This document shows, piece after piece, positions 1 to 64,000 of a stretch of 64,000 nucleotides of DNA. Position numbers and translations under genes: made by a program. The stretch is from Methanomassiliicoccales archaeon LGM-RCC1 (GTDB lineage Archaea > Thermoplasmatota > Thermoplasmata > Methanomassiliicoccales > Methanomethylophilaceae). The stretch is taken from NCBI GenBank assembly GCA_030168575.1, contig CP115555.1, forward strand, positions 868,001 through 932,000, read 5' to 3'. How positions within the stretch are numbered: the stretch's first letter is position 1; every line of letters starts with the position of its first letter. Under the pieces are notes generated by a model. The model was not told the origin of the DNA. It did no database searches and saw nothing but the letters and a program-made list of their open reading frames with translations.

Positions 1-419
1 TCATCTTCGAGGTCCACAGCTTCACCGAGCAGTCCGACCGCATAGACAAGATCGAGAAGCTGGCGGCCACGGGGACGATATCCTTGGTGATCATAGATTC
101 CCTCACGATGTTCTACCGTCTCAATTATGAGGACGCCTATGTGAGGAACGATTTCATCAGGCAGACCGAGGTGCTGCTGAACATGGCCCGCCAGTACAAC
201 ATAGCGGTCATGCTCACGTCGCAGGTGTACTCCAACATCACCAACGGCGGAGTGGAGTTCCTCGGCGGTCATGCTCTGCATCACAACGCGAAGACCATCA
301 TCCGTCTCGACAAGAGGACGGAGGGCAGACGCGCTGCTGTGATAATCAAGCACAGGAGCCTTCCAGAGGGAAGGGCGGCGATGTACCGCATCACCGAGAA
401 CGGAATCTCGGATATCTGA
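1..419 (+). CDS. radB: DNA repair/recombination protein RadB, C-terminal part
   Basis: The gene enters from the left edge with the frame open from base 3, so only the last ~139 codons are visible. RadB is the archaeal RecA/Rad51 paralogue thought to assist RadA in homologous recombination. The visible part has the Walker B-like strand ending in IIDSLTMFYR, then an L1/L2-like region (LTSQVYSN) and the C-terminal strand pair expected of this short RecA-core family. The Walker A part lies outside the window. The stop is two bases from the convergent idsA stop. RadA itself is the main alternative, but the compact end and the DSLTM(F/L)YR motif favour RadB. Confidence 0.85.
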   Translation, partial: IFEVHSFTEQSDRIDKIEKLAATGTISLVIIDSLTMFYRLNYEDAYVRNDFIRQTEVLLNMARQYNIAVMLTSQVYSNITNGGVEFLGGHALHHNAKTIIRLDKRTEGRRAAVIIKHRSLPEGRAAMYRITENGISDI

Positions 420-420
420 T

Positions 421-1407
421 TCAGACGTCCCTGTCTATAGCGTATCTCGCAAGGGAGATCATGAACTCCTTATCCTCGCTCTCCGGCAGGAACTGGATCT
501 TGGCGATGGCGTTCTCCACCTTCTTCTTCGCGAGGTCGAGGTTGTACTGGATCGCTCCGCAGTCCTCCATGATCTGCTTGGCACGGGCGCACTGCTCGTC
601 GGTGGCGTCCATGTTCCCCAGTATCGACTTGAACTCATCGAGGAGCTTCTGGTCCTTCAGGACGGAGATCGTGTGGGTGACCATGCAGGTGCATTTGCCC
701 TTGCGGATGTCGTTCCCGACGGACTTGCCGGTCTTGGATGAGTCCCCGGCGATGCCCAGGTAGTCGTCGAACATCTGGAATCCCAACCCGAGATCCATGG
801 CATACTCGTTAATGGCCTTGACCTCCTCGGGTTTCGCTCCGCCGATGATCGCTCCTCCTGCAGCGGCTGCTGCGAATAGGACGCTGGTCTTCAGCTTGAT
901 GGTCTCGAGATAGACCTCCTCGGAGACTATCTGTCCCTCGTTGTTGATGTCCATCTGCTGACCGCGTGCGAGGTCCCAAACGGCCTTCGCTACGTACTTC
1001 AGGACATCCCTCATCCTGTCAGCGGGCACATCCAGGTCCGCGATGATCTGGTATGCCTTTGCGAAAAGGGCATCTCCCGCGAGGACCGCGGTGGGCATGC
1101 CGTATCCAATGTGGATGGTGGTCATTCCCCTGCGCTTCTCGTCGCCGTCCATGAGGTCGTCGTGTATGAGCGTGAAGTTGTGTATGTACTCGATGGCGAC
1201 TGCGAGGGGGACGGCCTTCGAGGCGTCCCCTCCCACTGCCCTGCAGCATGCGACGGCCATAGCCGGGCGCATCCTCTTGCCTCCGGCGAAGGGATACTGC
1301 TTGGACGCATCCATCAGCACCTTGGGCTCCTCGTCCCCGATGTAGCTCTTTATAGGCCCGTCCAGTTCGGCGGACATCTTCTTCAGGTATTCTTTGGCGT
1401 CAATCAT
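421..1407 (-). CDS. idsA: Geranylgeranyl/farnesyl diphosphate synthase (polyprenyl synthetase)
   Basis: Trans-prenyltransferase that condenses IPP with allylic diphosphates to make C15-C20 chains for archaeal membrane lipids. The first Asp-rich motif is DDLMD at residues ~83-87 and the second is DDYLG at ~214-218 (DDxxG form), both binding Mg-diphosphate; GGKRMRP near residue 42 is the usual IPP-binding segment. At 328 residues it is normal for the family. I start at ATG 1407 because it overlaps the upstream fni stop (ATGA), the usual coupling in this operon; an in-frame ATG at 1422 would add five residues. Last gene of the ipk-fni-idsA operon. Product chain length cannot be decided by eye. 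Confidence 0.92.
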   Translation of the reverse strand: MIDAKEYLKKMSAELDGPIKSYIGDEEPKVLMDASKQYPFAGGKRMRPAMAVACCRAVGGDASKAVPLAVAIEYIHNFTLIHDDLMDGDEKRRGMTTIHIGYGMPTAVLAGDALFAKAYQIIADLDVPADRMRDVLKYVAKAVWDLARGQQMDINNEGQIVSEEVYLETIKLKTSVLFAAAAAGGAIIGGAKPEEVKAINEYAMDLGLGFQMFDDYLGIAGDSSKTGKSVGNDIRKGKCTCMVTHTISVLKDQKLLDEFKSILGNMDATDEQCARAKQIMEDCGAIQYNLDLAKKKVENAIAKIQFLPESEDKEFMISLARYAIDRDV

Positions 1408-2456
1408 ATCTGGTCCATCCATTCCTTGGTCTCGCCAAGCACGACGTACCTGGCCTTCGAAAGCTGTTTGAGGTTCTTGGAACCGGTGAGCAGCATGGCT
1501 GCCTTCAGTTCCTGGATTATGATGTTGAGCTTCTCCTTGACCGCATCAGCGGATTCGGAGGCCTCTTTGAGGATGACGTTCGCGACTCCCGCGGCATCGG
1601 CGCCCATAGCTATCGATGATGCGACGTGGATCCCATCCAATATTCCTCCGGAGGAGATCAGCTGCATGCCGCATTCTGCGCATTGGGAGAGCGAGACCGG
1701 GGACGGTATGCCCCAATCGAAGAATGTGTCGCCGAGGCTCGTCCTGACGGGGTCCTCGGTCTCCAGCGCACGGTAGAATTCCACTGCTGAGAAGCTGGTG
1801 CCTCCCATTCCGGAGATGTCCAGTCCCTGCACTCCGATCCCTTTGAGCCTGTCAGTGACGGACTTGGAGATCCCTGCACCGGTCTCCTTGACCATGACCG
1901 GACCCTTCCTGGCGAGGTTGCGTATGGATTCGTAGCATCCGTCGAAGTTCGTGTCGCCCTCGGGCTGAACGATCTCCTGGAGGGGGTTGAGATGCACGGC
2001 TAGGATGTCTGCGTCGATGAGCTCTATCGCGCTCTCGATCATATCGTCGGTGTACTTCGCACCCTTCTCCTGGTCTATGAGCTGGACGGCACCGATGTTC
2101 CCTATCATGAGGGGCACATCGTAGTCCTTGACGACGGAGTAGCTGCTGGGTGCGGAACCCATGACTCCAGCGCGCTCGCTTCCCACACCCATACCGATCC
2201 CCAGCTCGGCGCAGGCCTCTGCGATGTTCTTGTTGATCTTCTTCGCTCCGGTGAAACCGCCGGTTATCGCGGTGACGATCAGCGGCGCCTCTAGCTTCTT
2301 GCCGAACAGCGTGCATGACGTATCCACGTCTGATGCGTTGATCTCCGGCAGCGCGTTGTGGATGAGCCTGATGTCATCCCAGTAGCAGTAGCCGGGTGCG
2401 ACGCGTTCGTTCATGCATATCCTGATGTGATCCGCTTTCCTGTCCTTGATTGTCAT
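1404..2456 (-). CDS. fni: Isopentenyl-diphosphate delta-isomerase, type 2 (FMN-dependent)
   Basis: Interconverts IPP and DMAPP, giving the starter unit for idsA. The N-terminus begins MTIKDRKADHIRIC and has the family's RK.DHI segment. Other hallmarks are the APLIVTAITGG strand, the GVGSERAG segment (~residues 78-86), VKETGAGIS, the ISGMGGTSF phosphate-binding loop and a late SSGGI/GAD FMN-binding region. Length 350 residues, as expected for a TIM-barrel type 2 enzyme. Start chosen at ATG 2456, four bases after the ipk stop; a longer frame to 2558 would run inside ipk. Overlaps idsA by 4 bases. Confidence 0.93.
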   Translation of the reverse strand: MTIKDRKADHIRICMNERVAPGYCYWDDIRLIHNALPEINASDVDTSCTLFGKKLEAPLIVTAITGGFTGAKKINKNIAEACAELGIGMGVGSERAGVMGSAPSSYSVVKDYDVPLMIGNIGAVQLIDQEKGAKYTDDMIESAIELIDADILAVHLNPLQEIVQPEGDTNFDGCYESIRNLARKGPVMVKETGAGISKSVTDRLKGIGVQGLDISGMGGTSFSAVEFYRALETEDPVRTSLGDTFFDWGIPSPVSLSQCAECGMQLISSGGILDGIHVASSIAMGADAAGVANVILKEASESADAVKEKLNIIIQELKAAMLLTGSKNLKQLSKARYVVLGETKEWMDQI

Positions 2457-2460
2457 GATA

Positions 2461-3231
2461 TCACGGCCTAACCTTGGTGCAGGGGACTTCCTCCCCCTTG
2501 AGCAGCGCCTCGAGCCTGCCGGGCACCGTACCGTTGACGAGGATGCACTCTCCGTCATCCCCGCACATTCTGATCATCTCTTCCACTTTGCCCTTGATGC
2601 CGCCAGTGACGTCCGCCACGGACAGCTCCGAGTCCAACTTATCGAGCATGCTGCTGTCGGCATACTCTATCAGCTTGGCGTTCTGATCCTTCTTCGGATC
2701 CGCTGTGTAGAGGCCGTCGACATCCGATACGAAGACTATCTTCGACGGCTTGAAGATGTCCGCTATTACCTCCATGGCCTGGTCCCCGGAACAGATGGCG
2801 AAACCGTAGGACCGGTCAGCCACGACGTCTCCAAACAGGACAGGCATGATGCCTATGTGGGCCAGTGCCTTTAATGCCTCGGGCTCGTTGACGATGAGCC
2901 TTCCCTTGTCCATGACGAAGCAGGATCCCGGAGGGACCGAGACCGCAGGAAGACCGACCTTGATGAGCTCTTGTGTCACCATGGCGCTCAGATCCCTGAC
3001 GTCGTGCTGAACCTGTGCCACGGCAGGGATCTGTCCGAAGTCCTTCAGTCCGTACTGAAGGGAGTACTTCTTGGCGATCATGTGGCCGAATGAACCGGCC
3101 CCGTGGACGATCATCACACCTACGCCAGCCGAAGCGATCTCCTTGCAAAGCCTAGCAGTCTGCTCCTGTTTGAAGGATCTGTACTGGGCCTTGTCGGTAA
3201 TCACGCTTCCGCCGAGCTTGATAAGTATCAT
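2461..3231 (-). CDS. ipk: Isopentenyl phosphate kinase
   Basis: Phosphorylates isopentenyl phosphate to IPP in the archaeal modified mevalonate route. Amino-acid-kinase fold: KLGGSVITDK at the N-terminus (residues ~5-14), VHGAGSFGH at ~42-50 with the catalytic His of the IPK family, the DVDGLYTADP strand and DVTGGIKGK near the C-terminus. Length 256 residues is typical. First gene of the three-gene isoprenoid operon, with a TATA box about 25 bases upstream of the ATG, so the mRNA is probably leaderless. Confidence 0.93.
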   Translation of the reverse strand: MILIKLGGSVITDKAQYRSFKQEQTARLCKEIASAGVGVMIVHGAGSFGHMIAKKYSLQYGLKDFGQIPAVAQVQHDVRDLSAMVTQELIKVGLPAVSVPPGSCFVMDKGRLIVNEPEALKALAHIGIMPVLFGDVVADRSYGFAICSGDQAMEVIADIFKPSKIVFVSDVDGLYTADPKKDQNAKLIEYADSSMLDKLDSELSVADVTGGIKGKVEEMIRMCGDDGECILVNGTVPGRLEALLKGEEVPCTKVRP

Positions 3232-3251
3232 CGTCTCGTGGATTGGTCTTC

Positions 3252-3260
3252 TTTATAATA
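3252..3260 (-). promoter_or_regulatory. TATA box of the ipk-fni-idsA operon
   Basis: On the minus strand the sequence reads TATTATAAAG, centred ~25 bases upstream of the ipk ATG at 3231. This is the archaeal box A distance for a transcript that starts at or next to the start codon. Confidence 0.6.
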
Positions 3261-3324
3261 AGATAGGCGGTCGCTATTGTCGAAAGAAATCGAGACTCCC
3301 GTCCACAGGATTAGAGAAGAAAAG

Positions 3325-3450
3325 TGGTTGACAGCGTGCCTGAGTTCCCGTACGCTTGCGCAATACAGTACAGACAGGTACGCGGGAGGGCTTTACTGCC
3401 GGGTTCGGAATGGGACCGGGTGTGACTCCTCCGCTATGGCCGTCATACCA
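3325..3450 (-). rRNA. 5S ribosomal RNA
   Basis: The minus strand carries the canonical 5S core: GGCCATAGCGG, CCCGGTCCCATTCCGAACCCGG, and the helix IV/V region ending GGGAACTCAGGCACGC. The terminal helix I is TGGT..GACGG (3450-3440) paired with CTGTC.ACCA (3335-3325), which sets the approximate ends; they could be off by a few bases. It stands alone with no 16S or 23S gene nearby and has its own TATA box. Unlinked 5S genes are known in the Thermoplasmata and related lineages. Confidence 0.95.
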
Positions 3451-3470
3451 ATACGGAGGATAGGAGAGAA

Positions 3471-3478
3471 GTATATAA
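3471..3478 (-). promoter_or_regulatory. TATA box of the 5S rRNA gene
   Basis: Minus-strand TTATATAC centred ~26 bases upstream of the predicted 5S 5' end at 3450, the expected spacing for an archaeal promoter. Because the box is nearly symmetrical it could also act rightward, but no gene starts in that direction. Confidence 0.65.
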
Positions 3479-3485
3479 CATTTGC

Positions 3486-3586
3486 TGGGCACCGATTGAC
3501 GGGGTAAGGCCCCCGTGCGTAGGAGGACGCCCGGGTGCCTTATTTCGGGAGCCGTACCAATAGGCAAGCAATACGGGTCCCGAACG
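3486..3586. ncRNA. Compact structured element between mtaB and 5S rRNA (candidate ncRNA or 3' UTR structure)
   Basis: About 100 bases with dense pairing. GGCACC (3488-3493) pairs with GGTGCC (3534-3539) and encloses two hairpins: ACGGGG/CCCCGT (3499-3504/3511-3516) and GCGT/ACGC (3517-3520/3527-3530), making a three-way junction. Next to it, CGGGA.CCGTA (3546-3556) pairs with TACGG..CCCG (3572-3582). It lies ~165 bases beyond the mtaB stop, so it could be the 3' end of the mtaCB transcript (minus strand) or an independent RNA. I could not match it to RNase P RNA, SRP RNA or a tRNA. The rest of 3587-3751 holds a run of nine C (about 3707-3715) and nothing else I recognise. Confidence 0.4.
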
Positions 3587-3751
3587 ATTCTGTCATATCA
3601 TATTACTATTTAGCAGGGGTAGGAAAAGAAGTCCACAATAATGAACATCTGGATGGAGTTCCCTTGACACAAAATTGTCGAGTTGGAGGGATTTAGAGGG
3701 GTTGCCCCCCCCCAGGAGGATGAGGGGAGCTGTTGGGGTTTATAGGTGATC

Positions 3752-5152
3752 TCAGAGACCGTAGTTCTTGAGGTTGTAGTTGGGGACGATCTCCTTGTAC
3801 TCCTTGTGGGCCCACTCGGTGAACTTGTCAGTGTCCTCGGGAAGGGCGGTGAGCTTCTTGTGGATATCCTGGAGTGTCTCCAACTGCTTGACGGTGAGGC
3901 CAAGCTCCTTGGATTCGTATCCCTTGAGCAGTATCTCGGCAGCCTTGATTCCGGCCGCCCTTGATCTGAGGTAGAGGTCGTTTCCGTTCTCGGCGATGGC
4001 CTTTCCGATCTCCCAGGCGTGGTCGTATGCGAGGATGTATCCCTCGGGTCCTCTGTATCTGTCAGCGTACATGTACAGGTCCCTGAGGGTCTTCTCCTGC
4101 TTGAGCTGGATGGCGGTGTTCATCAGAGCGGCTTCGTATCCGATGGATCCGAACCAGCACTGGACGGATGTTCCTCCGAACTCGGGGTGGTACTCGACGG
4201 ACTCGTTGGACCAGAGGTCGCAGCACTGAGCGATGAGGTTACCCTGCAGATCGCAGTGTGCGCACTGGCAGTTCTTTCCCTCCTGTGTGGTGGGCTTTCC
4301 TGCGATGGCCTTGACGATAGGGCCTTCGTAACCGCAGTCCTTGTCGGGTCCGAGGGCTCCGCACTCCCAGGCACACAGGGTCCTGGCGGATGCGATTGCA
4401 CGGGTGACGGCGGAGAAGGTCCTCTGGACGTCCTGATCCATCATTCCTCCGGCCATGAACATGGAAACGTTCGCTCCGGAACAGTTGGTGTCTCCACCAG
4501 GTGTGCAGTGGTTCCTCTTTGCGATGTCGACCATCTGCTCCCAGGTCCAGGTCATGTCGATGGATCCGAGGTATCCGACACCGTATAGGAAAGCGACGAT
4601 GTCTCCGTTGGTGACGGCGTAGTCTGCGAACTCCTTTCCTCCGACTGACTCGACGGACAGGTTGTCGGCTCCGTTCTCGCATGCGATGTCGCAGCACTCG
4701 AAGAACTTCTCGGGGTATGCGTGGACGGTGTCCATCCCGGGCCTGAGTCCGTGGTCGGCCTCACGCTGATCGGGGATGGTCTGTCTCGTACCGCAGTTGA
4801 GTCCGTACTCCTCATGGTATTTCTCGCACATCTCCTCCTGGCCCGCGACGACGGGTGCGGAGAGCTTGGCCTGGTTCATCTGGGAGACCCACTCGGTCTC
4901 CAGCTGGACGTTGGGGAATCCGACGGTGACAGCCCTGTCGAGGATGTCCTTTGTGATGTAATCTACATACTCCTTCCTGAGCTTCTCGGGGTCCTTCTCG
5001 GTTCCGGGCCTGGGGGCGTAGTTGATCTCAGGGACGACGTATCCTGCGCCGAGCTTCAGACCGAATCCGTAGGATACGGGGTGCTTAGAGTGCCCCATTA
5101 CCATGTCGTCTGCGCTCTCGTATGCCATACTCGTGTATCTTGTTACTGCCAT
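3752..5152 (-). CDS. mtaB: Methanol:corrinoid methyltransferase MtaB
   Basis: Zinc enzyme that cleaves methanol and methylates the Co(I) corrinoid of MtaC, the first step of methanol-dependent methanogenesis. The zinc ligands are recognisable as Glu168 (VESVGG), Cys224 (TNCSG) and Cys273 (KDCGYE), offset by exactly four from the Methanosarcina barkeri residues E164, C220 and C269. Length 466 residues is close to the family norm. It follows mtaC in the same transcript with a one-base gap and ends in TGA; there is no in-frame TAG, so no pyrrolysine is needed. Cytoplasmic, working as a complex with MtaC. Confidence 0.97.
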   Translation of the reverse strand: MAVTRYTSMAYESADDMVMGHSKHPVSYGFGLKLGAGYVVPEINYAPRPGTEKDPEKLRKEYVDYITKDILDRAVTVGFPNVQLETEWVSQMNQAKLSAPVVAGQEEMCEKYHEEYGLNCGTRQTIPDQREADHGLRPGMDTVHAYPEKFFECCDIACENGADNLSVESVGGKEFADYAVTNGDIVAFLYGVGYLGSIDMTWTWEQMVDIAKRNHCTPGGDTNCSGANVSMFMAGGMMDQDVQRTFSAVTRAIASARTLCAWECGALGPDKDCGYEGPIVKAIAGKPTTQEGKNCQCAHCDLQGNLIAQCCDLWSNESVEYHPEFGGTSVQCWFGSIGYEAALMNTAIQLKQEKTLRDLYMYADRYRGPEGYILAYDHAWEIGKAIAENGNDLYLRSRAAGIKAAEILLKGYESKELGLTVKQLETLQDIHKKLTALPEDTDKFTEWAHKEYKEIVPNYNLKNYGL

Positions 5153-5153
5153 C

Positions 5154-5936
5154 TCACTGACCTCCTACAATGCCGTCCCACTCTTCTCTGATCTGCTTCC
5201 AGGTGTATCCCTGTCTGATCTTCTCCGCGATGATGGGCGTCTGGGGCGCCTTCTCCGAGTAGATACCGAGATCGTAGGAGTTGGCGTACTCCCTGTTGAC
5301 CGCTCCGCCGCATCCCATCAGGGGGATGTTGATTCCCTTGTCCTGGAGCATCTTAGCTTCAGTGGGGAATGCGGACATGGTTGTGGTCATGAGGGCGGTT
5401 CCGCTGGCGAACAGGGGCTTGACCTCTTCGACCTTAGCGATGAAGTCCACGATAGGTACGTCACGTCCCATGTCGACGACATCGTATCCTGAGGACCTAA
5501 CCATAACAGCTGCAATGTTCTTTCCGATGTCATGGGGGTCTCCCTCGGCAGCGTGCATGACGACGGTTCCCTTGGACTCGCGTCCTCCGGGGACCTGCTT
5601 CTCTGCGATCGCGATTCCGATCTCCATGGTCTTTGCGGCCATCATGATCTCGGGCAGGAAGTACACGTGCTCTGCGTACAGCTTTGCTACACACTCCATT
5701 CCTGCTACCAATCCATTATTGATAATATCAAGGGGATCCCTTGTTTTGAGGGCCTCCATAACGGTAGGTCCGACTGTCTTGAACTGCATGTGCAGAACCT
5801 GCTCTGCTACCTTTCTGAATACTTCGTCGGTAGGCAGCATCTTCTCTGCCATCTCCTCGGGCGTCAACGTCACCTGCATATCGATGTCGTAGCGCTTGAG
5901 GACTTTTGTGAAATCTGCTCCTTCTTTGCTTAGCAC
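5154..5936 (-). CDS. mtaC: Methanol corrinoid protein MtaC
   Basis: Carries the corrinoid that shuttles the methyl group from MtaB to an MtaA-type methyltransferase. An N-terminal helical cap (residues ~25-110) is followed by a cobalamin-binding Rossmann domain with DPHDIG at residues 133-138; His135 is the lower cobalt ligand, matching His136 in M. barkeri. Length 260 residues. The start codon is GTG at 5936, chosen because the overlapping ATG at 5938 is in another frame and stops at once; AGGTGG lies about four bases upstream. First gene of the mtaCB pair, with a TATA box near 5982. Confidence 0.97.
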   Translation of the reverse strand: MLSKEGADFTKVLKRYDIDMQVTLTPEEMAEKMLPTDEVFRKVAEQVLHMQFKTVGPTVMEALKTRDPLDIINNGLVAGMECVAKLYAEHVYFLPEIMMAAKTMEIGIAIAEKQVPGGRESKGTVVMHAAEGDPHDIGKNIAAVMVRSSGYDVVDMGRDVPIVDFIAKVEEVKPLFASGTALMTTTMSAFPTEAKMLQDKGINIPLMGCGGAVNREYANSYDLGIYSEKAPQTPIIAEKIRQGYTWKQIREEWDGIVGGQ

Positions 5937-5978
5937 ATTACCACCTTTTGAGGTTGGATGGATGTTACGAGTGGAATG

Positions 5979-5986
5979 TTTATAAC
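5979..5986 (-). promoter_or_regulatory. TATA box of mtaCB
   Basis: Minus-strand GTTATAAA, ~45 bases upstream of the mtaC GTG start. Predicted start of transcription near 5956 leaves a ~20-base leader containing an AGGTGG ribosome-binding site. The 200 bases further upstream (6000-6200) are very AT-rich and shared with the divergent transposase-like gene. Confidence 0.55.
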
Positions 5987-6153
5987 CCGTCTCAAAATCG
6001 AAATGACCATTTTAAATTATAACATTTATAAAACTTTGTTTAAAAATTCATGGATGAATGATATATCCATATATCGTTTAAGTTTGTAATAAATAATTAT
6101 ACTGGATTGTATAGTAATTGGGTTTTATTGGATGAATTAGGTGTGTTGATATC

Positions 6154-6184
6154 ATATGTATAATCGAAAAATTATATGTATAAT
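6154..6184. repeat. Two direct copies of ATATGTATAAT in the mtaCB/transposase-like intergenic region
   Basis: The 11-mer occurs at 6154-6164 and again at 6174-6184, 20 bases apart (about two helical turns), just upstream of the gene at 6205 and ~220 bases from mtaC. Spacing of two turns suits paired protein-binding sites, but the region is so AT-rich that chance is possible. Confidence 0.3.
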
Positions 6185-6204
6185 TACAATATTATACAAA
6201 ATGA

Positions 6205-7719
6205 ATGTCATCGATTGTCTATCTGAGAAATCGGAAGTCCAATACTATTTATGCTTATCTGAACGAATCCGTTTGGGATCCAGATAAGAAGAAGTGCGTC
6301 AACAAGCGCAAATGCATAGGACACGTGGATCCGGGGACCGGCGAGATTGTCCCGAACAGGGCCAGCAAGACAAGAGATTATCCCACAGTCCGTTCCGTTT
6401 TTGTCAGCAAGATGTTCGACAAGGTGGCCAAGGACATGCTGCTCTCCGAGACCCTGGCGTTATCGTTCCCGGATGATTGGAAGAAGATAATGACCGTAGC
6501 GTACTATCTCGCATCCACCGGAGGGGAGCTGCAGTTTTGCAAGCAGTGGAGCGAGAACAACAGGGCACCCTACAACTCCATCATGACTGAGCATGTCATG
6601 AACGAGCTGCTGTCCAACATCACCTCCAACGGCATCTCCCTATTCTTCACGCTATGGAAGCTACGTGTGCAGCCCGACGAGACATACGAGAGCTCCATCA
6701 GCTTCAGCGACTCGGAGAACGATATGAGTGAGTATTCGAAGAGGTACAATATCGATTTCAACATCAACAGCAACAGGACGAAGATGGACATCTTCTTCAG
6801 CACCAAGAACAACATACCGTTGTGCTATCAGCTGTCCAATATGGCCACTGGCCACAAGATCGGCGATTACGATGTATACAGGGAGAGCTTCAGCAGGCTG
6901 TCGTCATTCATGGACGAGGAGAACGGGGATCCGCTCGACCCTTCACTGGTGGCTTACGCAGGCAGCAACCTCATCGTCCGTACCCGTCCCGACAACGAGT
7001 TCGTCTCCGGGATGATCGAGAAGGCCGAACCGTCGATGACCAATCCGGAGAACTACAGGATACTGTTTGGAACCCCACTGTTCATAGAAACGTACATGCA
7101 CCATGTGAATGGGAGAAAGCTCTACATCCACATCTTCTTCGATCCGAACAAGGCCGTCCAGGATCTGTCCACATTCATCTCCATCATCAATCTGTGCAAG
7201 TACGAGTTGGAGACCAACCGTCCCGTCGAGGGTCATCAGGAGCTGTACGACAAGTACCTGATAGTCACGGAGGACGAGAGAGGGAGGCAGGTGGTCTCTC
7301 ATAACAGCGAGGCCATCCTCCACCACAACCAGTACCTAGGTTACTCGACGATCATCTCCAACTTCACCCGCAACCCGTCGACGGCGCTGATACCGTTCCT
7401 TCAGAACAAGACGATCACGGGAATGTTCGAGAACATGAAGAACGAGTACGACAGTACGACATTCAACCTCTTCACCGAATCCAACTACCTGAGCAGGATA
7501 TTCATCCAGTTCCTGGCGCTGATCCTGAGGATGCAGGTCGAGAACATCATGATATCCAAGAAGCTGAACAAGACCCTGACCTACAAGCAGCTAATCGCCG
7601 AGCTGTCATCCATCAGGACGATAAACGTGCCGGGCACGAAGAAACCCATGCAGACGATGCTGAGCGACACTCACATACGCATCTTAAACGCGTTCGAGAT
7701 AGACTACGATCTAGAATGA
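6205..7719 (+). CDS. IS1634/IS4-like transposase homologue, catalytic residues apparently lost
   Basis: A 504-residue protein with the N-terminal signature of IS1634-type transposases: a YAYLNESVWDPDKKK segment followed by KRKCIGHVDPGTGEIVPN. The middle aligns in character with the RNase H-like core (MDIFFSTKNNIPLCYQLSNMATGHKIGD resembles the stretch after the first Asp). Where active members have a second Asp in a (V/A)DRG-like motif, this protein reads VAYAGS, and the late E..F...K motif reads ITGMFENMK. The frame is intact, and I see no terminal inverted repeats or target duplication. It may be a decaying element or a domesticated gene. It is divergent from mtaC across AT-rich DNA and abuts hypC tail to tail. 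Confidence 0.65.
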   Translation: MSSIVYLRNRKSNTIYAYLNESVWDPDKKKCVNKRKCIGHVDPGTGEIVPNRASKTRDYPTVRSVFVSKMFDKVAKDMLLSETLALSFPDDWKKIMTVAYYLASTGGELQFCKQWSENNRAPYNSIMTEHVMNELLSNITSNGISLFFTLWKLRVQPDETYESSISFSDSENDMSEYSKRYNIDFNINSNRTKMDIFFSTKNNIPLCYQLSNMATGHKIGDYDVYRESFSRLSSFMDEENGDPLDPSLVAYAGSNLIVRTRPDNEFVSGMIEKAEPSMTNPENYRILFGTPLFIETYMHHVNGRKLYIHIFFDPNKAVQDLSTFISIINLCKYELETNRPVEGHQELYDKYLIVTEDERGRQVVSHNSEAILHHNQYLGYSTIISNFTRNPSTALIPFLQNKTITGMFENMKNEYDSTTFNLFTESNYLSRIFIQFLALILRMQVENIMISKKLNKTLTYKQLIAELSSIRTINVPGTKKPMQTMLSDTHIRILNAFEIDYDLE

Positions 7720-7950
7720 TCAGCAATATGTGGTCTTGTCGCTGTCGAGGACCTCGTTCCAGAGCCTGATGGTCTCCTGAGCATCCTCCTCGTCCATGAT
7801 CTGGATGGCAAAACCTGCATGGATAACCGCCCACATGCCGACCTCCGCCTCGACCATTGCGACGTTGGCCTTCCTGGTCACTCCGCCGAAGTCCACATCG
7901 GCCATCTCTCCATCGATCTTTACGATCTTCCCGGGTATAGCTAGGCACAT
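7720..7950 (-). CDS. hypC: Hydrogenase maturation chaperone HypC
   Basis: Small (76 residues) HypC/HupF-family chaperone that escorts iron-cyanide intermediates from HypD to the large subunit of NiFe hydrogenases. It starts MCLAIPGKIV, with the essential Cys2, and has the family's beta-barrel pattern (D.GG.....). It lies four bases downstream of nac in the same direction, so it is probably co-transcribed. No other hyp gene is in the window. Confidence 0.92.
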   Translation of the reverse strand: MCLAIPGKIVKIDGEMADVDFGGVTRKANVAMVEAEVGMWAVIHAGFAIQIMDEEDAQETIRLWNEVLDSDKTTYC

Positions 7951-7954
7951 GGTA

Positions 7955-8326
7955 TCACTCCGTCATGATCTTGAGGATGGCCTCTGCGGGCTGGCCGTCC
8001 GTCGCTGTAAGCGCGGCGATGGCCTTCTCCCTGTCGCATCCGGTCTGACTCATGACCAGGTCGACATCGGATGCTGCGAACGTCACCTCGGGCTCTGAGG
8101 ATCCCTCATCGGAGCCACCCAGCGGCCTGACGGTCTCGGGACCGCTGACCTGATAGCTCTTCTGTCCGCCCATCTCGACGCAGATGACGTCGGCACCCTT
8201 GAGCACGATCTCGTTCGTCCTGGTCCTGATTATGACCTCGGTGACGTCCTCGAGACTGTTCTGCTTGATGCCCATCTGTTTCATCGCCTTCTGCATCTGG
8301 CGAGGGTTCATTCTCATTCCGCCCAT
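7955..8326 (-). CDS. nac: Nascent polypeptide-associated complex protein (archaeal NAC)
   Basis: Ribosome-associated chaperone that contacts emerging peptides. The N-terminal GGMRMNPRQMQKAMKQMGI segment is typical of archaeal NAC, followed by the NAC beta-barrel (VIIRTRTNEIVLKGADV) and a C-terminal UBA domain (residues ~85-123, ending EAILKIM). 123 residues. A TATA-like TTTAAATAA ~27 bases upstream suggests a leaderless start at ATG 8326. Confidence 0.93.
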   Translation of the reverse strand: MGGMRMNPRQMQKAMKQMGIKQNSLEDVTEVIIRTRTNEIVLKGADVICVEMGGQKSYQVSGPETVRPLGGSDEGSSEPEVTFAASDVDLVMSQTGCDREKAIAALTATDGQPAEAILKIMTE

Positions 8327-8364
8327 GGTATCCTCATCCTATGACGTTTATTTAAAAAGTATTT

Positions 8365-9543
8365 TCAAATGCTTTCCTTGACTGCGGCCACCAATGCTGA
8401 CAGGACCTCGTCAGCTTTCTCCACGTCGGGGACTCCTCCCTGTGCGAAGTCGGGCTTCCCTCCGCCGCGTCCTCCGAACCTTCCCAGGACGTCTGAGATG
8501 ACGGCCTTGCAATCTACCTTCGGGTTTCCGGATGCGAGCATGACCGACAGTGTCTCCGACACGGATACGAATGCTCCGATACCGCCTTTGGATCTGATCG
8601 ATTCCATGGTGTCGTTCATGACATTCCTGTCCGCTCCAGGAAGGATGGCCGAGTACAGAGCTGTGCCGTTGACGTCCTCCGGCGAGAGATGCGACACCAT
8701 CCTCTTGGTAGCATCCCTCAGGAGCCTGTTCTTGACCTCCAGCTCCTGCTTCATGTTGGATACGGCCTTCGCTGCATCCTCGTTCTTGCAGCCTATGACA
8801 TCGATGACCTCCAACGCTACGTTGGACAGTGCTACTGCAGATTGCTTGGCGGCCTCTCCGACCTTGAAGTGGATCTCGTATCCTTCCTTTCCGGCCTTTA
8901 CCTTGCGGTCGACGACCAGCATCTCCAGTTCGGATGTCTCTAGGACGTGCACCCCGCTGCATGCGGAATAGTCGATATCGCCTATGGCGACGACGGTGAT
9001 CTCCTCATCCTCTCCGATCCTGTCCAGCTTGATCCTGACCTTCTCCAGTTCCGGATCGTCCCTGTCCATGATGCTGTGGGTGATGGAATGGTTGTCCCTG
9101 ATGGCCTGGTTGGCGAAGTCCTCGGCCTTCCTGATCTGCTCCCAGGTCAGGTCCCTGTCCACGATGACGTACTTGGTCTCAGGCGAGATGAAGATCTTCA
9201 CGATGCTGAGCTCCTCGCACTGCCTCTTCAGTGAACCGAAGAGCAGATGCTCCCCTGTGTGGCCCTGCATGAGGTCGTAGCGTCTGTTCCAGTCCACCTG
9301 GCACCAAACGGTGTCGCCGACGTGGAGATCGTTCCCTGGGCACTTGTGGACGATGTCATTGTCCTTGTTGTATGAGACTTCGGTGACCTTGCAGTTGGCG
9401 ATGCTGCCGGTATCGCAGACCTGGCCGCCCCCGCCGGGGTAGAATGCTGTGCAGTCGAGGATAACATCGTCCCCATCCACAGCGGCAACATGTGCCTCGA
9501 AGTCGAAAATGTACCCATCATGCCTGAAGATCTCGTCGGTCAT
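8365..9543 (-). CDS. alaX: Alanyl-tRNA editing protein AlaX-L
   Basis: Free-standing editing hydrolase that removes Ser or Gly from mischarged tRNA-Ala. The zinc-binding pair is visible as HTGEH (~residue 95) and CSGVH (~residue 195), the signature of the AlaRS second additional domain. The long form also carries a C-terminal DHHA1-like domain with the GGRGGGKPDFAQGG motif. 392 residues fits AlaX-L rather than the short AlaX forms. It is not full AlaRS because it lacks the aminoacylation domain. A decayed duplicate of its first ~25 codons lies at 10122-10200. Confidence 0.92.
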   Translation of the reverse strand: MTDEIFRHDGYIFDFEAHVAAVDGDDVILDCTAFYPGGGGQVCDTGSIANCKVTEVSYNKDNDIVHKCPGNDLHVGDTVWCQVDWNRRYDLMQGHTGEHLLFGSLKRQCEELSIVKIFISPETKYVIVDRDLTWEQIRKAEDFANQAIRDNHSITHSIMDRDDPELEKVRIKLDRIGEDEEITVVAIGDIDYSACSGVHVLETSELEMLVVDRKVKAGKEGYEIHFKVGEAAKQSAVALSNVALEVIDVIGCKNEDAAKAVSNMKQELEVKNRLLRDATKRMVSHLSPEDVNGTALYSAILPGADRNVMNDTMESIRSKGGIGAFVSVSETLSVMLASGNPKVDCKAVISDVLGRFGGRGGGKPDFAQGGVPDVEKADEVLSALVAAVKESI

Positions 9544-9673
9544 CGTATCGGATTTCGCGGATGCGGTCGGTTCTAATAAAACAGATGGTCATCCGACTAT
9601 AGGTCTGTAACTAACGTGAGATAATCAAGAATGACAGGTAGATTCTATAACCATGCATTGCATTCGTGCCTTT

Positions 9674-10063
9674 ATGATCTGCCCAAACTGTGGAAGACAA
9701 ATGAGTGATGGAGAATTATTCTGCACTGGGTGTGGGATGAGGTTGAACAACGCACCAGGCTATGGGGCAGCCCCCATATATTCAGCACCACCAGTATATG
9801 ATGCACAGAATCAGCAAAACGACCCTGATAAGCCTGTCAATCCATCCAAGGCAGTCCCGTTGATATTGGGATTTTTCTTTGGTCTTTTTGGAGTATTATT
9901 GGCAGTGCTCACGTACAACGGGAACTATGGGAAGTACACCCGTAATCCAACGGTGAACGCATTGTTATGGAGTATAATCGGAACATTGATCCAGATACCT
10001 ATAATTCTCGCGTTATACTACCTGGTAATAATGCCCATGATTTCCAGTTTGTTCGGTATGTGA
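9674..10063 (+). CDS. Zinc-ribbon membrane protein, function unknown
   Basis: A 129-residue protein with an N-terminal zinc ribbon (CPNCG at residues 3-7 and CTGCG at ~19-23), a Pro/Tyr/Gln-rich linker, then two hydrophobic segments (residues ~63-85 and ~102-124). The same plan occurs at 21625-22509. I start at ATG 9674 rather than 9653 because CTATAAC near 9645 would place transcription at this ATG. The second-ribbon Cys spacing is intact. It appears to have come to lie between alaX and a broken copy of the alaX 5' end. Confidence 0.7.
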   Translation: MICPNCGRQMSDGELFCTGCGMRLNNAPGYGAAPIYSAPPVYDAQNQQNDPDKPVNPSKAVPLILGFFFGLFGVLLAVLTYNGNYGKYTRNPTVNALLWSIIGTLIQIPIILALYYLVIMPMISSLFGM

Positions 10064-10108
10064 AATCACTGAATAAATCGACGGCTCTGCCGTCTTCTTC
10101 CCACACAT

Positions 10109-10135
10109 GGCTGTGGATGGAGACACCATCCACAG
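10109..10135. repeat. Perfect 11-bp inverted repeat
   Basis: GCTGTGGATGG (10109-10119) and CCATCCACAGC (10125-10135) form a perfect stem with a five-base loop. The right arm belongs to the alaX-like fragment, so the palindrome may be a duplication scar or may act as a terminator for the zinc-ribbon gene. Confidence 0.55.
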
Positions 10136-10200
10136 CGGTCATATGTGTTTCTAAGTCGAATGTACCCGTCATGCCTGAAGATCTCGTTGCTACCGCATCT
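10122..10200 (-). pseudogene. Decayed duplicate of the alaX 5' end
   Basis: Bases 10122-10200 align with 9471-9551, covering the first ~24 codons of alaX and its start region, at roughly 75-80% identity, including the shared blocks CCATCCACAGCGG and TCATGCCTGAAGATCTCGT. A two-base gap (GTCGA-ATG versus GTCGAAAATG) breaks the frame and the ATG is lost, so it is not functional. It implies a local duplication of ~0.6 kb that bracketed the zinc-ribbon gene. Confidence 0.7.
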
Positions 10201-10325
10201 GTCCTTGCGATATAGAATCGGATAACGAGGGTGATGACATGATAGTTTACAGCGACTTTTTGTGAATTCTCAAGGATAGCATTATATCCTCATATGAAAT
10301 CGATACAATGTTCCTGAAGGATTTA

Positions 10326-10533
10326 GGCCCCTGAAGGGGCCTTGGTTCTCAAAGGAACCATCTTAGCAATTCGGACATTGTCCGGATTGCCGAGAGGACG
10401 AGGGAAACGAATTCGAACTTGGTTCCCCTGTCCTCTTCCTTTGCAGGTATTTAATCACCTCCTAAGGATTAGGTACGGGCAAACAGTCCGGTCGCGATAG
10501 GAAGTCCTTCGCGACGGACTTCCTTCCCCGCCC
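10326..10533 (-). ncRNA. Candidate hairpin-rich non-coding RNA upstream of aspS
   Basis: No gene fits here, but the DNA is a chain of hairpins. Reading leftward from a predicted start near 10533: GGAAGTCC/GGACTTCC (10500-10523; an overlapping alternative pairs GTCGCGA with TCGCGAC); GAGGAC..GGGAA/TTCCC..GTCCTC (10394-10435); a 10-bp stem at 10367-10389; TGGTTC/GAACCA (10343-10360); and GGCCCC/GGGGCC (10326-10341), which could terminate it. A TATA box at 10554-10563 preceded by an element shared with 58.9 kb suggests minus-strand transcription. No RNase P, SRP or T-box motif was found. Strand and ends are inferred. The remaining 10201-10325 shows nothing I recognise. Confidence 0.45.
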
Positions 10534-10553
10534 ATTAGGATACTGGGGTTTCC

Positions 10554-10611
10554 AAGATTTAATGACCATAAGGGCTTTCTACGGTCTATAGATTGCGACC
10601 CCCTGGCCGTT
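10554..10611 (-). promoter_or_regulatory. Shared promoter element, copy B (upstream of candidate ncRNA)
   Basis: Bases 10561-10611 align without gaps to 58901-58951: 37 of 51 identical, and 32 of 41 outside the first ten. The blocks GCTTTCTA and TCTATAGATTG are invariant. In both copies a minus-strand TATA-like ATTAAAT or ATTATAT sits at the same end. At the other locus this TATA is ~25 bases from the start codon of a regulator gene, so the analogous start here is near 10533. Confidence 0.55.
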
Positions 10612-10721
10612 ATTTAAACGAAGGATCTATCGGCAAATCCGCGATCGTTTCGTGCAATACTCGCTTCCAATCCCCTTTTATAATACTTTATTAGTAGCGT
10701 GCGATAGTTAGAGGCGCTCTC

Positions 10722-12542
10722 ATGAGAAGAACGAACACCTGTGGTGAGCTTAGGGTTTCCGACATCGGAAAGAAGGTTTGCCTGCAGGGATGGGTCAGGT
10801 TCTCCAGGGACCACGGCGGGGTGCAGTTCATCGACCTTGCCGATAGGTACGGGATAACCCAGGTCGTCTTCGACCCTCAGGACCTTCCCGCCGGCACGGA
10901 TGCAAAGAAGATCGCGGATGTGATGAATACCTTCACCCGCGAATGCGTCATTTCCATCGATGGTACCGTAAGGAATAGGGTCGAGGGGACCGAGGATGCC
11001 AGGAATCCCACCGGACAGATCGAGGTGCTCATCACCGGAGCGGAGCTCCTGAACACTTGTGCCATACCCCCGTTCGAGATCGGGGACCAGAAGGAAGGAG
11101 TCCTTCCCAACGAGGACACCAGGCTCAAGTACAGGTACCTGGACCTCAGGAGGACCGAGATGATTCAGTCCATGGTCTTCAGATCCAAGCTGGTCCATCT
11201 TGCCAGGCAGTATCTGGAGCAGAACGGTTTCCTTGAGATCGAGACCCCCATCCTGGGAAGGTCCACGCCCGAGGGAGCTAGGGACTACATCGTGCCCTCG
11301 AGGGTGCACCCCGGAACGTTCTACGCGCTCCCCCAGTCGCCACAGCAGTTCAAGCAGATGCTGATGGTCGCATCTATGGACCGTTACTATCAGGTTGCCA
11401 GATGCTTCCGTGACGAGGATTCAAGGAAGGACCGTCAGCCTGAGTTCACGCAGCTGGACCTCGAGATGTCCTTCGTGGACATGAAGGACATCCAGGACAT
11501 GATGGAGGGCCTGATGGCCTACATCTGGAAAGGCCTGTACGACGAGGAGCTCAAGACGCCCTTCCCCCACATCGGATACAGGGACGCCATGGAGAGGTTC
11601 GGATCCGACAAGCCCGATATGAGGTACGGGCTGGAGTTCGTCAAGCTCACGGAGGTCGTGAAGGACGCTCCGTACAAGATCTTCCAGAACATTCTGGCCA
11701 ACGGCGGGATCGTCGCAGGAATCAATCTCAAGGCCGATATCGCCGGCGACAAGGTCGGAAGGAACGATGTCGACCGTTACATCGCATACGCGAAGAAGGT
11801 CGGACTCGGAGGACTCACATGGATGAGGTGCGTCAACGGGCAGCTGGAATCCAACATCGTCAAGTACTTCACGCCGGAGATCCTGGAGAACATCAAGAAG
11901 ACCATGGGCGCCGAGGAGGGCGACCTGATATTCATTATCGCAGGGCCCTGGAAGGCCACCTACGAGAGCGGAGGATTCCTCAGGAAGAAGATCGCTGAGG
12001 ATCTCGGACTCGTTCCGGACAATGTATTCCAGTTCTTCTGGATGGACGACTGTCCCATGTTCGAGATCGATCCCGTATCCGGGAAGTACGACGCGTTCCA
12101 CCACCCGTTCGTGCTGCCGACCAACGACCTCAACGACGAGTACGTCGGAGGAGCATGCTTCGACCTCTGCCTGAACGGCAACGAGCTCGGATCCGGTTCG
12201 CTCCGTATCCACAACGCCGAGAAGCAGATCGAGGTCTTCCACAAGCTCGGTCTGGACGATGAGAGGATCGAGAGGAACTTCGGTTACTTCGTGGAGATGC
12301 TCAGCTACGGTGCGCCGCCCCACGGAGGTATCGCCATCGGTATTGACAGGATCTGTGCGATCCTTCTCAACAAGGACTCCATTAGGGACGTCATAGCATT
12401 CCCCAAGAACAAGAGGGCAGTATCCCTCCTGGATGGTTCCCCATCCAAGGTGGACGACGACAAGCTGGAAGAGCTCCAGATCATCTCCCTCGCAGGAGAG
12501 GACCTCGACCTTTCGGAGTACGAGGACCTCCCCGAGGAGTGA
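10722..12542 (+). CDS. aspS: Aspartyl-tRNA synthetase, bacterial type
   Basis: Class II synthetase attaching Asp to tRNA-Asp (and possibly tRNA-Asn). At 606 residues it matches bacterial AspRS and not the ~430-residue archaeal/eukaryotic form. It has the N-terminal OB-fold anticodon domain (residues ~1-110), motif 2 with RCFRDEDSRKDRQPEFTQLD (~222-241), the GAD insertion domain (~285-420, with FIIAGPWKATYESGG), motif 3 (GGIAIGIDRI, ~535-545) and the FPKNKRA ending. A TATA box (TTTATAAT, 10677-10684) lies ~40 bases upstream. GatCAB is encoded 4 kb away. Likely acquired from bacteria; discriminating versus non-discriminating type cannot be settled by eye. Confidence 0.95.
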   Translation: MRRTNTCGELRVSDIGKKVCLQGWVRFSRDHGGVQFIDLADRYGITQVVFDPQDLPAGTDAKKIADVMNTFTRECVISIDGTVRNRVEGTEDARNPTGQIEVLITGAELLNTCAIPPFEIGDQKEGVLPNEDTRLKYRYLDLRRTEMIQSMVFRSKLVHLARQYLEQNGFLEIETPILGRSTPEGARDYIVPSRVHPGTFYALPQSPQQFKQMLMVASMDRYYQVARCFRDEDSRKDRQPEFTQLDLEMSFVDMKDIQDMMEGLMAYIWKGLYDEELKTPFPHIGYRDAMERFGSDKPDMRYGLEFVKLTEVVKDAPYKIFQNILANGGIVAGINLKADIAGDKVGRNDVDRYIAYAKKVGLGGLTWMRCVNGQLESNIVKYFTPEILENIKKTMGAEEGDLIFIIAGPWKATYESGGFLRKKIAEDLGLVPDNVFQFFWMDDCPMFEIDPVSGKYDAFHHPFVLPTNDLNDEYVGGACFDLCLNGNELGSGSLRIHNAEKQIEVFHKLGLDDERIERNFGYFVEMLSYGAPPHGGIAIGIDRICAILLNKDSIRDVIAFPKNKRAVSLLDGSPSKVDDDKLEELQIISLAGEDLDLSEYEDLPEE

Positions 12543-12551
12543 AAACATTTC

Positions 12552-12567
12552 AGGGGCTCAGGCCCCT
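12552..12567. terminator. Hairpin between convergent aspS and transporter genes
   Basis: AGGGGC-TCAG-GCCCCT followed by TTTCTCT on the plus strand. It overlaps the last codons of the convergent transporter gene and could end both transcripts. Confidence 0.5.
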
Positions 12568-13505
12568 TTCTCTACTTTCTTCAACCTGTATCCTGCGGTA
12601 ACCGATAGGATCGGAAGTTCTATCAGCGGTGCGATTACCAGCACCAACAGCAGCAATGTAGCGTCAGGGAAAGCCGCCACTGCAATCGCGAGGGACAGTG
12701 GGGAGTTCCTTGCCATGCTGGTGAACACAAGGGAAGTGGTGTCCGCCGTGTCGAACCTCTGCAATCTGGATACGAATGTCGCTACGACGTAGTTCACGGC
12801 GAAGAACACCAGCAGCGGGACTATGAGCGCTATGAACAGCTCAAGATGGCCCATCAGCTCAGCGCTCTCGGATGCGAACATGGCCGCGATGGCCAAGCAC
12901 AGGAAGAATAGCTGAAGGTTGTCTCCGTTTTCGCTAATTCTAGAACCAAGATAGGCGACCTTTTGGACCTTCGCCCCCACTATTTTCAAGACGATGGCAG
13001 CGGTCAGAGGGATCACCAATACCACGATCATGCTCCATAGAAGACCGGGTATGTCCATGTCCACCTGTGTGTTGAAGAATATGAGCAGGTACACCGGCAT
13101 CAGGACGATCTGCAGGATCAGGTTCAGAGGCAGAAGGGAGCTGCTCAGGGGAACGTTTCCTTTGGCCATAGCGGTGAAAACCAGATACCAATCCGTGCAG
13201 GGTGTGACAAGGAGCATCACCAGTCCGATCCTGACATCGATCTCCGCGAACATCAGCCCTAGCAGCAATGAGAATACGGGCGTCCAGACGAAGTTGATCG
13301 TCAGGGCCGTCAGGGTGAAGTGCCTGTTGGAGAAGGATTTCCCGATATCCCTGATGCTGACGCACATGAACACGAAGAACAGCATCACCATCAGGAACGG
13401 CTCTATCAGGAGCGAAGCGTCGGAACAGTCGGACAGCATCCCTGCCGCCAGGCCGATTATCGCCGCGGACAGCATGATAAGCGGATGCAGGAACGCACTG
13501 TTCAT
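12558..13505 (-). CDS. ACR3/bile-acid-symporter family transporter
   Basis: Integral membrane protein of ~315 residues with about ten hydrophobic segments, resembling the SBF/ACR3 superfamily (arsenite efflux or sodium-dependent anion uptake). Family-like features are the TPCTDWYLVFTAMAKGN loop (ACR3 proteins have a TPC-type Cys motif in the fourth segment) and the late MARNSPLSLAIAVAAFP segment. No arsR or arsC lies nearby, so the substrate is uncertain. I start at MNSAFLH (ATG 13505); an in-frame ATG at 13547 would add 14 residues. Divergent from the gene at 13575. Confidence 0.7.
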   Translation of the reverse strand: MNSAFLHPLIMLSAAIIGLAAGMLSDCSDASLLIEPFLMVMLFFVFMCVSIRDIGKSFSNRHFTLTALTINFVWTPVFSLLLGLMFAEIDVRIGLVMLLVTPCTDWYLVFTAMAKGNVPLSSSLLPLNLILQIVLMPVYLLIFFNTQVDMDIPGLLWSMIVVLVIPLTAAIVLKIVGAKVQKVAYLGSRISENGDNLQLFFLCLAIAAMFASESAELMGHLELFIALIVPLLVFFAVNYVVATFVSRLQRFDTADTTSLVFTSMARNSPLSLAIAVAAFPDATLLLLVLVIAPLIELPILSVTAGYRLKKVEKGA

Positions 13506-13574
13506 ACTGACCAATCGATTAGCAAGTAGAAAAAAAGTGAGTAACAATTATGTCTAACATGACGATTCACCGCC

Positions 13575-13976
13575 ATGGAAAACAAAAGCATCTTGACGTT
13601 GATTGCGGTCGTCGTCATAATAGAGGTCATCCTCGCCGGTGCGGTAATCTACATTCTGTCGGATCACGGTCAGACCGAATACACATTGTATATCGGCCTC
13701 AACGATTCGGTGACAGGCGAGGACTACGATCCGGTGGAGGCGGCCGAATGGGTGGACGAGATCGTCCTGAAGTACATGGGCGGCCTCACCCGCTACAATG
13801 CGGATGGAGCATACACCTATGACGACGGAAACATCGCCCACGAGCAGAGCCTGGTCTACTACCTGACCGATGTTTCCTACGAGGATGTCCACAAGATCTG
13901 CGACGAGGTCAAGGACCTGCTTCACCAGTCAAGCATCCTGATCTCGATCGGCAAACCGAAAATAGAGTTCTATTGA
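13575..13976 (+). CDS. Membrane-anchored extracytoplasmic protein, DUF3574-like
   Basis: A 133-residue protein with one N-terminal hydrophobic helix (residues ~7-29, MENKSILTLIAVVVIIEVIL), probably a signal anchor, and an acidic outer domain. The domain pattern (YTLYIGLND, a Trp-containing acidic helix, GLTRYNADGAY, and HEQSLVYYLTD) resembles DUF3574. No catalytic motif is recognised. Ends just before a strong hairpin shared with the convergent nitroreductase gene. Confidence 0.55.
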   Translation: MENKSILTLIAVVVIIEVILAGAVIYILSDHGQTEYTLYIGLNDSVTGEDYDPVEAAEWVDEIVLKYMGGLTRYNADGAYTYDDGNIAHEQSLVYYLTDVSYEDVHKICDEVKDLLHQSSILISIGKPKIEFY

Positions 13977-13980
13977 AACA

Positions 13981-14010
13981 GATGGTGCGGGCCTCATGAC
14001 CCGCCCATCA
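13981..14010. terminator. Bidirectional terminator hairpin
   Basis: GATGG.GCGGG and CCCGC.CATC form a 10-bp stem with one bulge, followed by AAATTTTATTG. It lies between two convergent genes. Confidence 0.55.
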
Positions 14011-14021
14011 AATTTTATTGT

Positions 14022-14534
14022 TTACAGGAAGGTGACGGTCTCTTCCAGTGGTTTCCTGGATGCGTGCATCGGTCCAGGCTTGCAATCGTCTGCAGGGTAT
14101 CCGAGGGGCAGGAGGTTATAGACTGTTTCGTCCTCGGGGAGGTTGAACACCTCTTTCACCTTCTGGGGGTCGAACCAGCCGACCCAGCATGTTCCCAGAC
14201 CGAGAGCATGCGCCTGGAGCATCATCTCGTCGGTAACGATGGCGGCATCGGTCTCTCCGCGGTTCAGTTTGGAGAAGTGACTGATCCACTCGAGGTCCTT
14301 CTTCATTGCGATTATCAAAACAATGGGCGCATCGAAATGCATGCACCATTCCTTATCGAACTTCTTCCTCTGCTCGGGGGACCTGACCACATAGATGTGT
14401 TGCCCCTGCATGTTCTTGGCGGTGGGAGCGAGCCTTCCAGCCTCCAGAATCTTGTTCAGAACAGCGTCCTCCACGGGCTTGTCGCTGTACTTCCTGACCG
14501 AGTATCTTGAGTTGATCACGTCTTCGAATTGCAT
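14022..14534 (-). CDS. Nitroreductase-family FMN protein
   Basis: 170-residue nitroreductase-like flavoprotein. The N-terminus has the classic SRYSVRKYSDKPV segment (FMN phosphate contacts) followed by ILEAGRLAPTAKNMQGQ, and the C-terminal half has GLGTCWVGWFD and LPLGYPAD, both hallmarks of the fold. Such proteins reduce nitroaromatics, quinones or flavins with NAD(P)H; the substrate here is unknown. Single-gene unit, convergent with 13575-13976. Confidence 0.88.
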   Translation of the reverse strand: MQFEDVINSRYSVRKYSDKPVEDAVLNKILEAGRLAPTAKNMQGQHIYVVRSPEQRKKFDKEWCMHFDAPIVLIIAMKKDLEWISHFSKLNRGETDAAIVTDEMMLQAHALGLGTCWVGWFDPQKVKEVFNLPEDETVYNLLPLGYPADDCKPGPMHASRKPLEETVTFL

Positions 14535-14596
14535 GAAGAACCATGGGTATCTTTAGATAAAGAATATCTAGCCGAAAGATCACAATCAAAGGCAGT

Positions 14597-15262
14597 TTAA
14601 TCCAGATGCGCCTTTTCAAACTGAGATGCCCATTGTTCTATGTATTCTTCTTTGATCTTTATCATCTCATTTCTGATCGGTACGTCGATTTCTTCGGATA
14701 GTCTGATCACAGTTTCTGTTGTGTACGTAACCCATGGTGATACGTAGGCCCTATACTGAGATCTTATCTCGTTCAGAACAGTGGTCCAGTCAAAATCATG
14801 AGAGAAAATCAGTCTGAGACAATCTTCATAATCGTTGGTTCTTTCAGTTACGGATTTGAAAACAAAAATATCCTCTGAACTGCATGTAAATAGACGGGTT
14901 TTATCATATGCTATTCATAATGTAGAGCGATCCGCCATGCCATCTGAAAGCCCGAGCATTCCGCAGACTCTCGACTCGAAGATATCAATCCGATAATCAT
15001 CCAAAGAAAGCATGTCTGAAATGTTAGTTCTCTCCATTCCTGGGGTTGGCCTTATGGATTCAAATCCCATGTTCTTAAGAGCTGAAATCAGAGCATCATA
15101 GGATTCCTTGGAACGCACTACAAAATCGACATCTTTGGTCTTTTTCTTTGACTTGTTGTAAAGCATAGCGCCACCGCCGATCAAGTATATGTCCGCAGGG
15201 CGATCTATAAACGAATCTATGTCTCTGATGAGTTTTTCGATCTGTGAGGTGTTCTCGATCAT
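14597..15262 (-). pseudogene. Nucleotidyltransferase (AbiEii/DUF6036-like) interrupted by an in-frame TGA
   Basis: The frame starts at ATG 15262, overlapping the stop of the upstream HTH gene. It shows a nucleotidyltransferase core: YLIGGGAM (~residue 24) and the metal-binding KDVDFVV (~residue 40). It meets TGA at 14915-14917 after 115 codons, but the same frame stays open for another 105 codons to TAA at 14597-14599. The downstream part looks like protein (SEDIFVFKSVTER, YEDCLRLIF, EEYIEQW). A single nonsense change, sequencing error or readthrough would explain it. UGA is not the pyrrolysine codon. The pair resembles HTH plus nucleotidyltransferase defence or toxin-antitoxin modules. Lower GC than its neighbours suggests transfer. 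Confidence 0.75.
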
Positions 15263-16119
15263 CCTTCCACCGTCCACAGTCTGTCGTTCAGATCTTGGAG
15301 AGACGGCCATCTCTCTATACGCTCACCTGACAATATGCGGTTGTGGATGTCGACAAACTCCTTTGGAGGGTTAAGCTTATCTTCGTTTTTCATGTAGAAG
15401 AGTTCAGCGGCCATACGGAGTCTTGTGCTATCTTCATGCTCCGCTATTTTCAATGCATCGTTGAATATCTCCTCTAGAGAAAGTTCACCATATTCTGTCG
15501 TACAATAAACGTCATCGAATACCCAACCAGTCAATCCATATTTTTCCAAAGCTGTGAAGCCTGTGACATTGTCTGTCGTTTTTTCTTTAGTGGAGTAGAT
15601 GATGGCATCGTTTTTCCTGAAGAGAAGAAGGGAGTTATCCGGAAGTTTGGCGTCATTGACCTCCAGATGGTCAATCAAGCTTTCTAGGAATTTTCTGATT
15701 TGAGGATATCTGTTATCATTCAGGCTGTAGTATCCGTTGATATTTCTAACGATACCTCCGTTGGTATGAATGTTCAGAATCTTATGTATGTGCGACTCAG
15801 AGATCCCCGTCTCCTTGGAGATGGTGCTGAGGTCTTTGGCCGTCATGATACACTTAAGGACATCCAATCTGCTGTCACTGAAGAATCTCGATACTTCAGG
15901 CCCGTTGCTCATGATATAGAATAAGCGTTTGGCAAAGGCACAGTTGCTTATTGCTAGTGGTTTTTCTTTTTTTAGAACATCTTTGGATTTCAGATTCCTA
16001 ACTATTCTGTATGTTTCTGGATTCGATATGTTCATCGCTTCGGCTAACGAACCGACATCTGTGCATCCTCTCGACAGATAATAGAGTGATTCCAACTCCC
16101 TTTGACTGAACATCGCCAC
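15259..16119 (-). CDS. Winged-helix regulator partnered with a nucleotidyltransferase
   Basis: 286-residue protein with two helix-turn-helix-like regions: residues ~5-50 (SQRELESLYYLSRGCTDVGSLAEAMNIS) and ~85-125 (DVLKCIMTAKDLSTISKETGISESHIHKIL). The rest is a helical domain with no recognised catalytic motif. It is translationally coupled (ATGA) to the broken nucleotidyltransferase gene, as in HTH/NTase toxin-antitoxin-like pairs, and three AATAATAATT half-sites just upstream suggest autoregulation. AT-richer than its surroundings. Function by context only. Confidence 0.65.
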   Translation of the reverse strand: MAMFSQRELESLYYLSRGCTDVGSLAEAMNISNPETYRIVRNLKSKDVLKKEKPLAISNCAFAKRLFYIMSNGPEVSRFFSDSRLDVLKCIMTAKDLSTISKETGISESHIHKILNIHTNGGIVRNINGYYSLNDNRYPQIRKFLESLIDHLEVNDAKLPDNSLLLFRKNDAIIYSTKEKTTDNVTGFTALEKYGLTGWVFDDVYCTTEYGELSLEEIFNDALKIAEHEDSTRLRMAAELFYMKNEDKLNPPKEFVDIHNRILSGERIERWPSLQDLNDRLWTVEG

Positions 16120-16150
16120 ACCTATTATTATCTACTCTATTGAAGTATTT

Positions 16151-16186
16151 AATAATAATTTTGGGAATTATTATTGAATAATAATT
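16151..16186. promoter_or_regulatory. Three AATAATAATT half-sites upstream of the HTH gene
   Basis: AATAATAATT (16151-16160) and AATTATTATT (16166-16175) form a perfect 10-bp inverted repeat with a five-base centre, and a third copy follows at 16177-16186. They abut a minus-strand TATA-like TTAAATAC (~16144-16151), ~30 bases from the start codon at 16119. This is the expected place for an autoregulatory operator. Confidence 0.5.
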
Positions 16187-16221
16187 ATATCAATCAAATA
16201 AAGAAAAAATATGGAAAAGTG

Positions 16222-16243
16222 ATGGGGCAAGAACCTGCCCCAT
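16222..16243 (-). terminator. Terminator hairpin after gatCAB
   Basis: ATGGGGCA and TGCCCCAT form a perfect 8-bp stem with a six-base loop, ~40 bases past the gatB stop. On the minus strand it is followed by an A/T-rich tract. Confidence 0.5.
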
Positions 16244-16282
16244 GATTTGCTTTATTTTTAGGATTAATTCTGTGGCAGACGC

Positions 16283-17623
16283 TCATATCCTGGATTCAAT
16301 CAGCTTTTTGGCTGCTTCCACCACTTCTGCCGAGGAGTACTTGCCCCCGGTCTGCCTCATGACATATCCGATTACCTGATTGGCTGCCTTGTCGTTCTTC
16401 TGGTAGTCGGCGACGATCTTCGGGTTCTCATCGAGGAAGCCGTTGATCAGTGTCTCCAATCCTGCGGACTCCTCCTGTGCGGCGGTCGCATCCTGACCGG
16501 TCATGAACGATTTGATCTCGATGGCGCATTGGGTGTCGGTGATCTTCCTGTCTGCGAAGTCCTTGATGAATCCCTTCAATTTCGACAGGTCGTTTACACC
16601 GCGGTCCTCCATGGCCCTCCAGTTGGCGCTGATCGGACCTCCGACCCACTTGATGGCATCGGCGGTCCCGAACTCCTTCGCGACATCCTCGAAGAGGATG
16701 GCAAGGTCCACAGAGGTGTTCACAAGCTGCTTGGCCATCTTCGGGTCCAGGCTGTACTGCGAAGTCATCCTCAGGATCATGTTCTGGGGGCTCTCGGCGA
16801 TCCTTATGGAATCGGCCAGCTCCTTGATGTGATAGATTCCGAGATCGGGTTCATCGATGTAACCGTACTGGTCCTCGAACTCCTTCACCCTCATGCTGAC
16901 GGTGACGTCCCTCTCGGGGTCGTATCTCCTGGTCTCCCTGACGATCTTCTTCTTGGCCTTGATCATGGCGATCTGCCTGACCATCTCCGAATGCAGCGCC
17001 TTCTCGGCGTTCTTCAGACCGCTGACGTTCTTGATCTCGACCCTCTCGGTCCCGACGGAGATGTTGCAGTCGCACTTGACCTCCCATTCCAGGTCGTCGG
17101 GGATGTCCAGCAGGTGTCTGATGTCCCCGATCATCTGTGTGAGGAACTGCCTGGCCTCCGCAGGCGTAGCGATGTCCGGCTCGGTCACGATCTCCGCCAG
17201 AGGGATTCCGGACCTGTTGTAATCCACGAGCGACGTGAGGTCCGCGGTCCTCTTGGTCTTTCCAGGGTCCTCCTCGATGTGTATCCTGGTGATCCTGATG
17301 GGCTTCTTGCCGTCCAGGTAGTAGACTCCCCTCTCTCCGATCGGGTTGTCGTACTGCGTGATCTGGACGCTCTTCGACATGTCCGGGTAGAAGTAGGTCT
17401 TCCTTGCGAACCATGTGGTGTCGTTGACCTCGCAGTTGAGCATCTTAGCGATCATTATCCCGTAGACCAGAACCTGCTTGTTCAGGACGGGCCTGGATCC
17501 CGGCATGCCCAGGCATGTGGGGCACACATGGGTGTTGGGGAACTCGCACTCTTCCGTGGGGCAGGAGCAGAACATCTTGGATTTGGTGGGAAGCTGCACA
17601 TGGCATTCCAATCCGATCTTCAT
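16283..17623 (-). CDS. gatB: Asp-tRNA(Asn)/Glu-tRNA(Gln) amidotransferase subunit B
   Basis: tRNA-binding and kinase-like subunit of the amidotransferase that converts misacylated Asp-tRNA-Asn or Glu-tRNA-Gln to the amide form. It opens with IGLECHVQLPTKSKMFCSC and CPTCLGMPGSRPVLN (the GatB cradle signature), continues with the tRNA-kinase core (VDYNRSGIPLAEIVTEPD), and ends in the YqeY-like helical tail (~residues 300-446). The two Cys pairs near residues 18-20 and 33-36 probably bind zinc. Start at 17623 overlaps the gatA stop by four bases. Slightly short at the N-terminus compared with the usual start a few residues before IGLE. Confidence 0.95.
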   Translation of the reverse strand: MKIGLECHVQLPTKSKMFCSCPTEECEFPNTHVCPTCLGMPGSRPVLNKQVLVYGIMIAKMLNCEVNDTTWFARKTYFYPDMSKSVQITQYDNPIGERGVYYLDGKKPIRITRIHIEEDPGKTKRTADLTSLVDYNRSGIPLAEIVTEPDIATPAEARQFLTQMIGDIRHLLDIPDDLEWEVKCDCNISVGTERVEIKNVSGLKNAEKALHSEMVRQIAMIKAKKKIVRETRRYDPERDVTVSMRVKEFEDQYGYIDEPDLGIYHIKELADSIRIAESPQNMILRMTSQYSLDPKMAKQLVNTSVDLAILFEDVAKEFGTADAIKWVGGPISANWRAMEDRGVNDLSKLKGFIKDFADRKITDTQCAIEIKSFMTGQDATAAQEESAGLETLINGFLDENPKIVADYQKNDKAANQVIGYVMRQTGGKYSSAEVVEAAKKLIESRI

Positions 17624-18948
17624 ATCGACACCTCCGGTCTCTTGAGATCGAACTGCTTCTCCCAGTCCTCCGCAACGGAGAACAGGACCTTCTCGTTCCA
17701 GTGGTTCGCTACGAACTGCATTCCGACTGGCATTCCCTCGGAGTCGTATCCACAGGGGACAGACAGGTGGGGCGTTCCTGCGATGTTGGCGGGGACCGTG
17801 AGGTAATCCGCCTTGTATGAATCGAGAGCCGACATCTTAGAGATGTCATCGAATTTGGGTGCTGTGAAGGGCATGGTGGGTGCGAGCACAGCGTCGTGGT
17901 CTGCCAGGACCTTCTTGTAATCGTTGATGACAACCTGCCTGACCTCTCTGGCCTTGGCGTAGTGCCTTCCTCCGAATCCTGCCATGCGGGCGTAGGTCCC
18001 CAGGAGGATCCTCCTCTTGGCCTCGTCACCGAAGTACTTCGTACGCACTTCCGTGAAGAAATCGTCGAACTTCTGGGTGCGGTCGCCGTCCTGGTGGCCG
18101 TACCTCATACCGACATATCTGGCGAGGTTGGTGGAAGCCTCTGATGTTGCCAGAACATAATAGGCGGGCATGGCAAACCTCAACGAAGGCATGTCGACGT
18201 ACTCTACATCGATTCCCATTCCTTTCAGCTGCTCCACGGCGTTGTTGAAAGCAGCCTCCACTTCCTTGGAAAGTCCTTCGATGCCCTCCTTGGGGATCGC
18301 CACGGACCTCATCTTCGTGTAGGATGTGTCGAAATCAGGCTGGACCATAGATGTGGGGTCCCTATCGTCCTTTCCGGCGATGAGCTCCATGTACTTCTTC
18401 AGGTCCGTCGCCTTCTGCGACAGAACGCCGATCTTGTCAAGGGAGTTACCGTAGTCGATGAGACCGTACCTGGACACGCGTCCGTATGTGGGTGCGATCC
18501 CGTACACGCCGCAGAAGGATGCGGGACAGCAGATGGAACCTCCGGTGGAGACTCCCAGTGAGATGTGGTCCTCGATGACCGAAGCGGCGCAGGCGGATCC
18601 TCCTGAGGACCCTCCGCATGCCCTGTCAAGGGCGTAGGGGTTCCTGGGGATCTCGAATCCCGAGTTGGTGGAGAAGGTTCCGAAACCGAACTCGTCCATG
18701 TTGGTCTTCCCGACTAGCTTGCCTCCGGCATCCCTGAGCTTCGATATGGATGTGGCATCGAACACTGGATGGTAACCCTCCAGGATCCTCGATCCTGCAC
18801 AGGTCTCCATGTCCTTGGATGTGAGGTTGTCCTTCGCTGAGAACAGGAACTTGGCATCGCCTGCGGACGTGTCGTCCGTCATCGCATGGAACATGCGGTA
18901 CTTCTCGTTGACCGCCTTCAGTTTGGACATCACGTCATCCATGCTCAT
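17620..18948 (-). CDS. gatA: Asp-tRNA(Asn)/Glu-tRNA(Gln) amidotransferase subunit A
   Basis: Amidase-signature subunit that releases ammonia from glutamine. The Lys of the Ser-cisSer-Lys triad is in FSAKDNLTSKD (~residue 38) and the serines are in GGSSGGSA (~113-120) and GVSTGGSI (~132-139). At 442 residues it is a little shorter than many GatA proteins. Middle gene of gatC-gatA-gatB with four-base overlaps at both ends, so the three subunits are translationally coupled. Confidence 0.95.
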   Translation of the reverse strand: MSMDDVMSKLKAVNEKYRMFHAMTDDTSAGDAKFLFSAKDNLTSKDMETCAGSRILEGYHPVFDATSISKLRDAGGKLVGKTNMDEFGFGTFSTNSGFEIPRNPYALDRACGGSSGGSACAASVIEDHISLGVSTGGSICCPASFCGVYGIAPTYGRVSRYGLIDYGNSLDKIGVLSQKATDLKKYMELIAGKDDRDPTSMVQPDFDTSYTKMRSVAIPKEGIEGLSKEVEAAFNNAVEQLKGMGIDVEYVDMPSLRFAMPAYYVLATSEASTNLARYVGMRYGHQDGDRTQKFDDFFTEVRTKYFGDEAKRRILLGTYARMAGFGGRHYAKAREVRQVVINDYKKVLADHDAVLAPTMPFTAPKFDDISKMSALDSYKADYLTVPANIAGTPHLSVPCGYDSEGMPVGMQFVANHWNEKVLFSVAEDWEKQFDLKRPEVSI

Positions 18949-19217
18949 GACAGCCTGGGCCCCCTTACGTACCTGTCGTATGTGTCCATGCCCCTGAGCA
19001 GCTCATCGGCGTCGAACTCCTCTTTGGGAACGTCCTCCCTGATGATGTCAGCGACCATGATGGGATTGACACCGCGCTCGTTGCACTCTGGTGCCTCGTT
19101 GAGCAGCTCGAAGTAGCCGAGGATGTCCCCCAGCTCCTTGCAGTATCTCTCCGCTTCCTCGTCGGTGAGGGCTATGTGGGCGAACTTCGCCACGTCTCTA
19201 ACGGTCTTCACATCCAT
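18945..19217 (-). CDS. gatC: Asp-tRNA(Asn)/Glu-tRNA(Gln) amidotransferase subunit C
   Basis: 90-residue GatC that wraps around the GatA-GatB interface. Typical opening DVAKFAHIALTDEEAERYCKELGDILGYFELLNE, and a C-terminal extended segment (DADELLRGMDTYDRYVRGP). First gene of the operon. Identification rests on the family pattern and on the gatA/gatB context. Confidence 0.92.
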   Translation of the reverse strand: MDVKTVRDVAKFAHIALTDEEAERYCKELGDILGYFELLNEAPECNERGVNPIMVADIIREDVPKEEFDADELLRGMDTYDRYVRGPRLS

Positions 19218-19261
19218 TACTAGACCTTCGGCGGGCTATCGGGATGATTTTATAATAATTA

Positions 19262-19801
19262 TTAGGCGGACTTGTGGACGAAGATGAATCCGTACAGGAT
19301 CATCCTGCCGTTCTGGAAAGAGTACGGGATGTCCAAGCCTGCGAAGTATTTCTTGAGATCGATCCCTAGGGTGGACACTGACGGGATCATCATGTCCGGG
19401 AACCTGCACGGTTCGGGATAAGCGCACTCCCCACAGTAGTCGCAGGGGCCGTCCATGAAACCATCGCACTCGATGCCGTTGTCCCTGAGCTCCAGGACCA
19501 TCATCCTAAGGGTGCGGTGAACGTCGTCGGATATGGATTTCATCAGCTCCGTGTCGTTGAAGTCGGCCTCGAACTCGCGGTAGGCCAGTATGACGTAGTC
19601 GATGCCCTTGTAGTATTCGGCGACATCCCTCTTCGCTCCGGGGTTGCACCCCCAGTTGGTGTCGTATGTGCCGCACTTGTTCTCCTTGCAACGGCTGAAC
19701 GCCAGCTGATAGCTGTCCTCGTTGTACTCCGGTACCGGCGCCTTTCTGATGGTGAAGCTATCGAAGTCCTTCATGGATGCGACGGATTCCCATGTCTCCA
19801 T
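19262..19801 (-). CDS. Cys-rich metal-binding protein, DUF2284 family
   Basis: ~179 residues with two Cys clusters: C..NKCGTYDTNWGCNPG (~residues 34-50) and CDYCGECAYPEPCRFP (~118-133), the layout of DUF2284 proteins, which probably bind an Fe-S cluster or zinc. The function is unknown, though such proteins are common in methanogens. I start at METWES (ATG 19801); the longer in-frame extension to 19957 has atypical composition and overlaps the divergent promoter region. Divergent from the TPR gene at 20015. Confidence 0.75.
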   Translation of the reverse strand: METWESVASMKDFDSFTIRKAPVPEYNEDSYQLAFSRCKENKCGTYDTNWGCNPGAKRDVAEYYKGIDYVILAYREFEADFNDTELMKSISDDVHRTLRMMVLELRDNGIECDGFMDGPCDYCGECAYPEPCRFPDMMIPSVSTLGIDLKKYFAGLDIPYSFQNGRMILYGFIFVHKSA

Positions 19802-20014
19802 GAGGTTCGCATGGGATTGGAGGTTTAAATGTATGGGAGAGGGCGATTTCATGCACAGGGACGAGGATGCCGTCGAACCCAGATTCCTATGTGTCATTGT
19901 AGGGGAGAGCGGTTCTGCGTACCGCAGGGAGGATGGGGTGTACGTGGTCCCGATCACCGCTTTGGGCCCGTAATCCCCGAAAGACCTTTATTATGCGGAA
20001 TGATAGAACAGGCC

Positions 20015-20527
20015 ATGGCAACTGCAACACCCGAGAAACAACTCGCCGCAGGAATGAAGGCGATGGAAGAAGGCGACTTCAAGAAGGCTTACTCATCCTT
20101 CAAGAAGCTCGTTGTCGAGTTCCCCGATAACGCTGAGTGCTGGTTCTACAAGGCCGAGTGCGGGAACTACGCTTCGGGAATGTTCGGAGCCAAGGCGGAT
20201 ATCGAGGAGATCAAGGAGGCCTACAAGAAGGCCATCGAACTGGATCCCGAGCGCGCCGACTACCTCCAGGCATTCGGACTGTTCTGCATATCGATCCAGA
20301 AGTACGATGAGGCCGAGGAGGCATACCGTGCAGCTGCGGAAGTCGACGAATCATTGACATCTTCGCTGTACTCCGAGTTCGCCATTGAGTACTACAATAA
20401 CGTCATGGCGCAGTACGCGGAGATCATGGAGGACCCCAAGGCCCGCGCACCCTATGCGAAGAAAGCTCTCCAGTACATGCTTCTGGCCCTCGACATCGAT
20501 GCTGAGGAAGCCAAGTCGCTTCTTTGA
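20015..20527 (+). CDS. TPR-repeat protein
   Basis: 170-residue protein built of tetratricopeptide repeats: a first repeat at ~10-43 (LAAGMKAMEEGDFKKAYSSFKKLVVEFPDNAECW), a second at ~50-85 (EIKEAYKKAIELDPERADYLQAFG) and a third at ~86-120 (YDEAEEAYRAAAEVD). No enzymatic domain. Likely a soluble scaffold. ATG 20015 is preferred because TTTATTATG at ~19987 places transcription at this codon; an in-frame ATG at 20000 is the alternative. Confidence 0.75.
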   Translation: MATATPEKQLAAGMKAMEEGDFKKAYSSFKKLVVEFPDNAECWFYKAECGNYASGMFGAKADIEEIKEAYKKAIELDPERADYLQAFGLFCISIQKYDEAEEAYRAAAEVDESLTSSLYSEFAIEYYNNVMAQYAEIMEDPKARAPYAKKALQYMLLALDIDAEEAKSLL

Positions 20528-20542
20528 AAACTTCAGGATAAT

Positions 20543-20570
20543 CTCCTTCCGCCCCTTGCGGGGCGGGAGG
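20543..20570. terminator. Bidirectional terminator hairpin
   Basis: CTCC..CCGCCCC-TTGC-GGGGCGG.GAG followed by ATAATTCGTTTCT, between the convergent TPR and MarR-type genes. Confidence 0.6.
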
Positions 20571-20582
20571 ATAATTCGTTTC

Positions 20583-21023
20583 TCATTCTTTGCTCAGAAG
20601 TCCTAGGACCTCGTAGAGCAGATCGTACAGCTGTTTGCCCTTCTCAGGGGGCAACTGTATGCAGGATGCCATCGCCCCGGGCACCTTGAGGGCCTTTTCC
20701 CGGAGATCCCTGCCCTCATCGGTCAGGGAGATGATGACGGAGCGCTCATCCTCCTTCGAGCGCCCCCTCTTCACGTATCCCTTGGACTCCAGGTTCTTAA
20801 GCAGCGGCGTGAGCGTGCCTGAATCCAGGAACAGCCTTCCTCCAAGGTCGTTCACAGTGGAGTCCCCATGCTCCCACAGCACCATCATCGTGATGTACTG
20901 CGTGTAGGTGAGGTCCAGCTCGTCCAGCAGCGGGCGGTACCTCTTGACGATCTCTTTCGAGCATGCGTACAGGGGGAAGCAGACCTGGTTCTCCAGCTTC
21001 AGGCAGTCGTAGTTCTCTCCCAT
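20583..21023 (-). CDS. ohrR: MarR/OhrR-family redox-sensing repressor
   Basis: 146-residue MarR-type winged helix. The N-terminal Cys in [19 protein letters not shown] sits where OhrR has its peroxide-sensing Cys (~residue 15), with a second Cys at ~21. The recognition region is [32 protein letters not shown] (~55-85) and the wing is [10 protein letters not shown]. It lies six bases downstream of a glutathione-peroxidase-like gene, and an OhrR-like operator precedes that pair, so it most likely represses its own operon until peroxide oxidises the Cys. Confidence 0.85.
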
Positions 21024-21029
21024 ATGAAC

Positions 21030-21506
21030 TCACAGCAGCTTCTTGATGTCGCCCTCGATCTTCTCGGGCTTGTCGGTGGGCGCATAGCGGTCGACGACGT
21101 TGCCCTCACGGTCCACCAGGAACTTGGTGAAGTTCCATTTGATCTTGCTTCCCATGATTCCTCCTTTCTTCTGGGATTTCAAGTAGGTGTAGAGGGGCGC
21201 CTCGTTGTCTCCGTTGACCTCGATCTTGGAGAACTGCCTGAAGGTGGTGTTGTACTTCATCTGGCAGAACTCTACGATCTCCTCATCGGATCCCGGGGCC
21301 TGGTTTCCGAACTGGTTGCACGGGAAGTCCAGGATCTCGAAGCCGTCCTTCTGGTAGGTGTCGTACAGCTTCTGCAGTCCCTCGTACTGGGGGGTGAAGC
21401 CGCAGCCAGTGGCGGTGTTGACGATCAGCAGTACCTTACCCTTGTACTCAGAGAGGCTTACCTCCTCTCCCTTAGCGTCCTTCATCGTGTAATCATAGAT
21501 TCCCAT
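21030..21506 (-). CDS. Glutathione-peroxidase-family thiol peroxidase
   Basis: 158-residue Gpx-fold peroxidase reducing hydroperoxides. The peroxidatic residue is Cys in NTATGCGFTPQY (~residue 35), with the FPCNQFGNQ Gln motif (~61-69) and WNFTKFLVDREG (~125-136) completing the catalytic tetrad. It is a Cys version, not selenocysteine. In archaea the reductant is more likely thioredoxin than glutathione. First gene of the peroxidase-OhrR operon. Confidence 0.92.
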   Translation of the reverse strand: MGIYDYTMKDAKGEEVSLSEYKGKVLLIVNTATGCGFTPQYEGLQKLYDTYQKDGFEILDFPCNQFGNQAPGSDEEIVEFCQMKYNTTFRQFSKIEVNGDNEAPLYTYLKSQKKGGIMGSKIKWNFTKFLVDREGNVVDRYAPTDKPEKIEGDIKKLL

Positions 21507-21526
21507 GTTTGTTCACCTGTATTGTT

Positions 21527-21558
21527 TACAATTAAATTGTATACAATCTAATTATAAA
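21527..21558 (-). promoter_or_regulatory. OhrR-type operator and TATA box of the peroxidase operon
   Basis: TACAATT-A-AATTGTA (21527-21541) is a perfect 7-bp inverted repeat followed by a further ACAATC, closely resembling the Bacillus OhrR operator (TACAATTAAATTGTATACAATTA). Minus-strand TTTTTATAATTAG (~21546-21558) is the TATA box, so the repeat covers the predicted start of transcription, ~20-35 bases from the ATG at 21506. Confidence 0.7.
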
Positions 21559-21624
21559 AAAGTAACCCTAGGAATCGGAGATGAATGGAGAAGTAAGGGG
21601 TTTGGAAAGGGGTTTGTTGGATAC

Positions 21625-22509
21625 TCAGTACTGATACTGCTGGTATTGCTGCTGATACTGGTCCTGGGGCATCTTGATTCCGATCCAGGTCCAGAGGCTG
21701 CACTCGAACATTGTGACGTTGCGGACGTTGGACCTCACGTACTTGGTCATGAGCAGCGAGCTGACGAGTCCGAGGACCATGATTACGACGCCCATCAGGA
21801 TGAAGAGGACGAGGGTCGTGTCCGTGACGGCGAAGCCGGTGTTGGTGAAGATCAGTGTGATCGTTCCGATCACGCAGACACCTGCCACGATGTTGAACAG
21901 CGGTACGAGGAGGCTCAGGATTCCGATCACGATGGTCATGATGCAGAAGATGAGCACATAGAGTCCGTCCTCTCCGAGTCCGATGCCGATGAGCGAGTCG
22001 TTCTCGGTGACGGGTATGATCGTAAGCGTGAGGATGGTCATCACCAGAGTGGCGATCGAAAGGATGATCGCGATCCAGCGGAATGAGATCTGGTTGTTGG
22101 GGGCTCCGTAAAGGTAGAACGGAGGCTCCCTCTGTCTCTGACCGGGATACTGCTGCGGGGGGTACTGGGGATATCCCTGGTAGCCCTGGGGCGGGTACTG
22201 CTGTTGCTGCTGTCCCGGGTAAACCGCAGGCGGGTACTGCTGATAGCCCTGCTGAGGGGGGTACTGCTGTTGGGGCATGTACTGCTGCTGGTAGGGCTGC
22301 TGTTGCTGATAGTTCTGTTGAGGGGGCTGAGGCGGAACGTAGTAGTTAGCGTTCGGGTCGTAAGGACGTATGCGTTCAATCTCAGTGTCCATCGTGGGGA
22401 TATATCCCATGTTAGACTGCTGAGGCTGAAGAGGCAGCTCAGCTCCGCAGTTGAAGCAGAAGCGATTTCCCTCTGGGTTATCGGATCCGCAATTTCCGCA
22501 GTAAGTCAT
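21625..22509 (-). CDS. Zinc-ribbon, Gln/Pro/Tyr-rich membrane protein
   Basis: 294 residues. Zinc ribbon at the N-terminus (CGNCG, residues 4-8; CFNCG, ~18-22), a low-complexity linker of Gln, Pro and Tyr (~residues 48-125), then four hydrophobic segments (~140-165, 180-205, 207-230, 232-258) and a Gln-rich tail. Resembles a family of archaeal proteins of unknown role; the smaller relative at 9674 shares the design. Predicted in the membrane with the ribbon and linker on one side. Confidence 0.7.
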   Translation of the reverse strand: MTYCGNCGSDNPEGNRFCFNCGAELPLQPQQSNMGYIPTMDTEIERIRPYDPNANYYVPPQPPQQNYQQQQPYQQQYMPQQQYPPQQGYQQYPPAVYPGQQQQQYPPQGYQGYPQYPPQQYPGQRQREPPFYLYGAPNNQISFRWIAIILSIATLVMTILTLTIIPVTENDSLIGIGLGEDGLYVLIFCIMTIVIGILSLLVPLFNIVAGVCVIGTITLIFTNTGFAVTDTTLVLFILMGVVIMVLGLVSSLLMTKYVRSNVRNVTMFECSLWTWIGIKMPQDQYQQQYQQYQY

Positions 22510-22587
22510 AATATCCTCAGTCGCGCATTAATTAAAAAATATAAAACGGTGTTGCCAGAACGCATCGCTGAATTGTGGAGAATAAGA

Positions 22588-22665
22588 TGGTAGCGAGGAG
22601 TCGATTTGAACGACCGATCTCCGGGTTATGAGCCCGACGGGATATCCTGGCTACCCCACCTCGCT
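22588..22665 (-). tRNA. Initiator tRNA-Met (CAT), CCA encoded
   Basis: Minus strand reads AGCGAGG at the 5' end pairing with CCTCGCT, then ACCA, so CCA is encoded. The anticodon arm is CGGG-CTCATAA-CCCG: three G:C pairs below the CAT loop plus an A1:T72 first pair, the two marks of an archaeal initiator tRNA. The T-arm GTTCAAATC is intact and there is no intron. A TATA-like TTATAA lies ~25 bases upstream at ~22688-22694. Confidence 0.95.
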
Positions 22666-22709
22666 ATGCTGAAGGCTAAGAGGGGATATTATAAAACGTT
22701 TAGGGTGTC

Positions 22710-23042
22710 TCAGAAGAACTTCTTCAGGAACATCAGGTCGTCCAGTTTTCCTTTGATCTGGACCTTCTTCAGGACGAACGCCCTCATGGGCCTGAGGGTT
22801 CCGTCGATGAGCGCCGACAGGTTCTCCGGGGTGGTGGTGAGTGTGACGTCGGCCTCCTGGAGCATGACGGGGACGAAGTCGTAGATCTGGGCGTTCTTCA
22901 GCTTCATGGAGTATGCCTCTGTGCCCAGGTCGATGTTGAACGTCTTCACGAGGGGCTCGATCTCCTTCCTCACGTTGGGGTCCTTCTCCATCTTTCTGTG
23001 GAACTTGTCGATCAGTTCTTGAATCTTCGGTTGCATCGTCAT
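22710..23042 (-). CDS. SCP2 sterol-carrier-like domain protein
   Basis: 110-residue single-domain protein of the SCP2 type: amphipathic N-terminal helix (IQELIDKFHRKMEKDPNVRKEI), beta strands with the DVTLTTTPENLSALIDGTLRPMRAF motif, and a short C-terminal helix (KGKLDDLMFLKKFF). These domains bind lipids or acyl-CoA-like ligands in a hydrophobic tunnel; the ligand is unknown. Four bases downstream of rnhB, so probably co-transcribed. Confidence 0.75.
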   Translation of the reverse strand: MTMQPKIQELIDKFHRKMEKDPNVRKEIEPLVKTFNIDLGTEAYSMKLKNAQIYDFVPVMLQEADVTLTTTPENLSALIDGTLRPMRAFVLKKVQIKGKLDDLMFLKKFF

Positions 23043-23046
23043 CTTC

Positions 23047-23691
23047 TCACCAGTCGTCCAATCTCGTCATCTTCTTCTGGGATAGCATCTCTCTGACCGG
23101 CTCCCAGGACGTCCTCACATGCGGAGGGGCCTTGCCGTTGGCTTGGATCCAGTCGCGGATGAAGTCCATGGTGCAGTGGTCGCTCGGATATCCGCTTCCC
23201 ACGTTCACTCCGAACTCATCCTGTATCTCCTGCATCATCCTGTCCCTCGTTACCTTGGCCACTATGGATGCTGCAGATACAATAGGGTAGGTGTCATCGG
23301 CTTTATGCTTTGCGATAATCCTTACGTCCTCTCCGACTTTCGTCGAAAGCCTGTTGGTGAAGGATTCCTCATTTATGTCCGGGCAGTCGGCGTAGATCAC
23401 CTCGGTCTCCCATTTGGTGCATCCCTCGGCGAACATGTTCAGCTCGATCTCGTTGAGGGAAATCGTCTTCCTCTGCTCGTCGATGCCTTCGGCGGACAGT
23501 ATCACGGTGCACCAGTGGGGGACAGCTTCTACGATCTGGTCGTACATCCTCTCCCTGGCCTTAGGCGTGAGCTTCTTGGAGTCCTTCACGCCTATCTCCT
23601 TGAGGAAGCCGTCGGATTCGGCGTAAACCACACCGACGACCAACGGACCCATCGCAGGCCCCCTTCCCGCCTCGTCGACACCGCAGAACAT
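23047..23691 (-). CDS. rnhB: Ribonuclease HII
   Basis: Removes RNA from RNA-DNA hybrids and single ribonucleotides from DNA. The active-site motif CGVDEAGRGPAMGPLVVG at residues 3-20 supplies the first Asp and the Glu; later carboxylates are in VIYADCPDIN (~97) and the KADDTYPIVSAASIVAKVTRD segment. 214 residues is typical of archaeal RNase HII. Confidence 0.95.
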   Translation of the reverse strand: MFCGVDEAGRGPAMGPLVVGVVYAESDGFLKEIGVKDSKKLTPKARERMYDQIVEAVPHWCTVILSAEGIDEQRKTISLNEIELNMFAEGCTKWETEVIYADCPDINEESFTNRLSTKVGEDVRIIAKHKADDTYPIVSAASIVAKVTRDRMMQEIQDEFGVNVGSGYPSDHCTMDFIRDWIQANGKAPPHVRTSWEPVREMLSQKKMTRLDDW

Positions 23692-23755
23692 GCTTCTACC
23701 AAAGCAGTAGTAAGCCTACATAATCTTAAGTAGTTGCCTCCGTTGGTCTTTATCA

Positions 23756-24640
23756 ATGACGCTCAAGTGTGACCTCCAATATGGCAAAGGCGATGCCGAG
23801 TACAAGCTCACCCGCGTAGGTGTGAAGGGAGTACGCAAGCCCATCCTCGTCCAGAGGGACGGCATCAACGGCACGCTCAACAACATTCTGAACTGCAGCA
23901 TCGACATCTTCGTCGACCTGCCCGGGAACCAGAAGGGATCCCACATGTCCAGGAACGTGGAGGTCCTCAACGAGATCGTGGACGCTTCCATAGCGAACCC
24001 GATCACCGCGATCGAGGATGTCGCTGCGGACATCTGCAGGAAGCTCATGGTCCACCACGAGTACGCCCAGGAGGGAGAGGTCAGCATAGAGGCGGAGTAC
24101 TTCCGTGCGAGCAAGACGCCCCTGGGGAAGAACACATTCGAGTCGTACACCCTTCTCGCAGGAGGGCACATCGAGCGCGACGGGGAGCTGACCAAGATGG
24201 TCGGCGTCACCGTGACCGGTATGACCGCATGTCCCTGCGGACAGCAGACGGTCACCGAGATGCTGGAGATCGAGAGCGAGCACCCTGTCATGACTCACAA
24301 CCAGAGGAACGTCTGCACGCTGATGGTCTACATGCCGGAGAACGTCTCGGTCGAGGCCAACGAGCTCATCGACATCGTTGAAGCCTCATTCTCATCGCCC
24401 ACGTACGAGCTCCTCAAGAGGCCGGACGAGGGACAGGTCATCATCAACGCCCACAGGAACACCAAGTTCGTGGAGGACGTCGTAAGGGCCGTCCTGGACA
24501 ACTTCGTGAAGAGGTACACCGATCTCCCCGACGAGGTGTTCATCGACGTCATCAGCGATTCCGAGGAATCCATCCACAAGCATGACGCATACGCTGAGAG
24601 GGAGGCCACCCTCGGAGAGCTCAGGCAAGAGAATCAGTGA
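23756..24640 (+). CDS. mptA: GTP cyclohydrolase MptA (FolE2 family)
   Basis: Iron-dependent GTP cyclohydrolase that starts methanopterin biosynthesis in methanogens by forming 7,8-dihydroneopterin 2',3'-cyclic phosphate. Family signs are the N-terminal GVKGVRKPI, DLPGNQKGSHMSRNVE (~residues 58-73), and the metal-ligand region GMTACPCGQQTV (~157-168). 294 residues. Divergent from rnhB and followed after four bases by a PAS protein. Confidence 0.92.
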   Translation: MTLKCDLQYGKGDAEYKLTRVGVKGVRKPILVQRDGINGTLNNILNCSIDIFVDLPGNQKGSHMSRNVEVLNEIVDASIANPITAIEDVAADICRKLMVHHEYAQEGEVSIEAEYFRASKTPLGKNTFESYTLLAGGHIERDGELTKMVGVTVTGMTACPCGQQTVTEMLEIESEHPVMTHNQRNVCTLMVYMPENVSVEANELIDIVEASFSSPTYELLKRPDEGQVIINAHRNTKFVEDVVRAVLDNFVKRYTDLPDEVFIDVISDSEESIHKHDAYAEREATLGELRQENQ

Positions 24641-24644
24641 TCTG

Positions 24645-25022
24645 ATGGATCTCTCCCCGCTTTTCAAGAGCGTAATCGATCAGGACAGGGCGCCTGTCGT
24701 GATCTGCGATACGAATCATATCGTCGTCTACATGAACCCCGCCGCTGTGGAGCATTATTACAAGCACGGCGGTTCTGCCATCATCGGCATCCACATCTTC
24801 GACTGCCACAGCCCCAAGTCAGGACAGATCATCCGCGACGTCGTGGACTGGTTCGCCAAGGACAAGGACAACAACATCGTCCACACGTTCTACAACGAGG
24901 AGCAGAACAAGGACGTCTACATGGTCGCGCTGCGCGACGACGATGGCGAGCTGATCGGCTACTACGAGAAGCACGAATATCGCGACAGGGACGACAGCCC
25001 CTTCTATGCGTTCAAGAATTGA
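24645..25022 (+). CDS. Single PAS-domain protein
   Basis: 125-residue protein that is essentially one PAS domain: VVICDTNHIVVYMNPAAVEHY (~residues 18-38) opens the fold and VYMVALRDDDGELIGYYEKHEYRD closes it. No output domain is attached, so it may sense a small ligand or redox state and act through a partner. It follows mptA closely, suggesting co-transcription. Confidence 0.75.
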   Translation: MDLSPLFKSVIDQDRAPVVICDTNHIVVYMNPAAVEHYYKHGGSAIIGIHIFDCHSPKSGQIIRDVVDWFAKDKDNNIVHTFYNEEQNKDVYMVALRDDDGELIGYYEKHEYRDRDDSPFYAFKN

Positions 25023-25056
25023 TCAATAAATAATCATAATTGGGGAGGTGGCAGGA

Positions 25057-25827
25057 TCACTCCTGCTCCTCCTCATATTTCTCAAGTTTTACATCCATGA
25101 CGGAGATGTCCGAGACATAGACGTCCTCGGGACACTCAAGGTCATCCAGGCATCCTACCCAGTAGACCACGAGTCCGGGTCCGAAGAGCTTGGTGTAGGG
25201 AATCAGCTGCTTCCTGGAGTTGTACTTGAACTCGGTGTTGTCCCCGAACGAGGCCTTGCTCTCAACCCAGCAGATCTTGTGGCCGTTGTAGACCATCGGA
25301 TGGTCCAGAAGGCAGTCCGGGGTCTTTGTGAACTCCGTGTCGCGGAGGTCGTTCTCCGTCCTGTAGGTGATGCCCTGGCCGTCCAGCCACTGGTGGGTGA
25401 GGTCCTCTCCCCAGATACCTCTCTCCCTCTGCCTGTCGTTGGCGTCGGGGGAGTAGACGATATCGTTCTCGATGGCCTCGCGGATCTCGTCCGCGACCTC
25501 CGGGCTCTCGAGGGAGTCCGGGTCGTTGATGGATGCCCAGAAGTCCTTCTTCGATGTTCCGTCCTCCAAGAAGATGAACATCGCGGTGAGGATCGGCGGG
25601 AACTTGTACTTGTCCGAGAGCTCCATGATCGTCTTGCCCTTGCGCCACTCCTTGAGCATGCGCGGGGCGTTCTGCTTGACGATGTAGAACCTCTTCTTCA
25701 CATCCCTGCTGGTCTTCTGGGTGTACAGCGTGTCCAGGAGCCTGTCGTCGTAGCGTCCCCTATGGGAATCTAAGTCGGCAGGTTTCCTCAGACTGTTGTA
25801 CAGTTCCTTGTACTCTGCATAGTCCAC
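25057..25827 (-). CDS. TPD-family (CDIN1/C15orf41-like) restriction-endonuclease-fold protein
   Basis: 256 residues. The N-terminal half is helical with HTH-like segments (residues ~20-90: VKKRFYIVKQNAPRMLKEWRKGKTIMELSDKYKFPPIL). The C-terminal half has a PD-(D/E)XK-like core: GEDLTHQWLDGQGI, then TKTPDCLL (~residue 172, the TPD motif that names the family), and WVESKASFGD (~190) giving the E-x-K. Archaeal relatives of human CDIN1 have this layout. Nuclease activity is inferred from the motifs; the cellular role is unknown. Five bases downstream of the FAD oxidoreductase. Confidence 0.75.
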   Translation of the reverse strand: MDYAEYKELYNSLRKPADLDSHRGRYDDRLLDTLYTQKTSRDVKKRFYIVKQNAPRMLKEWRKGKTIMELSDKYKFPPILTAMFIFLEDGTSKKDFWASINDPDSLESPEVADEIREAIENDIVYSPDANDRQRERGIWGEDLTHQWLDGQGITYRTENDLRDTEFTKTPDCLLDHPMVYNGHKICWVESKASFGDNTEFKYNSRKQLIPYTKLFGPGLVVYWVGCLDDLECPEDVYVSDISVMDVKLEKYEEEQE

Positions 25828-25831
25828 GGTA

Positions 25832-27184
25832 TCACTGGTTGAGGTTCCTGGCGAGGTCCTCTACGGCCGTGATGACCACATCCTTGACCATGGAAGTCGG
25901 GGGGCAGTAGGCGTTCTCCGAACGTACGAGGAAGTCCTCCGCTGTCATGCCGTTGATCACCGCGGATGTAAGCCAATCGATGCGTCCGGTTGCCTCCTCT
26001 CCTGCGATGATCTGTGCTCCGATGATTCTGTGCGATGTCCTGTCGGCGAGGACCTTCACGATGAGCTCCTTGCCTCCGGGGTAGTACCTTGCGCGGGTGA
26101 GTCCCTGTGCCTTGCCTTCGACGACGTCGATGCCGTACCATGATGCGAGTCCCTGGGAGAGTCCGGTTCCTGCGATCTGTTTGTCGCCGATGAAGCTCAC
26201 CCACGGGCTTGCCACGGGTCCGAAGAGCTTCTTCTCTGCGGATACTGCATTGTTACCGGCGACCGATCCCTGCTTGACTGCGGTGGAACCGAGCTGACTC
26301 ATGGTCGCTCCGTTCATGATAGCCGATTCGCACTGGACGAGGTCCCCTGCGACGTAGATGTCGGGGACCAGCCTGCCCTTCCTGTAGGGCTGGAGGGTCG
26401 GTGCGACGATCAGAGCGTTGAGCTGACCGATGTCGAATCCCAACGCCTTGGGGATTTCGAGGTTGGCGCGGACTCCCGTTGCGAAGATCATGACATCGCA
26501 GGGGTACTCCTTCCCATCTGCCGTGACGGACTCGACCTTGTCGGTTCCCTTCACGGATTGGATGGGGGCCTTCATTACGAACTTGATTCCCATGTCCTCC
26601 AGGCGCTTCTGGATGTTGTCGGCCATGTCCTTGTCCGCGATACGGGGGATGACCTGATTCATCATCTCGATGACTGTCACGTCTTTTCCCATGTTCTTGA
26701 ACGATACCGCGAGCTCCAGTCCGATGACACCGGCTCCTCCGATGACGACGTTCTTTGCCGTCTTGAGAGCTTCCTGGATGTCCTTTCCGTCCCTGATGGT
26801 CCTCACTATGAAGACGTTCTTCAGGGATGTGCCCTCGATCGGGGGAACGAAAACCTTTCCTCCGGTCGCAATCACAAGTGAGTCGTATGCGTATGCTTTT
26901 CCGCCGGCTGTGACGGTCTTGGCAGCATCATCCACGGACTCGACTGTCGTCTTGGTGTACACCTTTATCCCGCGCTCCTTCTCGTAGAAGTCGGGTGTGT
27001 GCATGACGATGTCGGTCCATTTGCTCTTCCCCTCGATACCCCACGGGATAGCGCAAGGAGAATAGGCGATGTCCTCGTCCTCTGTGAAGACGGTGACCTC
27101 GCATCCAGGGTCTTTGGCCCTGGCGGTGGAGGCGGCAGTCATTCCAGCCGCTCCTGAACCGATTACGATTACTTTCTTAGCCAT
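25832..27184 (-). CDS. FAD-dependent pyridine nucleotide-disulfide oxidoreductase (NADH oxidase/CoA-disulfide reductase type)
   Basis: 450-residue flavoprotein. FAD-binding GSGAAGMTAAST at residues ~8-19, redox Cys in YSPCAIPW (~43, one Cys as in NADH oxidase and CoA-disulfide reductase), NAD-binding GGAGVIGLELA (~150-160), second FAD motif DIYVAGDL (~275) and a C-terminal dimerisation domain (~325-450). Candidate reactions are CoA-disulfide, polysulfide or oxygen reduction; the sequence alone does not choose between them. Confidence 0.85.
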   Translation of the reverse strand: MAKKVIVIGSGAAGMTAASTARAKDPGCEVTVFTEDEDIAYSPCAIPWGIEGKSKWTDIVMHTPDFYEKERGIKVYTKTTVESVDDAAKTVTAGGKAYAYDSLVIATGGKVFVPPIEGTSLKNVFIVRTIRDGKDIQEALKTAKNVVIGGAGVIGLELAVSFKNMGKDVTVIEMMNQVIPRIADKDMADNIQKRLEDMGIKFVMKAPIQSVKGTDKVESVTADGKEYPCDVMIFATGVRANLEIPKALGFDIGQLNALIVAPTLQPYRKGRLVPDIYVAGDLVQCESAIMNGATMSQLGSTAVKQGSVAGNNAVSAEKKLFGPVASPWVSFIGDKQIAGTGLSQGLASWYGIDVVEGKAQGLTRARYYPGGKELIVKVLADRTSHRIIGAQIIAGEEATGRIDWLTSAVINGMTAEDFLVRSENAYCPPTSMVKDVVITAVEDLARNLNQ

Positions 27185-27333
27185 AAGGCTCCTCCGTTCC
27201 GAATAAGAGATTCTATTAATAAGGAATGGTAAGGAAGAGGGTCAAGGGAAAGCTCGCGAGATCAGGATCGGGATGTGTTTTCCGCTACCAATCATTAAAT
27301 CCGCCCCTTGATATACTGAAATCAGGCGTCCAG

Positions 27334-28326
27334 ATGAAAGACAAGAGATCCCCGTCGGAACTAGAGGCCCTCTGGAAAGAGGACGACATGGTCGACGGAC
27401 AGAAGGTCAAGGCGATGGTCATGATCATGCGCACCAACGGCTGCTGCTGGGTTAAGCACGGCGGCTGCACCATGTGCGGATACAAGGAGGCCTCGCTGAT
27501 GAACGTCACACCGGAGGATCTCCTGAAGCAGCTGGACCAGGCATTGTCAAGGTACAAGGACGAGCCTTTCGTCAAGATGTACACTTCCGGAAGCTTCCTC
27601 GACGACAACGAGATCCCCCCTGAGGTCAGGGAGAGGATATTCGATGCGTTCAAGGGATGCAAGAGGCTCCTCTTCGAGAGCCGCCCCGAGTTCATCACCG
27701 AGGATGTGGTCAAGAAACTCCCGAAGAACGTAACCGTCGCATTGGGATTGGAGAGCTCCGACCCTAAGGTGCTAGAGGTTTCCGTTCACAAGGGATTCAC
27801 CCCCGAGGACATCAAGAGGGCAGGCGAACTGCTCAAGGCGAACGGCCTCGGTGTGAGGACCTACCTTCTCCTGAAGCCCCCGTTCATGACGGAGCAGATG
27901 GCCATAGAGGATGCGGTGAGGTCCGCAAGGTTCGCGGATCCGTTCTCCGATGAGATATCGATCAACCCCCTCAATGTGCAGAGGGCCACCTATGTGGAGC
28001 GCCTCTGGAAGAGGGGAGAGTTCAGGTCACCGTGGATCTGGTCGCTCATCGAGGTGTTCAGGGAACTGTCCGGTACCGTCAACGCGCGCATCATGTCCTC
28101 CCCATCGGGCGGAGGGGCGATGAGGGGCGTGCACAACTGCGGAGAGTGCGACATGAAGGCGCTCGAGGCCATTGAGAAATTCAGTTACTCGCAGGACGTC
28201 AAGGACCTTGACGTCACCTGCAAATGCATCCCCAAGTGGGAGGCCTACAAGAGGTCCGAGACGATCCTCGGATCCCCTGCCGATCTCGACAGGGACTTTG
28301 AAAACGAGTTAGTTTTGAGGATGTGA
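27334..28326 (+). CDS. raSEA: Archaeosine biosynthesis radical SAM protein RaSEA-like
   Basis: ~330-residue radical SAM enzyme of the archaeal ELP3-like/TIGR01210 group, which turns the lysine adduct on tRNA position 15 into archaeosine together with ArcS. The Fe-S cluster motif is C-CWVKHGGCTMCGY (~residues 36-50), with YTSGSFLDDNEIPPEVR (~82-98) and SRPEF (~117) as further family marks; C-terminal Cys residues (HNCGECD, CKC) match the group. ATG 27334 is chosen because a TATA-like GATATAC ~25 bases upstream implies a leaderless start; the frame extends upstream to 27226. Followed by a small conserved gene. Confidence 0.85.
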   Translation: MKDKRSPSELEALWKEDDMVDGQKVKAMVMIMRTNGCCWVKHGGCTMCGYKEASLMNVTPEDLLKQLDQALSRYKDEPFVKMYTSGSFLDDNEIPPEVRERIFDAFKGCKRLLFESRPEFITEDVVKKLPKNVTVALGLESSDPKVLEVSVHKGFTPEDIKRAGELLKANGLGVRTYLLLKPPFMTEQMAIEDAVRSARFADPFSDEISINPLNVQRATYVERLWKRGEFRSPWIWSLIEVFRELSGTVNARIMSSPSGGGAMRGVHNCGECDMKALEAIEKFSYSQDVKDLDVTCKCIPKWEAYKRSETILGSPADLDRDFENELVLRM

Positions 28327-28330
28327 ATCG

Positions 28331-28660
28331 ATGGATTACGATATCAAAAAGGGATGGTTCAAGAATATCGAAGGGGATGCACTGGCACAGTTGATGGAAC
28401 AGGTGTTCGGCAACGTGAAGAAGGACGGCGACAAGTACGTCTCGTCCTATGGTGTAATGGAGTCCATCGTGGTCACCGTCATCAACAAGGACAAGATGGA
28501 CATCACCGTCACGAACGTCGCAGACGCGAAGGGCCGCTCCGACGACGAGATCATGGACAGCAAGAGGAAGCTCAACATCTTCGCGGAGAAGGCGACGGGC
28601 TTCGATGCTAAGGCCCGCATGAAGAGGGCTCAGAAGAAGGCGAAGGAAGGCACTCTCTGA
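28331..28660 (+). CDS. Small conserved archaeal protein (DUF5611-like)
   Basis: 109 residues, alpha/beta pattern with a strongly basic C-terminus (FDAKARMKRAQKKAKEG). The tail and the position four bases after RaSEA suggest an RNA- or tRNA-linked role, but I recognise no catalytic motif. The DUF5611 label is tentative. Confidence 0.55.
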   Translation: MDYDIKKGWFKNIEGDALAQLMEQVFGNVKKDGDKYVSSYGVMESIVVTVINKDKMDITVTNVADAKGRSDDEIMDSKRKLNIFAEKATGFDAKARMKRAQKKAKEGTL

Positions 28661-28681
28661 TCCCAAACCTGTTTTTCCACG

Positions 28682-28728
28682 CTCCCGCTTCTATAATAAT
28701 AAGAACGCGGGAGTAACTTTATATATAA
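28682..28728 (+). promoter_or_regulatory. Promoter of the ribosomal protein cluster
   Basis: TTTATATATAA at 28718-28728 is a near-ideal archaeal TATA box. Just upstream, CTCCCGC (28682-28688) and GCGGGAG (28707-28713) form a 7-bp inverted repeat that may end the previous transcript or bind a regulator. Predicted transcription start ~28750 leaves a ~170-base leader before rpl3. Confidence 0.7.
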
Positions 28729-28752
28729 CTCCTCTATACCAACTTTCGGATT

Positions 28753-28857
28753 GGACATAATAGTGTCCGACCAGACGCACCGGGCAATGCGGTTGCAACC
28801 CACGTCTGCTTCACACGCTACGGCTTTTGGAAGCGAATATGGCGTCACGGTCGGAAC
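28753..28857 (+). promoter_or_regulatory. Structured 5' leader of the ribosomal protein cluster (three-way junction)
   Basis: CCGACC (28767-28772) pairs with GGTCGG (28849-28854) and encloses two directly abutting stems, AGACG/CGTCT (28773-28777/28803-28807) and GCTTC/GAAGC (28808-28812/28830-28834). A competing hairpin GGACA/TGTCC (28753-28757/28764-28768) shares bases with the closing stem, so the two folds exclude each other. This looks like an autoregulatory leader, perhaps bound by a product such as L4 or by another ligand. It is not a tRNA. The mechanism is inferred from pairing only. Confidence 0.5.
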
Positions 28858-28921
28858 ATTAAGACGTTCGTCTGATAAAGCGCGAGGTTAGCGAAGAGAC
28901 CCTCGCAGGTATGTGTAAAAT

Positions 28922-29920
28922 ATGCCACAAAGAAGACGTCCACAGAAAGGATCTAGGGCATTCGGCCCTAGGAAGAGAGCTCAGTCTCAGACACCGAGGC
29001 TCGACTCTTGGCCAGAGGTCAGCGGAGCCCCTAAAATCCAGGGTTTCGCAGGCTACAAGGCGGGAATGACACACGCTTTCATCGTTGACAAGCGTGCAAA
29101 GAGCACCACCTCCGGAATGGAGCTCCAGGTGCCCGTGACCGTCGTCGAGGTTCCCCCGATGAAGATCGCGGCAGTCAGATTCTACGAGAGCAGCATCGTC
29201 GGACTGAAGACAGCAGGAGAGGTCTGGGCAAAGGACCTCGACCCGCTCCTCGACAGGCGCCTCAACGTTCCCAAGAACCACGAGGAAGCGACATTCGCAA
29301 GGTATGACGGCCTGGACATCGAAGATGTCCGCGTACTGGCCTACACCCAGCCCAAAGTCGTTTCCGGTGTACCCAAGAAGGTACCCGACCTCATGGAGCT
29401 CAGGATCGGAGGCGGAACAATCGATGAGAGGGTTGCATACGCAAAGCAGATACTCGGTACCGAGGTTGGCTTCACCGACTTCTCCCCCGAGGGATCACTG
29501 GTCGATGTCATCGCAGTGACCAAGGGAAAGGGATTCCAGGGAGTCACCAAGAGGTGGGGAGTCAAGCTCCTGTCACACAGGAACAGCAAGCACCGCCGTG
29601 GAATCGGTAACCTTGGACCCAAAAGACCCGGATACGTCAGGTCGACTGTACCTGGATCCGGACAGATGGGATACCACCAGAGGACCGAGTTCAACAAGAA
29701 AGTCGTCAAGGTTGGAGCCGACGGAACCGAGGTAACCCCCAAGGGAGGATTCCTCAACTACGGAGAGGTCAGGAACACCTACGTCCTCATCCACGGATCC
29801 GTCCCCGGACCCACCAAGAGGCTCATCAGATTCAGAGATGCGACCAGGATGCCCAAGAAGGCAGACACCGAGGCGGTCGACGTCACTTACGTCTCCGTCG
29901 AATCAAAGCAGGGGGCATGA
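28922..29920 (+). CDS. rpl3: Large-subunit ribosomal protein L3 (uL3)
   Basis: 332-residue archaeal uL3, first gene of the cluster. Typical basic start (PQRRRPQKGSRAFGPRKRA) and the long rRNA-penetrating loop with GKGFQGVTKRWGVK and HRNSKHRRGIGNLGPKRPG (~residues 200-240), which approaches the peptidyl transferase centre. Intact, followed by rpl4 after four bases. Confidence 0.97.
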   Translation: MPQRRRPQKGSRAFGPRKRAQSQTPRLDSWPEVSGAPKIQGFAGYKAGMTHAFIVDKRAKSTTSGMELQVPVTVVEVPPMKIAAVRFYESSIVGLKTAGEVWAKDLDPLLDRRLNVPKNHEEATFARYDGLDIEDVRVLAYTQPKVVSGVPKKVPDLMELRIGGGTIDERVAYAKQILGTEVGFTDFSPEGSLVDVIAVTKGKGFQGVTKRWGVKLLSHRNSKHRRGIGNLGPKRPGYVRSTVPGSGQMGYHQRTEFNKKVVKVGADGTEVTPKGGFLNYGEVRNTYVLIHGSVPGPTKRLIRFRDATRMPKKADTEAVDVTYVSVESKQGA

Positions 29921-29924
29921 GTAA

Positions 29925-30704
29925 ATGGCAGCAACCACAAATGTTTATGGATTGAACGGTGCGGTCGAGGGATCCGTCAAGATCCCCGAGGCATTCGAGA
30001 CCCCCTACAGGCCCGACATCATCAAGAAGGCGGTCCTCGCAGCTGCAGCCAACGGCAGGCAGCCCTACGGACCCGCACCCAGGTCGGGAATGAGGCACGC
30101 GGTCAGCTTCCGCGGAAAGGGTACCGGATCCGCACGTAACCAGAGGATCCACGGACTCGGAAAGGCCGGAGAGTCACCCAACAACGTCTCGGGAAGGAGG
30201 GCACACCCGCCAGTACCTGAGAGGATCTGGGCACAGAAGGTCAACAAGAAAGAGGCAAAGATAGCACGCGCTTCCGCACTGGCAGCAACAGGCTGTGCGG
30301 ACTGTGTCAAGGCACGCGGTCACCAGTTCGATGACAACGTTTCCTTCCCCATCGTCGTCGACGACAAGTTCAACGAGATGAAGGAGACCTCAGCAGTCAT
30401 CGAGCTCTTCGAGAAGATCGGAATCGGCTACGACCTTGACCGTGCAAAAGAGGGACGCAAGATCCGTGCAGGAAGGGGAACAATGAGGAACAGAAAGTAC
30501 CGCACCCCCGTTTCCGTGCTCATCGTCGTTGCAGATGACGAGAGGAACGCACCCATCTTCAAGAGCGCAGCGAACATCCCCGGAGTGACCGTTGAGGAAG
30601 TCAAGACACTCAACACGAGCATCCTCGCACCCGGTGGAGACGCAGGAAGGCTCACTGTCTACACCAAGGCAGCCATCGAAGCTATCGGAGGTTGGACACA
30701 ATGA
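29925..30704 (+). CDS. rpl4: Large-subunit ribosomal protein L4 (uL4)
   Basis: 259 residues. The extended loop near the exit tunnel is visible as ARSGMRHAVSFRGKGTGSARNQRIHG (~residues 45-75) with the archaeal GRRAHPP segment. C-terminal globular domain with RAGRGTMRNRKYRTP (~182-196). It overlaps rpl23 by four bases. L4 family proteins often autoregulate this operon in bacteria; whether this occurs here is unknown. Confidence 0.97.
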   Translation: MAATTNVYGLNGAVEGSVKIPEAFETPYRPDIIKKAVLAAAANGRQPYGPAPRSGMRHAVSFRGKGTGSARNQRIHGLGKAGESPNNVSGRRAHPPVPERIWAQKVNKKEAKIARASALAATGCADCVKARGHQFDDNVSFPIVVDDKFNEMKETSAVIELFEKIGIGYDLDRAKEGRKIRAGRGTMRNRKYRTPVSVLIVVADDERNAPIFKSAANIPGVTVEEVKTLNTSILAPGGDAGRLTVYTKAAIEAIGGWTQ

Positions 30705-30982
30705 AGCAGAGTGATGTTCTCATCAGGCCGTTCGTGACTGAGAAGTCGACGAACCACATGACCGGAACCCCCACACAGGACTTCAAGGACGGAAACAAGC
30801 TCGAGTTCATCGTCAACAGGCACGCTGACAAAGAGATGATCAAGACCGTCTTCGAAGAGCGTTTCGAGGTCAAAGTAGAGAAAGTCTGGATAAGAATCCA
30901 GAAGGACGGAAAGCACGCCATCATCAAACTGGCAGACGGATACTCTGCAGAGGATGTTGGTATGAGAGTCGGAGTCTTCTGA
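30701..30982 (+). CDS. rpl23: Large-subunit ribosomal protein L23 (uL23)
   Basis: 93-residue uL23 at the tunnel exit, docking site for SRP and NAC. Starts MKQSDVLIRPFVTEKSTN with the family's P.(V/T)TEK motif and has FIVNRHADKEMIK and VGMRVGVF at the end. The ATG overlapping the rpl4 stop (ATGA at 30701) is chosen over the upstream TTG. Confidence 0.96.
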   Translation: MKQSDVLIRPFVTEKSTNHMTGTPTQDFKDGNKLEFIVNRHADKEMIKTVFEERFEVKVEKVWIRIQKDGKHAIIKLADGYSAEDVGMRVGVF

Positions 30983-30993
30983 GGTGAGTGATT

Positions 30994-31689
30994 ATGGGAA
31001 AAAGATTGATACCAATGAGAAGGGGTCGCGGAACCTCTTTGTACCGCTCGCCCAGCCACAGGCACGTCGATGATGTTAGGCTCCCCGCGTTCAACGAGGG
31101 CAAGGCAGTCATCAAGGACCTGATTCAGGCGCCCGGAAGGACATGCCCTCTCGCAGTCCTTGACATCGATGGAAAGACGGACTACCAGCTGGCAGTCGAG
31201 GGAACCAAGGTTGGACAGACCATCATGATCGGCGGAACCCAGGTCGCAGCAGGAAACATCCTGATGCTCGCCAACATCCCCGAGGGAACCCTCGTGCACA
31301 ACGTCGAGGCAAGGCCCGGCGACGGCGGAAAGTTCGTGAAGACCGCAGGATCCTCCGGAACAGTCGTTTCCAGGGGAGACAAGGTCAACGTCCTGATGCC
31401 CTCAGGAGCCATCAAAGAGTTCAGCCCCAACTGCCGCGCCGCAATCGGTGTCGTAGCTGGAGGCGGAAGGGGAGACAAGCCCCTCGCGAAAGCAGGTAAG
31501 AACGTTCTGACACTCAGGTCCAGGTCCAAGGCACCCTTCAAGACGAAGGGAGTCGCAATGAACCCTGTCGACCACCCCCACGGAGGAGGTAGCCACGCCC
31601 ACGTCGGAGGACCCAACTGTCAGAAGAGAACAGCATCGCCTGGTCAGAAGGTAGGATTCCTGCCTCCTAAGAAGAAAGTAAGGAAGTGA
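30994..31689 (+). CDS. rpl2: Large-subunit ribosomal protein L2 (uL2)
   Basis: 231-residue uL2, needed for subunit joining and the peptidyl transferase centre. Archaeal start MGKRLIPMRRGRGTSLYR and the conserved C-terminal NPVDHPHGGGSHAHVGGP segment (~residues 190-207). GAGGTG seven bases before ATG 30994 supports this start over GTG 30988. Confidence 0.97.
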   Translation: MGKRLIPMRRGRGTSLYRSPSHRHVDDVRLPAFNEGKAVIKDLIQAPGRTCPLAVLDIDGKTDYQLAVEGTKVGQTIMIGGTQVAAGNILMLANIPEGTLVHNVEARPGDGGKFVKTAGSSGTVVSRGDKVNVLMPSGAIKEFSPNCRAAIGVVAGGGRGDKPLAKAGKNVLTLRSRSKAPFKTKGVAMNPVDHPHGGGSHAHVGGPNCQKRTASPGQKVGFLPPKKKVRK

Positions 31690-31694
31690 TTGCA

Positions 31695-32156
31695 ATGGCA
31701 AAGAAGATTATTGCAGGATCGGCAAAAGCCTCGAGGAGGAAGTCCAGGAAGAAGGCGTCGGCAATCCAGGCACGCAGGAAGAAGGAGTTCCTGTACCGCG
31801 GATTCACGATGGAAGAGCTTCTGGCCATGCCTTTCGAAGAGGTCCTCGGACTCATGCCCTCACGCTCAAGGAGGACATACCTCCGCGGTCTGAACTACGA
31901 GCAGCAGCTCCTGTTCGACAAGCTGAAGGACGCAACAGAGCCCGTCAGGACACACCGCAGGGACTTGCCTATCATCCCCCAGTTCGTGGGAAAGACCGTC
32001 AGCGTATACAACGGTCAGAATTTCAAAGACGTAGAGATCAAGCCCGAGATGATCGGCTGCTTCATCGGAGAGTTCGTCCAGACAAGGAAGCCTCCAGTGC
32101 ACTCCGGACCCGGAGTCGGTGCAACCAGATCATCCAAGTTCATGCCGTTGAAGTGA
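31695..32156 (+). CDS. rps19: Small-subunit ribosomal protein S19 (uS19)
   Basis: ~153-residue archaeal uS19 with the basic N-terminal extension (AKASRRKSRKKASAIQARRKKEF) before the core. Core motifs: THRRDLPIIPQFVGKTVSVYNGQNF (~residues 88-112) and GEFVQTRKP...GVGATRSSKF at the end. Located in the 30S head. Confidence 0.96.
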   Translation: MAKKIIAGSAKASRRKSRKKASAIQARRKKEFLYRGFTMEELLAMPFEEVLGLMPSRSRRTYLRGLNYEQQLLFDKLKDATEPVRTHRRDLPIIPQFVGKTVSVYNGQNFKDVEIKPEMIGCFIGEFVQTRKPPVHSGPGVGATRSSKFMPLK

Positions 32157-32166
32157 GGTGTCAGAT

Positions 32167-32619
32167 ATGGTTAATTCAGGTTATACTGCAGTAGCTGACC
32201 CCGACACAACCGCAAAGGCGCTCGGAAGGGAGATGCCCGTCTCCCCCAAGTTCGCCCGCGAGGTCGCAGGCATGGTCCGCGGAATGAAGCTCGAGACAGC
32301 CCAGAGGGCTCTCGAGGAAGTGATCGAGAAGAAGAGGCCCGTTCCCCTTAAGAGATACAATAAGAGAGTATCTCACAAGGCGGGAGTCGGACCCGGAAGA
32401 TACCCCGTCAAGGCGGCCAAGGCCATCCTAAGCGTCATCGACAGCGCAGCTGCGAACGCAGAGTTCAAGGGTCTGGACACATCCAACCTGGCCATCGCGA
32501 CCATCTCTGTTTCCAGAGGACAGGTCATCCCCGGACACATGCCCAGGGCACACGGCCGTGCGACGGAGTGGAACCAGGACACGATCAACGTAGAAGTCAT
32601 CCTCCAGGAGGTTGAGTGA
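32167..32619 (+). CDS. rpl22: Large-subunit ribosomal protein L22 (uL22)
   Basis: 150-residue uL22 lining the exit tunnel. Archaeal opening GYTAVADPDTTAKALGREMPVSPK and the tunnel-loop/C-terminal strand MPRAHGRATEWNQDTINVEVIL. GAGGTG at 32155-32160 precedes ATG 32167 with suitable spacing. Confidence 0.96.
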   Translation: MVNSGYTAVADPDTTAKALGREMPVSPKFAREVAGMVRGMKLETAQRALEEVIEKKRPVPLKRYNKRVSHKAGVGPGRYPVKAAKAILSVIDSAAANAEFKGLDTSNLAIATISVSRGQVIPGHMPRAHGRATEWNQDTINVEVILQEVE

Positions 32620-32620
32620 A

Positions 32621-33313
32621 ATGGCAGCAGAGAGAAAGATCGTTGCCGAGCACGTCCGCAGGGTTCTCCTCAAGGAGTACCTCATGAAGGAGGTAAGCCG
32701 TGCGGGATTCGGAGGACTCGACGTCCAGAGGACACCCATGGGAACCCGTGTCATCCTCACGACCGAGAGGCCCGGGCTCGTCATCGGAAGGCGCGGTCAG
32801 ACAATCAAGAATCTGACCCAGGTAATTGAGGAGCAGTTCGGATTCGACAACCCCCAGATCGAGGTCCAGGAAGTCCAGAACGCCAGCCTCAACGCACAGA
32901 TCATGGCCGAGAAGCTTGCCTTCTCCCTCGAGAGGGGATGGCACTTCCGCAGAGCTGGACACTCCACGGTCCGCAGGATCATGGATTCCGGAGCTCGCGG
33001 ATGCTACATCATCGTGGCAGGAAAGCTCTCCGGTCAGAGGCACAGAACCGAGAAGTTCAAAGAGGGTAACATCAAATTCTGTGGAGAGACGAAGGCCCAG
33101 TTCATCGAGCATGGATATGCGGTCGCTAAGCTCAAGATGGGAGTTATCGGAGTTACCGTCGAGATCATGGTCAAGGACGCAAAGATGCCCGCGGACATCA
33201 CAGTCTTGAACAAGACTGAGGCCGCAGCAGTGCTCCCTGACCTCTTCAACGCACCCGCACCTGTCGAGGCACCCGCCGAGGCAGAGGCACCCGTAGCAGA
33301 GGAGGTCGAGTGA
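32621..33313 (+). CDS. rps3: Small-subunit ribosomal protein S3 (uS3)
   Basis: ~230-residue uS3 at the mRNA entry channel. KH domain with VIGRRGQTIKNLT (~residues 48-60, the GxxG loop as GRRG), then HFRRAGHSTVRRIMDSGARGCYIIVAGKLSGQRHRTEKFKEG typical of archaeal S3, and an acidic Ala/Pro/Glu-rich tail (~205-230). Confidence 0.97.
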   Translation: MAAERKIVAEHVRRVLLKEYLMKEVSRAGFGGLDVQRTPMGTRVILTTERPGLVIGRRGQTIKNLTQVIEEQFGFDNPQIEVQEVQNASLNAQIMAEKLAFSLERGWHFRRAGHSTVRRIMDSGARGCYIIVAGKLSGQRHRTEKFKEGNIKFCGETKAQFIEHGYAVAKLKMGVIGVTVEIMVKDAKMPADITVLNKTEAAAVLPDLFNAPAPVEAPAEAEAPVAEEVE

Positions 33314-33315
33314 CC

Positions 33316-33519
33316 ATGTCCGGACTCAAAACAGCAGACATCAGGAACATGTCCGTCGAGGAGCGCAACCAGAAACTGAAAGAGCTCCGCGACGAGCTGA
33401 TGCACGAGAGGGGAGTCTCCGCCATGGGCGGTGCCCCCTCGAGCCCCGGAGCCATCAAGGCTCTCAGGCTCAACATCGCACGCATCCTGACCGTCCAGAA
33501 GGAGGAGGAAAAAATCTGA
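33316..33519 (+). CDS. rpl29: Large-subunit ribosomal protein L29 (uL29)
   Basis: 67-residue helical-hairpin protein: MSGLKTADIRNMSVEERNQKLKELRDELMHERG followed by ALRLNIARILTVQKEEE. Archaeal L29 starts at this ATG; the GTG two codons upstream is inside the rps3 stop region. It overlaps the aIF1 start by one base. Confidence 0.94.
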   Translation: MSGLKTADIRNMSVEERNQKLKELRDELMHERGVSAMGGAPSSPGAIKALRLNIARILTVQKEEEKI

Positions 33520-33818
33520 TGGCTGAGATTTGCCCAGTATGTGGATTGCCTAAGGAACTCTGCATGTGCGAGGAGATCGCACGCGAGCAGCAGACCGTAA
33601 GGATCTCAGTCGACAGCCGCAGGTACGGAAAGATGGTCACTGTCATCGACGGAATCGATGAGAATGACATCGACATCGGAGACCTGGCGAAACAGCTGAA
33701 GAACAAATGCGCCGCCGGCGGAACATACAAGGACGGACGCATCGAACTCCAGGGAGACCACAAGAAGAAAGTGAAGCTCGTCCTGGAGGACATGGGATTC
33801 CGCACAGAGGTAAGATGA
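33519..33818 (+). CDS. Translation initiation factor aIF1 (SUI1 family)
   Basis: 99 residues. Start-codon-fidelity factor bound near the 30S P site. An N-terminal Cys cluster (CPVCGLPKELCMC) found in many archaeal versions is followed by the SUI1 fold (RRYGKMVTVIDGID, KNKCAAGGTYKDGRIELQGDH). Placed between L29 and Rpp29, as is usual in Euryarchaeota. Confidence 0.95.
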   Translation: MAEICPVCGLPKELCMCEEIAREQQTVRISVDSRRYGKMVTVIDGIDENDIDIGDLAKQLKNKCAAGGTYKDGRIELQGDHKKKVKLVLEDMGFRTEVR

Positions 33819-34069
33819 AAGATAATCTCTTCATGAGAACTGAGCTCATTGGATTGGACGTGGAAGTGCTGTCTTCACCATACTCGGGAATATCCGGTAA
33901 GGTGGTTGACGAGACGAAGAACACGTTTACCATCGATTCGGCCGGAACTGAGAGAATGGTACCCAAGTCAGGCAATGAGTTCAGGTTCACATATGAAGGC
34001 AGAACAATCGACATCATCGGATCAAAGATAGTTTACCGACCAGAGGACAGAATCAAGAAGGTTAGGTGA
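33815..34069 (+). CDS. rnp1: RNase P protein component 1 (Rpp29/Pop4)
   Basis: 84-residue Sm-like barrel protein of archaeal RNase P, which trims tRNA 5' ends. Family motifs are ELIGLDVEVLSSPYSGISGKVVDETKNTF and the late GSKIVYRPEDRIKK. ATGA overlap with aIF1 fixes the start at 33815. Its usual place is just before rps17. Confidence 0.93.
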   Translation: MKDNLFMRTELIGLDVEVLSSPYSGISGKVVDETKNTFTIDSAGTERMVPKSGNEFRFTYEGRTIDIIGSKIVYRPEDRIKKVR

Positions 34070-34075
34070 ATAAAA

Positions 34076-34408
34076 ATGACAGCAAAAATCAAGGACATCG
34101 GAATCGACGTCGTCCCTCCAACTTCGGAGTGCAATGACCCCAACTGCCCCTTCCACGGGACACTGGGAGTCCGCGGACAGACGATCGACGGAGTAGTTGC
34201 CACGGTCAGGATGAACAAGACCGTCGTGGTAGAGCGCAACTACCTCAGGTACATGCACAAATACGAGAGGTACGAGAAGAAATCGAGCAGGTACGTCGCA
34301 CACGCGGCACCCTGCCTCGGTCTCAAGGTCGGAGACAGGGTCACAATTGCCGAGTGCAGGCCCCTGTCCAAGACAGTAACTTTCGCAGTCATCGAGAAGA
34401 AGGAGTGA
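34076..34408 (+). CDS. rps17: Small-subunit ribosomal protein S17 (uS17)
   Basis: 110-residue archaeal uS17 with the N-terminal Cys-containing segment CNDPNCPFHGTLGVRGQ and the OB-fold strand RMNKTVVVERNYLRYMHKYERYEKKSSRYVAHAAPC. Primary 16S-binding protein of the 30S body. Confidence 0.96.
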   Translation: MTAKIKDIGIDVVPPTSECNDPNCPFHGTLGVRGQTIDGVVATVRMNKTVVVERNYLRYMHKYERYEKKSSRYVAHAAPCLGLKVGDRVTIAECRPLSKTVTFAVIEKKE

Positions 34409-34413
34409 TCTAA

Positions 34414-34812
34414 ATGAAGGGAATTGCCGGAAATCAGACAAGGGGACTTCAGAACGGATCCCAGCTCGATGTCATCGACAACACAGGCGCCAAAGTGATC
34501 GAGATCATCACGGTCCCCGGTTACCACGGCACAGCAAGAAGGGTCCCCTCCGCAGGAGTCGGAGACCTCGTAATCGCATCGGTCAAGAAGGGAACGCCCG
34601 CAATGAGGAGACAGATCGTATTCGCGGTCATCGTCCGCCAGAGGCGCCCCATGAGGAGACCCGATGGAACCATGGTCTTCTTCGAGGACAACGCAGCGGT
34701 CATCACCACTGAGACCGGAGAAGTCAAGGGAACAGACATCAAAGGCCCCGTAGCCAGGGAAGCCGCCGAGAGGTGGCCCCGTGTATCCGCTACCGCCAGC
34801 ACGATCATCTGA
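34414..34812 (+). CDS. rpl14: Large-subunit ribosomal protein L14 (uL14)
   Basis: 132-residue uL14. Conserved GSQLDVIDNTGAKVIEIITV (~residues 14-33), GDLVIASVKKGTPAMRRQ and the RPDGTMVFFEDNAAVI segment. It contributes to inter-subunit bridges. Six bases from rps17. Confidence 0.97.
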   Translation: MKGIAGNQTRGLQNGSQLDVIDNTGAKVIEIITVPGYHGTARRVPSAGVGDLVIASVKKGTPAMRRQIVFAVIVRQRRPMRRPDGTMVFFEDNAAVITTETGEVKGTDIKGPVAREAAERWPRVSATASTII

Positions 34813-34822
34813 GGTGTGAAGC

Positions 34823-35194
34823 ATGGTTAGCAGCAAAGCAAGGGTACAGAGGAAGGCACAGGCCAACGCAACCGCGCACGTGAAGAGGAAGATGCTCTCC
34901 GCGCACCTCAGCGACGAGCTCCGTGAGAAGTACGGAAAGCGCGCCGCAAGGGTCTGCAAGGGAGACACCGTCATCGTCGTCCGCGGAAACGAAGACATCA
35001 GGAACATCGAGGGCAAGGTCATCAACGTCTACACCAAGACAGGCCGCGTCGCCATTGAGGGAATCACCATCAAGCAGGCGGACGGAACCGAGGCCGAGCG
35101 CCCCATCCACGCATCCAACCTGGTCATCACCAAGTTGAACACAGAGGATGCCTGGAGGATGGATTCACTGTCGAAGAAGGAGGCTAAAGAATGA
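34823..35194 (+). CDS. rpl24: Large-subunit ribosomal protein L24 (uL24)
   Basis: 123-residue archaeal uL24 with a KOW motif: KGDTVIVVRGNEDIRNIEGKVINVYTKTGRVAIEG (~residues 51-85). N-terminal basic helix (SSKARVQRKAQANATAHVKRKMLSAHLS). Assembly initiator at the tunnel exit. It overlaps rps4e by four bases. Confidence 0.96.
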   Translation: MVSSKARVQRKAQANATAHVKRKMLSAHLSDELREKYGKRAARVCKGDTVIVVRGNEDIRNIEGKVINVYTKTGRVAIEGITIKQADGTEAERPIHASNLVITKLNTEDAWRMDSLSKKEAKE

Positions 35195-35898
35195 GCGACC
35201 ACATGAAAAGATTGGCAGCGCCCAGGTCATGGCCCCTGAAGAGGAAGGTCAACGTCTTCATCGCGAAGCAGACCGCCGGAGCACACCCCATCGAGGACTC
35301 CATGGCAGCCGTGACCGTTCTCAGGGACATGATCGAAGCATGTGACACCGCCAGGGAAGCTAAGAAGATCATCGGGAACCGCGAGCTGTTCGTGAACGGC
35401 AGGGCCGTCAAGGACCCCAAGGCACCGGTAGGATTCATGGATGCGATCAGCATCCCCAAGATGGATCTCTACTACCGCATGCTGATCACGGACAAGGGAA
35501 AACTCACCCTCGTGCCCATCTCCAAGGATGAGGCAGCATGGGGACTCTACAGGATCCAGGACAAGACACTCGTCAAGGGTGGCAAGTTCCAGCTCAACCT
35601 CAGCGGAGGAAAGAACATCCTGTTGGACAAGAACGAGTACAAGTGCGGCGACAGCCTGAAGGTCCAGTACGACGGACAGAAGATCCTGGAGTGCTTCCCC
35701 TTCGCAGCCGGCAACACCGTCCTGATCAAGGAGGGAGCCCAGTCCGGTAAGGTCAAGACCCTGAAAGAGGTCCAGATCATACGCGGATCCGCACCCAACG
35801 TCGTGGTCTTCTCCGACGACACACAGACCATCGTGGACAACTGCTTCGTAATCGGAGCGGACAAGCCCGCAATCACAATGCCGGAGGCATCCGAATGA
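35191..35898 (+). CDS. rps4e: Small-subunit ribosomal protein S4e (eS4)
   Basis: 235-residue archaeal/eukaryotic eS4. N-terminal HMKRLAAPRSWPLKRK, an S4-like RNA-binding domain (~residues 40-105), and a KOW-containing C-terminal region (FPFAAGNTVLIKEGAQSGKVKTLKEV, ~170-195). Absent from bacteria, so it anchors the cluster as archaeal. Confidence 0.97.
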   Translation: MSDHMKRLAAPRSWPLKRKVNVFIAKQTAGAHPIEDSMAAVTVLRDMIEACDTAREAKKIIGNRELFVNGRAVKDPKAPVGFMDAISIPKMDLYYRMLITDKGKLTLVPISKDEAAWGLYRIQDKTLVKGGKFQLNLSGGKNILLDKNEYKCGDSLKVQYDGQKILECFPFAAGNTVLIKEGAQSGKVKTLKEVQIIRGSAPNVVVFSDDTQTIVDNCFVIGADKPAITMPEASE

Positions 35899-36404
35899 GC
35901 ACAATGAGAGATCTCCACGTGGAGAAGGTCGTCGTGAACATCGGTGTCGGCGAGGCCGGAGAGAGGCTCGCCAAGGCAGAGAAGGTCCTCGAGATGGTAA
36001 CGAAGCAGAAACCCGTCGAGACACTGTCCAAGACGGTCAACAGGGATCTCGGTATCCGTGAGGGAATGCCCCTCGGATGCAAGGTCACCCTCAGGGGAGA
36101 CTCCGCTGTCGACTTCGTCAAGCAGGCTCTCGCAATCAGGGAGATGCGCGTGCCCGAGTACTCCTTCGACCAGGAGGGCAACATGTCCTTCGGTATCTCC
36201 GACTACACCGACTTCGAGGGTATGAAGTACGACCCCGAGATCGGAATCTTCGGAATGGATATCAGCGTCGTTCTCAGGAGGCCCGGAAACAGGATCACAC
36301 AGAGGGCCCTCCTCAAGAGGAGGATCCCCAAGTCCCATCGCGTCGGACGCGATGAGGCGATCCAGTACATGAAAGACAACTTCCAGATCGAGGTGGTCCA
36401 GTGA
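35895..36404 (+). CDS. rpl5: Large-subunit ribosomal protein L5 (uL5)
   Basis: 169-residue uL5, which binds 5S rRNA and tRNA at the central protuberance. Starts [25 protein letters not shown] with the family's VVVNIGVG strand and has [10 protein letters not shown] and [20 protein letters not shown]. It overlaps rps4e and the rps14 start. Confidence 0.97.
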
Positions 36405-36562
36405 AAGTGAACACACAGAAACCCAAGAAACAGTTCGGAAGATCCATTGGATGCACCCGCTGCGGACGCCGCAGAGGAATCATCAGGAGATACGGAATGC
36501 ATCTGTGCCGCCAGTGCTTCAGGGACATGGCCCCAGAGCTCGGTTTCAAGAAGTATTCGTGA
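36401..36562 (+). CDS. rps14: Small-subunit ribosomal protein S14 (uS14), zinc form
   Basis: 53-residue zinc-binding uS14 missed by a 60-residue cut-off. Four Cys ligands: CTRCG (~residues 18-22) and CRQC (~36-39), with basic [14 protein letters not shown] between and the usual LGFKKYS ending. The start is GTG at 36401 overlapping the rpl5 stop; a second GTG two codons on (36407) is equally possible. Confidence 0.95.
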
Positions 36563-36572
36563 GGTGTCATAA

Positions 36573-36962
36573 ATGCAGAGCGATCCACTTAACGACGCAA
36601 TGTGCGTCATAAAGAACGCATCCGTAAACGGAAAGGCGGAGTGTACAATCGAGCCCTCGTCAAAGCTCATCGGCCGCGTGCTGAAGGTTATGCAGGACTA
36701 CGGTTACATCAGTCAGTTCGAGTACGTCGAGGATGGAAAGGCAGGCAAATTCCACGTCATGCTCGAAGGAGCGATCAACGACTGTGGTGTAATCAAACCC
36801 AGGTACTCCGTCAAGGTCACCGAGGTCGAGAAGGTCGAGGCAAGGTTCTTGCCCGCCCAGGACTTCGGACTCCTGATCATGACGACCACCGCCGGTGTGA
36901 TCACCCAGGAGCGCGCCAAAGAGCTCGGAATCGGCGGAAAACTGTTAGCCTATGTGTACTGA
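36573..36962 (+). CDS. rps8: Small-subunit ribosomal protein S8 (uS8)
   Basis: 129-residue uS8, which binds the central domain of 16S rRNA. N-terminal DPLNDAMCVIKNASVNGKAECTI and the C-terminal half with PAQDFGLLIMTTTAGVITQERAKE, the archaeal form of the STS/TS.G(I/V)(M/I)T motif. Confidence 0.97.
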   Translation: MQSDPLNDAMCVIKNASVNGKAECTIEPSSKLIGRVLKVMQDYGYISQFEYVEDGKAGKFHVMLEGAINDCGVIKPRYSVKVTEVEKVEARFLPAQDFGLLIMTTTAGVITQERAKELGIGGKLLAYVY

Positions 36963-36971
36963 GGAATAAAG

Positions 36972-37523
36972 ATGACAATTGCAGGGAAAATCGAAAGCAC
37001 CATCGCTATCCCCGGTGGGGTATCCGTCACATACGACGCAGGTACCATGAAGGTCAAAGGACCTAAGGGAGAATTAAGCAGAAACTTCGCGTACCCTAAC
37101 ATAACTATTGCCGTCGGAGAGGGAGAAGTCAGCGTCAGCTGCGAGTACCCCAGAGTTAAGGACAAGGCCATGGTCGGAACCTTCGTCGCCCACATCAACA
37201 ACATGGTGAAGGGTGTCACAGAGGGATTCAAGTACGACCTGAAGATCGTGTTCTCACACTTCCCGATGAAAGTTGCTGTTAAAGGCGACCGCGTTGAGAT
37301 CAACAACTACATGGGAGGACACGCCCCCCGTTACGCCAACATCGTAAGGGGATGCACTGTCAAGATCTCAGGTCAGGATGTCACCGTAGAGGGAATCGAC
37401 ATCGAGGCCTGCGGACAGACAGCGGCCAACCTCGAGAAGGCCACCCAGAGGGGAGGCTTCGATAAGAGGGTCTTCGAGGACGGAATATACATCGTCGGCA
37501 AATCGCACAAGGTGAGACAATGA
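36972..37523 (+). CDS. rpl6: Large-subunit ribosomal protein L6 (uL6)
   Basis: 183-residue uL6 with two tandem RNP-like domains, residues ~10-80 (IPGGVSVTYDAGTMKVKGPKGELSRNF) and ~90-170 (FPMKVAVKGDRVEINNYMGG, GIDIEACGQTAANLEKATQ). It lies at the factor-binding region. It overlaps rpl32e by four bases. Confidence 0.97.
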   Translation: MTIAGKIESTIAIPGGVSVTYDAGTMKVKGPKGELSRNFAYPNITIAVGEGEVSVSCEYPRVKDKAMVGTFVAHINNMVKGVTEGFKYDLKIVFSHFPMKVAVKGDRVEINNYMGGHAPRYANIVRGCTVKISGQDVTVEGIDIEACGQTAANLEKATQRGGFDKRVFEDGIYIVGKSHKVRQ

Positions 37524-38212
37524 CCGTGAAAGATTTCAAGGACCTTCCCGGAATGAAGGACGACAACATCGAGGAGCTCAAGGCCATCGGCATCAACACC
37601 GTCGAGGAGCTCAAGGCCGCGGTCAACGACGACGCAAAGGCAAAGGAGGTCATCAAGACCCTGTCCGGAGTCGGACCCAAGACAGTCGCCAACTGGAAGG
37701 CAGCATTCGAGGGAGAGGCACCCGCAAAGAAGGAGCCCGCCAAGAAGGAAGCCGTCAAGGAGGAGCCCGTCGAGGCAGTCACAGTCGAGGCCACCGGCGA
37801 GTACACAGTGAAGAAGAAGGCGGAGATCGACCCCGAGACCGCTGACGCTCTTGCCAAGAGGGCAATCATCTCCGGAAGGAGGCCCGCTTTCAAGAGGCAG
37901 GAGTGGTTCAGATACGCCAAGTTCAAGGACTCCACATGGAGGAAGCCCAAGGGAATCCACTCCAAGATGAAGAGGAGGCTCAAGAGGCGCGGACCCATAG
38001 TGGACATCGGTTTCCGCGGACCCGCAGAGGTCAGGGGACTCCACCCGTCGGGATTCGAGGAGGTCCTCGTCTACAACGTGGACGGATTGGACAACATCGA
38101 CCCGAAGAAGCAGGCGGTCCGTATCGGCGGAACCGTCGGATCGAAGAAGAGAGCCGCAATCGAGGACAGGGCCGACGAGCTCGGAATCAGGGTCCTCAAC
38201 AGGATGGTGTGA
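37520..38212 (+). CDS. rpl32e: Large-subunit ribosomal protein L32e (eL32) with helix-hairpin-helix extension
   Basis: 230 residues, nearly twice the ~125 of minimal eL32. The N-terminal ~65 residues form a helix-hairpin-helix unit (DDNIEELKAIGINTVEELKAAV, LSGVGPKTVANWKAAF), linked by a Lys/Glu/Pro-rich segment (~70-110) to the eL32 core (RPAFKRQEWFRYAKFKDSTWRKPKG, GPAEVRGLHPSGFEE). Extended eL32 forms occur in several euryarchaea. The linker's low complexity is ordinary for these. Confidence 0.95.
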   Translation: MTVKDFKDLPGMKDDNIEELKAIGINTVEELKAAVNDDAKAKEVIKTLSGVGPKTVANWKAAFEGEAPAKKEPAKKEAVKEEPVEAVTVEATGEYTVKKKAEIDPETADALAKRAIISGRRPAFKRQEWFRYAKFKDSTWRKPKGIHSKMKRRLKRRGPIVDIGFRGPAEVRGLHPSGFEEVLVYNVDGLDNIDPKKQAVRIGGTVGSKKRAAIEDRADELGIRVLNRMV

Positions 38213-38214
38213 AC

Positions 38215-38673
38215 ATGTCCGATCTGAAGAACCAGAGAAGAATGGCAGCAGAGATCCTGAAGTGCGGTGAGAACAGAGTCTGGATCAACCCCGAGAAGAT
38301 GGAGGAGGTCGAGGACTGCATCACACGCGCAGACGTCCGCACAGCGATCGCATCCGGTCTCATCAAGGCGAAGGCGAAGAACGGAACCTCGAAGGGAAGG
38401 ATAAGATACGTGCAGGGACAGAAGGCCAGCGGAAAGAGGAAGGGACCCGGTTCCAGGAAGGGAACGGCGAACGCCCGTGTCCGCGACAAGGAGCGCTGGA
38501 TGGCCACAATCAGGCCCATCCGTGACGAGCTGAAGACCCTCAGGGCCGACGGCAAGATCTCACCCTCCGTGTACAGGCTCTACTACAGGAAAGCCAAGGG
38601 AGGAATGTTCAAGTCCCGCAGGCACCTTAAGCAGCACATGATCGCTGCTGGACACCTCAAGGAGGAGATCTGA
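38215..38673 (+). CDS. rpl19e: Large-subunit ribosomal protein L19e (eL19)
   Basis: 152-residue archaeal eL19, long helical protein. Motifs DLKNQRRMAAEILKCGENRVWINPEKM at the start and GPGSRKGTANARVRDKERWMATIRPIRDELKTLR in the middle. ATG 38215 is three bases after the eL32 stop; its stop overlaps the rpl18 ATG. Confidence 0.96.
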   Translation: MSDLKNQRRMAAEILKCGENRVWINPEKMEEVEDCITRADVRTAIASGLIKAKAKNGTSKGRIRYVQGQKASGKRKGPGSRKGTANARVRDKERWMATIRPIRDELKTLRADGKISPSVYRLYYRKAKGGMFKSRRHLKQHMIAAGHLKEEI

Positions 38674-39173
38674 TGGCAACAGGACCTAGATACAAAGTCG
38701 CATTCCGCAGGAGAAGAGAGCTCCGCACCGACTACTACACCCGCAAGAAGCTCCTCACAGCGAGAGAGACCAGGGCCGTAGTAAGGAGGTCAAGCAGGAA
38801 CATCTCGATCCAGTTCGCGGACTTCACCATGGGTGGCGACAACATCATCGCAACGGCCACCACGAAGGACCTGAAGAAGATGGGCTGGGAGTACTCCTGT
38901 TCGTCCATCCCCGCAGCGTACCTCGTAGGATACCTTGCAGGAAAGAGAGCAATGAAAGAAGGCGTCGAGTACGCAGTCCTCGACATCGGAATGCAGCACG
39001 TGCAGCACGGCGGAGTTCTCTTCGCAACAGTTGCCGGAATGACCGATGCAGGACTCGAGGTGCCCCACAGCGAGGACGTCCTCCCCGATGAGGACAGGCT
39101 CAAGGGAAAGCACATCGATGATGCGATCGAGGCCGCAATCGACAGCATGAAACAGAAGATGGAGGCTGAGTAA
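38673..39173 (+). CDS. rpl18: Large-subunit ribosomal protein L18 (uL18)
   Basis: 166-residue archaeal uL18, partner of 5S rRNA with uL5. Starts GPRYKVAFRRRRELRTDYYTRKKLL and has SIPAAYLVGYLAGKRA (~residues 69-84) and GLEVPHSEDVLPDEDRLKGKHI (~129-150), both family hallmarks. Confidence 0.97.
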   Translation: MATGPRYKVAFRRRRELRTDYYTRKKLLTARETRAVVRRSSRNISIQFADFTMGGDNIIATATTKDLKKMGWEYSCSSIPAAYLVGYLAGKRAMKEGVEYAVLDIGMQHVQHGGVLFATVAGMTDAGLEVPHSEDVLPDEDRLKGKHIDDAIEAAIDSMKQKMEAE

Positions 39174-39174
39174 A

Positions 39175-39855
39175 ATGACTGACTGGGTTCCTAAGACAAG
39201 ACTCGGACAGATGGTCCTCAACGGCGAGATCACAACGATGAGCGACGCCCTGGCGACCAAACTGCCTCTCCGTGAGCCCGAGATCGTGGACATCCTGCTC
39301 CCCGACCTTCAGGACGAGGTCATCGACCTGAACATGGTCCAGAGGATGACCGACTCCGGAAGGAGGGTCAGGTTCGCAGTTACCTGTATCGTTGGTAACG
39401 GCGACGGATTCATCGGCTACGGCAGGGCCAAGGGAAAAGAGGTCGGACCTTCCATCAAGAAGGCTATCGACAACGCGAAACTGAACATCATCGAGATCAA
39501 GAGGGGCTGCGGTTCCTGGCAGTGCGGATGTGGAAACCCCCACAGTCTGCCCTTCGAGGTACAGGGATCCACCGGATCCGTCACCGTCACCCTCAAGCCC
39601 GCACCCCGCGGTGTGTCGCTGGCAGTCGGAGACGTCGCAAAGAGTCTCCTGACCCTTGCCGGTGTCCACGACGCATGGGGATTCGCAAGGGGCAACACGA
39701 AGACCAAGGTCAACTACGCCATGGCAACCTTCGAGGCCCTGAAGATGACGTCCAGGATGAGGGTCACCGATGACCAGGCCAAGAACCTGAACATCGTATC
39801 CGGCCCCACTGGAATCAAGTTCGCAGAGACCGATGTCGACGCACAGGAGGAGTGA
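39175..39855 (+). CDS. rps5: Small-subunit ribosomal protein S5 (uS5)
   Basis: 226-residue uS5. dsRBD-like domain with TCIVGNGDGFIGYGRAKGKEVGPSIKKAIDNAK (~residues 70-102) and the S5 C-terminal domain with RGVSLAVGDVAKSLLTLAGVHDAWGFARGNTKT. Important for decoding fidelity. Confidence 0.97.
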   Translation: MTDWVPKTRLGQMVLNGEITTMSDALATKLPLREPEIVDILLPDLQDEVIDLNMVQRMTDSGRRVRFAVTCIVGNGDGFIGYGRAKGKEVGPSIKKAIDNAKLNIIEIKRGCGSWQCGCGNPHSLPFEVQGSTGSVTVTLKPAPRGVSLAVGDVAKSLLTLAGVHDAWGFARGNTKTKVNYAMATFEALKMTSRMRVTDDQAKNLNIVSGPTGIKFAETDVDAQEE

Positions 39856-39857
39856 AG

Positions 39858-40322
39858 ATGACATACGTAGTTATCCGTGTCCGCGGTCAGCCCGATGTGA
39901 ACTACAACATCGAGCACACCATGGGACTCCTGGGCCTCAACAAGGTCAACAACGCGGCCGTCATCCCCGAGAACCCCTCGACAAAGGGAATGCTGCAGGT
40001 AGTCAAGGACTACTGCACATGGGGAGAGATCGACGAGTCAACACTCGCTTCGCTGATCCGCGAGCGCGGAAAGGTCGTAGGCGACGCACCCATAGACGAC
40101 GAGTACCTCAAGGCTCACTCCGAGTTCGGCTCCGTCTATGAGTTCGCGAAGGCGATTATCGAGAACAACTACAAGATGAGGGATGTCGAGGGCGTCAAGC
40201 CCATCTTCCGTCTCCATCCTCCCATCAAGGGATACGAGGGCAACAAGCGTTCCTTCCAGAACGGCGGAGCCCTTGGATACAGGGGAGCGAAGATCAACGA
40301 TCTCGTCAACAGGATGATCTGA
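39858..40322 (+). CDS. rpl30: Large-subunit ribosomal protein L30 (uL30)
   Basis: ~154-residue archaeal uL30 (longer than the ~60-residue bacterial form). Starts MTYVVIRVRGQPDVNYNIEHTMGLLGLNKVN and has the archaeal C-terminal HPPIKGYEGNKRSFQNGGALGYRG. ATG 39858 is preferred over GTG 39852, which overlaps the rps5 stop. Confidence 0.96.
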   Translation: MTYVVIRVRGQPDVNYNIEHTMGLLGLNKVNNAAVIPENPSTKGMLQVVKDYCTWGEIDESTLASLIRERGKVVGDAPIDDEYLKAHSEFGSVYEFAKAIIENNYKMRDVEGVKPIFRLHPPIKGYEGNKRSFQNGGALGYRGAKINDLVNRMI

Positions 40323-40332
40323 GGTGTGAAAG

Positions 40333-40755
40333 ATGCCAAGCAGAACCAAGAAATTCAGAGGATACAGGACCCACGGACGCGGTAAGAAGTCCGGACGTGG
40401 AGCAGGTATCATCGGTGGTCACGGTATGGCCGGATACGGCAAGACCGGAAAGATCGGGATGCTGAAGGAGGACAGGAACTACTTCGGCCGCCACGGCTTC
40501 AAGAGACCTCAATGCACTGTAGAAGCGAACCGCACTATCAACGTCGGCGAGCTGAACGAGAAGATCGAGACATTCGTGACGATGGGCTTCGCCAAGAAAG
40601 AGGGCGACGCCTATCAGCTCGACCTCACAGAGGCCGGCATCGACAAGCTCCTGGGCAACGGGAACATCGACATCGCTGTCAACGTGACAGTCGAGTCGGT
40701 CTCCGGAAAGGCCCGCGAGAAGATCGAGGCCGCAGGCGGATCGATCGCCGAGTGA
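40333..40755 (+). CDS. rpl15: Large-subunit ribosomal protein L15 (uL15)
   Basis: 140-residue archaeal uL15. Gly/Arg-rich start PSRTKKFRGYRTHGRGKKSGRGAGIIGGHG and the globular C-terminal part (NVTVESVSGKAREKIEAAGGSI). Last ribosomal protein before secY, as in the bacterial spc operon. Confidence 0.97.
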   Translation: MPSRTKKFRGYRTHGRGKKSGRGAGIIGGHGMAGYGKTGKIGMLKEDRNYFGRHGFKRPQCTVEANRTINVGELNEKIETFVTMGFAKKEGDAYQLDLTEAGIDKLLGNGNIDIAVNVTVESVSGKAREKIEAAGGSIAE

Positions 40756-40777
40756 AGATATCGGGAAGGTAGAAGAG

Positions 40778-42304
40778 ATGGAAGAGACACAGAGTCTGCT
40801 CTACAGGATAAAGCCCTTTTCGGACAGGTTGCCCTCCGTCAAGAGGCCTGAAGGCCACGTGCACTTCAGGACCAAGATGATGTGGGTGATCGTCGTATTG
40901 GTGGTCTACTTCGTGATGACGAACGTGTACCTTTACGGTCTGGACAGGGAGTCCATGCTGGACATGTTCGCACAGTACAGGACTATCATGGCAGGAGCTT
41001 CCGGATCGCTACTGCAGCTCGGTATCGGACCGATCGTCACTGCATCAATCATAATGCAGTTGTTCGTCGGTGCAAAAATCATCAAACTGGACCTCTCGAA
41101 GCGCGAGGACAAGGCCTGCTATCAGTCCGTCCTCAAGCTGCTGGTCATCGTGATGATCGTCTTCGAGGCCATCCCGCAGGTTGCGGGATACCTCACCCCC
41201 TCCAGCGGCCTCACCGCCGCAATCGGAGGAATGGGAGGAAGGCTCATCCTGGTGCTGCAGCTCTTCGTGGGATCCTACATAATCTTCATGATGGATGAGG
41301 TGGTGTCCAAGTGGGGTATCGGAAGCGGTATCTCCCTGTTCATCGCCGCAGGAGTGGCCCAGCAGCTGTTCACAGGTACGTTCAACTGGGAGATGGTCTC
41401 CATGGGATCAACGGATGTCCCCGGAGGAACGATCCCAAGAGCGATCTACTATGTGTTCACGCTGTCGCCGGCAGAGATGTCCTCGTACGGATACGAGTCC
41501 CTGTTCTTGGGAAGCCCCAACCCGGTAATCGCGTTGGTGGGTACGTTGGTCATCTTCTTCGTGGTGGCATATCTGGAATCGACACGTATCGAGCTGCCTC
41601 TCTCCCACGGCAACGCCAGGGGAGCACGCGGCCGTTACCCAATCAAGCTCCTGTACGCAAGCAACATCCCCGTCATCCTGATGTCCGCACTGCTCGCAAT
41701 CGTGAGCATGGTCGCACTGCTGCTGTACAGCAACAGCTTCCTCAGCAGTATCCCGCTGATCGGAGGAAACTCCGCCATAGGATACTTCGAGGAGGGCTCG
41801 ACAACAGCCGCAGGCGGATTGGCATGGTACCTGTCCGCACCGCAAGGACTATCCAGCTGGCTGATGCCCATACTGGACCCCGCCACATACGGCGACGGTC
41901 TGCACGGGCCCCTGCAGCACATAGCCCACGTGGCCATATACTTCACAGTGATGGTCATGGGTTCGATCCTGTTCGCCAAGTTCTGGGTGGAGACCACCAA
42001 CCTCGGTCCCGAGTCGGTCGCCAAGCAGATTCAGAAGAGCGGTATGCAGATGCCCGGATTCCGTCGCGACCCCCGTGTACTGAAGCGTGTTCTGGAGAGG
42101 TACATCCCCACGATCACGATCATGTCGGGAGCAATCGTCGGAGCACTTGCGGCATTCGCGGATATGGTCGGAACCACAGGAAACGCCAGCGGAACCGGAG
42201 TTCTGCTGACCGTGGGTATCATCATCCACTTCTACGAGGCCATGGGCCGCGAGCAGATGATGGAGATGAACCCCATGATGAGGGAATTCTTCGGCGGAGA
42301 GTGA
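40778..42304 (+). CDS. secY: Protein translocase subunit SecY (Sec61 alpha)
   Basis: 508-residue channel protein of the archaeal Sec translocon, with ~10 membrane helices. Visible landmarks are the plug/TM2a region (ASGSLLQLGIGPIVTASIIMQL, ~residues 70-92), WGIGSGISLFIAAGV (~173-187), ELPLSHGNARGARGRYPIKLLYASNIPVIL (cytosolic loop, ~272-301) and the C-terminal GLAAFADMVGTTGNASGTGVLL type segment. Transcribed with the ribosomal proteins. Confidence 0.97.
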   Translation: MEETQSLLYRIKPFSDRLPSVKRPEGHVHFRTKMMWVIVVLVVYFVMTNVYLYGLDRESMLDMFAQYRTIMAGASGSLLQLGIGPIVTASIIMQLFVGAKIIKLDLSKREDKACYQSVLKLLVIVMIVFEAIPQVAGYLTPSSGLTAAIGGMGGRLILVLQLFVGSYIIFMMDEVVSKWGIGSGISLFIAAGVAQQLFTGTFNWEMVSMGSTDVPGGTIPRAIYYVFTLSPAEMSSYGYESLFLGSPNPVIALVGTLVIFFVVAYLESTRIELPLSHGNARGARGRYPIKLLYASNIPVILMSALLAIVSMVALLLYSNSFLSSIPLIGGNSAIGYFEEGSTTAAGGLAWYLSAPQGLSSWLMPILDPATYGDGLHGPLQHIAHVAIYFTVMVMGSILFAKFWVETTNLGPESVAKQIQKSGMQMPGFRRDPRVLKRVLERYIPTITIMSGAIVGALAAFADMVGTTGNASGTGVLLTVGIIIHFYEAMGREQMMEMNPMMREFFGGE

Positions 42305-42308
42305 GCGA

Positions 42309-43049
42309 ATGGCTAACCCAGGCAGTCCAGAGAACATGAGAGCAATCAACGCAGCAGGCACTCAGTCAGCGGGTCCCAACATGACCCGCATGATGATCGC
42401 CATGCTCGTGCTCATGGGTGTCTCCATGGTCACCATCCAGTTCAGGATGCAGATCGGAGCGGCCCTGGATGTCGTGTTCCAATTCGTTGCATTCGACGGG
42501 AAATATCCCGTCATCTCCATCATGCTTGTCTGTACCATCGCCATCCTGATCACAACAACGATCAGGAGTCTGATGCAGGACCCCATGGCCCAGGCCAGGA
42601 ACCAGCAGATTCAGAGCGAGTTCAACAAGGAATTCCGTCAGGCGAGGATCGAGAACAACCTCTACAAGATGAAGAAGCTGGAGGCAGAGCAGCCCAGGAT
42701 GATGGAGGCTTCGATGCAGCAGAGCACGGACATGATGAAGATCATGCCCATCACGATGCTGATATTCATCCCCATCATCGCTTGGGCATGGTACTTCCTC
42801 AGCACAGGAACCATCGACGAGCCCGGAAAGTACTTCCAGCCCGGCAATGAGCCCATCGTGGACCTTCCCTGGTGCTCCAACGTCGACCTGAACGGAACGC
42901 TGTTCCTCTCCATCCCAGTGTGGTTCGTCGTTTACATGATGATTTCGATGCCTGTATCGCAGATCGAGAACAGATTGATCAGGCTCTATCTCCTGAAGAA
43001 GGAGCTAGCGAGACTCGATTCAGAAGTCAAGAGAGCTGAGATCGAATGA
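42309..43049 (+). CDS. DUF106/Oxa1-superfamily membrane insertase-like protein
   Basis: 246 residues with three or four membrane segments (~30-50, 65-85, 145-167, 200-220) and a charged coiled helix between the second and third (residues ~90-135, rich in Gln, Glu and Arg). This is the layout of archaeal DUF106 (Ylp1) proteins, relatives of Oxa1, YidC, Get1 and EMC3 that help insert membrane proteins. Its place directly after secY fits. Confidence 0.88.
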   Translation: MANPGSPENMRAINAAGTQSAGPNMTRMMIAMLVLMGVSMVTIQFRMQIGAALDVVFQFVAFDGKYPVISIMLVCTIAILITTTIRSLMQDPMAQARNQQIQSEFNKEFRQARIENNLYKMKKLEAEQPRMMEASMQQSTDMMKIMPITMLIFIPIIAWAWYFLSTGTIDEPGKYFQPGNEPIVDLPWCSNVDLNGTLFLSIPVWFVVYMMISMPVSQIENRLIRLYLLKKELARLDSEVKRAEIE

Positions 43050-43576
43050 GAATAACCATAAGCGGTCCTCCCGGATCCGGGAAGTCGACCGCCTGCAGCA
43101 AGCTTTCCGAGGAGCTCGGACTCGAAGCAGTGATCTTCGGGAAGATCTTCAGGGAGCTTGCTGCAGAAAAAAACCTTACACTTTCCGAGCTCGGCGCGAT
43201 CGCCGAGAAGGACCCTTCTATCGACAAGATGATCGACTCGAGGATACTGGACATCGCCAGGGCCAACGAGGACATCATCCTGGAATCCAGGCTTTCAGCC
43301 TACATGTGCGCACGCAACGGAATCCCCGCTCTGAAGATCTATCTGGACGCCAGTCCTGACGTCCGCATGGCCCGCATCGGGCTGCGCGAGGGGGAGACCG
43401 AGGAGGAGGCGCGCGCCAAGACCATCGACCGTCAGAGGTCGGAGGCCAAGAGGTACAAGATGTACTACGACATAGACATCGAGGACCTGAGCGTCTACGA
43501 CCTGATCGTCAACACGGATGAACTGGATCCCGACCAGGTGGTCGAGAAGATCCTCGAGGCTGTGAGGTCGAGATGA
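43046..43576 (+). CDS. cmk: Cytidylate kinase
   Basis: 176-residue archaeal CMP kinase. P-loop GPPGSGKST at residues 6-14, the NMP-binding helix region (IFGKIFRELAAEKN), ESRLSAYMC and the LID-like DRQRSEAKRYKMYYDIDIEDLSVYDLIVNTD. It phosphorylates CMP/dCMP. Four-base overlaps on both sides show tight operon coupling. Confidence 0.94.
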   Translation: MRITISGPPGSGKSTACSKLSEELGLEAVIFGKIFRELAAEKNLTLSELGAIAEKDPSIDKMIDSRILDIARANEDIILESRLSAYMCARNGIPALKIYLDASPDVRMARIGLREGETEEEARAKTIDRQRSEAKRYKMYYDIDIEDLSVYDLIVNTDELDPDQVVEKILEAVRSR

Positions 43577-44571
43577 TCGTAAAGGACCCGGACGCCATCC
43601 CCGACAAGTGGGGGAAGAGGCCTTCGGACCGTACGGTCGGAGAGCTGCTGAGAGGCGGCGTTATCATTCTTGACAAGCCCTCTGGCCCCACGTCGCACCA
43701 GGCGACGGCATGGGTGAGGGATGCATTGAAGGCCGATAAGGTCGGCCATGGGGGAACGCTCGACCCTTATGTGAGCGGAGTCCTTCCAGTGACGCTCGGC
43801 AAGGCCACGCGCCTGACGGACATCGTCCTGTCATCGGACAAGGAGTACATCTGCCTGATGAGATTGCATGGCGACCGTCCGGAGAAGAGGATCAAGGAGG
43901 TCTTCGCAGAGTTCGTCGGGAAGATCTACCAGCTTCCTCCCGTCAGGTCGTCCATCAAGCGCCAGCTGAGGATCAGGACCATCAAGGAACTCGAGGTCCT
44001 GGACATCAGGGGAAGGGACATACTGTTCAGGATGGCCTGCGATGCCGGAACCTATGCGAGGACATTATGCGTCGATATCGGAGACGTCCTTGGATGCGGG
44101 GCCAACATGGTCGAGCTCAGGAGGTCCAGGTCGGGCAAGATGACCGAGGAACGCGCACAGACGCTCCAGGATATCAAGGATGCCTATGTGCTGTGGCAGC
44201 AGAACGGCCGTGAGGATTGGCTCAGGAGCATGATCCTGCCCATGGAAGTCTTGGTCGAGCCGCTGCCGAAGATCGTCGTGAAGGCCACTGCGGTGGACGC
44301 TGTCTGCCACGGGGCAGACCTGAACATCTCCGGGATTCACATGCTGGACGAGGACATCAGGAAGAACGCCCTCGTAGCGATGATGACCGCACGCGGGGAG
44401 CTCATCGCCATCGGAAGGATGGCCATGTCGACCTCCAAGATAATGGCCACATCCCAAGGCAAGGCGGTCGACACGGAGAGGGTCTTCATGGACGAGGGCC
44501 ATTATCCCCGCATGTGGAAGTATTCCACGGATCTCGATGAGCTCAAGGAAGAGCCCGTGTTCCCGGAATGA
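43573..44571 (+). CDS. rRNA/tRNA pseudouridine synthase Cbf5 (TruB family)
   Basis: 332 residues. Catalytic subunit of archaeal H/ACA RNPs and also tRNA psi55 synthase. The catalytic Asp is in GHGGTLDPYVSGVLPV (~residue 61), with the family's GVIILDKPSGPTSHQ (~residues 29-43) and a C-terminal PUA domain (~240-315, PKIVVKATAVDAVCHGADLNISGI). In many archaea rpl14e and rpl34e lie between cmk and this gene; here they are absent. Confidence 0.96.
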   Translation: MIVKDPDAIPDKWGKRPSDRTVGELLRGGVIILDKPSGPTSHQATAWVRDALKADKVGHGGTLDPYVSGVLPVTLGKATRLTDIVLSSDKEYICLMRLHGDRPEKRIKEVFAEFVGKIYQLPPVRSSIKRQLRIRTIKELEVLDIRGRDILFRMACDAGTYARTLCVDIGDVLGCGANMVELRRSRSGKMTEERAQTLQDIKDAYVLWQQNGREDWLRSMILPMEVLVEPLPKIVVKATAVDAVCHGADLNISGIHMLDEDIRKNALVAMMTARGELIAIGRMAMSTSKIMATSQGKAVDTERVFMDEGHYPRMWKYSTDLDELKEEPVFPE

Positions 44572-44625
44572 ACCGTTCGCAACCAAGTTCTATATCCCAC
44601 ATAGCCGATTACGATAGCGATCGTC

Positions 44626-44964
44626 ATGTCGTTTTTCGAGAAGAGGACGCAGGTGTACGGGCCGGAGAAGGTCCAGATAGGTCAGTTCGACCCCACCGCC
44701 GACGGTTTCTACCGCAACGTGGTCACAATCCCTCTGACGGTCAAACCCAACCATTTGCTGTACGTGAAGGTCACATCGGACAATCCGGTGGATGTCGTCG
44801 TCGCAAGGGACAACGGCTCCGCCGTGCAGCACAAGGACAGGCAGAGGGATGTCACCATGGGCCCGTATCCGACGGAGAAGGCCAAGAGCATGGGGATAAT
44901 CGTCGGAGTGTTCCGCGGCGATACCGCTGAAGCGACGATAGAGGCGTGGATGGAGAGGAAATGA
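44626..44964 (+). CDS. Small beta-rich protein, function unknown
   Basis: 112 residues with alternating beta-strand pattern (FYRNVVTIPLTVKPNHLLYVKVTSDNPVDVVVARDNG, then AKSMGIIVGVFRGDTAEATIEAWME), reminiscent of a GOLD-type sandwich, though I cannot confirm the family. No signal peptide. A TATA-like CTATATC at ~44591 gives a leaderless start. It overlaps the following membrane-protein gene (ATGA), so the two probably act together. Confidence 0.6.
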   Translation: MSFFEKRTQVYGPEKVQIGQFDPTADGFYRNVVTIPLTVKPNHLLYVKVTSDNPVDVVVARDNGSAVQHKDRQRDVTMGPYPTEKAKSMGIIVGVFRGDTAEATIEAWMERK

Positions 44965-46058
44965 GCTCCAAGAAGGTCAAAGGATTCTCATTCACAGGCG
45001 ATTCCAGGAGGATATCGCTCATGAGGCGTTCGGACAGGAACACGCTGGCGCTGTTCATCTTCCTGTTCGTGGCTTCCGCTGCGGCATACCTCTACCTGAC
45101 GTTCATCGAGGGAAGATTCACCGTCTATGCCGGCATGCCCATACTGGCCGTACCCTTCTTCGTGGTAGGTCTGATATTCTATGTGGTCAACCGCAGGTAT
45201 TACGCCGGGCTGTTCATCATCGGGATATCGGCGATAGCGTTCTTCGTGCTGCCGTACAGCGTGCTGTTCATATTGTATCTTCTAGTGTGCGCCGAGGGAG
45301 TGGCCACCATGGTGGAGATCATACAGAGGATGATCTTCTACAGGATCATGTCCACCGTGGAGAGGGTGAACATCAAGAAGAGCATGACATTCATGGACAG
45401 GGTGGTGGTGTTCTTCTTCAACATACCCGTCGACCTGGATACGAGGAACCTGCTCATAGACAGGAACGTCTCCAGGAACAAGCTCCCCTGGAAGGACATG
45501 GCCTACACCATGATGCTGGCGCTGCTGTTCTGCATGTTCATATGGATCTACATGTTCCTGAACCCGTCGTTCTCCCCGGAGACGCACGGTGTCCCCATCT
45601 ACACGTTCACGATCATCCTGTACCTGTCCATGGCGGTGATGCCCTGGACGATCTTCAGCTCTCTGAATGTCAGGATCGGCACGGAGTACAGGGACTTCAG
45701 TCTGTACACCGGATTCCTGGAGACATTCAAGAGGATGTTCCTGCCGGTTTTCGCGGCGATAATATTCCTCGGAATAGCCCTGACGGCGGATGCCAACAGC
45801 CTTTACTACATCGGCATGTCGTTGCTGATGATCGTGGCGATGATAGTGTTCACGTCCGTGATGTACTACACCAGCAACGAGATGGTCGTGGTAAACGATA
45901 TCCTGGACAAATGGGGCGATTTCCAGCCTACAGAGATGTATTCGGGTTATTCCCCTAAGGAGGCCAGATCCTCTCTGGATGACGGAATCCCAGGGACTCC
46001 CAGAAGGGATCCCTCCGAGTGCTTCCTGCCGGATCTCAGGAGTCGTAGCCGCCGCTGA
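44961..46058 (+). CDS. Polytopic membrane protein, function unknown
   Basis: ~365 residues with about eight hydrophobic segments in two blocks: ~28-115 (four segments) and ~190-310 (four segments), separated by a soluble stretch (~120-185). The C-terminal ~50 residues are hydrophilic. No transporter or enzyme motif recognised. I start at ATG 44961, coupled to the previous stop, rather than GTG 44946. Its 3' end overlaps the convergent gene at 46036 by 23 bases. Confidence 0.6.
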   Translation: MSSKKVKGFSFTGDSRRISLMRRSDRNTLALFIFLFVASAAAYLYLTFIEGRFTVYAGMPILAVPFFVVGLIFYVVNRRYYAGLFIIGISAIAFFVLPYSVLFILYLLVCAEGVATMVEIIQRMIFYRIMSTVERVNIKKSMTFMDRVVVFFFNIPVDLDTRNLLIDRNVSRNKLPWKDMAYTMMLALLFCMFIWIYMFLNPSFSPETHGVPIYTFTIILYLSMAVMPWTIFSSLNVRIGTEYRDFSLYTGFLETFKRMFLPVFAAIIFLGIALTADANSLYYIGMSLLMIVAMIVFTSVMYYTSNEMVVVNDILDKWGDFQPTEMYSGYSPKEARSSLDDGIPGTPRRDPSECFLPDLRSRSRR

Positions 46059-46527
46059 ACTTCGGGTTCAACTGCCCCGGTGCGTTCAGGGAGCTTATGA
46101 TGGGCATGAAGACCTGTCCCGATGACATGCCCGGAGTCTTGTTAAGACCGATGATCTCGGGCTCATGGTAATTGGTGATGATCACCTGATACCTCTGGAC
46201 ATCATCCTCGATCTGGACTACGGGGACCTCCAATGCCTTCAGGGTATCCAGGACGGTGTCGGCCATGGATTGGATCTCCTCAGGGGTGATCTCGTCCTTG
46301 AGCCTTATGAAGAAAGTGTGCTCAAGGCTCTCAGCGTTGAAGATGTACTCGACATCGGAATCCGTGAGTATCTCCTTGAACCTCTTGCCCTTGTCGTCCT
46401 CCGGCGCCAGTTCGAGCATGCGCTTCTTCCATGTCACCGGTATGTCCAGGTAGATTGCCTCCGTTCCGAGTATCTTCCACATGTTTCGTAGAATGGCAAG
46501 GGGGTATTTGTAACGTCGGGTGGACAT
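46036..46527 (-). CDS. Conserved hypothetical protein
   Basis: ~163 residues, mixed alpha/beta, no known motif. Segments such as LAPEDDKGKRFKEILTDSDVEYIFNAESLEHTFFIRLKDEITPEEIQSMADTVLDTLKALEVPVVQIEDD give a coding impression. A minus-strand TATA (TTTTAAATAC, ~46551-46560) lies 28 bases from ATG 46527, so I prefer this start over ATG 46542. Convergent with the membrane protein gene. Confidence 0.6.
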   Translation of the reverse strand: MSTRRYKYPLAILRNMWKILGTEAIYLDIPVTWKKRMLELAPEDDKGKRFKEILTDSDVEYIFNAESLEHTFFIRLKDEITPEEIQSMADTVLDTLKALEVPVVQIEDDVQRYQVIITNYHEPEIIGLNKTPGMSSGQVFMPIISSLNAPGQLNPKFSGGYDS

Positions 46528-46688
46528 CTTTGGATGTCCCATCTTGAATAGTATTTAAAAGACATGAAATTAATAGACTTAAAATAATGTCAAATTGTGA
46601 TATTAATTACAATTTAATCAATGTTGATTATTTGTCAATCTATCTCAGTAGGTTCGATTTCAGATTCAGGGATTTGCAATTTTTGATA

Positions 46689-46746
46689 AATTTGTACGGT
46701 TATAACAGTACAAATTAAAAAAGAATTTAAATAGTGTACTGTTATA
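46689..46746 (+). promoter_or_regulatory. Three-site operator around the ATPase promoter
   Basis: TGTACNGTTATA occurs at 46693-46704 (+), inverted at 46701-46712 and again at 46735-46746 (+). The first two overlap to make a 28-bp near-perfect palindrome (AATTTGTAC...GTACAAATT, 46689-46716). Copies two and three form a perfect 12-bp inverted repeat flanking the TATA-like ATTTAAATA (~46724-46732) before the ATG at 46756. The core TGTACTGT recurs in the promoter of the winged-helix gene at 48266. Confidence 0.6.
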
Positions 46747-46755
46747 TTATACCAT

Positions 46756-47976
46756 ATGGATGAGAAACTCGTACCACGTCCAGTTTACCAGGAGTTGCTT
46801 ATGAGGTCGGTATCCACGCCGATGATCAAGGTTCTGGTGGGGATGAGGCGTACGGGCAAGTCCATGCTGATGAAGTTATTCCTTCAGGATCTGGTATCCT
46901 CAGGCGTCGCCAGGTCCGCGATCTACTACCGTAAGTTCGACGATGAATTGGAAGAGGAGAGGCCCGATCTGCGTGGATTGATCGATGACGTCAGATCGAA
47001 GATCGATGTTGGCAAGGGGGCCTTTGTCCTTTTGGATGAGATGCAGGATATAGAAGGATGGGAACGGGCTGTGGAATCGTTCTACGAGGCGGGAGCAGAC
47101 GTCTATATCACAGGATCCAATGCCACGATGCTATCATCGCAATTGGCCACCGGACTTTCGGGGAGATTCGTGGAGATCAATGTGTATCCTCTCACATTCA
47201 GGGAGTTCGTGGAATTCAGGAGGAACCGGGGTGACACATCCGGTGAAGACGAGCTCCTGAGGAGATTCCAGCAGACGGGTTCTCTTCCGGCGATAGCACT
47301 GATGGACGAGGATGAGACCGATCTCATAGATATGATGCTCACGGGCATATTCAACACCGTCTTCGTGAAAGATGTGGTCCAGAGGAACGAGATCAGGAAC
47401 AGCGCTAAGATCTACAATCTCAATCGTTTTATGCTGCGCAATATCGGCGACAGGGTATCCGTGAGATCCGCGGCGGGATATCTAACCAGCACAGCCACCA
47501 AGACAAACCCCGAAACGGTGGATTCATACATATCGATGTTAGAGGCAGCAATGCTCTTCTATCGTGCCAAAAGGATGGATTCCGGAACGAAGGACTATCT
47601 TCGCACCAGCGAGAAATTCTACAGCACCGACATCGGTATCAGGAACGTGCTCGTACCGCCTCATCCTGATGATATAGATGGGATTATGGAGAACATAGTG
47701 TTCATGGAACTGAAGAAGAGATACGGGACGGTCTGTACATATGATGTGGATGGACGTGAGGTGGACTTTGCCGTATGGGCTCCTAAGCATAAGGCGTACT
47801 ACCAGGTCTGTTCCGATATTACATCCATGGATACGCTGAAGAGGGAGCTCGCGCCGCTCAGGTCGATTGACGATAATTATCCGAAATACATCATATGCAA
47901 GGGTAAAATCCCGTTTGATGATGTGGACGGTATAAGGATAGTGGACTACGATGATTGGGTAAAGGAACCGTATTGA
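46756..47976 (+). CDS. Archaeal AAA-type ATPase with DUF4143 domain
   Basis: 406 residues. Walker A GMRRTGKSML (~residues 29-38), Walker B FVLLDEMQDI (~93-102), sensor-like YITGSNATMLSS (~117-128), then a winged-helix linker and the C-terminal DUF4143 region with ENIVFMELKKRYG and a nuclease-like DGREVDFAV (~335). Proteins of this class are widespread in archaea and gut bacteria, often called mobile ATPases, with poorly known roles. An elaborate operator precedes it and a winged-helix gene converges on it. Confidence 0.85.
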   Translation: MDEKLVPRPVYQELLMRSVSTPMIKVLVGMRRTGKSMLMKLFLQDLVSSGVARSAIYYRKFDDELEEERPDLRGLIDDVRSKIDVGKGAFVLLDEMQDIEGWERAVESFYEAGADVYITGSNATMLSSQLATGLSGRFVEINVYPLTFREFVEFRRNRGDTSGEDELLRRFQQTGSLPAIALMDEDETDLIDMMLTGIFNTVFVKDVVQRNEIRNSAKIYNLNRFMLRNIGDRVSVRSAAGYLTSTATKTNPETVDSYISMLEAAMLFYRAKRMDSGTKDYLRTSEKFYSTDIGIRNVLVPPHPDDIDGIMENIVFMELKKRYGTVCTYDVDGREVDFAVWAPKHKAYYQVCSDITSMDTLKRELAPLRSIDDNYPKYIICKGKIPFDDVDGIRIVDYDDWVKEPY

Positions 47977-47987
47977 CAGGTTTCCCT

Positions 47988-48266
47988 TCAATCATCCTGA
48001 AGGTTGTTGTACTCAGTACCTATCTCGCTCATCAGCCCGAGGACCTTGTTGCCTTTCTCAGTGAGGGAGATCGTCTTGGTGTTGTGCATGAGCGGACCCT
48101 TCTCCTCTAGCAGATGATGTCCGATGAGCTCGTTCAGTTCGTCTATGACATTCTGTCCTTTGGTCCCTAGATAATCGTAAATGTCCGATTTCTTGCATGG
48201 GCCCCTGTCATGCACGCAGGTGAGAATCAGATAGGCATACCTATCCAGAGGTAGCGGAACCTCCAT
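47988..48266 (-). CDS. Winged-helix regulator, likely controls the adjacent ATPase gene and itself
   Basis: ~92-residue winged-helix protein: YAYLILTCVHDRGPCKKSDIYDYLGTKGQNVIDELNELIGHHLLEEKG followed by a wing (TKTISLTEKGNKVLGLM). ATG 48266 is chosen because minus-strand TTAAGTATTG (48285-48294) is 24 bases upstream; the ATG at 48287 would overlap this TATA box. TGTACTGT at 48277-48284, between TATA and ATG, matches the operator core of the convergent ATPase gene 1.5 kb away. Autoregulation is inferred. Confidence 0.65.
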   Translation of the reverse strand: MEVPLPLDRYAYLILTCVHDRGPCKKSDIYDYLGTKGQNVIDELNELIGHHLLEEKGPLMHNTKTISLTEKGNKVLGLMSEIGTEYNNLQDD

Positions 48267-48276
48267 AACCAAGAAC

Positions 48277-48284
48277 TGTACTGT
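48277..48284. promoter_or_regulatory. TGTACTGT operator core in the winged-helix promoter
   Basis: The 8-mer lies between the TATA box and the start codon of the gene at 48266 and is identical to the first eight bases of the site at 46735-46746. On the plus strand it reads within ACTGTACTGT, itself partly symmetrical. Confidence 0.5.
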
Positions 48285-48372
48285 CAATACTTAATCCTAA
48301 TGTCAGTTTCCATTTTTATTAGAAACTGTAAAATATGATTCAGCCCCTTTTGAGGAACATAATGATGGATTT

Positions 48373-48828
48373 ATGTTCGGATCCGTCGGGAGTCTTTCAA
48401 TGGTTGAGCAAGTGACAAGTTCGATACCTATCGGTAAGAAGATAGACGAGAGGGACAACATATGGGCGAACCCACACACCTTCGAGGAGCTCCCGGAGGA
48501 GGTAAGGAGGTATCTGGCGGATAGGAGGAACAAGACCGGCGACAAGAGGACGACCCTGCAGAGGCTGGAGGGGAAGCACGTCCTGAGCCTGATCGTGTAT
48601 CTCAACTCCATGTCGCCGGTGACCAAGAGCGACATCTACAACGATGTGGCGAGGCATGCCAACATGGTCGCCAAGCTAAAGGAGCTGGAGGACATGGAGC
48701 TGATCCAGATCTACTGCTCCGGGAGGACCAACACAAACATCGTCATCATCACCCAGAAGGGCAGGGAGGTGGCGGAGAGGATCTCCCGCATGGTGGACAT
48801 AATCGACGGCAGAGAGGAGATGATCTGA
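48373..48828 (+). CDS. Winged-helix DNA-binding protein
   Basis: 151 residues with a C-terminal winged helix (residues ~65-140): KHVLSLIVYLNSMSPVTKSDIYNDVARHANMVAKLKELEDMELIQIY, then TNIVIITQKGREVAERI as the wing. The N-terminal ~60 residues are hydrophilic and unknown. An in-frame ATG at 48400 (MVEQV) is a possible shorter start. Divergent from the smaller regulator at 48266 and similar to it in the recognition region (KSDIY). Confidence 0.65.
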   Translation: MFGSVGSLSMVEQVTSSIPIGKKIDERDNIWANPHTFEELPEEVRRYLADRRNKTGDKRTTLQRLEGKHVLSLIVYLNSMSPVTKSDIYNDVARHANMVAKLKELEDMELIQIYCSGRTNTNIVIITQKGREVAERISRMVDIIDGREEMI

Positions 48829-49039
48829 TCTTTTCTATTCTCCGCTGAGTCGGGGTTTCTTTTTTCTGTTGTTTTTCATCATTTGCGAAATATGCAAGGG
48901 CATTGCGTCTCGGGTTACGATGGTAATTCGGGACCGTTCTAATACCGCATTCCGATTGTTATGATTCGACCGATTCTTTCGTTCCCGAAGGATGTTAGGG
49001 GCCTGGGGGAACAAGGATGGTCTCGCGGTAAAAGGCCCG

Positions 49040-49070
49040 CACGGATCTGTATAATGGGTTTGGATCCGTG
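49040..49070 (+). promoter_or_regulatory. Promoter and flanking inverted repeat of the surface protein gene
   Basis: CACGGATC (49040-49047) and GATCCGTG (49063-49070) are a perfect 8-bp inverted repeat around a TATA-like TGTATAATG. The predicted start near 49078 leaves an ~85-base leader and an AAAGGAG ribosome-binding site at ~49144-49150 before ATG 49161. The rest of 48829-49039 has no gene I can support. Confidence 0.45.
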
Positions 49071-49160
49071 TAGGACTGACCGAGGATTTTCGACATCGCC
49101 CATCCATCCGGTGGGAACCCGATTCAGTGGCCGAGTAGCCGTTGAAAGGAGAAATGAGTA

Positions 49161-52100
49161 ATGAATACAAAAACGACAAAGTTTTTGGCGGTCCTGGCGG
49201 TTCTCGCCATGGCTTTCGCGGTCATCGCACCTGCGGAGCAGGACGACGCGGCTTCTATAGTGATAGACGATTTGACACCTATCACAGACGGTGCCACGCT
49301 CGATTCCACAAGTGGATATTATTATGCGAACTCGAACGTGAAAGTGAAGATAGATGCGACAAGCATTGACGAAGCCGGATGGGCAGCCATTAAGAGTGGC
49401 ACCTATACTGACGCAGTTAAGATCATCATCCTAAAAGGATGCACCGTCGAAATCGAGAACATCGGAACTGCGACCAATGAAAACCCCGCTATTTCCGCAT
49501 GGGTCGCTCTCACCGAAGAGGCAGGCACCACTAGCGGAACGAAGAAAGTGACGACATATGCGGACGCATCGGACAGGAACCTTTGGTTCGATGTCGGAGA
49601 TAAATCCACCTTACAGACAGTACAGGTAGGAAGCGACTGGAGAATCTACCTCGGACCTACATCGAGTGAACTCAACATTGATAGCAGCGCTGTAGGAGTG
49701 ACTGGAGATTGGAAGACATGCCCAATCAATCTCAAGACTGACACGGATTCTGTGCTCATAGCCATTAACCTCACCGCCGAAATACATTCGGAGACTACAG
49801 ACGGTACGACATTCAAGGTGACCAAGTTCTCAGGAGAGATTTCTTATGTTGATTCTACAACCTTATCCATCGACAAGTGGACTTCGGGAGATATCGAAGT
49901 CGTGAAATCTGTCGACTCCACCCTGAACTCAGACATAAGCACGGGATCGACTCTATACATTGATTCAGGTGCTACTATAACTGCGTCAACAGAATTTACC
50001 AACAATGGTACGATCAACATCAAACAGACAAAGGACTCGACTGGAGTAGCTGAGGTCGGAATCTTCACCCTGAACGTTAATATGGTCAACAACGGTGTTA
50101 TCAATAATCTTGGAAAATTTGATCAGGATGGAAATATCACCAATGAGGGAAAGATCACAACTGGAGAAGACGGTGTAAAGGTGACATGGGCCCCTACTAG
50201 CGGTGAGGTTATCAATAACGGTACATTCACATTCAAAGAGACCATAGCCGGGTCTGGTGTTGTATTCTCTTCAGAGAGCACCGGAGAGGTGAGGAACCAG
50301 GCAGCATCCAACAAGGATGTCAGCGGAGTACTCACATCAGATACGTACGGGTGGAACCAGAGTGCGACCATTATTGCGAGCTCTACCCTCACAGGAAGAC
50401 TTACGCTGGACGGACTCCTCACTATCAACGAGGGTGTCACCCTTACCATCACCGGAAGTGGAGAGATCGTTCTTGACAGCCCTCAGTCTGTCATCGTCAA
50501 CAACGGAACGATCGTCATTCAGAACAACATGGGAATCGACAACCAGAAGGGATTCATCTACAACTACGGTAAGATGACCCTCAGCGACCCCAGTACCAGC
50601 GTATCACAAGATTCGCCCACTCTTGCTCTTGGAGTAACTATTGAAACCATCAACTATGCCGCATTCGTGAAGAACTACGGAACGATCACCAACAGTGTCG
50701 GATACGTTGCAGTAAATGAGAAAGGTTCCTTCATGAATCAGTCTGGAGCATCTTTCATTAGCAATTCCTTCCTCTATCTCGGCGATGGTGCACTCATCTC
50801 CAATGCAGGAAAGATTCAGATCGATGGTACCGTTGACGCCAGTGGTGCAGACCAGGCAATTGCCCTGACCGACAAGGACGCCACCGTCCAGATTGTCGGG
50901 CTGATCCTTCCAGACGGAGGATTGACAATCACCAACAAGACCGGTGTCGACGGTGCTGTCGGAAGTGTCGTTCTGGCGACGACAAAATATTCTGATCACA
51001 CCGATCTCATCACGGGCCTTAACGTTGCGACATATGACAAAGGAAAGGCACTGATTGTCTCCGGCAATGTCTCGCTTTACAGCGATACATACGGACAGAC
51101 CGTCTCCGAGAGTTACACCATCACTCTTAAGGGTACTACCGCTTACATCGGCGACTTGACCCTTCAGGAGAAGGTTCTCCTTGCCGGAGAGAATAAGACT
51201 TTCAAGGTCGTGGGAACACTCGTTGCCGCCAACCCCGGTTCTGCAGCCATTCAGGACATGGACGCTACCGGAACCATCACGGTCGACGGTAAGATCATAA
51301 CGAATGTCTCGCCTCTCTCTGGATATAAAAATCTCAACGCAGCCATGTATCAGACGATCAGCGAGAGCTTCATCAAGACCTACTACTACACCACACTCCC
51401 GAACGCGGTCGCCGAGGCATCCGATCTCGGAGTCGCAGAGGTCACAATATACGGAAGTCTGGAGGTCAAATCCGATCTCACCATCCCCGCACCACTCATC
51501 GTGAAGAATCAGGGAATCTTGACAATCAAGGACGGAGCGAACGTCACCGTCGCCGATGGTGCTGAGCTCAACAACGGCGGAACAATAAATGTCGACGGTT
51601 CCCTGTATGCCTACAAGATCGAGGACATCAGTGGAAACACGACATCCATCGCCATCGTCAGCGATGTCAAGGTTGTTGGAAGCGAGGACGTACTCTACAC
51701 CAACCTGTACAGTGCGCTCGAAACCGCAGAGGCAGGGGACACGGTCGTCATAACGAAGGACGATGGAAGCGCTGTCAAGCTCTCCAAGGACACGACCATA
51801 CCTGTTGGAGTGACCCTTGACACCAACGAGAAGGCTCTCGATACCAACGGTAAGAAACTGATTGTCAACGGTACACTTGCACTGTATGCGGCAGGATCAT
51901 TCACCAGCTATGAGGATGTCACACTCAACGGATATATTGTCAGCGATGACCAGAGGACATACAGCACCACTGGTCTCGCCGGAGCCTATTATTCCACGGA
52001 TGTCGGCAGTGTCGACAGGTACTACATCGCAGGCATCAAGAACCTGGCGGACATCACCGCTTCCGGTGTCACCGAGATAGAGGTCCGCGGAGAAATCAGC

Positions 52101-53315
52101 ACCGCTGCGATTGCATTCTCGGGTGCAGAGGAGACGGTTACCGTCACCTTCTACGACAACGTCGATGTGACCACCATGACTGCCACCAAGGCAGTGGTCG
52201 TGTTCAACTCTGGCTCCACAGTCAAGTCGACTGTAACCGACGGAGACAACTCTGTCGCCCTTGTCGGAGATGTTCCTACGGCTAAGACCCTCGAGGTCAC
52301 ACTCGGGGACAAGTTCAAGGTCGGAGGAGACTTCAACGCAGTCACGACCGAGGCATCCAAGTACGTCTTCACCCTGTCCGGAGCGAGCACCATCGATGCT
52401 CTGAACGTCTACAACCTGAGGGTCGACGGAACCGCCACCACGGCCGGAGCTGTCGTCATCGTCAACGACCTTGTCGTCACCGGCAGTCTTACCGTGGCAG
52501 AGGGAAAGACCCTGACCGCGAAGAACGCGATGGTTACCGGGTCCATCGATGCTATCGGCGCCGCGACAATCACCAACGTGACCATCGGATCCACATCCAA
52601 CGCCGTCAAGGCGGTCGCGGATGTGAGCGGAAAGGTCACCGCTACCGTTGTCGTCCTGTTCGCAGGTAACACCGTCGACAGTGAGATCATCGAGGACATG
52701 AAGTTCACCGAGTTCTACGTTGACGGAAAGCTCTGGTTCACCGTCTACAGCAACGGACTGGTCGAGCTCAACGACCTCACGGTTCCCGTGACCGACGCCA
52801 TTGCGCACCCCGGTCACTATGACGACCTCATAGTCGGCGAGGACGGAAAGCTCTCCGGAACCCTCACTCCTGGAGACAAGGCATCATGCGATCTTGCGGT
52901 GGATTATGAGATCTACAACGTGACCATCATAACCGATGCCGGAATCAAGGCCGTTTACATCAACGGAAAGGTCATGGCCTCTCCCCCTTCCGGACTCAAC
53001 GACTTCACTCTCTTGGGCATCGAGGCGGGTACCTACAAGGTCACCTACACCCTGCTCAACGGATACGAAGGATCCGCTCAGCTCTACACCGCTGACGGAA
53101 CCATCCTTGAGGATAATTCGTTCGTCCTGTCCGGAACCGATGCAGACGATCTGAACGTGACCTTCCAGCTTATCGGAACCGAGAAGGAGGTCCCCTCCGG
53201 ACCTACCCCGGAAGAGCAGTCCGAGTGGACCGTTACCACCATACTCCTGCTCATCCTTGTGATCCTGATCGCCATCATGGCCGTCATCGTCGCACTCAGG
53301 CTCAACAGGAGCTGA
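49161..53315 (+). CDS. Giant surface/adhesin-like protein
   Basis: 1384 residues. Signal peptide at ~1-31 (KTTKFLAVLAVLAMAFAVIAPAEQDDA), a very long extracellular part rich in Thr, Ser, Gly, Asn and Val in short beta-like repeats (NNGTINIKQT, VNNGVINNLG, INNGTFTFK; the NNG-type turns recur through ~residues 280-640 and again at ~800-1000), many N-x-S/T sites, and a C-terminal membrane helix (~1357-1380) followed by RLNRS. No enzymatic domain. The layout is that of adhesin-like or S-layer-associated proteins of gut methanogens. It has its own long-leader promoter. Confidence 0.8.
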   Translation: MNTKTTKFLAVLAVLAMAFAVIAPAEQDDAASIVIDDLTPITDGATLDSTSGYYYANSNVKVKIDATSIDEAGWAAIKSGTYTDAVKIIILKGCTVEIENIGTATNENPAISAWVALTEEAGTTSGTKKVTTYADASDRNLWFDVGDKSTLQTVQVGSDWRIYLGPTSSELNIDSSAVGVTGDWKTCPINLKTDTDSVLIAINLTAEIHSETTDGTTFKVTKFSGEISYVDSTTLSIDKWTSGDIEVVKSVDSTLNSDISTGSTLYIDSGATITASTEFTNNGTINIKQTKDSTGVAEVGIFTLNVNMVNNGVINNLGKFDQDGNITNEGKITTGEDGVKVTWAPTSGEVINNGTFTFKETIAGSGVVFSSESTGEVRNQAASNKDVSGVLTSDTYGWNQSATIIASSTLTGRLTLDGLLTINEGVTLTITGSGEIVLDSPQSVIVNNGTIVIQNNMGIDNQKGFIYNYGKMTLSDPSTSVSQDSPTLALGVTIETINYAAFVKNYGTITNSVGYVAVNEKGSFMNQSGASFISNSFLYLGDGALISNAGKIQIDGTVDASGADQAIALTDKDATVQIVGLILPDGGLTITNKTGVDGAVGSVVLATTKYSDHTDLITGLNVATYDKGKALIVSGNVSLYSDTYGQTVSESYTITLKGTTAYIGDLTLQEKVLLAGENKTFKVVGTLVAANPGSAAIQDMDATGTITVDGKIITNVSPLSGYKNLNAAMYQTISESFIKTYYYTTLPNAVAEASDLGVAEVTIYGSLEVKSDLTIPAPLIVKNQGILTIKDGANVTVADGAELNNGGTINVDGSLYAYKIEDISGNTTSIAIVSDVKVVGSEDVLYTNLYSALETAEAGDTVVITKDDGSAVKLSKDTTIPVGVTLDTNEKALDTNGKKLIVNGTLALYAAGSFTSYEDVTLNGYIVSDDQRTYSTTGLAGAYYSTDVGSVDRYYIAGIKNLADITASGVTEIEVRGEISTAAIAFSGAEETVTVTFYDNVDVTTMTATKAVVVFNSGSTVKSTVTDGDNSVALVGDVPTAKTLEVTLGDKFKVGGDFNAVTTEASKYVFTLSGASTIDALNVYNLRVDGTATTAGAVVIVNDLVVTGSLTVAEGKTLTAKNAMVTGSIDAIGAATITNVTIGSTSNAVKAVADVSGKVTATVVVLFAGNTVDSEIIEDMKFTEFYVDGKLWFTVYSNGLVELNDLTVPVTDAIAHPGHYDDLIVGEDGKLSGTLTPGDKASCDLAVDYEIYNVTIITDAGIKAVYINGKVMASPPSGLNDFTLLGIEAGTYKVTYTLLNGYEGSAQLYTADGTILEDNSFVLSGTDADDLNVTFQLIGTEKEVPSGPTPEEQSEWTVTTILLLILVILIAIMAVIVALRLNRS

Positions 53316-53364
53316 GCGTTAGATAATCAAGGATGAACGAACACCAACAACCACAAACCAAACA

Positions 53365-53380
53365 GGGCCCTTCGGGGCCC
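53365..53380. terminator. UUCG-loop terminator between convergent genes
   Basis: GGGCCC-TTCG-GGGCCC followed by ATTTACTC. It sits between the surface protein gene and the convergent ATPase gene. Confidence 0.55.
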
Positions 53381-53386
53381 ATTTAC

Positions 53387-54748
53387 TCAGATTGGGACCC
53401 CGTTGTTGAACAGGATCACGTCCCTTCCTTCGAAACCATCTCTGATATCGTCGTTGTAACCGGATACCGAGAACATGCAGTAGACCTTCCTGTAATCGCC
53501 CAGCTCTTTCACATCCCCAGCCTTGGAAACCAGAGAGTTCAGGACGCTTATGCCCAGAGGCCTCTCCGTGAAATTGCATTCGCATACATATGCCGTTTTG
53601 TTCCTGTTGTCCAGGGCGATAAGGTCGATCTCCCCGTTGCCCCAGTACTTCCCGTATCTTGCATGCACGCCCTTTTCGAGAAGGTAGCTGCGCAGCTCCT
53701 TCCTGCAGATGCCCTCGAACACGAAGGCGACGTGCGCATCGACGAAATGCTCCTCCAGGTCATCCAGGGCGGTCTCCGGCTCCTCTTTCAGGATATTTCT
53801 CCTGTACGGGTACACGAAGCGGAACCAGAACTGCGTGAAGCTGTCCGCTATCACGTACTGCCCGTTCCTGCTGTGCTCCGGGGACTTCTCGGTGATTGGA
53901 GATATCCTCTCCACCATGCCGACATCCATCAGTCTCCTGATGTACGGAAGCACCTCTGAGGAGGGAGCCTGGACGGCGCTGGTGAGCTTCTCCGCGGTAC
54001 GGTTTCCGTTGGCGATCGCCCTCATGTACGTGTTGTAGCTGGAAAGATTGGAGAACTCGCTCCTGAGGAGATACTCCCCCTCGTTCAGGAGGGGTGCCCC
54101 CAGGGACAGGGATGATGATACCGCGTTCTCCTTCGGGGTGAGACCGTCCCTCATGAGCATCATGTAGTAGGGGACTCCTCCGGTGATCGAGTACTCCTCC
54201 ACAGCTGTGCGGTAAGGCTTTCCCCTTATGGTGTCCCGGAACGGGAGCGGCATCAGGGTGAGGTCCCCCGTCCCCCTGCCGTGCAGGGGGCTGTCCTCTT
54301 CGGAGTAGCTCTTCATGGATGCCAGGGACGAGCCGCACAGGATGAGCATGACGTTCTCCTTGGACAGGTAAGTGTCCCAAAGGCCTTGGATCGTCTTGAG
54401 GAGGTCCCTGTCGGCACGTACGGCATAGGGGAACTCATCGATGACGATGATCTTCCTTCCTGGCCTGTTGGAGACATAGGTCTTCAGGGCATCCTTCCAA
54501 TTCGTGAACCTCAGTCCTTGGATGCCCGCGGACTCCGATACGGCATCTGAAAGGCTCTGGAGGATGGATTCGGAGGTCTCCTTATCCACCTCGAAGTACA
54601 GGCTCTCCTTGTCTTTGATGAATTCCTCGACGAGCCTGCTCTTGCCCACGCGGCGTCTCCCCTTGATGAACACCAGGGGATGCGGCATCCTGTACTGCTC
54701 CTCTAGGAATTCCATCTCCTGTCTTCTGCCGATGAAGTCCATGCACAT
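53387..54748 (-). CDS. Archaeal ATPase with DUF234 nuclease-like domain
   Basis: 453 residues. FIGRRQEMEFLEEQY start, Walker A GRRRVGKSRL (~residues 30-39), Walker B KIIVIDEFPY (~99-108), sensor ILCGSS (~133), a winged-helix region (~250-290) and a C-terminal DUF234-type domain with YWGNGEIDLIALDNRNKTAYVCECNF (E-x-D...E-x-(N/K) nuclease-like pattern, ~375-400). Same broad superfamily as the ATPase at 46756 but a different subfamily. GGAGG nine bases upstream supports ATG 54748. Confidence 0.85.
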   Translation of the reverse strand: MCMDFIGRRQEMEFLEEQYRMPHPLVFIKGRRRVGKSRLVEEFIKDKESLYFEVDKETSESILQSLSDAVSESAGIQGLRFTNWKDALKTYVSNRPGRKIIVIDEFPYAVRADRDLLKTIQGLWDTYLSKENVMLILCGSSLASMKSYSEEDSPLHGRGTGDLTLMPLPFRDTIRGKPYRTAVEEYSITGGVPYYMMLMRDGLTPKENAVSSSLSLGAPLLNEGEYLLRSEFSNLSSYNTYMRAIANGNRTAEKLTSAVQAPSSEVLPYIRRLMDVGMVERISPITEKSPEHSRNGQYVIADSFTQFWFRFVYPYRRNILKEEPETALDDLEEHFVDAHVAFVFEGICRKELRSYLLEKGVHARYGKYWGNGEIDLIALDNRNKTAYVCECNFTERPLGISVLNSLVSKAGDVKELGDYRKVYCMFSVSGYNDDIRDGFEGRDVILFNNGVPI

Positions 54749-54780
54749 GCTACGTTTCCTCCGTAAAAAAGGTTTTTGTT

Positions 54781-54815
54781 AATTGAAAAAATTTTAATTT
54801 AAAAAATTTTCAATT
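54781..54815. promoter_or_regulatory. AT-rich inverted repeat in the ATPase promoter
   Basis: AATTGAAAA (54781-54789) and TTTTCAATT (54807-54815) are perfect 9-bp arms around an A/T-only centre that contains TATA-like sequence for the minus-strand gene starting at 54748. Likely promoter plus operator, but A/T richness weakens the case. Confidence 0.35.
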
Positions 54816-55026
54816 ATTTTTGATGTTAGGATTTTCCTCTGAATTGGTATGTTCCAGCAAAGGGAAAGTGAGCACATCGCCGGAGTAGTCTTCATCAGAT
54901 AATACAAACTCTCGGTCGCCCCGTATAGTGGAAATGAAGGTAACGAATAACGTTTCCATTGCACGCCTCACTCCCCGTCCGTGCCCGCGCACGGCTTTAT
55001 TAATAAGTAACAGATAACCTGCCATC

Positions 55027-56148
55027 ATGCCAGAGGAATTCACTGTCACCCCATGGGAGGTCAAGGGGGACATCGACTACGACCTGCTGATGCAGAAGTT
55101 CGGAACCAGTCCGATAGACGATGCCCTCATGGACAGGCTGTCCACGTACGGCGACCTCCACCCGATGCTCAAGCGCGGTATATTCTACACCCACCGCGAC
55201 ATGCTCTGGCTGCTGAACGAGTACGACAAGGGGAACAGGTTTACGATCTACACCGGGAGGGGACCCTCAGGGAACACCCATCTCGGACACCTGATGCCGT
55301 GGATGTTCAACAAGTGGATGCAGGACACGTTCGGCGTGAACATGATCTTCCAGATGACCAACGACGAGAAGTTCCTGTTCAAGGACATGGAGCTGAAGGA
55401 GACCACCGACATGGCCTACCAGAACGCCCTGGACTTCATAGCGCTGGGATTCGATCCCAAGAAGACGAGGATCATCGTCAACACGAAGAACATCGACAAG
55501 CTGTACCCGATCGCCCTGAGTGTGGCGAAGAAGGTCACCTTCTCCACCGCCAAGGCGGTGTTCGGATTCGACAACTCCACGAACATCGGATCGATATTCT
55601 TCACCGCCATGCAGTCGGCCCCGGCGTTCCTGCCCTCGGTCGATGCAGGTAAACAGGTGCCCGTGGTCATTCCCTGTGGTATCGACCAGGATCCCCACTT
55701 CAGGGTCTGCAGGGACGTCGCTCCGGGGTTGGGATTCCCCAAGCCCTCGCTGATCTGCTGCAAGATGATGCCTGGCCTTTCCGGCGGGGACAAGATGTCA
55801 TCCTCGGACGAGAACGCCACCATATACACCACCGATACCCCCAAGCAGGTCAAGAAGAAGGTCGGCAGGGCTTTCACCGGCGGATGCGTCAGCGTGGAGG
55901 AGCAGAGGGAGAAGGGCGGAAACCCCGAGGTCTGCGCCGTATTCAAGTACAACTACTACATGTTCGAGCACGACGATGCCGAACTGAACGAGATGGCACG
56001 CAAGTGCCGCAGCGGAGAGGTGCTCTGCGGGGAATGCAAGATGTGCCTCACCGAGAAGATCAATGTCTTCCTCGAGCAGCATCAGGACAAGAGGGAGAAG
56101 GCAAAGGACGTCATCGCGGAGATGGCGTACGACGGATTCGAATGGTGA
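55027..56148 (+). CDS. trpS: Tryptophanyl-tRNA synthetase
   Basis: 373-residue archaeal/eukaryotic-type TrpRS (class I). HIGH-like motif GPSGNTHLGH (~residues 80-89), KMSSS in GGDKMSSSDEN (~256-266), the FTGGCVSVEEQREKGGNPEVCAVF segment and a Cys pair CGECKMC near the C-terminus. A TATA-like TTTATTAATA at ~54992 gives a leaderless start. Followed by pheS after four bases. Confidence 0.96.
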   Translation: MPEEFTVTPWEVKGDIDYDLLMQKFGTSPIDDALMDRLSTYGDLHPMLKRGIFYTHRDMLWLLNEYDKGNRFTIYTGRGPSGNTHLGHLMPWMFNKWMQDTFGVNMIFQMTNDEKFLFKDMELKETTDMAYQNALDFIALGFDPKKTRIIVNTKNIDKLYPIALSVAKKVTFSTAKAVFGFDNSTNIGSIFFTAMQSAPAFLPSVDAGKQVPVVIPCGIDQDPHFRVCRDVAPGLGFPKPSLICCKMMPGLSGGDKMSSSDENATIYTTDTPKQVKKKVGRAFTGGCVSVEEQREKGGNPEVCAVFKYNYYMFEHDDAELNEMARKCRSGEVLCGECKMCLTEKINVFLEQHQDKREKAKDVIAEMAYDGFEW

Positions 56149-56152
56149 TCCC

Positions 56153-57673
56153 ATGGTAAGCGCTGAGATTCTGGAAGGATTGAGCTACAACGAGAAGAGA
56201 CTGCTGCTGGCGCTGGGCGCCAGGGGAGGCTCCGCCTCTCCTGCGGAGCTCATAGCGGATAAGCAGTTCGGTCTGGAGGTCGAGGTCATGGGAGCCGCCT
56301 CCTGGCTGGAGTCCAAGGAGCTGGCTAGGATCACCGAGAGGGTGGAGAAGTTCATCGTCCTGACGGATGAATCCATAGTCTCCACCGGGCTTCCCGAGAG
56401 GACCGCGGTAGTGAAGATCAACGAAGCGGGCGGAAGGATGGACATGGACGCCCTCGCGGAGCAGATGCCCGGAGGAATGGACAAGGTCGCCGTCGGATGG
56501 CTTAAGAGGAAGGCATTGGCGGACATCGTCGCCGAGGGCGACAGGAAGTTCCTGGTGCTCACCGACAAGGGGAAGGCTGTGCTCAATGAGGAGATGCCCG
56601 AGGAGGCGTTCCTCAAGAGGCTGGCCGAGAACCCCGTGCCCGAAGCGGAGGCTGACAAGAACATCGTCAAGGACCTCAAGGGCAGGAAGGGAATGATCGG
56701 CGAGAAGGTCGTTACCGAGAGGAGCATCGCACTCACCGACCTCGGAAAGGAGGTCGCCAACTCAGGATTGGAGCTGAAGGAGGAGGTCACCGAGGTGACC
56801 GACCGTCTCATCCAGTCGGGAGAATGGAAGAACGCCGAGTTCAGGAAATACGACATACAGACGTTCGCTCCCGCTATCGTCCCTGCGAAGAAGCACCCGC
56901 TGTCCAGGCTCGGTGCGGAGATCCGCAGGATGTTCACCGACATGGGATTCACAGAGATGTCATCTGAGTACGTCCAGCCATCGTTCTGGAATCTCGATGT
57001 CCTCTTCACGCCGCAGGACCATCCCGCGAGGGACCTGCAGGATACATTCTATCTGGAGAGGCCGAAGGCCATCCACATCGACGACGAGGAGCTCGTCGCC
57101 AAGATCAAGGCGATCCACGAGAACGGCGGGGACACCGGTTCCACTGGATGGGGAGGCAAATGGTCCAGGGAGATGGCGGAGTCCGCGCTCCTCAGGACGC
57201 ACAGCACCTGCTCGTCCATCAGGTACATCGCGGCCCATCCGGATGCACCGCAGAAGGCGTTCTCGATATCCAGGATATTCAGGAACGAATCCATCGATTC
57301 CACCCATCTTCCGGAGTTCACCCAGATCGAGGGAATCGTCATCGACGAGAAGGCGGACTTCAACATGCTGATCTCGATGATCAAGGAGTTCTACAGCAAG
57401 ATGGGATTCGACCAGATCCGCATCCGTCCGGCGTACTTCCCGTACACCGAGCCGTCGCTGGAGATAGAGGTCTTCTTCAACGGAAAGTGGATGGAGCTCG
57501 GAGGAGCGGGCATGTTCAGGCCAGAGGTCCTGGCGCCGTTCGGAGTCAAGACGCCTGTGCTCGCATGGGGATTCGGATTCGAGAGGCTCGCCATGCTGAA
57601 ATGGGACATCAGGGACATCAGGGACCTGTACATCTCCGACATCGACACCCTCAAGAAGAACACCGTGTTCTGA
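56153..57673 (+). CDS. pheS: Phenylalanyl-tRNA synthetase alpha subunit
   Basis: 506-residue archaeal-type PheRS alpha chain (class II). N-terminal winged-helix DNA/RNA-binding repeats (~residues 1-190), then the catalytic core: HPLSRLGAEIRRMFTDMGF (~245-263), motif 2 SISRIFRNESIDSTHLPEFTQIEG (~365-388) and motif 3 ending AWGFGFERLAMLKW (~470-483). The start is ATG 56153; an upstream in-frame extension lies inside trpS. Its 3' end faces a leftward gene whose frame reads into it. No pheT lies nearby. Confidence 0.96.
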   Translation: MVSAEILEGLSYNEKRLLLALGARGGSASPAELIADKQFGLEVEVMGAASWLESKELARITERVEKFIVLTDESIVSTGLPERTAVVKINEAGGRMDMDALAEQMPGGMDKVAVGWLKRKALADIVAEGDRKFLVLTDKGKAVLNEEMPEEAFLKRLAENPVPEAEADKNIVKDLKGRKGMIGEKVVTERSIALTDLGKEVANSGLELKEEVTEVTDRLIQSGEWKNAEFRKYDIQTFAPAIVPAKKHPLSRLGAEIRRMFTDMGFTEMSSEYVQPSFWNLDVLFTPQDHPARDLQDTFYLERPKAIHIDDEELVAKIKAIHENGGDTGSTGWGGKWSREMAESALLRTHSTCSSIRYIAAHPDAPQKAFSISRIFRNESIDSTHLPEFTQIEGIVIDEKADFNMLISMIKEFYSKMGFDQIRIRPAYFPYTEPSLEIEVFFNGKWMELGGAGMFRPEVLAPFGVKTPVLAWGFGFERLAMLKWDIRDIRDLYISDIDTLKKNTVF

Positions 57674-58873
57674 GGGCACGTAATCCGAGACCATATCCAT
57701 CAGCACTGATAGGATTATCTTCCTGTCATGGTTGCGGCTGAGACGAAGGGCGCTGTTCAGGAGCTCCTTGGCGCATTCGCTGTTGCCAAGCTCCATCTCT
57801 ATCACCGCTTCCCAGCGGAGGAGCTCGTCCATGCGGAAGATGCAGCCTTCGTCCAGCATCCTCTTTCTCGTTGATTCAAGGACCTTCAGAGCGTCGATAT
57901 AGCGGCAGTTGGCGTAAAGGCAGAGGCCGAGGACCATACCTGAATCGATATCGACAATTCCCCGGGCCGACGCCAGGGAGAGGGCCTCCCTGATCCTGTC
58001 GGATCTCAGTAACACTTCGCACATCAGAGAATATCCAAGGCACGGATCGGATTCGATTATCTTCGGCACCATCTCAGAAGCGGTCTCCAACCCGCCCGTA
58101 TCCAAGGCCATCCTCGCTGCCATCGGCAGCAGGTCGGAACGTCCGTTCCTCATCACCATCTTGGATACAACCGCGGATAGGTCCCGGTCCGAATGGTCCA
58201 CTATGTCAAACGTATGTTCGGTCAGCAGCCTCAGTGCTTCCCTATCCCTGTTGGACATCCCCAGATGATACACCCTTTCCGATATCGGGCATCCATGGTC
58301 CAGGCACCAGTCGGCAGCCATGCTGTGCCATTCCGTCTGCTTATCCTTCGGACTTATCTTGAGCAGCTTGGTCCTGAATGCCGCCTGGACGGTCGCTTCC
58401 CCATTCGGCCTCATCACTATCAGGGGGCTGGCGAACTTCACATCGGATGCCATGATCCGTGTGCGCAGCAGGCTCAGGCACCCGATGCAATCCAGTCGGT
58501 CCCCCAGATTCCTCCTGAGCGTATCGAAGTCCTTCGCATCCATGATCGAACAAAGGTCCAACAGCTCCACATCATCCTCCTTGAGGGACCTGATCCTGTC
58601 GGCGAGTATCTTCTTCCCGGTGTCGGTGATGTGATACACCTTCCTCTTTGCAGGACGGTTCGACTTCTTTATGCTGGCGAATGAGAACACGACCTCGTTG
58701 GATTCGATCATCCTTCTCAGAATGATGCTGACATGGGACCTGGTGATCCCGACGGACACCGCTATGCCGTCCTGAGTGATCTCCGAGGGGGCGTCGTAAT
58801 CGATGTCGTATCTCAGGTGCCTGTAGTTGAATAGGTGGGCGAGGATCTTGTCGTGGTATGAAACGCGTTCCAT
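56960..58873 (-). CDS. Winged-helix regulator with helical repeats; frame reads through into antisense of pheS
   Basis: The first ~400 codons (58873-57674) look like real protein: an N-terminal winged helix (residues ~1-90: ITQDGIAVSVGITRSHVSIILRRMIESNEVVFSF), then helical TPR-like repeats (~150-395: EALRLLTEHTF, AARMALDTGGLETASEMV, ALKVLESTRKRML, ECAKELLNSALRLS). No stop follows until 56960, so the last ~237 codons are antisense to pheS and look like shadow sequence (EHRRLDSERRQDLWPEH). The original 3' end has probably been lost. ATG 58873 has a TATA at 58894-58902, preceded by the 51-bp shared element, so the mRNA is likely leaderless. Confidence 0.65.
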   Translation of the reverse strand: MERVSYHDKILAHLFNYRHLRYDIDYDAPSEITQDGIAVSVGITRSHVSIILRRMIESNEVVFSFASIKKSNRPAKRKVYHITDTGKKILADRIRSLKEDDVELLDLCSIMDAKDFDTLRRNLGDRLDCIGCLSLLRTRIMASDVKFASPLIVMRPNGEATVQAAFRTKLLKISPKDKQTEWHSMAADWCLDHGCPISERVYHLGMSNRDREALRLLTEHTFDIVDHSDRDLSAVVSKMVMRNGRSDLLPMAARMALDTGGLETASEMVPKIIESDPCLGYSLMCEVLLRSDRIREALSLASARGIVDIDSGMVLGLCLYANCRYIDALKVLESTRKRMLDEGCIFRMDELLRWEAVIEMELGNSECAKELLNSALRLSRNHDRKIILSVLMDMVSDYVPSEHGVLLEGVDVGDVQVPDVPDVPFQHGEPLESESPCEHRRLDSERRQDLWPEHARSSELHPLSVEEDLYLQRRLGVREVRRTDADLVESHLAVELLDHRDQHVEVRLLVDDDSLDLGELRKMGGIDGFVPEYPGYRERLLRCIRMGRDVPDGRAGAVRPEERGLRHLPGPFASPSSGTGVPAVLVDRLDLGDELLVVDVDGLRPLQIECILQVPRGMVLRREEDIEIPERWLDVLR

Positions 58874-58893
58874 GATGAGGTAGTTCCTCTTGG

Positions 58894-58951
58894 AGAATAT
58901 AATGGGGGCAACCGCTTTCTAGCATCTATAGATTGAAACCCCTTGGGCGTT
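58894..58951 (-). promoter_or_regulatory. Shared promoter element, copy A (upstream of winged-helix/repeat gene)
   Basis: Minus-strand TATA-like ATTATATTC at 58894-58902 is ~25 bases from the ATG at 58873. Immediately upstream, 58901-58951 matches 10561-10611 without gaps (37 of 51), including GCTTTCTA and TCTATAGATTG. The position just above TATA is where an archaeal activator or repressor would bind. The core ends GATTGAAAC, which resembles a CRISPR repeat end, but there is no array. Confidence 0.55.
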
Positions 58952-59309
58952 TGAAGGGCTGTGAGCATTCGAGGAGGAACGGCGTCACGTCTTCATTCTA
59001 AAGTCGGGGGCCGTCTTTTATTCGGAGAATCGCCTGATAGCAATATTCATTTCCGAACAAGTTCTCAGACGAGAGGGTCCGATGCCCAGCACCGGAAGTC
59101 CTGTGCACCGGACTTCCTGCTCCTCTGGCAGATCACCATCTAACGGAGCGTATAAGGCTAAGAAGGGGAGGTGGCCGAATGTGGACCTGGAGCCGTAATT
59201 TTAAGGATCTAAGATTCTCCGAAAAACCGCAAAAATGGCTGAAAAGGCCCGACTGAAAGTGAAAATCGAATCGGAACCCATTTTATCCCATCACACGGTT
59301 CCTTGAGGC
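58952..59309 (-). ncRNA. Intergenic region with a second GGAAGTCC hairpin; candidate leftward RNA from ~59127
   Basis: No gene is supported here. GGAAGTCC (59094-59101) and GGACTTCC (59110-59117) form an 8-bp stem around TGTGCACC; flanking AGCA/TGCT extends it on the minus strand. A minus-strand TATA-like CCTTATAC (59150-59157) predicts a start near 59127, putting the hairpin at +10, exactly as in the candidate RNA at 10.5 kb (loop TTCGCGAC there). Sequence outside the hairpin differs. A plus-strand TATA-like TTTTATCC at ~59280 serves dtdA. Confidence 0.35.
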
Positions 59310-60143
59310 ATGGCAAGGCTGTTGGTCTGCAGCGAACCCGACCTCCCGTCGGCGAATATGAAGGAATCCCTGCTGAGGATGCATGAGTGGGAGGACATGG
59401 GGTCCGATGGCAGGAACTCCTATCTGTCCAACGGGGACACGGTGATGGTGACGATCCCGGACCTGCACATCCGCCACGAGGACCTAGACAAGGAGGCGGA
59501 GGCGTTCGGCATCAAGGTGGACGAGGTCATAGTGATGAGCAAGCATTCCGCCGCAAGCGGCAGGCCCGCGCTCACCGCGCATCCGATAGGGAACTACCAT
59601 GAGAACGATTTCGGAGGGAAGGCGGAGGCCGTCGTGAAGGCCAATCCGGCGCTGATGACCGATGCGCTGAGGAGGATGGTATCATTCAACGACATCCCCG
59701 ACGAACAGCTGTGCTTCGAGGTCACCCATCACGGCCCGTGGATGGAGAAGCCCACGTTCTTCATCGAGGTGGGCAGCGAGGAGAGGGAGTGGGGCAACAA
59801 GCATGCCGCCGAGATCCTCGCGAAGGTGATCGATTCCCTCGAACCCCATGAGGAGTATCCCTCTGCGATAGGCATCGGGGGAGGCCATTACGCCCCGAGG
59901 TTCACCGAGGTGGCGCTGAAGTACAAGGTGAATTTCGGACACATGATCCCCAACTACCATCTGGAGGGAAGGGACGATGAGGACATCGTCAGGATGATAG
60001 GGCTGGCAGGAGAGGCCACCGGCACTAAGATGGTGTATCTGCATGGGAAATCCATGAAGAAGGCCGAGGAGAGGAGGATCGAGGGCCTGATAGAATCGGT
60101 CGGTTACGAGAGGATTAAATCCGCTGATCTGGAGCCTTTGTGA
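59310..60143 (+). CDS. dtdA: D-aminoacyl-tRNA deacylase (archaeal DtdA/DTD2 type)
   Basis: 277 residues. Hydrolyses D-amino acids from mischarged tRNA. Family landmarks: SKHSAASGRPALTAHPIGNYHENDFGGKA (~residues 78-106), TVEVTHHGP-like FEVTHHGPW (~136-144), and GIGGGHYAPRFTEVALKYKVNFGHMIPNYHLEG (~189-221), the conserved GGGHY/GH core. A TATA box ~27 bases upstream suggests leaderless transcription. Confidence 0.94.
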   Translation: MARLLVCSEPDLPSANMKESLLRMHEWEDMGSDGRNSYLSNGDTVMVTIPDLHIRHEDLDKEAEAFGIKVDEVIVMSKHSAASGRPALTAHPIGNYHENDFGGKAEAVVKANPALMTDALRRMVSFNDIPDEQLCFEVTHHGPWMEKPTFFIEVGSEEREWGNKHAAEILAKVIDSLEPHEEYPSAIGIGGGHYAPRFTEVALKYKVNFGHMIPNYHLEGRDDEDIVRMIGLAGEATGTKMVYLHGKSMKKAEERRIEGLIESVGYERIKSADLEPL

Positions 60144-60202
60144 GTCTATATCAGCGGGCGTTTCGACCTGGGATGGACGATATACCATCTGGAAAGGCCT
60201 TG

Positions 60203-60820
60203 TATAAATATAGATAGATTCTCTCTATCGTTGCGGAACACTCTGCCGAGCTGTCCGCAGGAAAAAGGATATGGATATGACAAGGGTGGCGGCGTTCTTC
60301 ACCGACGAGCCGACCGTTACGCGTACGGCGATCCAGAAAGCAGCGGACGTTCAGGGCGTACTGATCCGCGCTTTCGATCGCTTGTGCTACGGTGACGGTA
60401 ATGTGCAAGTCAAGGAGAGGTCCGACGGCGCCGTATCATGCCCTTCTCCATATCGGCGCATGCCCGCAATGAACGGTCTGGAGGGCCGTCCCTTAGCCTA
60501 CGGCCTTCCGTTCAACGCGTCCCGCGCCGGAGCCCGCTTCTGCGACAGCGACGAGACCTTCGCTGTAAGAGGTCCAGCACCCAAGCACGGCACGATCGTC
60601 CCGGAACCCGGAAAACCCGCTGAGCCCCACTTCATCGGGATCTCCGCCGGATGTCCGTGATCCCACGGAACCTGGCTGCAACCGGAGATGTCTTCGGCAG
60701 GGGTCCGAAGGGACGAGGCCGTGTAGGCTGCCGGCGTCACAGGGCATGACCGCCCGAGGACGGCAGCAGGGTGTTCCGCGCAGTACCCGCTAGCCCCGCG
60801 GCCGGGAGACCGGCCCGGGG
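60203..60820 (+). other. GC-rich region with strong TATA box; candidate structured RNA or orphan small gene
   Basis: TATAAATA at 60203-60210 is a strong promoter, with a predicted start near 60232. Downstream ~600 bases are GC-rich and hairpin-dense: GCGGA/TCCGC (~60234-60258), GGCCGT/ACGGCC (~60484-60505), ACAGCGA/TCGCTGT (~60544-60566), CCGTG/CACGG (~60654-60667) and CCCC..GGCCGG-GAGA-CCGGCC.GGGG (60794-60820), which has a GNRA loop. A 129-codon frame (60271-60660, ATG) exists, but its codon use (GCG, CGC, CCG, GGT) is unlike its neighbours and I recognise no domain. I found no RNase P CR-I or SRP helix 8 motif. It may be a large ncRNA, a foreign gene, or both. Confidence 0.35.
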
Positions 60821-60914
60821 TCACAGGTATGATTTTGATTAACGTTGTGGAGGGAGATGCGACCGTCCGGCCGATATATTACCCAGCGGTCAGTTACCGC
60901 GCGATAAGGTCTAG

Positions 60915-61080
60915 GATAAATATCTGCATAATGCCTCCAGTATCGCAGACCAGTTCTGCAGAAGGATATCGATATGAGAATCACGACAGAACAGTCGGTA
61001 AGGGGCCGGATTTCCGGCAGACCTTACCACAGGACCGCATCCGATTATTGTAATGTCGGGGCTGCCGGCATCGAAGCGGT
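60915..61080 (+). promoter_or_regulatory. Promoter and structured leader of the mtaA/mtbA-like gene
   Basis: TATA-like GATAAATAT at 60915-60923 predicts a start at ~60945 and a ~140-base leader, unusual in a genome with many leaderless genes. The leader opens with GCAGA-CCAGT-TCTGC (60945-60959) and has a strong hairpin GGTAAGG..CCGG/CCGG..CCTTACC (60997-61028). No cobalamin-riboswitch B12 box was found. A regulatory role in methylotrophic gene control is inferred. Confidence 0.45.
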
Positions 61081-61086
61081 GATGCA

Positions 61087-62142
61087 ATGTCCACGAAGAA
61101 GATGACGTCCCGCGAACGCGGCCTCGCGATCTTCCAAGGGGAGATCCCCGACCGTGCTCCGGTATGCGATTTCGGCAACGCCGCAATGCTCGGGCACACC
61201 GGCCGCACCATGCAGCAATGCAGGGACGATCCCGGCCTTGCCGTTACCATCATGAAGAAATGGGTAAAGGAAACAGGGGCGGACTTCTTCTTCGGTCCCG
61301 TCGAGACCAAGGGCATATTCATGGACCTGCCCGGTATCGAGATCAAGCTGCCGGAGAACGACCAGGGTTCCCTGAAGAACACCTACTTCCAATCCATAGA
61401 CGAGGCCGTGGAGAAGTATCTCTACGACCCCTTCGATCCTGCGACCTGTCCGAAATTCTACAGGTATGTGGTGGACTTCTTCGCCTCGCAGCGCAAGGCG
61501 TGCCAGGATGTGATGATGCCCGTATGGTGCGAGGGCGTCCTGACCACCAGCGGTTTCCTCTTCGGGATGGAGAACCTGATCATGGGGCTTATGATGCAGC
61601 CCGAGGAGATCAATAGGGTCATAGACAGGGGAGCGGCGTTCTCCAGGGACATCGTCAGTGCTCAGCTGGAGGAGGTCTATGCGGATTATGTCGTCTACAC
61701 GGACCCGGTGTCCTCCGCGGATATGATCGATGGAGATATGTTCAGGAAGTTCAACCGCGACCGTCTTCATGACAACATAATGCATTGGAACAGGGAGTAC
61801 GGTGTGGATACGATGCTGCACATCTGCGGCGATACGACGCCGATGCTCCCGGACTTCGTGAAGACCGGGGCCAAGGTCATGAGTCTGGACCACAAGGTGG
61901 ATCTGAGGGATGCCAGGAAATGCTTTGGCGACAAGGTGGCGATCATGGGCAATCTGGATCCCGTTTCGGTGATGCTCAGCGATTCCGTAGAAAAGGTCAC
62001 CGAGGAGGCGGAGAGATGCTTCTCCTATGCCGGCCAGGACGGAAGATATATCTTCGGTGCCGGATGCGCCGAACCGCTGAACACACCGATAAGGAACATA
62101 CAGGCCATGGTGGAGGTGTCCAAGAGGCACCCCTATAGGTGA
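61087..62142 (+). CDS. Methylcobamide:CoM methyltransferase, MtaA/MtbA type
   Basis: 351-residue uroporphyrinogen-decarboxylase-fold enzyme that transfers methyl groups from a corrinoid protein to coenzyme M. The zinc ligands are recognisable: His and Cys in LHICGDTT (~residues 239-246) and a Cys in FGAGCAEPLNTP (~319-330), the H-x-C...C pattern of MtaA/MtbA/CmuA. Start motif SRERGLAIFQGEIPDRAPVCDF fits the family. It could accept methyl groups from MtaC (methanol) or from methylamine corrinoid proteins; sequence inspection does not choose. Single-gene unit with a long leader and a strong terminator. Confidence 0.9.
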   Translation: MSTKKMTSRERGLAIFQGEIPDRAPVCDFGNAAMLGHTGRTMQQCRDDPGLAVTIMKKWVKETGADFFFGPVETKGIFMDLPGIEIKLPENDQGSLKNTYFQSIDEAVEKYLYDPFDPATCPKFYRYVVDFFASQRKACQDVMMPVWCEGVLTTSGFLFGMENLIMGLMMQPEEINRVIDRGAAFSRDIVSAQLEEVYADYVVYTDPVSSADMIDGDMFRKFNRDRLHDNIMHWNREYGVDTMLHICGDTTPMLPDFVKTGAKVMSLDHKVDLRDARKCFGDKVAIMGNLDPVSVMLSDSVEKVTEEAERCFSYAGQDGRYIFGAGCAEPLNTPIRNIQAMVEVSKRHPYR

Positions 62143-62144
62143 AT

Positions 62145-62176
62145 GAAGAGGGTGCGGACCTCCCCGCACCCTCTTC
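62145..62176 (+). terminator. Strong terminator hairpin after the methyltransferase gene
   Basis: GAAGAGGGTGCGG and CCGCACCCTCTTC form a perfect 13-bp stem with a six-base loop, starting three bases past the stop codon. The following 62177-62418 has smaller palindromes (CACATTA/TAATGTG at ~62359-62382; TCGCA/TGCGA at ~62396-62413) and no gene. Confidence 0.7.
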
Positions 62177-62418
62177 TCCAACTGTGAGAACATGACGATC
62201 GAGGATAGCCTTATTCTCATTTTGCTGGAATGCTGCACCACTCCCATGTTGAGTCTGGAACCGACCCTCACTCTGAGTACTTTTTAGCGCGTCGTCGGAT
62301 GACTCGCATCATCAGAATACAATCGTGCGTCCGTGCCGTTCCTCCTATTTAGAAAAATGCACATTAATTCGCATTGTAATGTGTTCTAAAGGGTAATCGC
62401 AATATATTATGCGATGAC

Positions 62419-62985
62419 TTAGGTCTCATTCATCTTTTTGATGTCATCGAATAGTCTGCCGATGTTTGTTGTGCTCTTTGAACCTAGTACGAGAGGTATC
62501 TCGTCCAATTCTCTCGCAACTCTTTCCAGGGCGACATCGAGGTCTTTCTCTAACAGATACCAATAATCTTTATTTTTGGTGTAATCCGGGATGAATCCTT
62601 TGAGATATTCGACTGCTTCATCGGGGGATGCGAAAATCGGCAGGACATCTCTGAAATGGAAGATTAAGAATACCTCGAAGCAAGGGTTGGAGAGCACGAC
62701 AGAGATGCCGTTCTTCCTCGCCAGGGCAATGGACTTCTTCAGTTGTATTTCCTTGTTGAAGTCTACATCGATGACGCAGTAGACCATATCGCCGTCCTTC
62801 GGACTCAGCCCCCGATTCGACATCTCCTTGATGCAGAACTTCACAATACTGACCGGATCCTTCCTGGGGGATTCGACCACCCTGACTAGGTATCCTGCGT
62901 TCCGTCTGGACAGATGGGAGAGGTACTTCTTCTCGGTCAACCCTTCGGTGACGATGAGCACCGTCGGAAGCTGTTCCCTGCTCAA
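62419..62985 (-). CDS. RloB-like protein (Toprim-type nuclease candidate)
   Basis: 188 residues. N-terminal IVTEGLTEKKYLSHL (~residues 10-24) gives the Toprim-like E-G-x-T-E-x-x-Y, and MVYCVIDVDFN (~67-77) gives the D-x-D strand; NPCFEVFLIFHF (~98-109) is a further RloB family mark. RloB proteins occur with the AAA ATPase RloA, first noted in restriction-modification loci of Campylobacter, and are believed to act in defence. It overlaps the upstream ATPase gene by four bases. Confidence 0.8.
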   Translation of the reverse strand: MSREQLPTVLIVTEGLTEKKYLSHLSRRNAGYLVRVVESPRKDPVSIVKFCIKEMSNRGLSPKDGDMVYCVIDVDFNKEIQLKKSIALARKNGISVVLSNPCFEVFLIFHFRDVLPIFASPDEAVEYLKGFIPDYTKNKDYWYLLEKDLDVALERVARELDEIPLVLGSKSTTNIGRLFDDIKKMNET

Positions 62986-64000
62986 ATCAGCATCTCCGAT
63001 TCGATAAAGGGTGTTCCTCCGAGAGATCCGTTGATGTACGCCTTGCGGATGTCGAGGTCGTTGCGTACACGGTACTCCGTGAGATTGTTCAGGGTTGATT
63101 CGGAGGTGTTCGCATCCTTGTTGGTCATCCAGACCTGGTCCCTGCGGACCATGGTCTGGTCAAGGAGCTCTGGATCATGGGTATTGAAGATCAGCTGGGC
63201 GTTTTTCACGTTCTGTTCCGGATCATGGAACAATCCGATTATCCATTTGCAAAGGTCCGTGTGGAAGCTCATATCCATCTCGTCAACGCTCAAGGTCAGA
63301 CCGTTCATCAATGCGCTGATCACAGGGCCGATGACGGCAAGGAAGCGGATGGTCCCGTTCGACTCCGCCGCGAGCGGAAGGAGCCGATCCTTCCCATCGA
63401 CCGTGTGCTGCGCCCTGTAATCATGCATCCTCACGGCCATCGCTGCCGGTGTCACGTTTATGAGCTGCATGTTGTCGCGGAGGTCGGTTATCCCGAAGTC
63501 GGCTATCCTCAGCGCCTTCAGCACGTATCCTTTGAAGTCCGGATCCCTGTTCATGGTGTCGAAGAGCATCTCCAGAGAGCTGCCCACATTGTAGTTGACG
63601 ATGGTGATCAGTCCGTTGGAGAACCAATCGTGCACGGCCTTGCACTCAGCATCGTTGAACTGGGATGCGAAGGATGCGTAGAGCTTCTTCGGATCCATCC
63701 TCTTGGAGATGTCCGTCCTGATCTTGACATCGGAGTTGAACCTGTAATTCTGTCCGTCTCTTACGAACGCCATCTTCTTCTTGCCGTTCGGATACGAGAA
63801 CAGATGTTCCTCGCTTATTTTTTCTGAATCATAGCTGAACCCATAGATGTAGCGGATGCCCCCGTGGATGAACTCGGCCTCGAACGACGTGGGCTTGGAT
63901 GTGCATGCCGGGTCGAAAGCGAAAGGCATATGGTTCAGAGGCAGGGCCGGGTCGAACATGTTGGAGTTCATGACGAAATCCTTCATGAGGGATAGTGCTG
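62982..64000 (-). CDS. RloA-like AAA15-family ATPase, C-terminal part
   Basis: The frame is open to the right edge: codons before ATG 63986 read ALSL, continuing a typical KSNLLKAL-SLMK helix, so the Walker A motif lies beyond the window. Visible: FEAEFIHGGIRYIYGFSYD (~residues 34-52 of the visible part), the ABC-type signature region around LLPLAAESNGTIRFLAVIGPV (~205-225), Walker B LTLSVDEMDMSFHTDL (~230-245) and the switch His in QLIFNTHDPELLD (~265-277). This is the AAA15/AAA21 abortive-infection-type ATPase layout. Coupled to the RloB-like gene; together they are a probable two-gene defence system. Confidence 0.8.
   Translation of the reverse strand, partial: ALSLMKDFVMNSNMFDPALPLNHMPFAFDPACTSKPTSFEAEFIHGGIRYIYGFSYDSEKISEEHLFSYPNGKKKMAFVRDGQNYRFNSDVKIRTDISKRMDPKKLYASFASQFNDAECKAVHDWFSNGLITIVNYNVGSSLEMLFDTMNRDPDFKGYVLKALRIADFGITDLRDNMQLINVTPAAMAVRMHDYRAQHTVDGKDRLLPLAAESNGTIRFLAVIGPVISALMNGLTLSVDEMDMSFHTDLCKWIIGLFHDPEQNVKNAQLIFNTHDPELLDQTMVRRDQVWMTNKDANTSESTLNNLTEYRVRNDLDIRKAYINGSLGGTPFIESEMLI

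Follow-up and report, generated by a model that had tools for sequence, protein, structure and literature searches.

In Hok/Sok, a metastable 5' hairpin of the nascent mRNA yields to a stable fold, Ldr/Rdl and Ibs/Sib are tandem intergenic repeats with short hydrophobic peptides and an opposed antisense promoter, and TisB/IstR-1 of E. coli has a structured toxin mRNA and an RNA antitoxin; the gene family described here, with its antisense promoter and RNA antitoxin as predictions, resembles all of these. TisB, as described in PMC11449926 and PMC11997105, is an amphipathic membrane helix of ~29 residues with charged residues, which is a further likeness to the family. PMC12390103 gives a hydrophobic peptide plus an antisense RNA as the standard type I toxin-antitoxin layout, and states that before the cyanobacterial case type I systems were known from Proteobacteria, Firmicutes, and Tenericutes only. 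That case, msoT1/msoA1 of Microcystis, is a likeness insofar as type I systems were recently extended to a new phylum, although it is bacterial and laboratory-tested and its peptide is unrelated to ours. We found no archaeal type I system in the open-licence literature.

The locus in question lies in a 64-kb stretch of a Methanomassiliicoccales genome (the window) and differs from each of these systems. Compared with TisB/IstR-1, the family has no homology to curated toxin models, archaeal promoters, hairpins placed inside codons, mostly non-AUG starts, a predicted antisense promoter directly behind the gene, and many tandem copies. Compared with Ldr/Rdl and Ibs/Sib, it has another peptide, belongs to another domain of life, and contains dual-coded hairpins, with no homology detected. 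Unlike Hok/Sok, it is chromosomal, its arms and peptide are different, and its folding kinetics are only what we infer from the pairings.

A folded message with a reading frame inside its hairpins

The original prediction described a leftward start at ~10533 that begins no gene and is followed by a run of strong hairpins. The hairpins were borne out, as the minus-strand RNA 10533-10324 has a predicted folding energy of -105.9 kcal/mol versus -68.6 ± 5.0 kcal/mol in shuffled sequences (z = -7.5). The absence of a gene was not, since a 33-codon ORF is present there and was overlooked by standard ORF calling because its start is non-AUG. The features of the locus are as follows:

10557-10564, minus strand: TATA-like box (ATTAAATC) for the mRNA, whose start is predicted at ~10533, within a family-wide peak of such boxes
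10500-10523, minus strand: 5' hairpin AB (GGAAGTCC ... GGACTTCC), an exact palindrome with covariation
10485-10497, minus strand: arm C (TCGCGACCGGACT), which vies with arm B for pairing to arm A (its 3' half and loop)
10454-10462, minus strand: Shine-Dalgarno sequence (GGAGGTGAT), 5 nt 5' of the ATA start
10349-10450, minus strand: short ORF of 33 codons plus TGA with an ATA start, read directly as peptide IPAKEEDRGTKFEFVSLVLSAIRTMSELLRWFL
10393-10436, minus strand: hairpin A within the ORF, KDQ-type codons paired with LVL codons, from covariation and fold
10365-10391, minus strand: hairpin B within the ORF, AIR ... SEL codons, from covariation
10343-10360, minus strand: stop-codon hairpin (TGGTTC ... 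GAACCA), from the fold, with similar ones seen by eye in relatives
10325-10342, minus strand: 3' hairpin (GGCCCCTTCAGGGGCC), from the fold, a possible transcript end
10281-10288, plus strand: TATA-like box (ATTATATC) for a predicted antisense RNA, which would enter the gene from its 3' side

An in-frame TAA immediately precedes the ATA, so that translation has to begin at the ATA or further downstream. Homologues share the layout found on the window's minus strand, namely a 5' hairpin, then GGAGGTGAT, then an ORF lacking ATG. GGAGGT was found in most family copies, and the Shine-Dalgarno sequence is invariant across an alignment of 43 sequences, whose members were selected for having one. Among 71 copies with a Shine-Dalgarno sequence, the start codon is ATG in 15, GTG or TTG in 3, and CTG, ATC, or ATA in 34, with none recognizable in the remaining 19. 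Natural stops are TGA in 48/86 copies and TAA in 37/86, and almost never TAG.

Several statistics distinguish the ORF frame from the other two. Its pN/pS is 0.46, compared with 0.86 and 1.73 when the frame is shifted, and over a 24-codon stretch in-frame stops occur in 9 of 86 copies, the two alternative frames having them in 78/86 and 35/86. In a gapless block of 14 codons, the entropies of codon positions 1, 2, and 3 are 1.16, 0.80, and 1.49 bits, and in all six stem pairs that join a second to a third codon position, the third is the more variable. This asymmetry is telling of coding selection, because structure alone gives equal variability at paired positions. As judged from these sequence comparisons, the ORF frame is under purifying selection. 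The earlier view of the 10.5-kb RNA as non-coding must therefore be abandoned, since a conserved peptide ORF traverses the hairpins, and a purely non-coding RNA is likewise ruled out by the reading-frame statistics.

The peptide is ~30 residues long, with the consensus xxKKDQGxxxKLxLVLEAIRLLxELLR, and forms a predicted amphipathic helix in which Glu alternates with Arg (helical amphipathic moment 0.44 versus 0.25 in shuffled sequences). Given its charged residues, the helix may lie on a membrane rather than cross it. A family profile recovers the window peptide with E 4.6e-18, although the window peptide is itself one of the four profile sequences. There was no match in NCBIfam or to any known type I toxin model, Pfam returned a single weak and unrelated hit (E 0.18), the consensus peptide had no match in a phage collection, and pattern matches in viral contigs included no confirmed relative.

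In-frame TAG codons occur in L102:3845, L104, two copies each of L118, L136, and L150, and the L195 copy (contig 690667-690838), and thus in several lineages; most of them fall in the loop that joins the KDQ codons to the hydrophobic helix. TAG exceeds TAA and TGA only marginally. PylS is encoded in all five genomes that contain TAG-bearing copies, so pyrrolysine read-through is possible.

Covariation of the hairpins, which the original prediction had proposed as a check, proved strong. Across hairpins AB, A, and B, 90.9% of alignment cells are paired, and 100 cells are changed on both sides, compared with 29 ± 4.4 in shuffles and at most 31 when the partners are slid; related copies inflate such counts, and non-redundant subsets were used in most tests, although some phylogenetic dependence remains. 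Among 43 relatives, hairpin AB is 93% paired with both-side changes at 6 of its 8 pairs, and hairpin B is 87% paired with two-sided changes in 9 of 10. Within hairpin A, GAC/GTC (Asp, Val) is replaced by GGC/GCC (Gly, Ala) in several lineages with the hairpin kept, and KDQ is exchanged for QDK together with a swap of the corresponding Leu codons.

The leader contains a second, competing pairing. Arm C and the 3' half of arm A have 20 two-sided cells compared with 8.4 ± 2.2 in shuffles, and a strict test of the three-arm pattern was satisfied by 21/55 leaders, with 1.1 expected from shuffles. Arm A is unable to pair fully with B and C simultaneously, and the A-C rod is a component of the predicted minimum-energy leader. 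The rod is the predicted stable form of the leader, and AB would be the pairing able to form first. Sequestration of the Shine-Dalgarno sequence as a general feature is not supported, as its predicted accessibility (0.40) is about average for the transcript (mean 0.35). A GC-rich hairpin occupies the position of the 3' hairpin in most family copies; inspection of the window by eye showed no U tract or U-rich terminator after it. At gathering scores, Rfam yielded nothing at the locus or in 19 loci with copies, and a loose E-value gave nothing credible. One SAM-III match on the opposite strand scored 22.4 bits, far under the threshold of 45.

Distribution and genomic setting of the family

The first homologues were found by a longer DNA search of relatives in the same genus. 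Searching relatives directly for the exact palindrome was too strict, with hits in 3/41 genomes. A profile of four peptides matched 20 of the 31 genus genomes at a loose limit, a wider profile matched 26/147 genomes of the order at E ≤ 0.01, all from one taxonomic family, and a covariance model found more than 100 matches in 28 of the same 147. The family thus occurs in five genera of a single taxonomic family (Methanomethylophilaceae-like), and 300 genomes sampled from the class gave no match outside it. The relatives are mostly rumen and gut metagenome-assembled genomes (MAGs) of Methanomassiliicoccales/Methanomethylophilaceae, and copy numbers are lower bounds because many of these MAGs have copies at contig ends. 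Where examined, the copies occupy ordinary intergenic spaces in varied contexts, and ~20 tandem groups of same-strand copies were found across genomes. Copies in L122, L126, L108, and L109 have a different leader or no recognizable Shine-Dalgarno sequence, which suggests a diversity in the family beyond what the present model captures. These sequence data leave little room for doubt that this is a real family of structured, peptide-coding mRNAs, and the multi-copy family of gut methanogens is apparently undescribed.

The window genome has five copies. Besides the 10.4-kb copy and a 59-kb remnant, there are three at about 687-691 kb on the contig, including a tandem pair. The remnant is the second hairpin site of the original prediction:

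58994-59127, minus strand: decayed family copy with leader arms A, B, and C kept, the Shine-Dalgarno sequence lost, and the ORF truncated

The pattern GGAAGTCC-N4..12-GGACTTCC does occur exactly twice in the genome, at the two sites named earlier (10533 and ~59127), and the proposal that both hairpins belong to one RNA family is upheld by covariation and by the covariance model, which scores the 59.1-kb copy at 24.3 bits (E 0.002 for that genome). The proposal that the second is a regulatory RNA in its own right is not upheld. Comparison of conspecific genomes indicates that the 59.1-kb copy has drifted and the 10.4-kb copy is almost unchanged, and two other species (G003 and G012) have an intact or nearly intact copy at the same site and on the same strand, upstream of the winged-helix gene. 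The 59.1-kb hairpin is thus an orthologous copy in decay. The G003 copy contains a TGA within the helix.

The position of the G003 and G012 copies, directly 5' of a same-strand gene, would also suit a leader peptide, attenuator, or riboswitch controlling that gene, and a bistable leader, a short ORF, and a 3' hairpin would all be expected of such a device. We nevertheless regard this as very unlikely. The next gene leftward of the 10.4-kb copy is convergent (9653-10063, plus strand), and a same-strand downstream gene is a feature of the copies preceding the winged-helix gene only, the contexts being otherwise varied.

The 10.4-kb copy itself lies in a segment that is missing from relatives. 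In G007, G009, and G024, a gap of only ~100 bases divides the start of aspS from a DHHA1/alanyl-tRNA-synthetase-like gene that is divergent to it, whereas in the window more than 1 kb separates aspS from the DHHA1-domain gene and holds the family copy, a zinc-ribbon ORF, and a duplicated start of the DHHA1 gene. The two copies of this gene start (9473-9536 and 10126-10187, 86% identical) flank the zinc-ribbon ORF, and relatives have a single copy and no insertion before aspS. The 10.4-kb copy is thus probably a fairly recent, dispensable arrival. Elsewhere in the window, a lone 5S rRNA gene (3326-3447, minus strand, 84.9 bits) was found, with no 16S or 23S match.

A palindromic, multi-copy sequence that G007, G009, and G024 lack at the orthologous position might also be a small mobile element of the MITE or REP type whose ORF is a by-product of the palindrome. 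This account is highly improbable, as it conflicts with the coding-frame selection, the asymmetry between second and third codon positions within stems, and the near-invariance of the Shine-Dalgarno sequence; no terminal repeats or transposase were seen, and there was no Rfam match.

The shared promoter element and the winged-helix gene

The original prediction further linked the two loci through a promoter element, by which the winged-helix regulator would control both its own gene and a non-coding RNA at 10.5 kb. The features concerned are as follows:

10574-10601, minus strand: shared upstream promoter element, copy 1, core GGGTNNCAATCTATAGANNNTAGAAARC
58914-58941, minus strand: shared upstream promoter element, copy 2, 5' of the winged-helix gene
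56960-58873, minus strand: winged-helix/helical-repeat ORF of 637 aa, with weak winged-helix and TPR matches

The element is real. As originally described, positions 10561-10611 and 58901-58951 align without gaps at 37/51 identities, the rest of the 64-kb window staying below 30, and the 28-base core GGGTNNCAATCTATAGANNNTAGAAARC exceeds chance, with five copies in the 1.66-Mb genome and none in a reversed control. In all five copies, TAGAAA is followed after exactly 12 nt by an AT-rich octamer, and this fixed spacing points to a probable role as an operator or upstream promoter element. The three other copies lie 5' of a gene for an LRR surface protein and of two ~318-aa paralogues. The element likely provides a shared input to five promoters. 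The paralogues (L027:484-1440, minus strand, and L028:1586-2542, plus strand), which share the 28-base element and have no Pfam match, resemble Rpn-type (PD-(D/E)XK) proteins by eye, and a C-terminal-like fragment follows the second.

The proposed pairing of regulator and RNA found no support. Orthologues of the winged-helix gene are present in 31/31 genus genomes, whereas the element is limited to 2/31, both of the same species, and of the window genome's five family copies a single one has it upstream. A dedicated regulator-RNA pair is therefore not supported. In the genus genomes, the proposed search for element and hairpin showed the hairpin family in most, though not all, and the element in this species alone. 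Control by the winged-helix protein, acting at the 51-bp element, of both its own gene and a non-coding RNA would account for a genuine element at a fixed distance from the TATA box 5' of both genes, but the RNA is coding, the five targets are mostly unrelated, and the other family copies have no element, all of which make this reading most improbable.

The C-terminal third of the winged-helix ORF (56960-57673, minus strand) overlaps, in antisense, a PheS-like tRNA synthetase gene (56063-57673, plus strand; PF01409, E 2.7e-84). Since the two parts are split in several relatives, the winged-helix ORF probably ends near 57674 (gene 57674-58873).

Opposed TATA-like signals and a proposed toxin-antitoxin module

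Across the family, TATA-like matches peak 150-180 bases 5' of the LVL codons and again 100-130 bases 3' of them, as scored with weights set by hand to the textbook consensus. At the downstream peak, the mean best score is 5.73 in the antisense orientation (4.71 ± 0.12 in shuffles) and 5.23 in the sense orientation (4.79 ± 0.11). The antisense-oriented peak suggests an antisense RNA, although part of the signal possibly originates from sense promoters because TATA boxes are nearly palindromic (strong matches, 22% versus 42%).

Taken together, the amphipathic peptide, the folded message with competing 5' pairings, the predicted opposed promoter, and the tandem copies lead us to favor a family whose mode of action resembles that of a type I toxin-antitoxin module, with both the toxic activity and the antisense RNA being predictions, and we consider this reading somewhat probable. 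The short amphipathic peptide suits the part of a candidate type I toxin, and a structured mRNA with alternative folds is a type I trait that is common rather than strictly defining. Under this model, the mRNA would start near 10533, and the first-made hairpin AB would give way to the more stable A-C rod. With a perfect Shine-Dalgarno sequence but a non-AUG start codon, translation would initiate weakly, and the peptide would enter the membrane and slow or halt growth. An antisense RNA starting near 10310 on the other strand would cover the 3' end and the ORF, keeping the peptide off during normal growth. In this species, the 10.4-kb copy has also acquired the extra upstream element common to four other genes, probably as an added shared input.

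The chief competitor is a small conserved membrane peptide, harmless and lacking an RNA antitoxin, made from a regulated, structured mRNA of the stress-inducible or dual-function kind, with tandem copies serving dosage. Such a peptide would explain the coding and structural selection equally well, and its charged residues would permit a helper role at the membrane surface. We find it unlikely, however, as the antisense-oriented TATA peak is left unexplained and the variable copy number, the tandem arrays, the decayed copies, and the absence of the family from several genus genomes better suit a dispensable, selfish, or toxic element. Within the type I-like reading, a more specific version can be offered only tentatively. 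It would make this the first archaeal type I family, with a dual-coded toxin message whose codons themselves spell the hairpins required for control, so that paired base changes become paired residue changes, with non-AUG starts, and with TAG passage in several lineages making the peptide possibly pyrrolysine-dependent.

Genes of this kind are missed by ORF callers that accept only longer frames opening with ATG, GTG, or TTG. The family is also unusual in that its RNA pairing and its peptide sequence place limits on one another at the level of single codons, so that the balance of the two selections becomes measurable. If the type I-like reading is true, the family would be the first archaeal example of a layout so far known from bacteria, and the presence of over 100 copies among methanogens of gut and rumen would mean that the same solution is present, or has re-evolved, in Archaea. 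It would also provide a tractable growth-control element for methane-producing gut archaea.

Follow-up and report, generated by a model that had tools for sequence, protein, structure and literature searches.

A putative type I toxin-antitoxin-like RNA family with a palindromic leader loop in Methanomethylophilaceae

Bacterial type I toxin-antitoxin loci, such as tisB/istR, hok/sok, aapA/isoA and ldr/rdl, share a tiny amphipathic peptide of ~30 amino acids, a leader with competing helices, a convergent antisense promoter, and the occurrence of tandem multicopy arrays and decayed copies. The TisB peptide carries alternating charges on one helix face (PMC8309996). Toxin mRNAs contain metastable hairpins, and in the hok family a metastable 5′ hairpin is followed later by a stable form (PMC6733600). 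Passages of a 2025 paper (PMC12390103) place the type I systems found so far only in Proteobacteria, Firmicutes and Tenericutes; within the literature searched, the loci have been described from bacteria only. A second described system that bears on this work is the SL1/DIS hairpin of HIV-1, which has a palindromic loop with unpaired purine flanks. According to passages of two papers (PMC9010304; PMC4588261), a long-range pairing takes the place of the DIS hairpin in the HIV-1 monomer.

Here, we analyzed a stretch of 64,000 nucleotides (the window; G000:C1:868001-932000) within a single-contig archaeal genome of 1.66 Mb. An earlier note had described two copies of a dyad, GGAAGTCC-N8-GGACTTCC, with palindromic centers. 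Both are exact (P1 hairpins in Table 1), and no third exact copy was found when the 1.66-Mb genome was searched. The whole-genome count that the note proposed thus gives just two sites, so the dyad is not a frequent, promoter-less repeat. The 24-bp dyad of the note does not stand alone: it belongs to an RNA of ~210 nt, and in relatives within the genus the hairpin is embedded in a longer conserved stretch. The best explanation is that the dyad is the 5′-terminal hairpin (P1) of an RNA transcribed leftward. We give a probability of roughly 0.6 to the reading that these RNAs form a type I toxin-antitoxin-like family whose leader refolds and may dimerize, a likeness that we do not extend to membership of the class. 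See Table 1 for the coordinates of all features.

Table 1. Features of the two RNA copies, the neighboring promoter and the 51-bp element, in window coordinates
Feature	Position	Strand	Remarks
Convergent (antisense) TATA CATTATATCC, complete copy	10280..10289	+	position conserved in 46/77 family loci
3′ hairpin (P6) GGCCCCUUCAGGGGCC, complete copy	10325..10341	-	
Small ORF, 33 aa, IPAKEEDRGTKFEFVSLVLSAIRTMSELLRWFL, complete copy	10349..10450	-	near-cognate AUA at start position
Leader, SD and first half of ORF (R1 match), complete copy	10393..10535	-	104.7 bits, E 1.7e-31
Shine-Dalgarno AGGAGGUGA, complete copy	10455..10463	-	
P1 hairpin, complete copy	10500..10523	-	palindromic loop UCGCGA
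TATA box, complete copy	10556..10564	-	
51-bp element	10574-10615, core 10585..10602	.	upstream of TATA of complete RNA copy
TATA box, winged-helix/repeat regulator gene	58897..58904	-	
51-bp element	58914..58955, core 58925-58942	.	independent of the hairpin; likely activator/promoter site of winged-helix/repeat regulator
Degenerate leader copy	59028..59133	-	cmsearch R1 34.0 bits, E 1.9e-9, and fold
Strand D (GGUGCUGGGCAUCGGAC), degenerate copy	59077..59093	-	pairs with GUCCGGUGC of P1 in P1′
P1 hairpin GGAAGUCC-G(GUGCAC)A-GGACUUCC, degenerate copy	59094..59117	-	self-complementary loop
TATA box of leftward leader RNA, degenerate copy	59150..59157	-	

The RNA was searched for with a covariance model (R1) built from ten copies. 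R1 matches 37 of 102 Methanomethylophilaceae genomes in 7 of 14 genera. A single genome can have as many as 19 matches, although some are weak or on the opposite strand of a copy. Copies often lie in tandem arrays, 350–450 bp apart. An order-level search outside Methanomethylophilaceae returned two weak R1 matches only, and the distribution suggests that the family is essentially limited to Methanomethylophilaceae. Named records with the RNA belong to Candidatus Methanomethylophilaceae and include one from sheep rumen. The source genome has at least four copies: the two in the window and two at genome positions 690699-690840 and 686990-687131. The exact pattern of helix P3, searched in a collection of 84,980 species, matched outside Methanomethylophilaceae mostly at scattered places in unrelated bacteria, by pattern match alone. 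Viral contigs L259 and L260 match the P3 pattern on the same basis. The exact dyad is present in four viral contigs, but these fit the model only around P1, so a viral origin was rejected. A tmRNA-like reading, considered when inspecting the sequence, was not adopted. The RNA has no match in Rfam at the gathering score and four peptides have none in Pfam or NCBIfam above cut-off, so routine annotation would miss the family.

P1 pairs GGAAGUCC with GGACUUCC, and more than one standard pair type occurs at every pair position. For P1 together with the loop pairs, 88.1% are paired compared with 75.0 ± 1.1% after shuffling, and covariation is 0.460 compared with 0.222 (0/500 shuffles). Departures from Watson-Crick pairing in P1, read on the leftward strand, are G·U in 37 cases and A·C in 2. 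This asymmetry, with the position of the TATA box, assigns the RNA to the window's minus strand. The fold of the 10.4-kb copy has a minimum free energy z score of −8.8. The earlier note had left open whether the dyad acts as RNA or as a DNA-binding site; P1 covariation, the G·U/A·C asymmetry, the longer structured RNA, the TATA box and the open frame of intact members favor RNA and count against a DNA site. That the region is a structured RNA leader is highly probable.

The 3′ half of GGAAGUCC and the loop have a second complement, a downstream strand (D), and the resulting helix, P1′, excludes P1. Each copy pairs specifically with its cognate strand D: the mean z score was −1.27 and the cognate ranked in the best 5% for 29 of 78 copies; the same test gave 4 of 78 for a further candidate helix, P0, which was dropped as a covarying helix. 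The median cost of forcing P1 is 5 kcal/mol, and from this we infer that P1 should be metastable and form early, with P1′ as the stable state. As in hok-family mRNA, one segment is complementary to two others and both mutually exclusive helices are conserved. Unlike hok-family mRNA, to which there is no known sequence relation, sequestration of the Shine-Dalgarno (SD) sequence was not seen: its predicted accessibility is ~0.33 with or without P1. Therefore, P1 is not obviously hiding the SD, and we rejected that role. A GGAA:UUCC pseudoknot alongside P1′ was also rejected as sterically implausible, because a linker of zero length would need to span ~12 bp. The competing helices constitute a testable switch.

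The palindromic center of the P1 loop, which the earlier note had seen in both copies of the window, is real and far above chance across the family. Perfect palindromes of at least 6 occur in 44 of 73 unique copies, where 6.6 are expected and the maximum of 5000 shuffles is 15. There are ~20 different palindromes, including UCGCGA, GUGCAC, GCUAGC, GCAUGC, GCGCGC, CGUACG and CACGUG, as well as UGUACA, UGCGCA, CCAUGG, CUGCAG, GACGUC, GUCGAC and others. In HIV, the palindromes are GUGCAC and GCGCGC, both of which are thus also in this RNA family. Covariation of the loop pairs in 38 aligned hairpins is 0.824 compared with 0.232 ± 0.046 (0/500 shuffles), and 20 double changes fall on the two adjacent bases at the center alone; as the sequences are related, these counts are not independent events. 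Since neighboring bases are unable to pair with each other in a single RNA molecule, their covariation suggests that two molecules pair. The earlier note had described one mismatched pair in the dyad, which turns out to be a conserved trait and no plain flaw: the loop on the RNA strand is usually 5′ purine-N6-A 3′ around a variable palindrome. The stem thus bears the DIS-type feature of a 6-nt self-complementary loop with purine flanks, here a 5′ purine and a 3′ A. Whether the leader dimerizes through the putative kissing loop we regard as evenly balanced. Unlike the HIV-1 DIS, this is an archaeal mRNA leader, known from sequence, with ~20 palindromes in one family and a putative role in expression control instead of packaging. 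A loop that changes in sequence and yet stays self-complementary is a natural experiment on RNA homodimerization in a cellular mRNA.

Downstream of the leader comes GGAGGUGA, then an open frame whose end falls in a narrow range. The family ORF has 30–45 codons and its product is amphipathic (for example, MSKSSKDQGGLIAKVNLVLQAIRLLVELLKV and MSGKPKDQESCLSKLNLVLQVVRLIVELLK), which fits a small hydrophobic or amphipathic peptide of <60 amino acids. The 33-residue ORF of the 10.4-kb copy matches the frame of the same-species copy L145. Spacing between the P3 strands equals 2 modulo 3 in 73 of 79 copies. Over the same span, and leaving aside four copies with a misplaced anchor, in-frame stops number 13 in frame 0 (10 TAG, 2 TAA and 1 TGA) compared with 94 and 36 in the other frames. 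Across 73 peptides, the core LVLEAIRLLVELLR/K carries charges at positions 3, 6, 10 and 13, on one helix face. Codon-position bias is weak (164:149:229). In the span searched for start codons, AUG was found in 22 of 80 copies, another or near-cognate codon (GUG, UUG, CUG, AUC, AUU, AUA, ACG) in 36 and none in 22. We consider it very likely that the ORF is coding.

TAG predominates among the frame-0 stops. At L253 (genome 690634-690756, minus strand) an in-frame TAG stands at codon 11 (MDEEDGPRDV-TAG-FHLASLALEIGRF...), as it does in the second genome of the species. The source genome has a PylS gene, and pyrrolysine at such codons is therefore possible; L253 is a candidate pyrrolysine micropeptide, and the in-frame ambers as a group would be very short candidate pyrrolysine peptides. 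In other species, an in-frame TAG lies inside or just ahead of the P3 loop at L121, L091, L120, L096 and L078.

Promoter-like motifs occur at both ends. We counted TATA hexamers in an orientation-specific scan, in which tandem copies are not independent. Sense motifs peak at −30 to −20 from the leader start across the family; the leftward TATA box that the earlier note placed outside the hairpin at 59.1 kb is present and approximately fits this position. Convergent antisense TATA motifs occur in 46 of 77 loci, 95 to 150 bases past P3, and in the bin at +120 past P3 there are 40 antisense hexamers compared with 11 sense. A predicted transcript from there would cross the ORF. Judged from the sequence motifs, a convergent promoter facing a small ORF is how a type I toxin-antitoxin locus is laid out.

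An intact member may be pictured as a short mRNA with a TATA box, leader, SD, an AUG or near-cognate start, a 30–45-codon peptide and a 3′ hairpin, its transcript starting at about the first leader bases. The convergent promoter just downstream would direct a putative antisense RNA over the ORF. During transcription P1 would form first, its self-complementary loop could kiss a second transcript, and the RNA would then refold from P1 to P1′. Leader folding, the weak start codon and the antisense RNA would together hold down translation of a putative membrane-active, potentially toxic peptide. We give type I-like function about an even chance. Differences from the bacterial type I loci are the archaeal host, near-cognate starts, in-frame ambers, the self-complementary loop and the lack of a match to a known toxin family for the four peptides searched in Pfam and NCBIfam; the loci here are known from sequence alone. 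Since the type I loci in the literature searched are all bacterial, a widespread, tandem, multicopy family of this layout in archaea would carry the kind into a second domain. A bolder proposal, which we offer tentatively and consider rather doubtful, is an archaeal first: type I toxin-antitoxin-like mRNAs that recognize their own copies. Each locus or small group of loci would have its own palindromic kissing loop, which a transient hairpin would expose and the competing stable helix would hide, with transcript concentration setting the fold, and some of the peptides would contain pyrrolysine.

A rival reading is that these are small-peptide genes with a structured regulatory leader and no toxin-antitoxin role; the peptide would regulate at the membrane, and the convergent promoter would be weak or irrelevant. 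The coding and leader evidence is identical for this reading, and no conserved neighbor genes were seen in six regions, which also suits it. We nevertheless hold it to be unlikely, given the convergent antisense TATA in 46 of 77 loci, the tandem multicopy arrays with decayed copies and the TisB-like charge pattern. A purely non-coding structured RNA, in which the conserved P3 and P4 helices happen to leave a frame open, was favored on the first alignment. It draws on the very strong structure, the compensatory changes in P1 and P1′ and the near-cognate or absent start codons of many copies. It was dropped because of the P3 spacing, which changes in threes, and the stop counts, with far fewer stops in one frame and a bias to TAG. 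The narrow range of the terminal stop, the conserved amphipathic sequence and the suitably spaced SD also speak against it, and we judge it very improbable.

The same dyad could instead serve as a DNA operator that binds a dimeric regulator, with RNA folding incidental. Such an operator would account for a near-perfect dyad close to promoters and for variable centers that stay palindromic, and non-Watson-Crick pairs in the loop show no sense-strand G·U bias (A·C is commoner). However, an excess of G·U over A·C of 37 to 2 in the P1 arms is meaningless for duplex DNA, and on this strand asymmetry we rejected a stand-alone operator. The dyad also lies downstream of the TATA box and within the transcribed RNA, which has further helices and an ORF. 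At a protein-binding site, moreover, the center should either stay the same or drift, not switch to other palindromes. We therefore consider an operator very improbable, and keep to the type I-like RNA family.

The copy at 59.1 kb, which the earlier note had flagged, retains the TATA box, P1, P1′ and UCUGAGAA. It has GGAAAUGA in place of the SD and is without P3 and the family ORF. With SD and ORF lost, this copy upstream of the regulator is most likely a relic, or at most a possible non-coding leader RNA. The second genome of this species has a diverged counterpart (L035/L146), in which the loop palindrome is lost (GATACACA).

The 51-bp element that the note reported in the gap at 58.9–59.2 kb was confirmed by its core, for which 0.01 chance matches are expected in the window. 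It has five genomic copies, the three outside the window being at genome positions 679388, 974119 and 1542911. Read as CAATCTATAGAnnnTAGAAA, it stands ~10–20 bases ahead of a TATA-like box at all five places: upstream of the 10.5-kb RNA, the winged-helix/repeat regulator (58.9 kb), a BspA-type LRR protein and two related ORFs, of which one matches PD-(D/E)XK weakly. The earlier note implied that element and hairpin form one unit upstream of the regulator. They are instead independent modules that meet twice in the window, as three of the five element copies are without the hairpin and the RNA family members at 690699-690840 and 686990-687131 are not among the element's five places. The element was not found in 59 relatives with one mismatch allowed. 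It looks like a site that acts as DNA, for an activator or as part of the promoter, in a putative small regulon of five promoters. A CRISPR-repeat-like reading, considered on inspection, was not adopted.

The open frame of the regulator (56960-58873, minus strand) overlaps, over 714 bases, the antisense of a synthetase gene (56063-57673, plus strand). Its last part resembles antisense translation, and the true end may be at ~57.7 kb, or there may be a frameshift. On the other side, beside the relic, lies an ORF (59310-60143, plus strand) that resembles an archaeal D-aminoacyl-tRNA deacylase.
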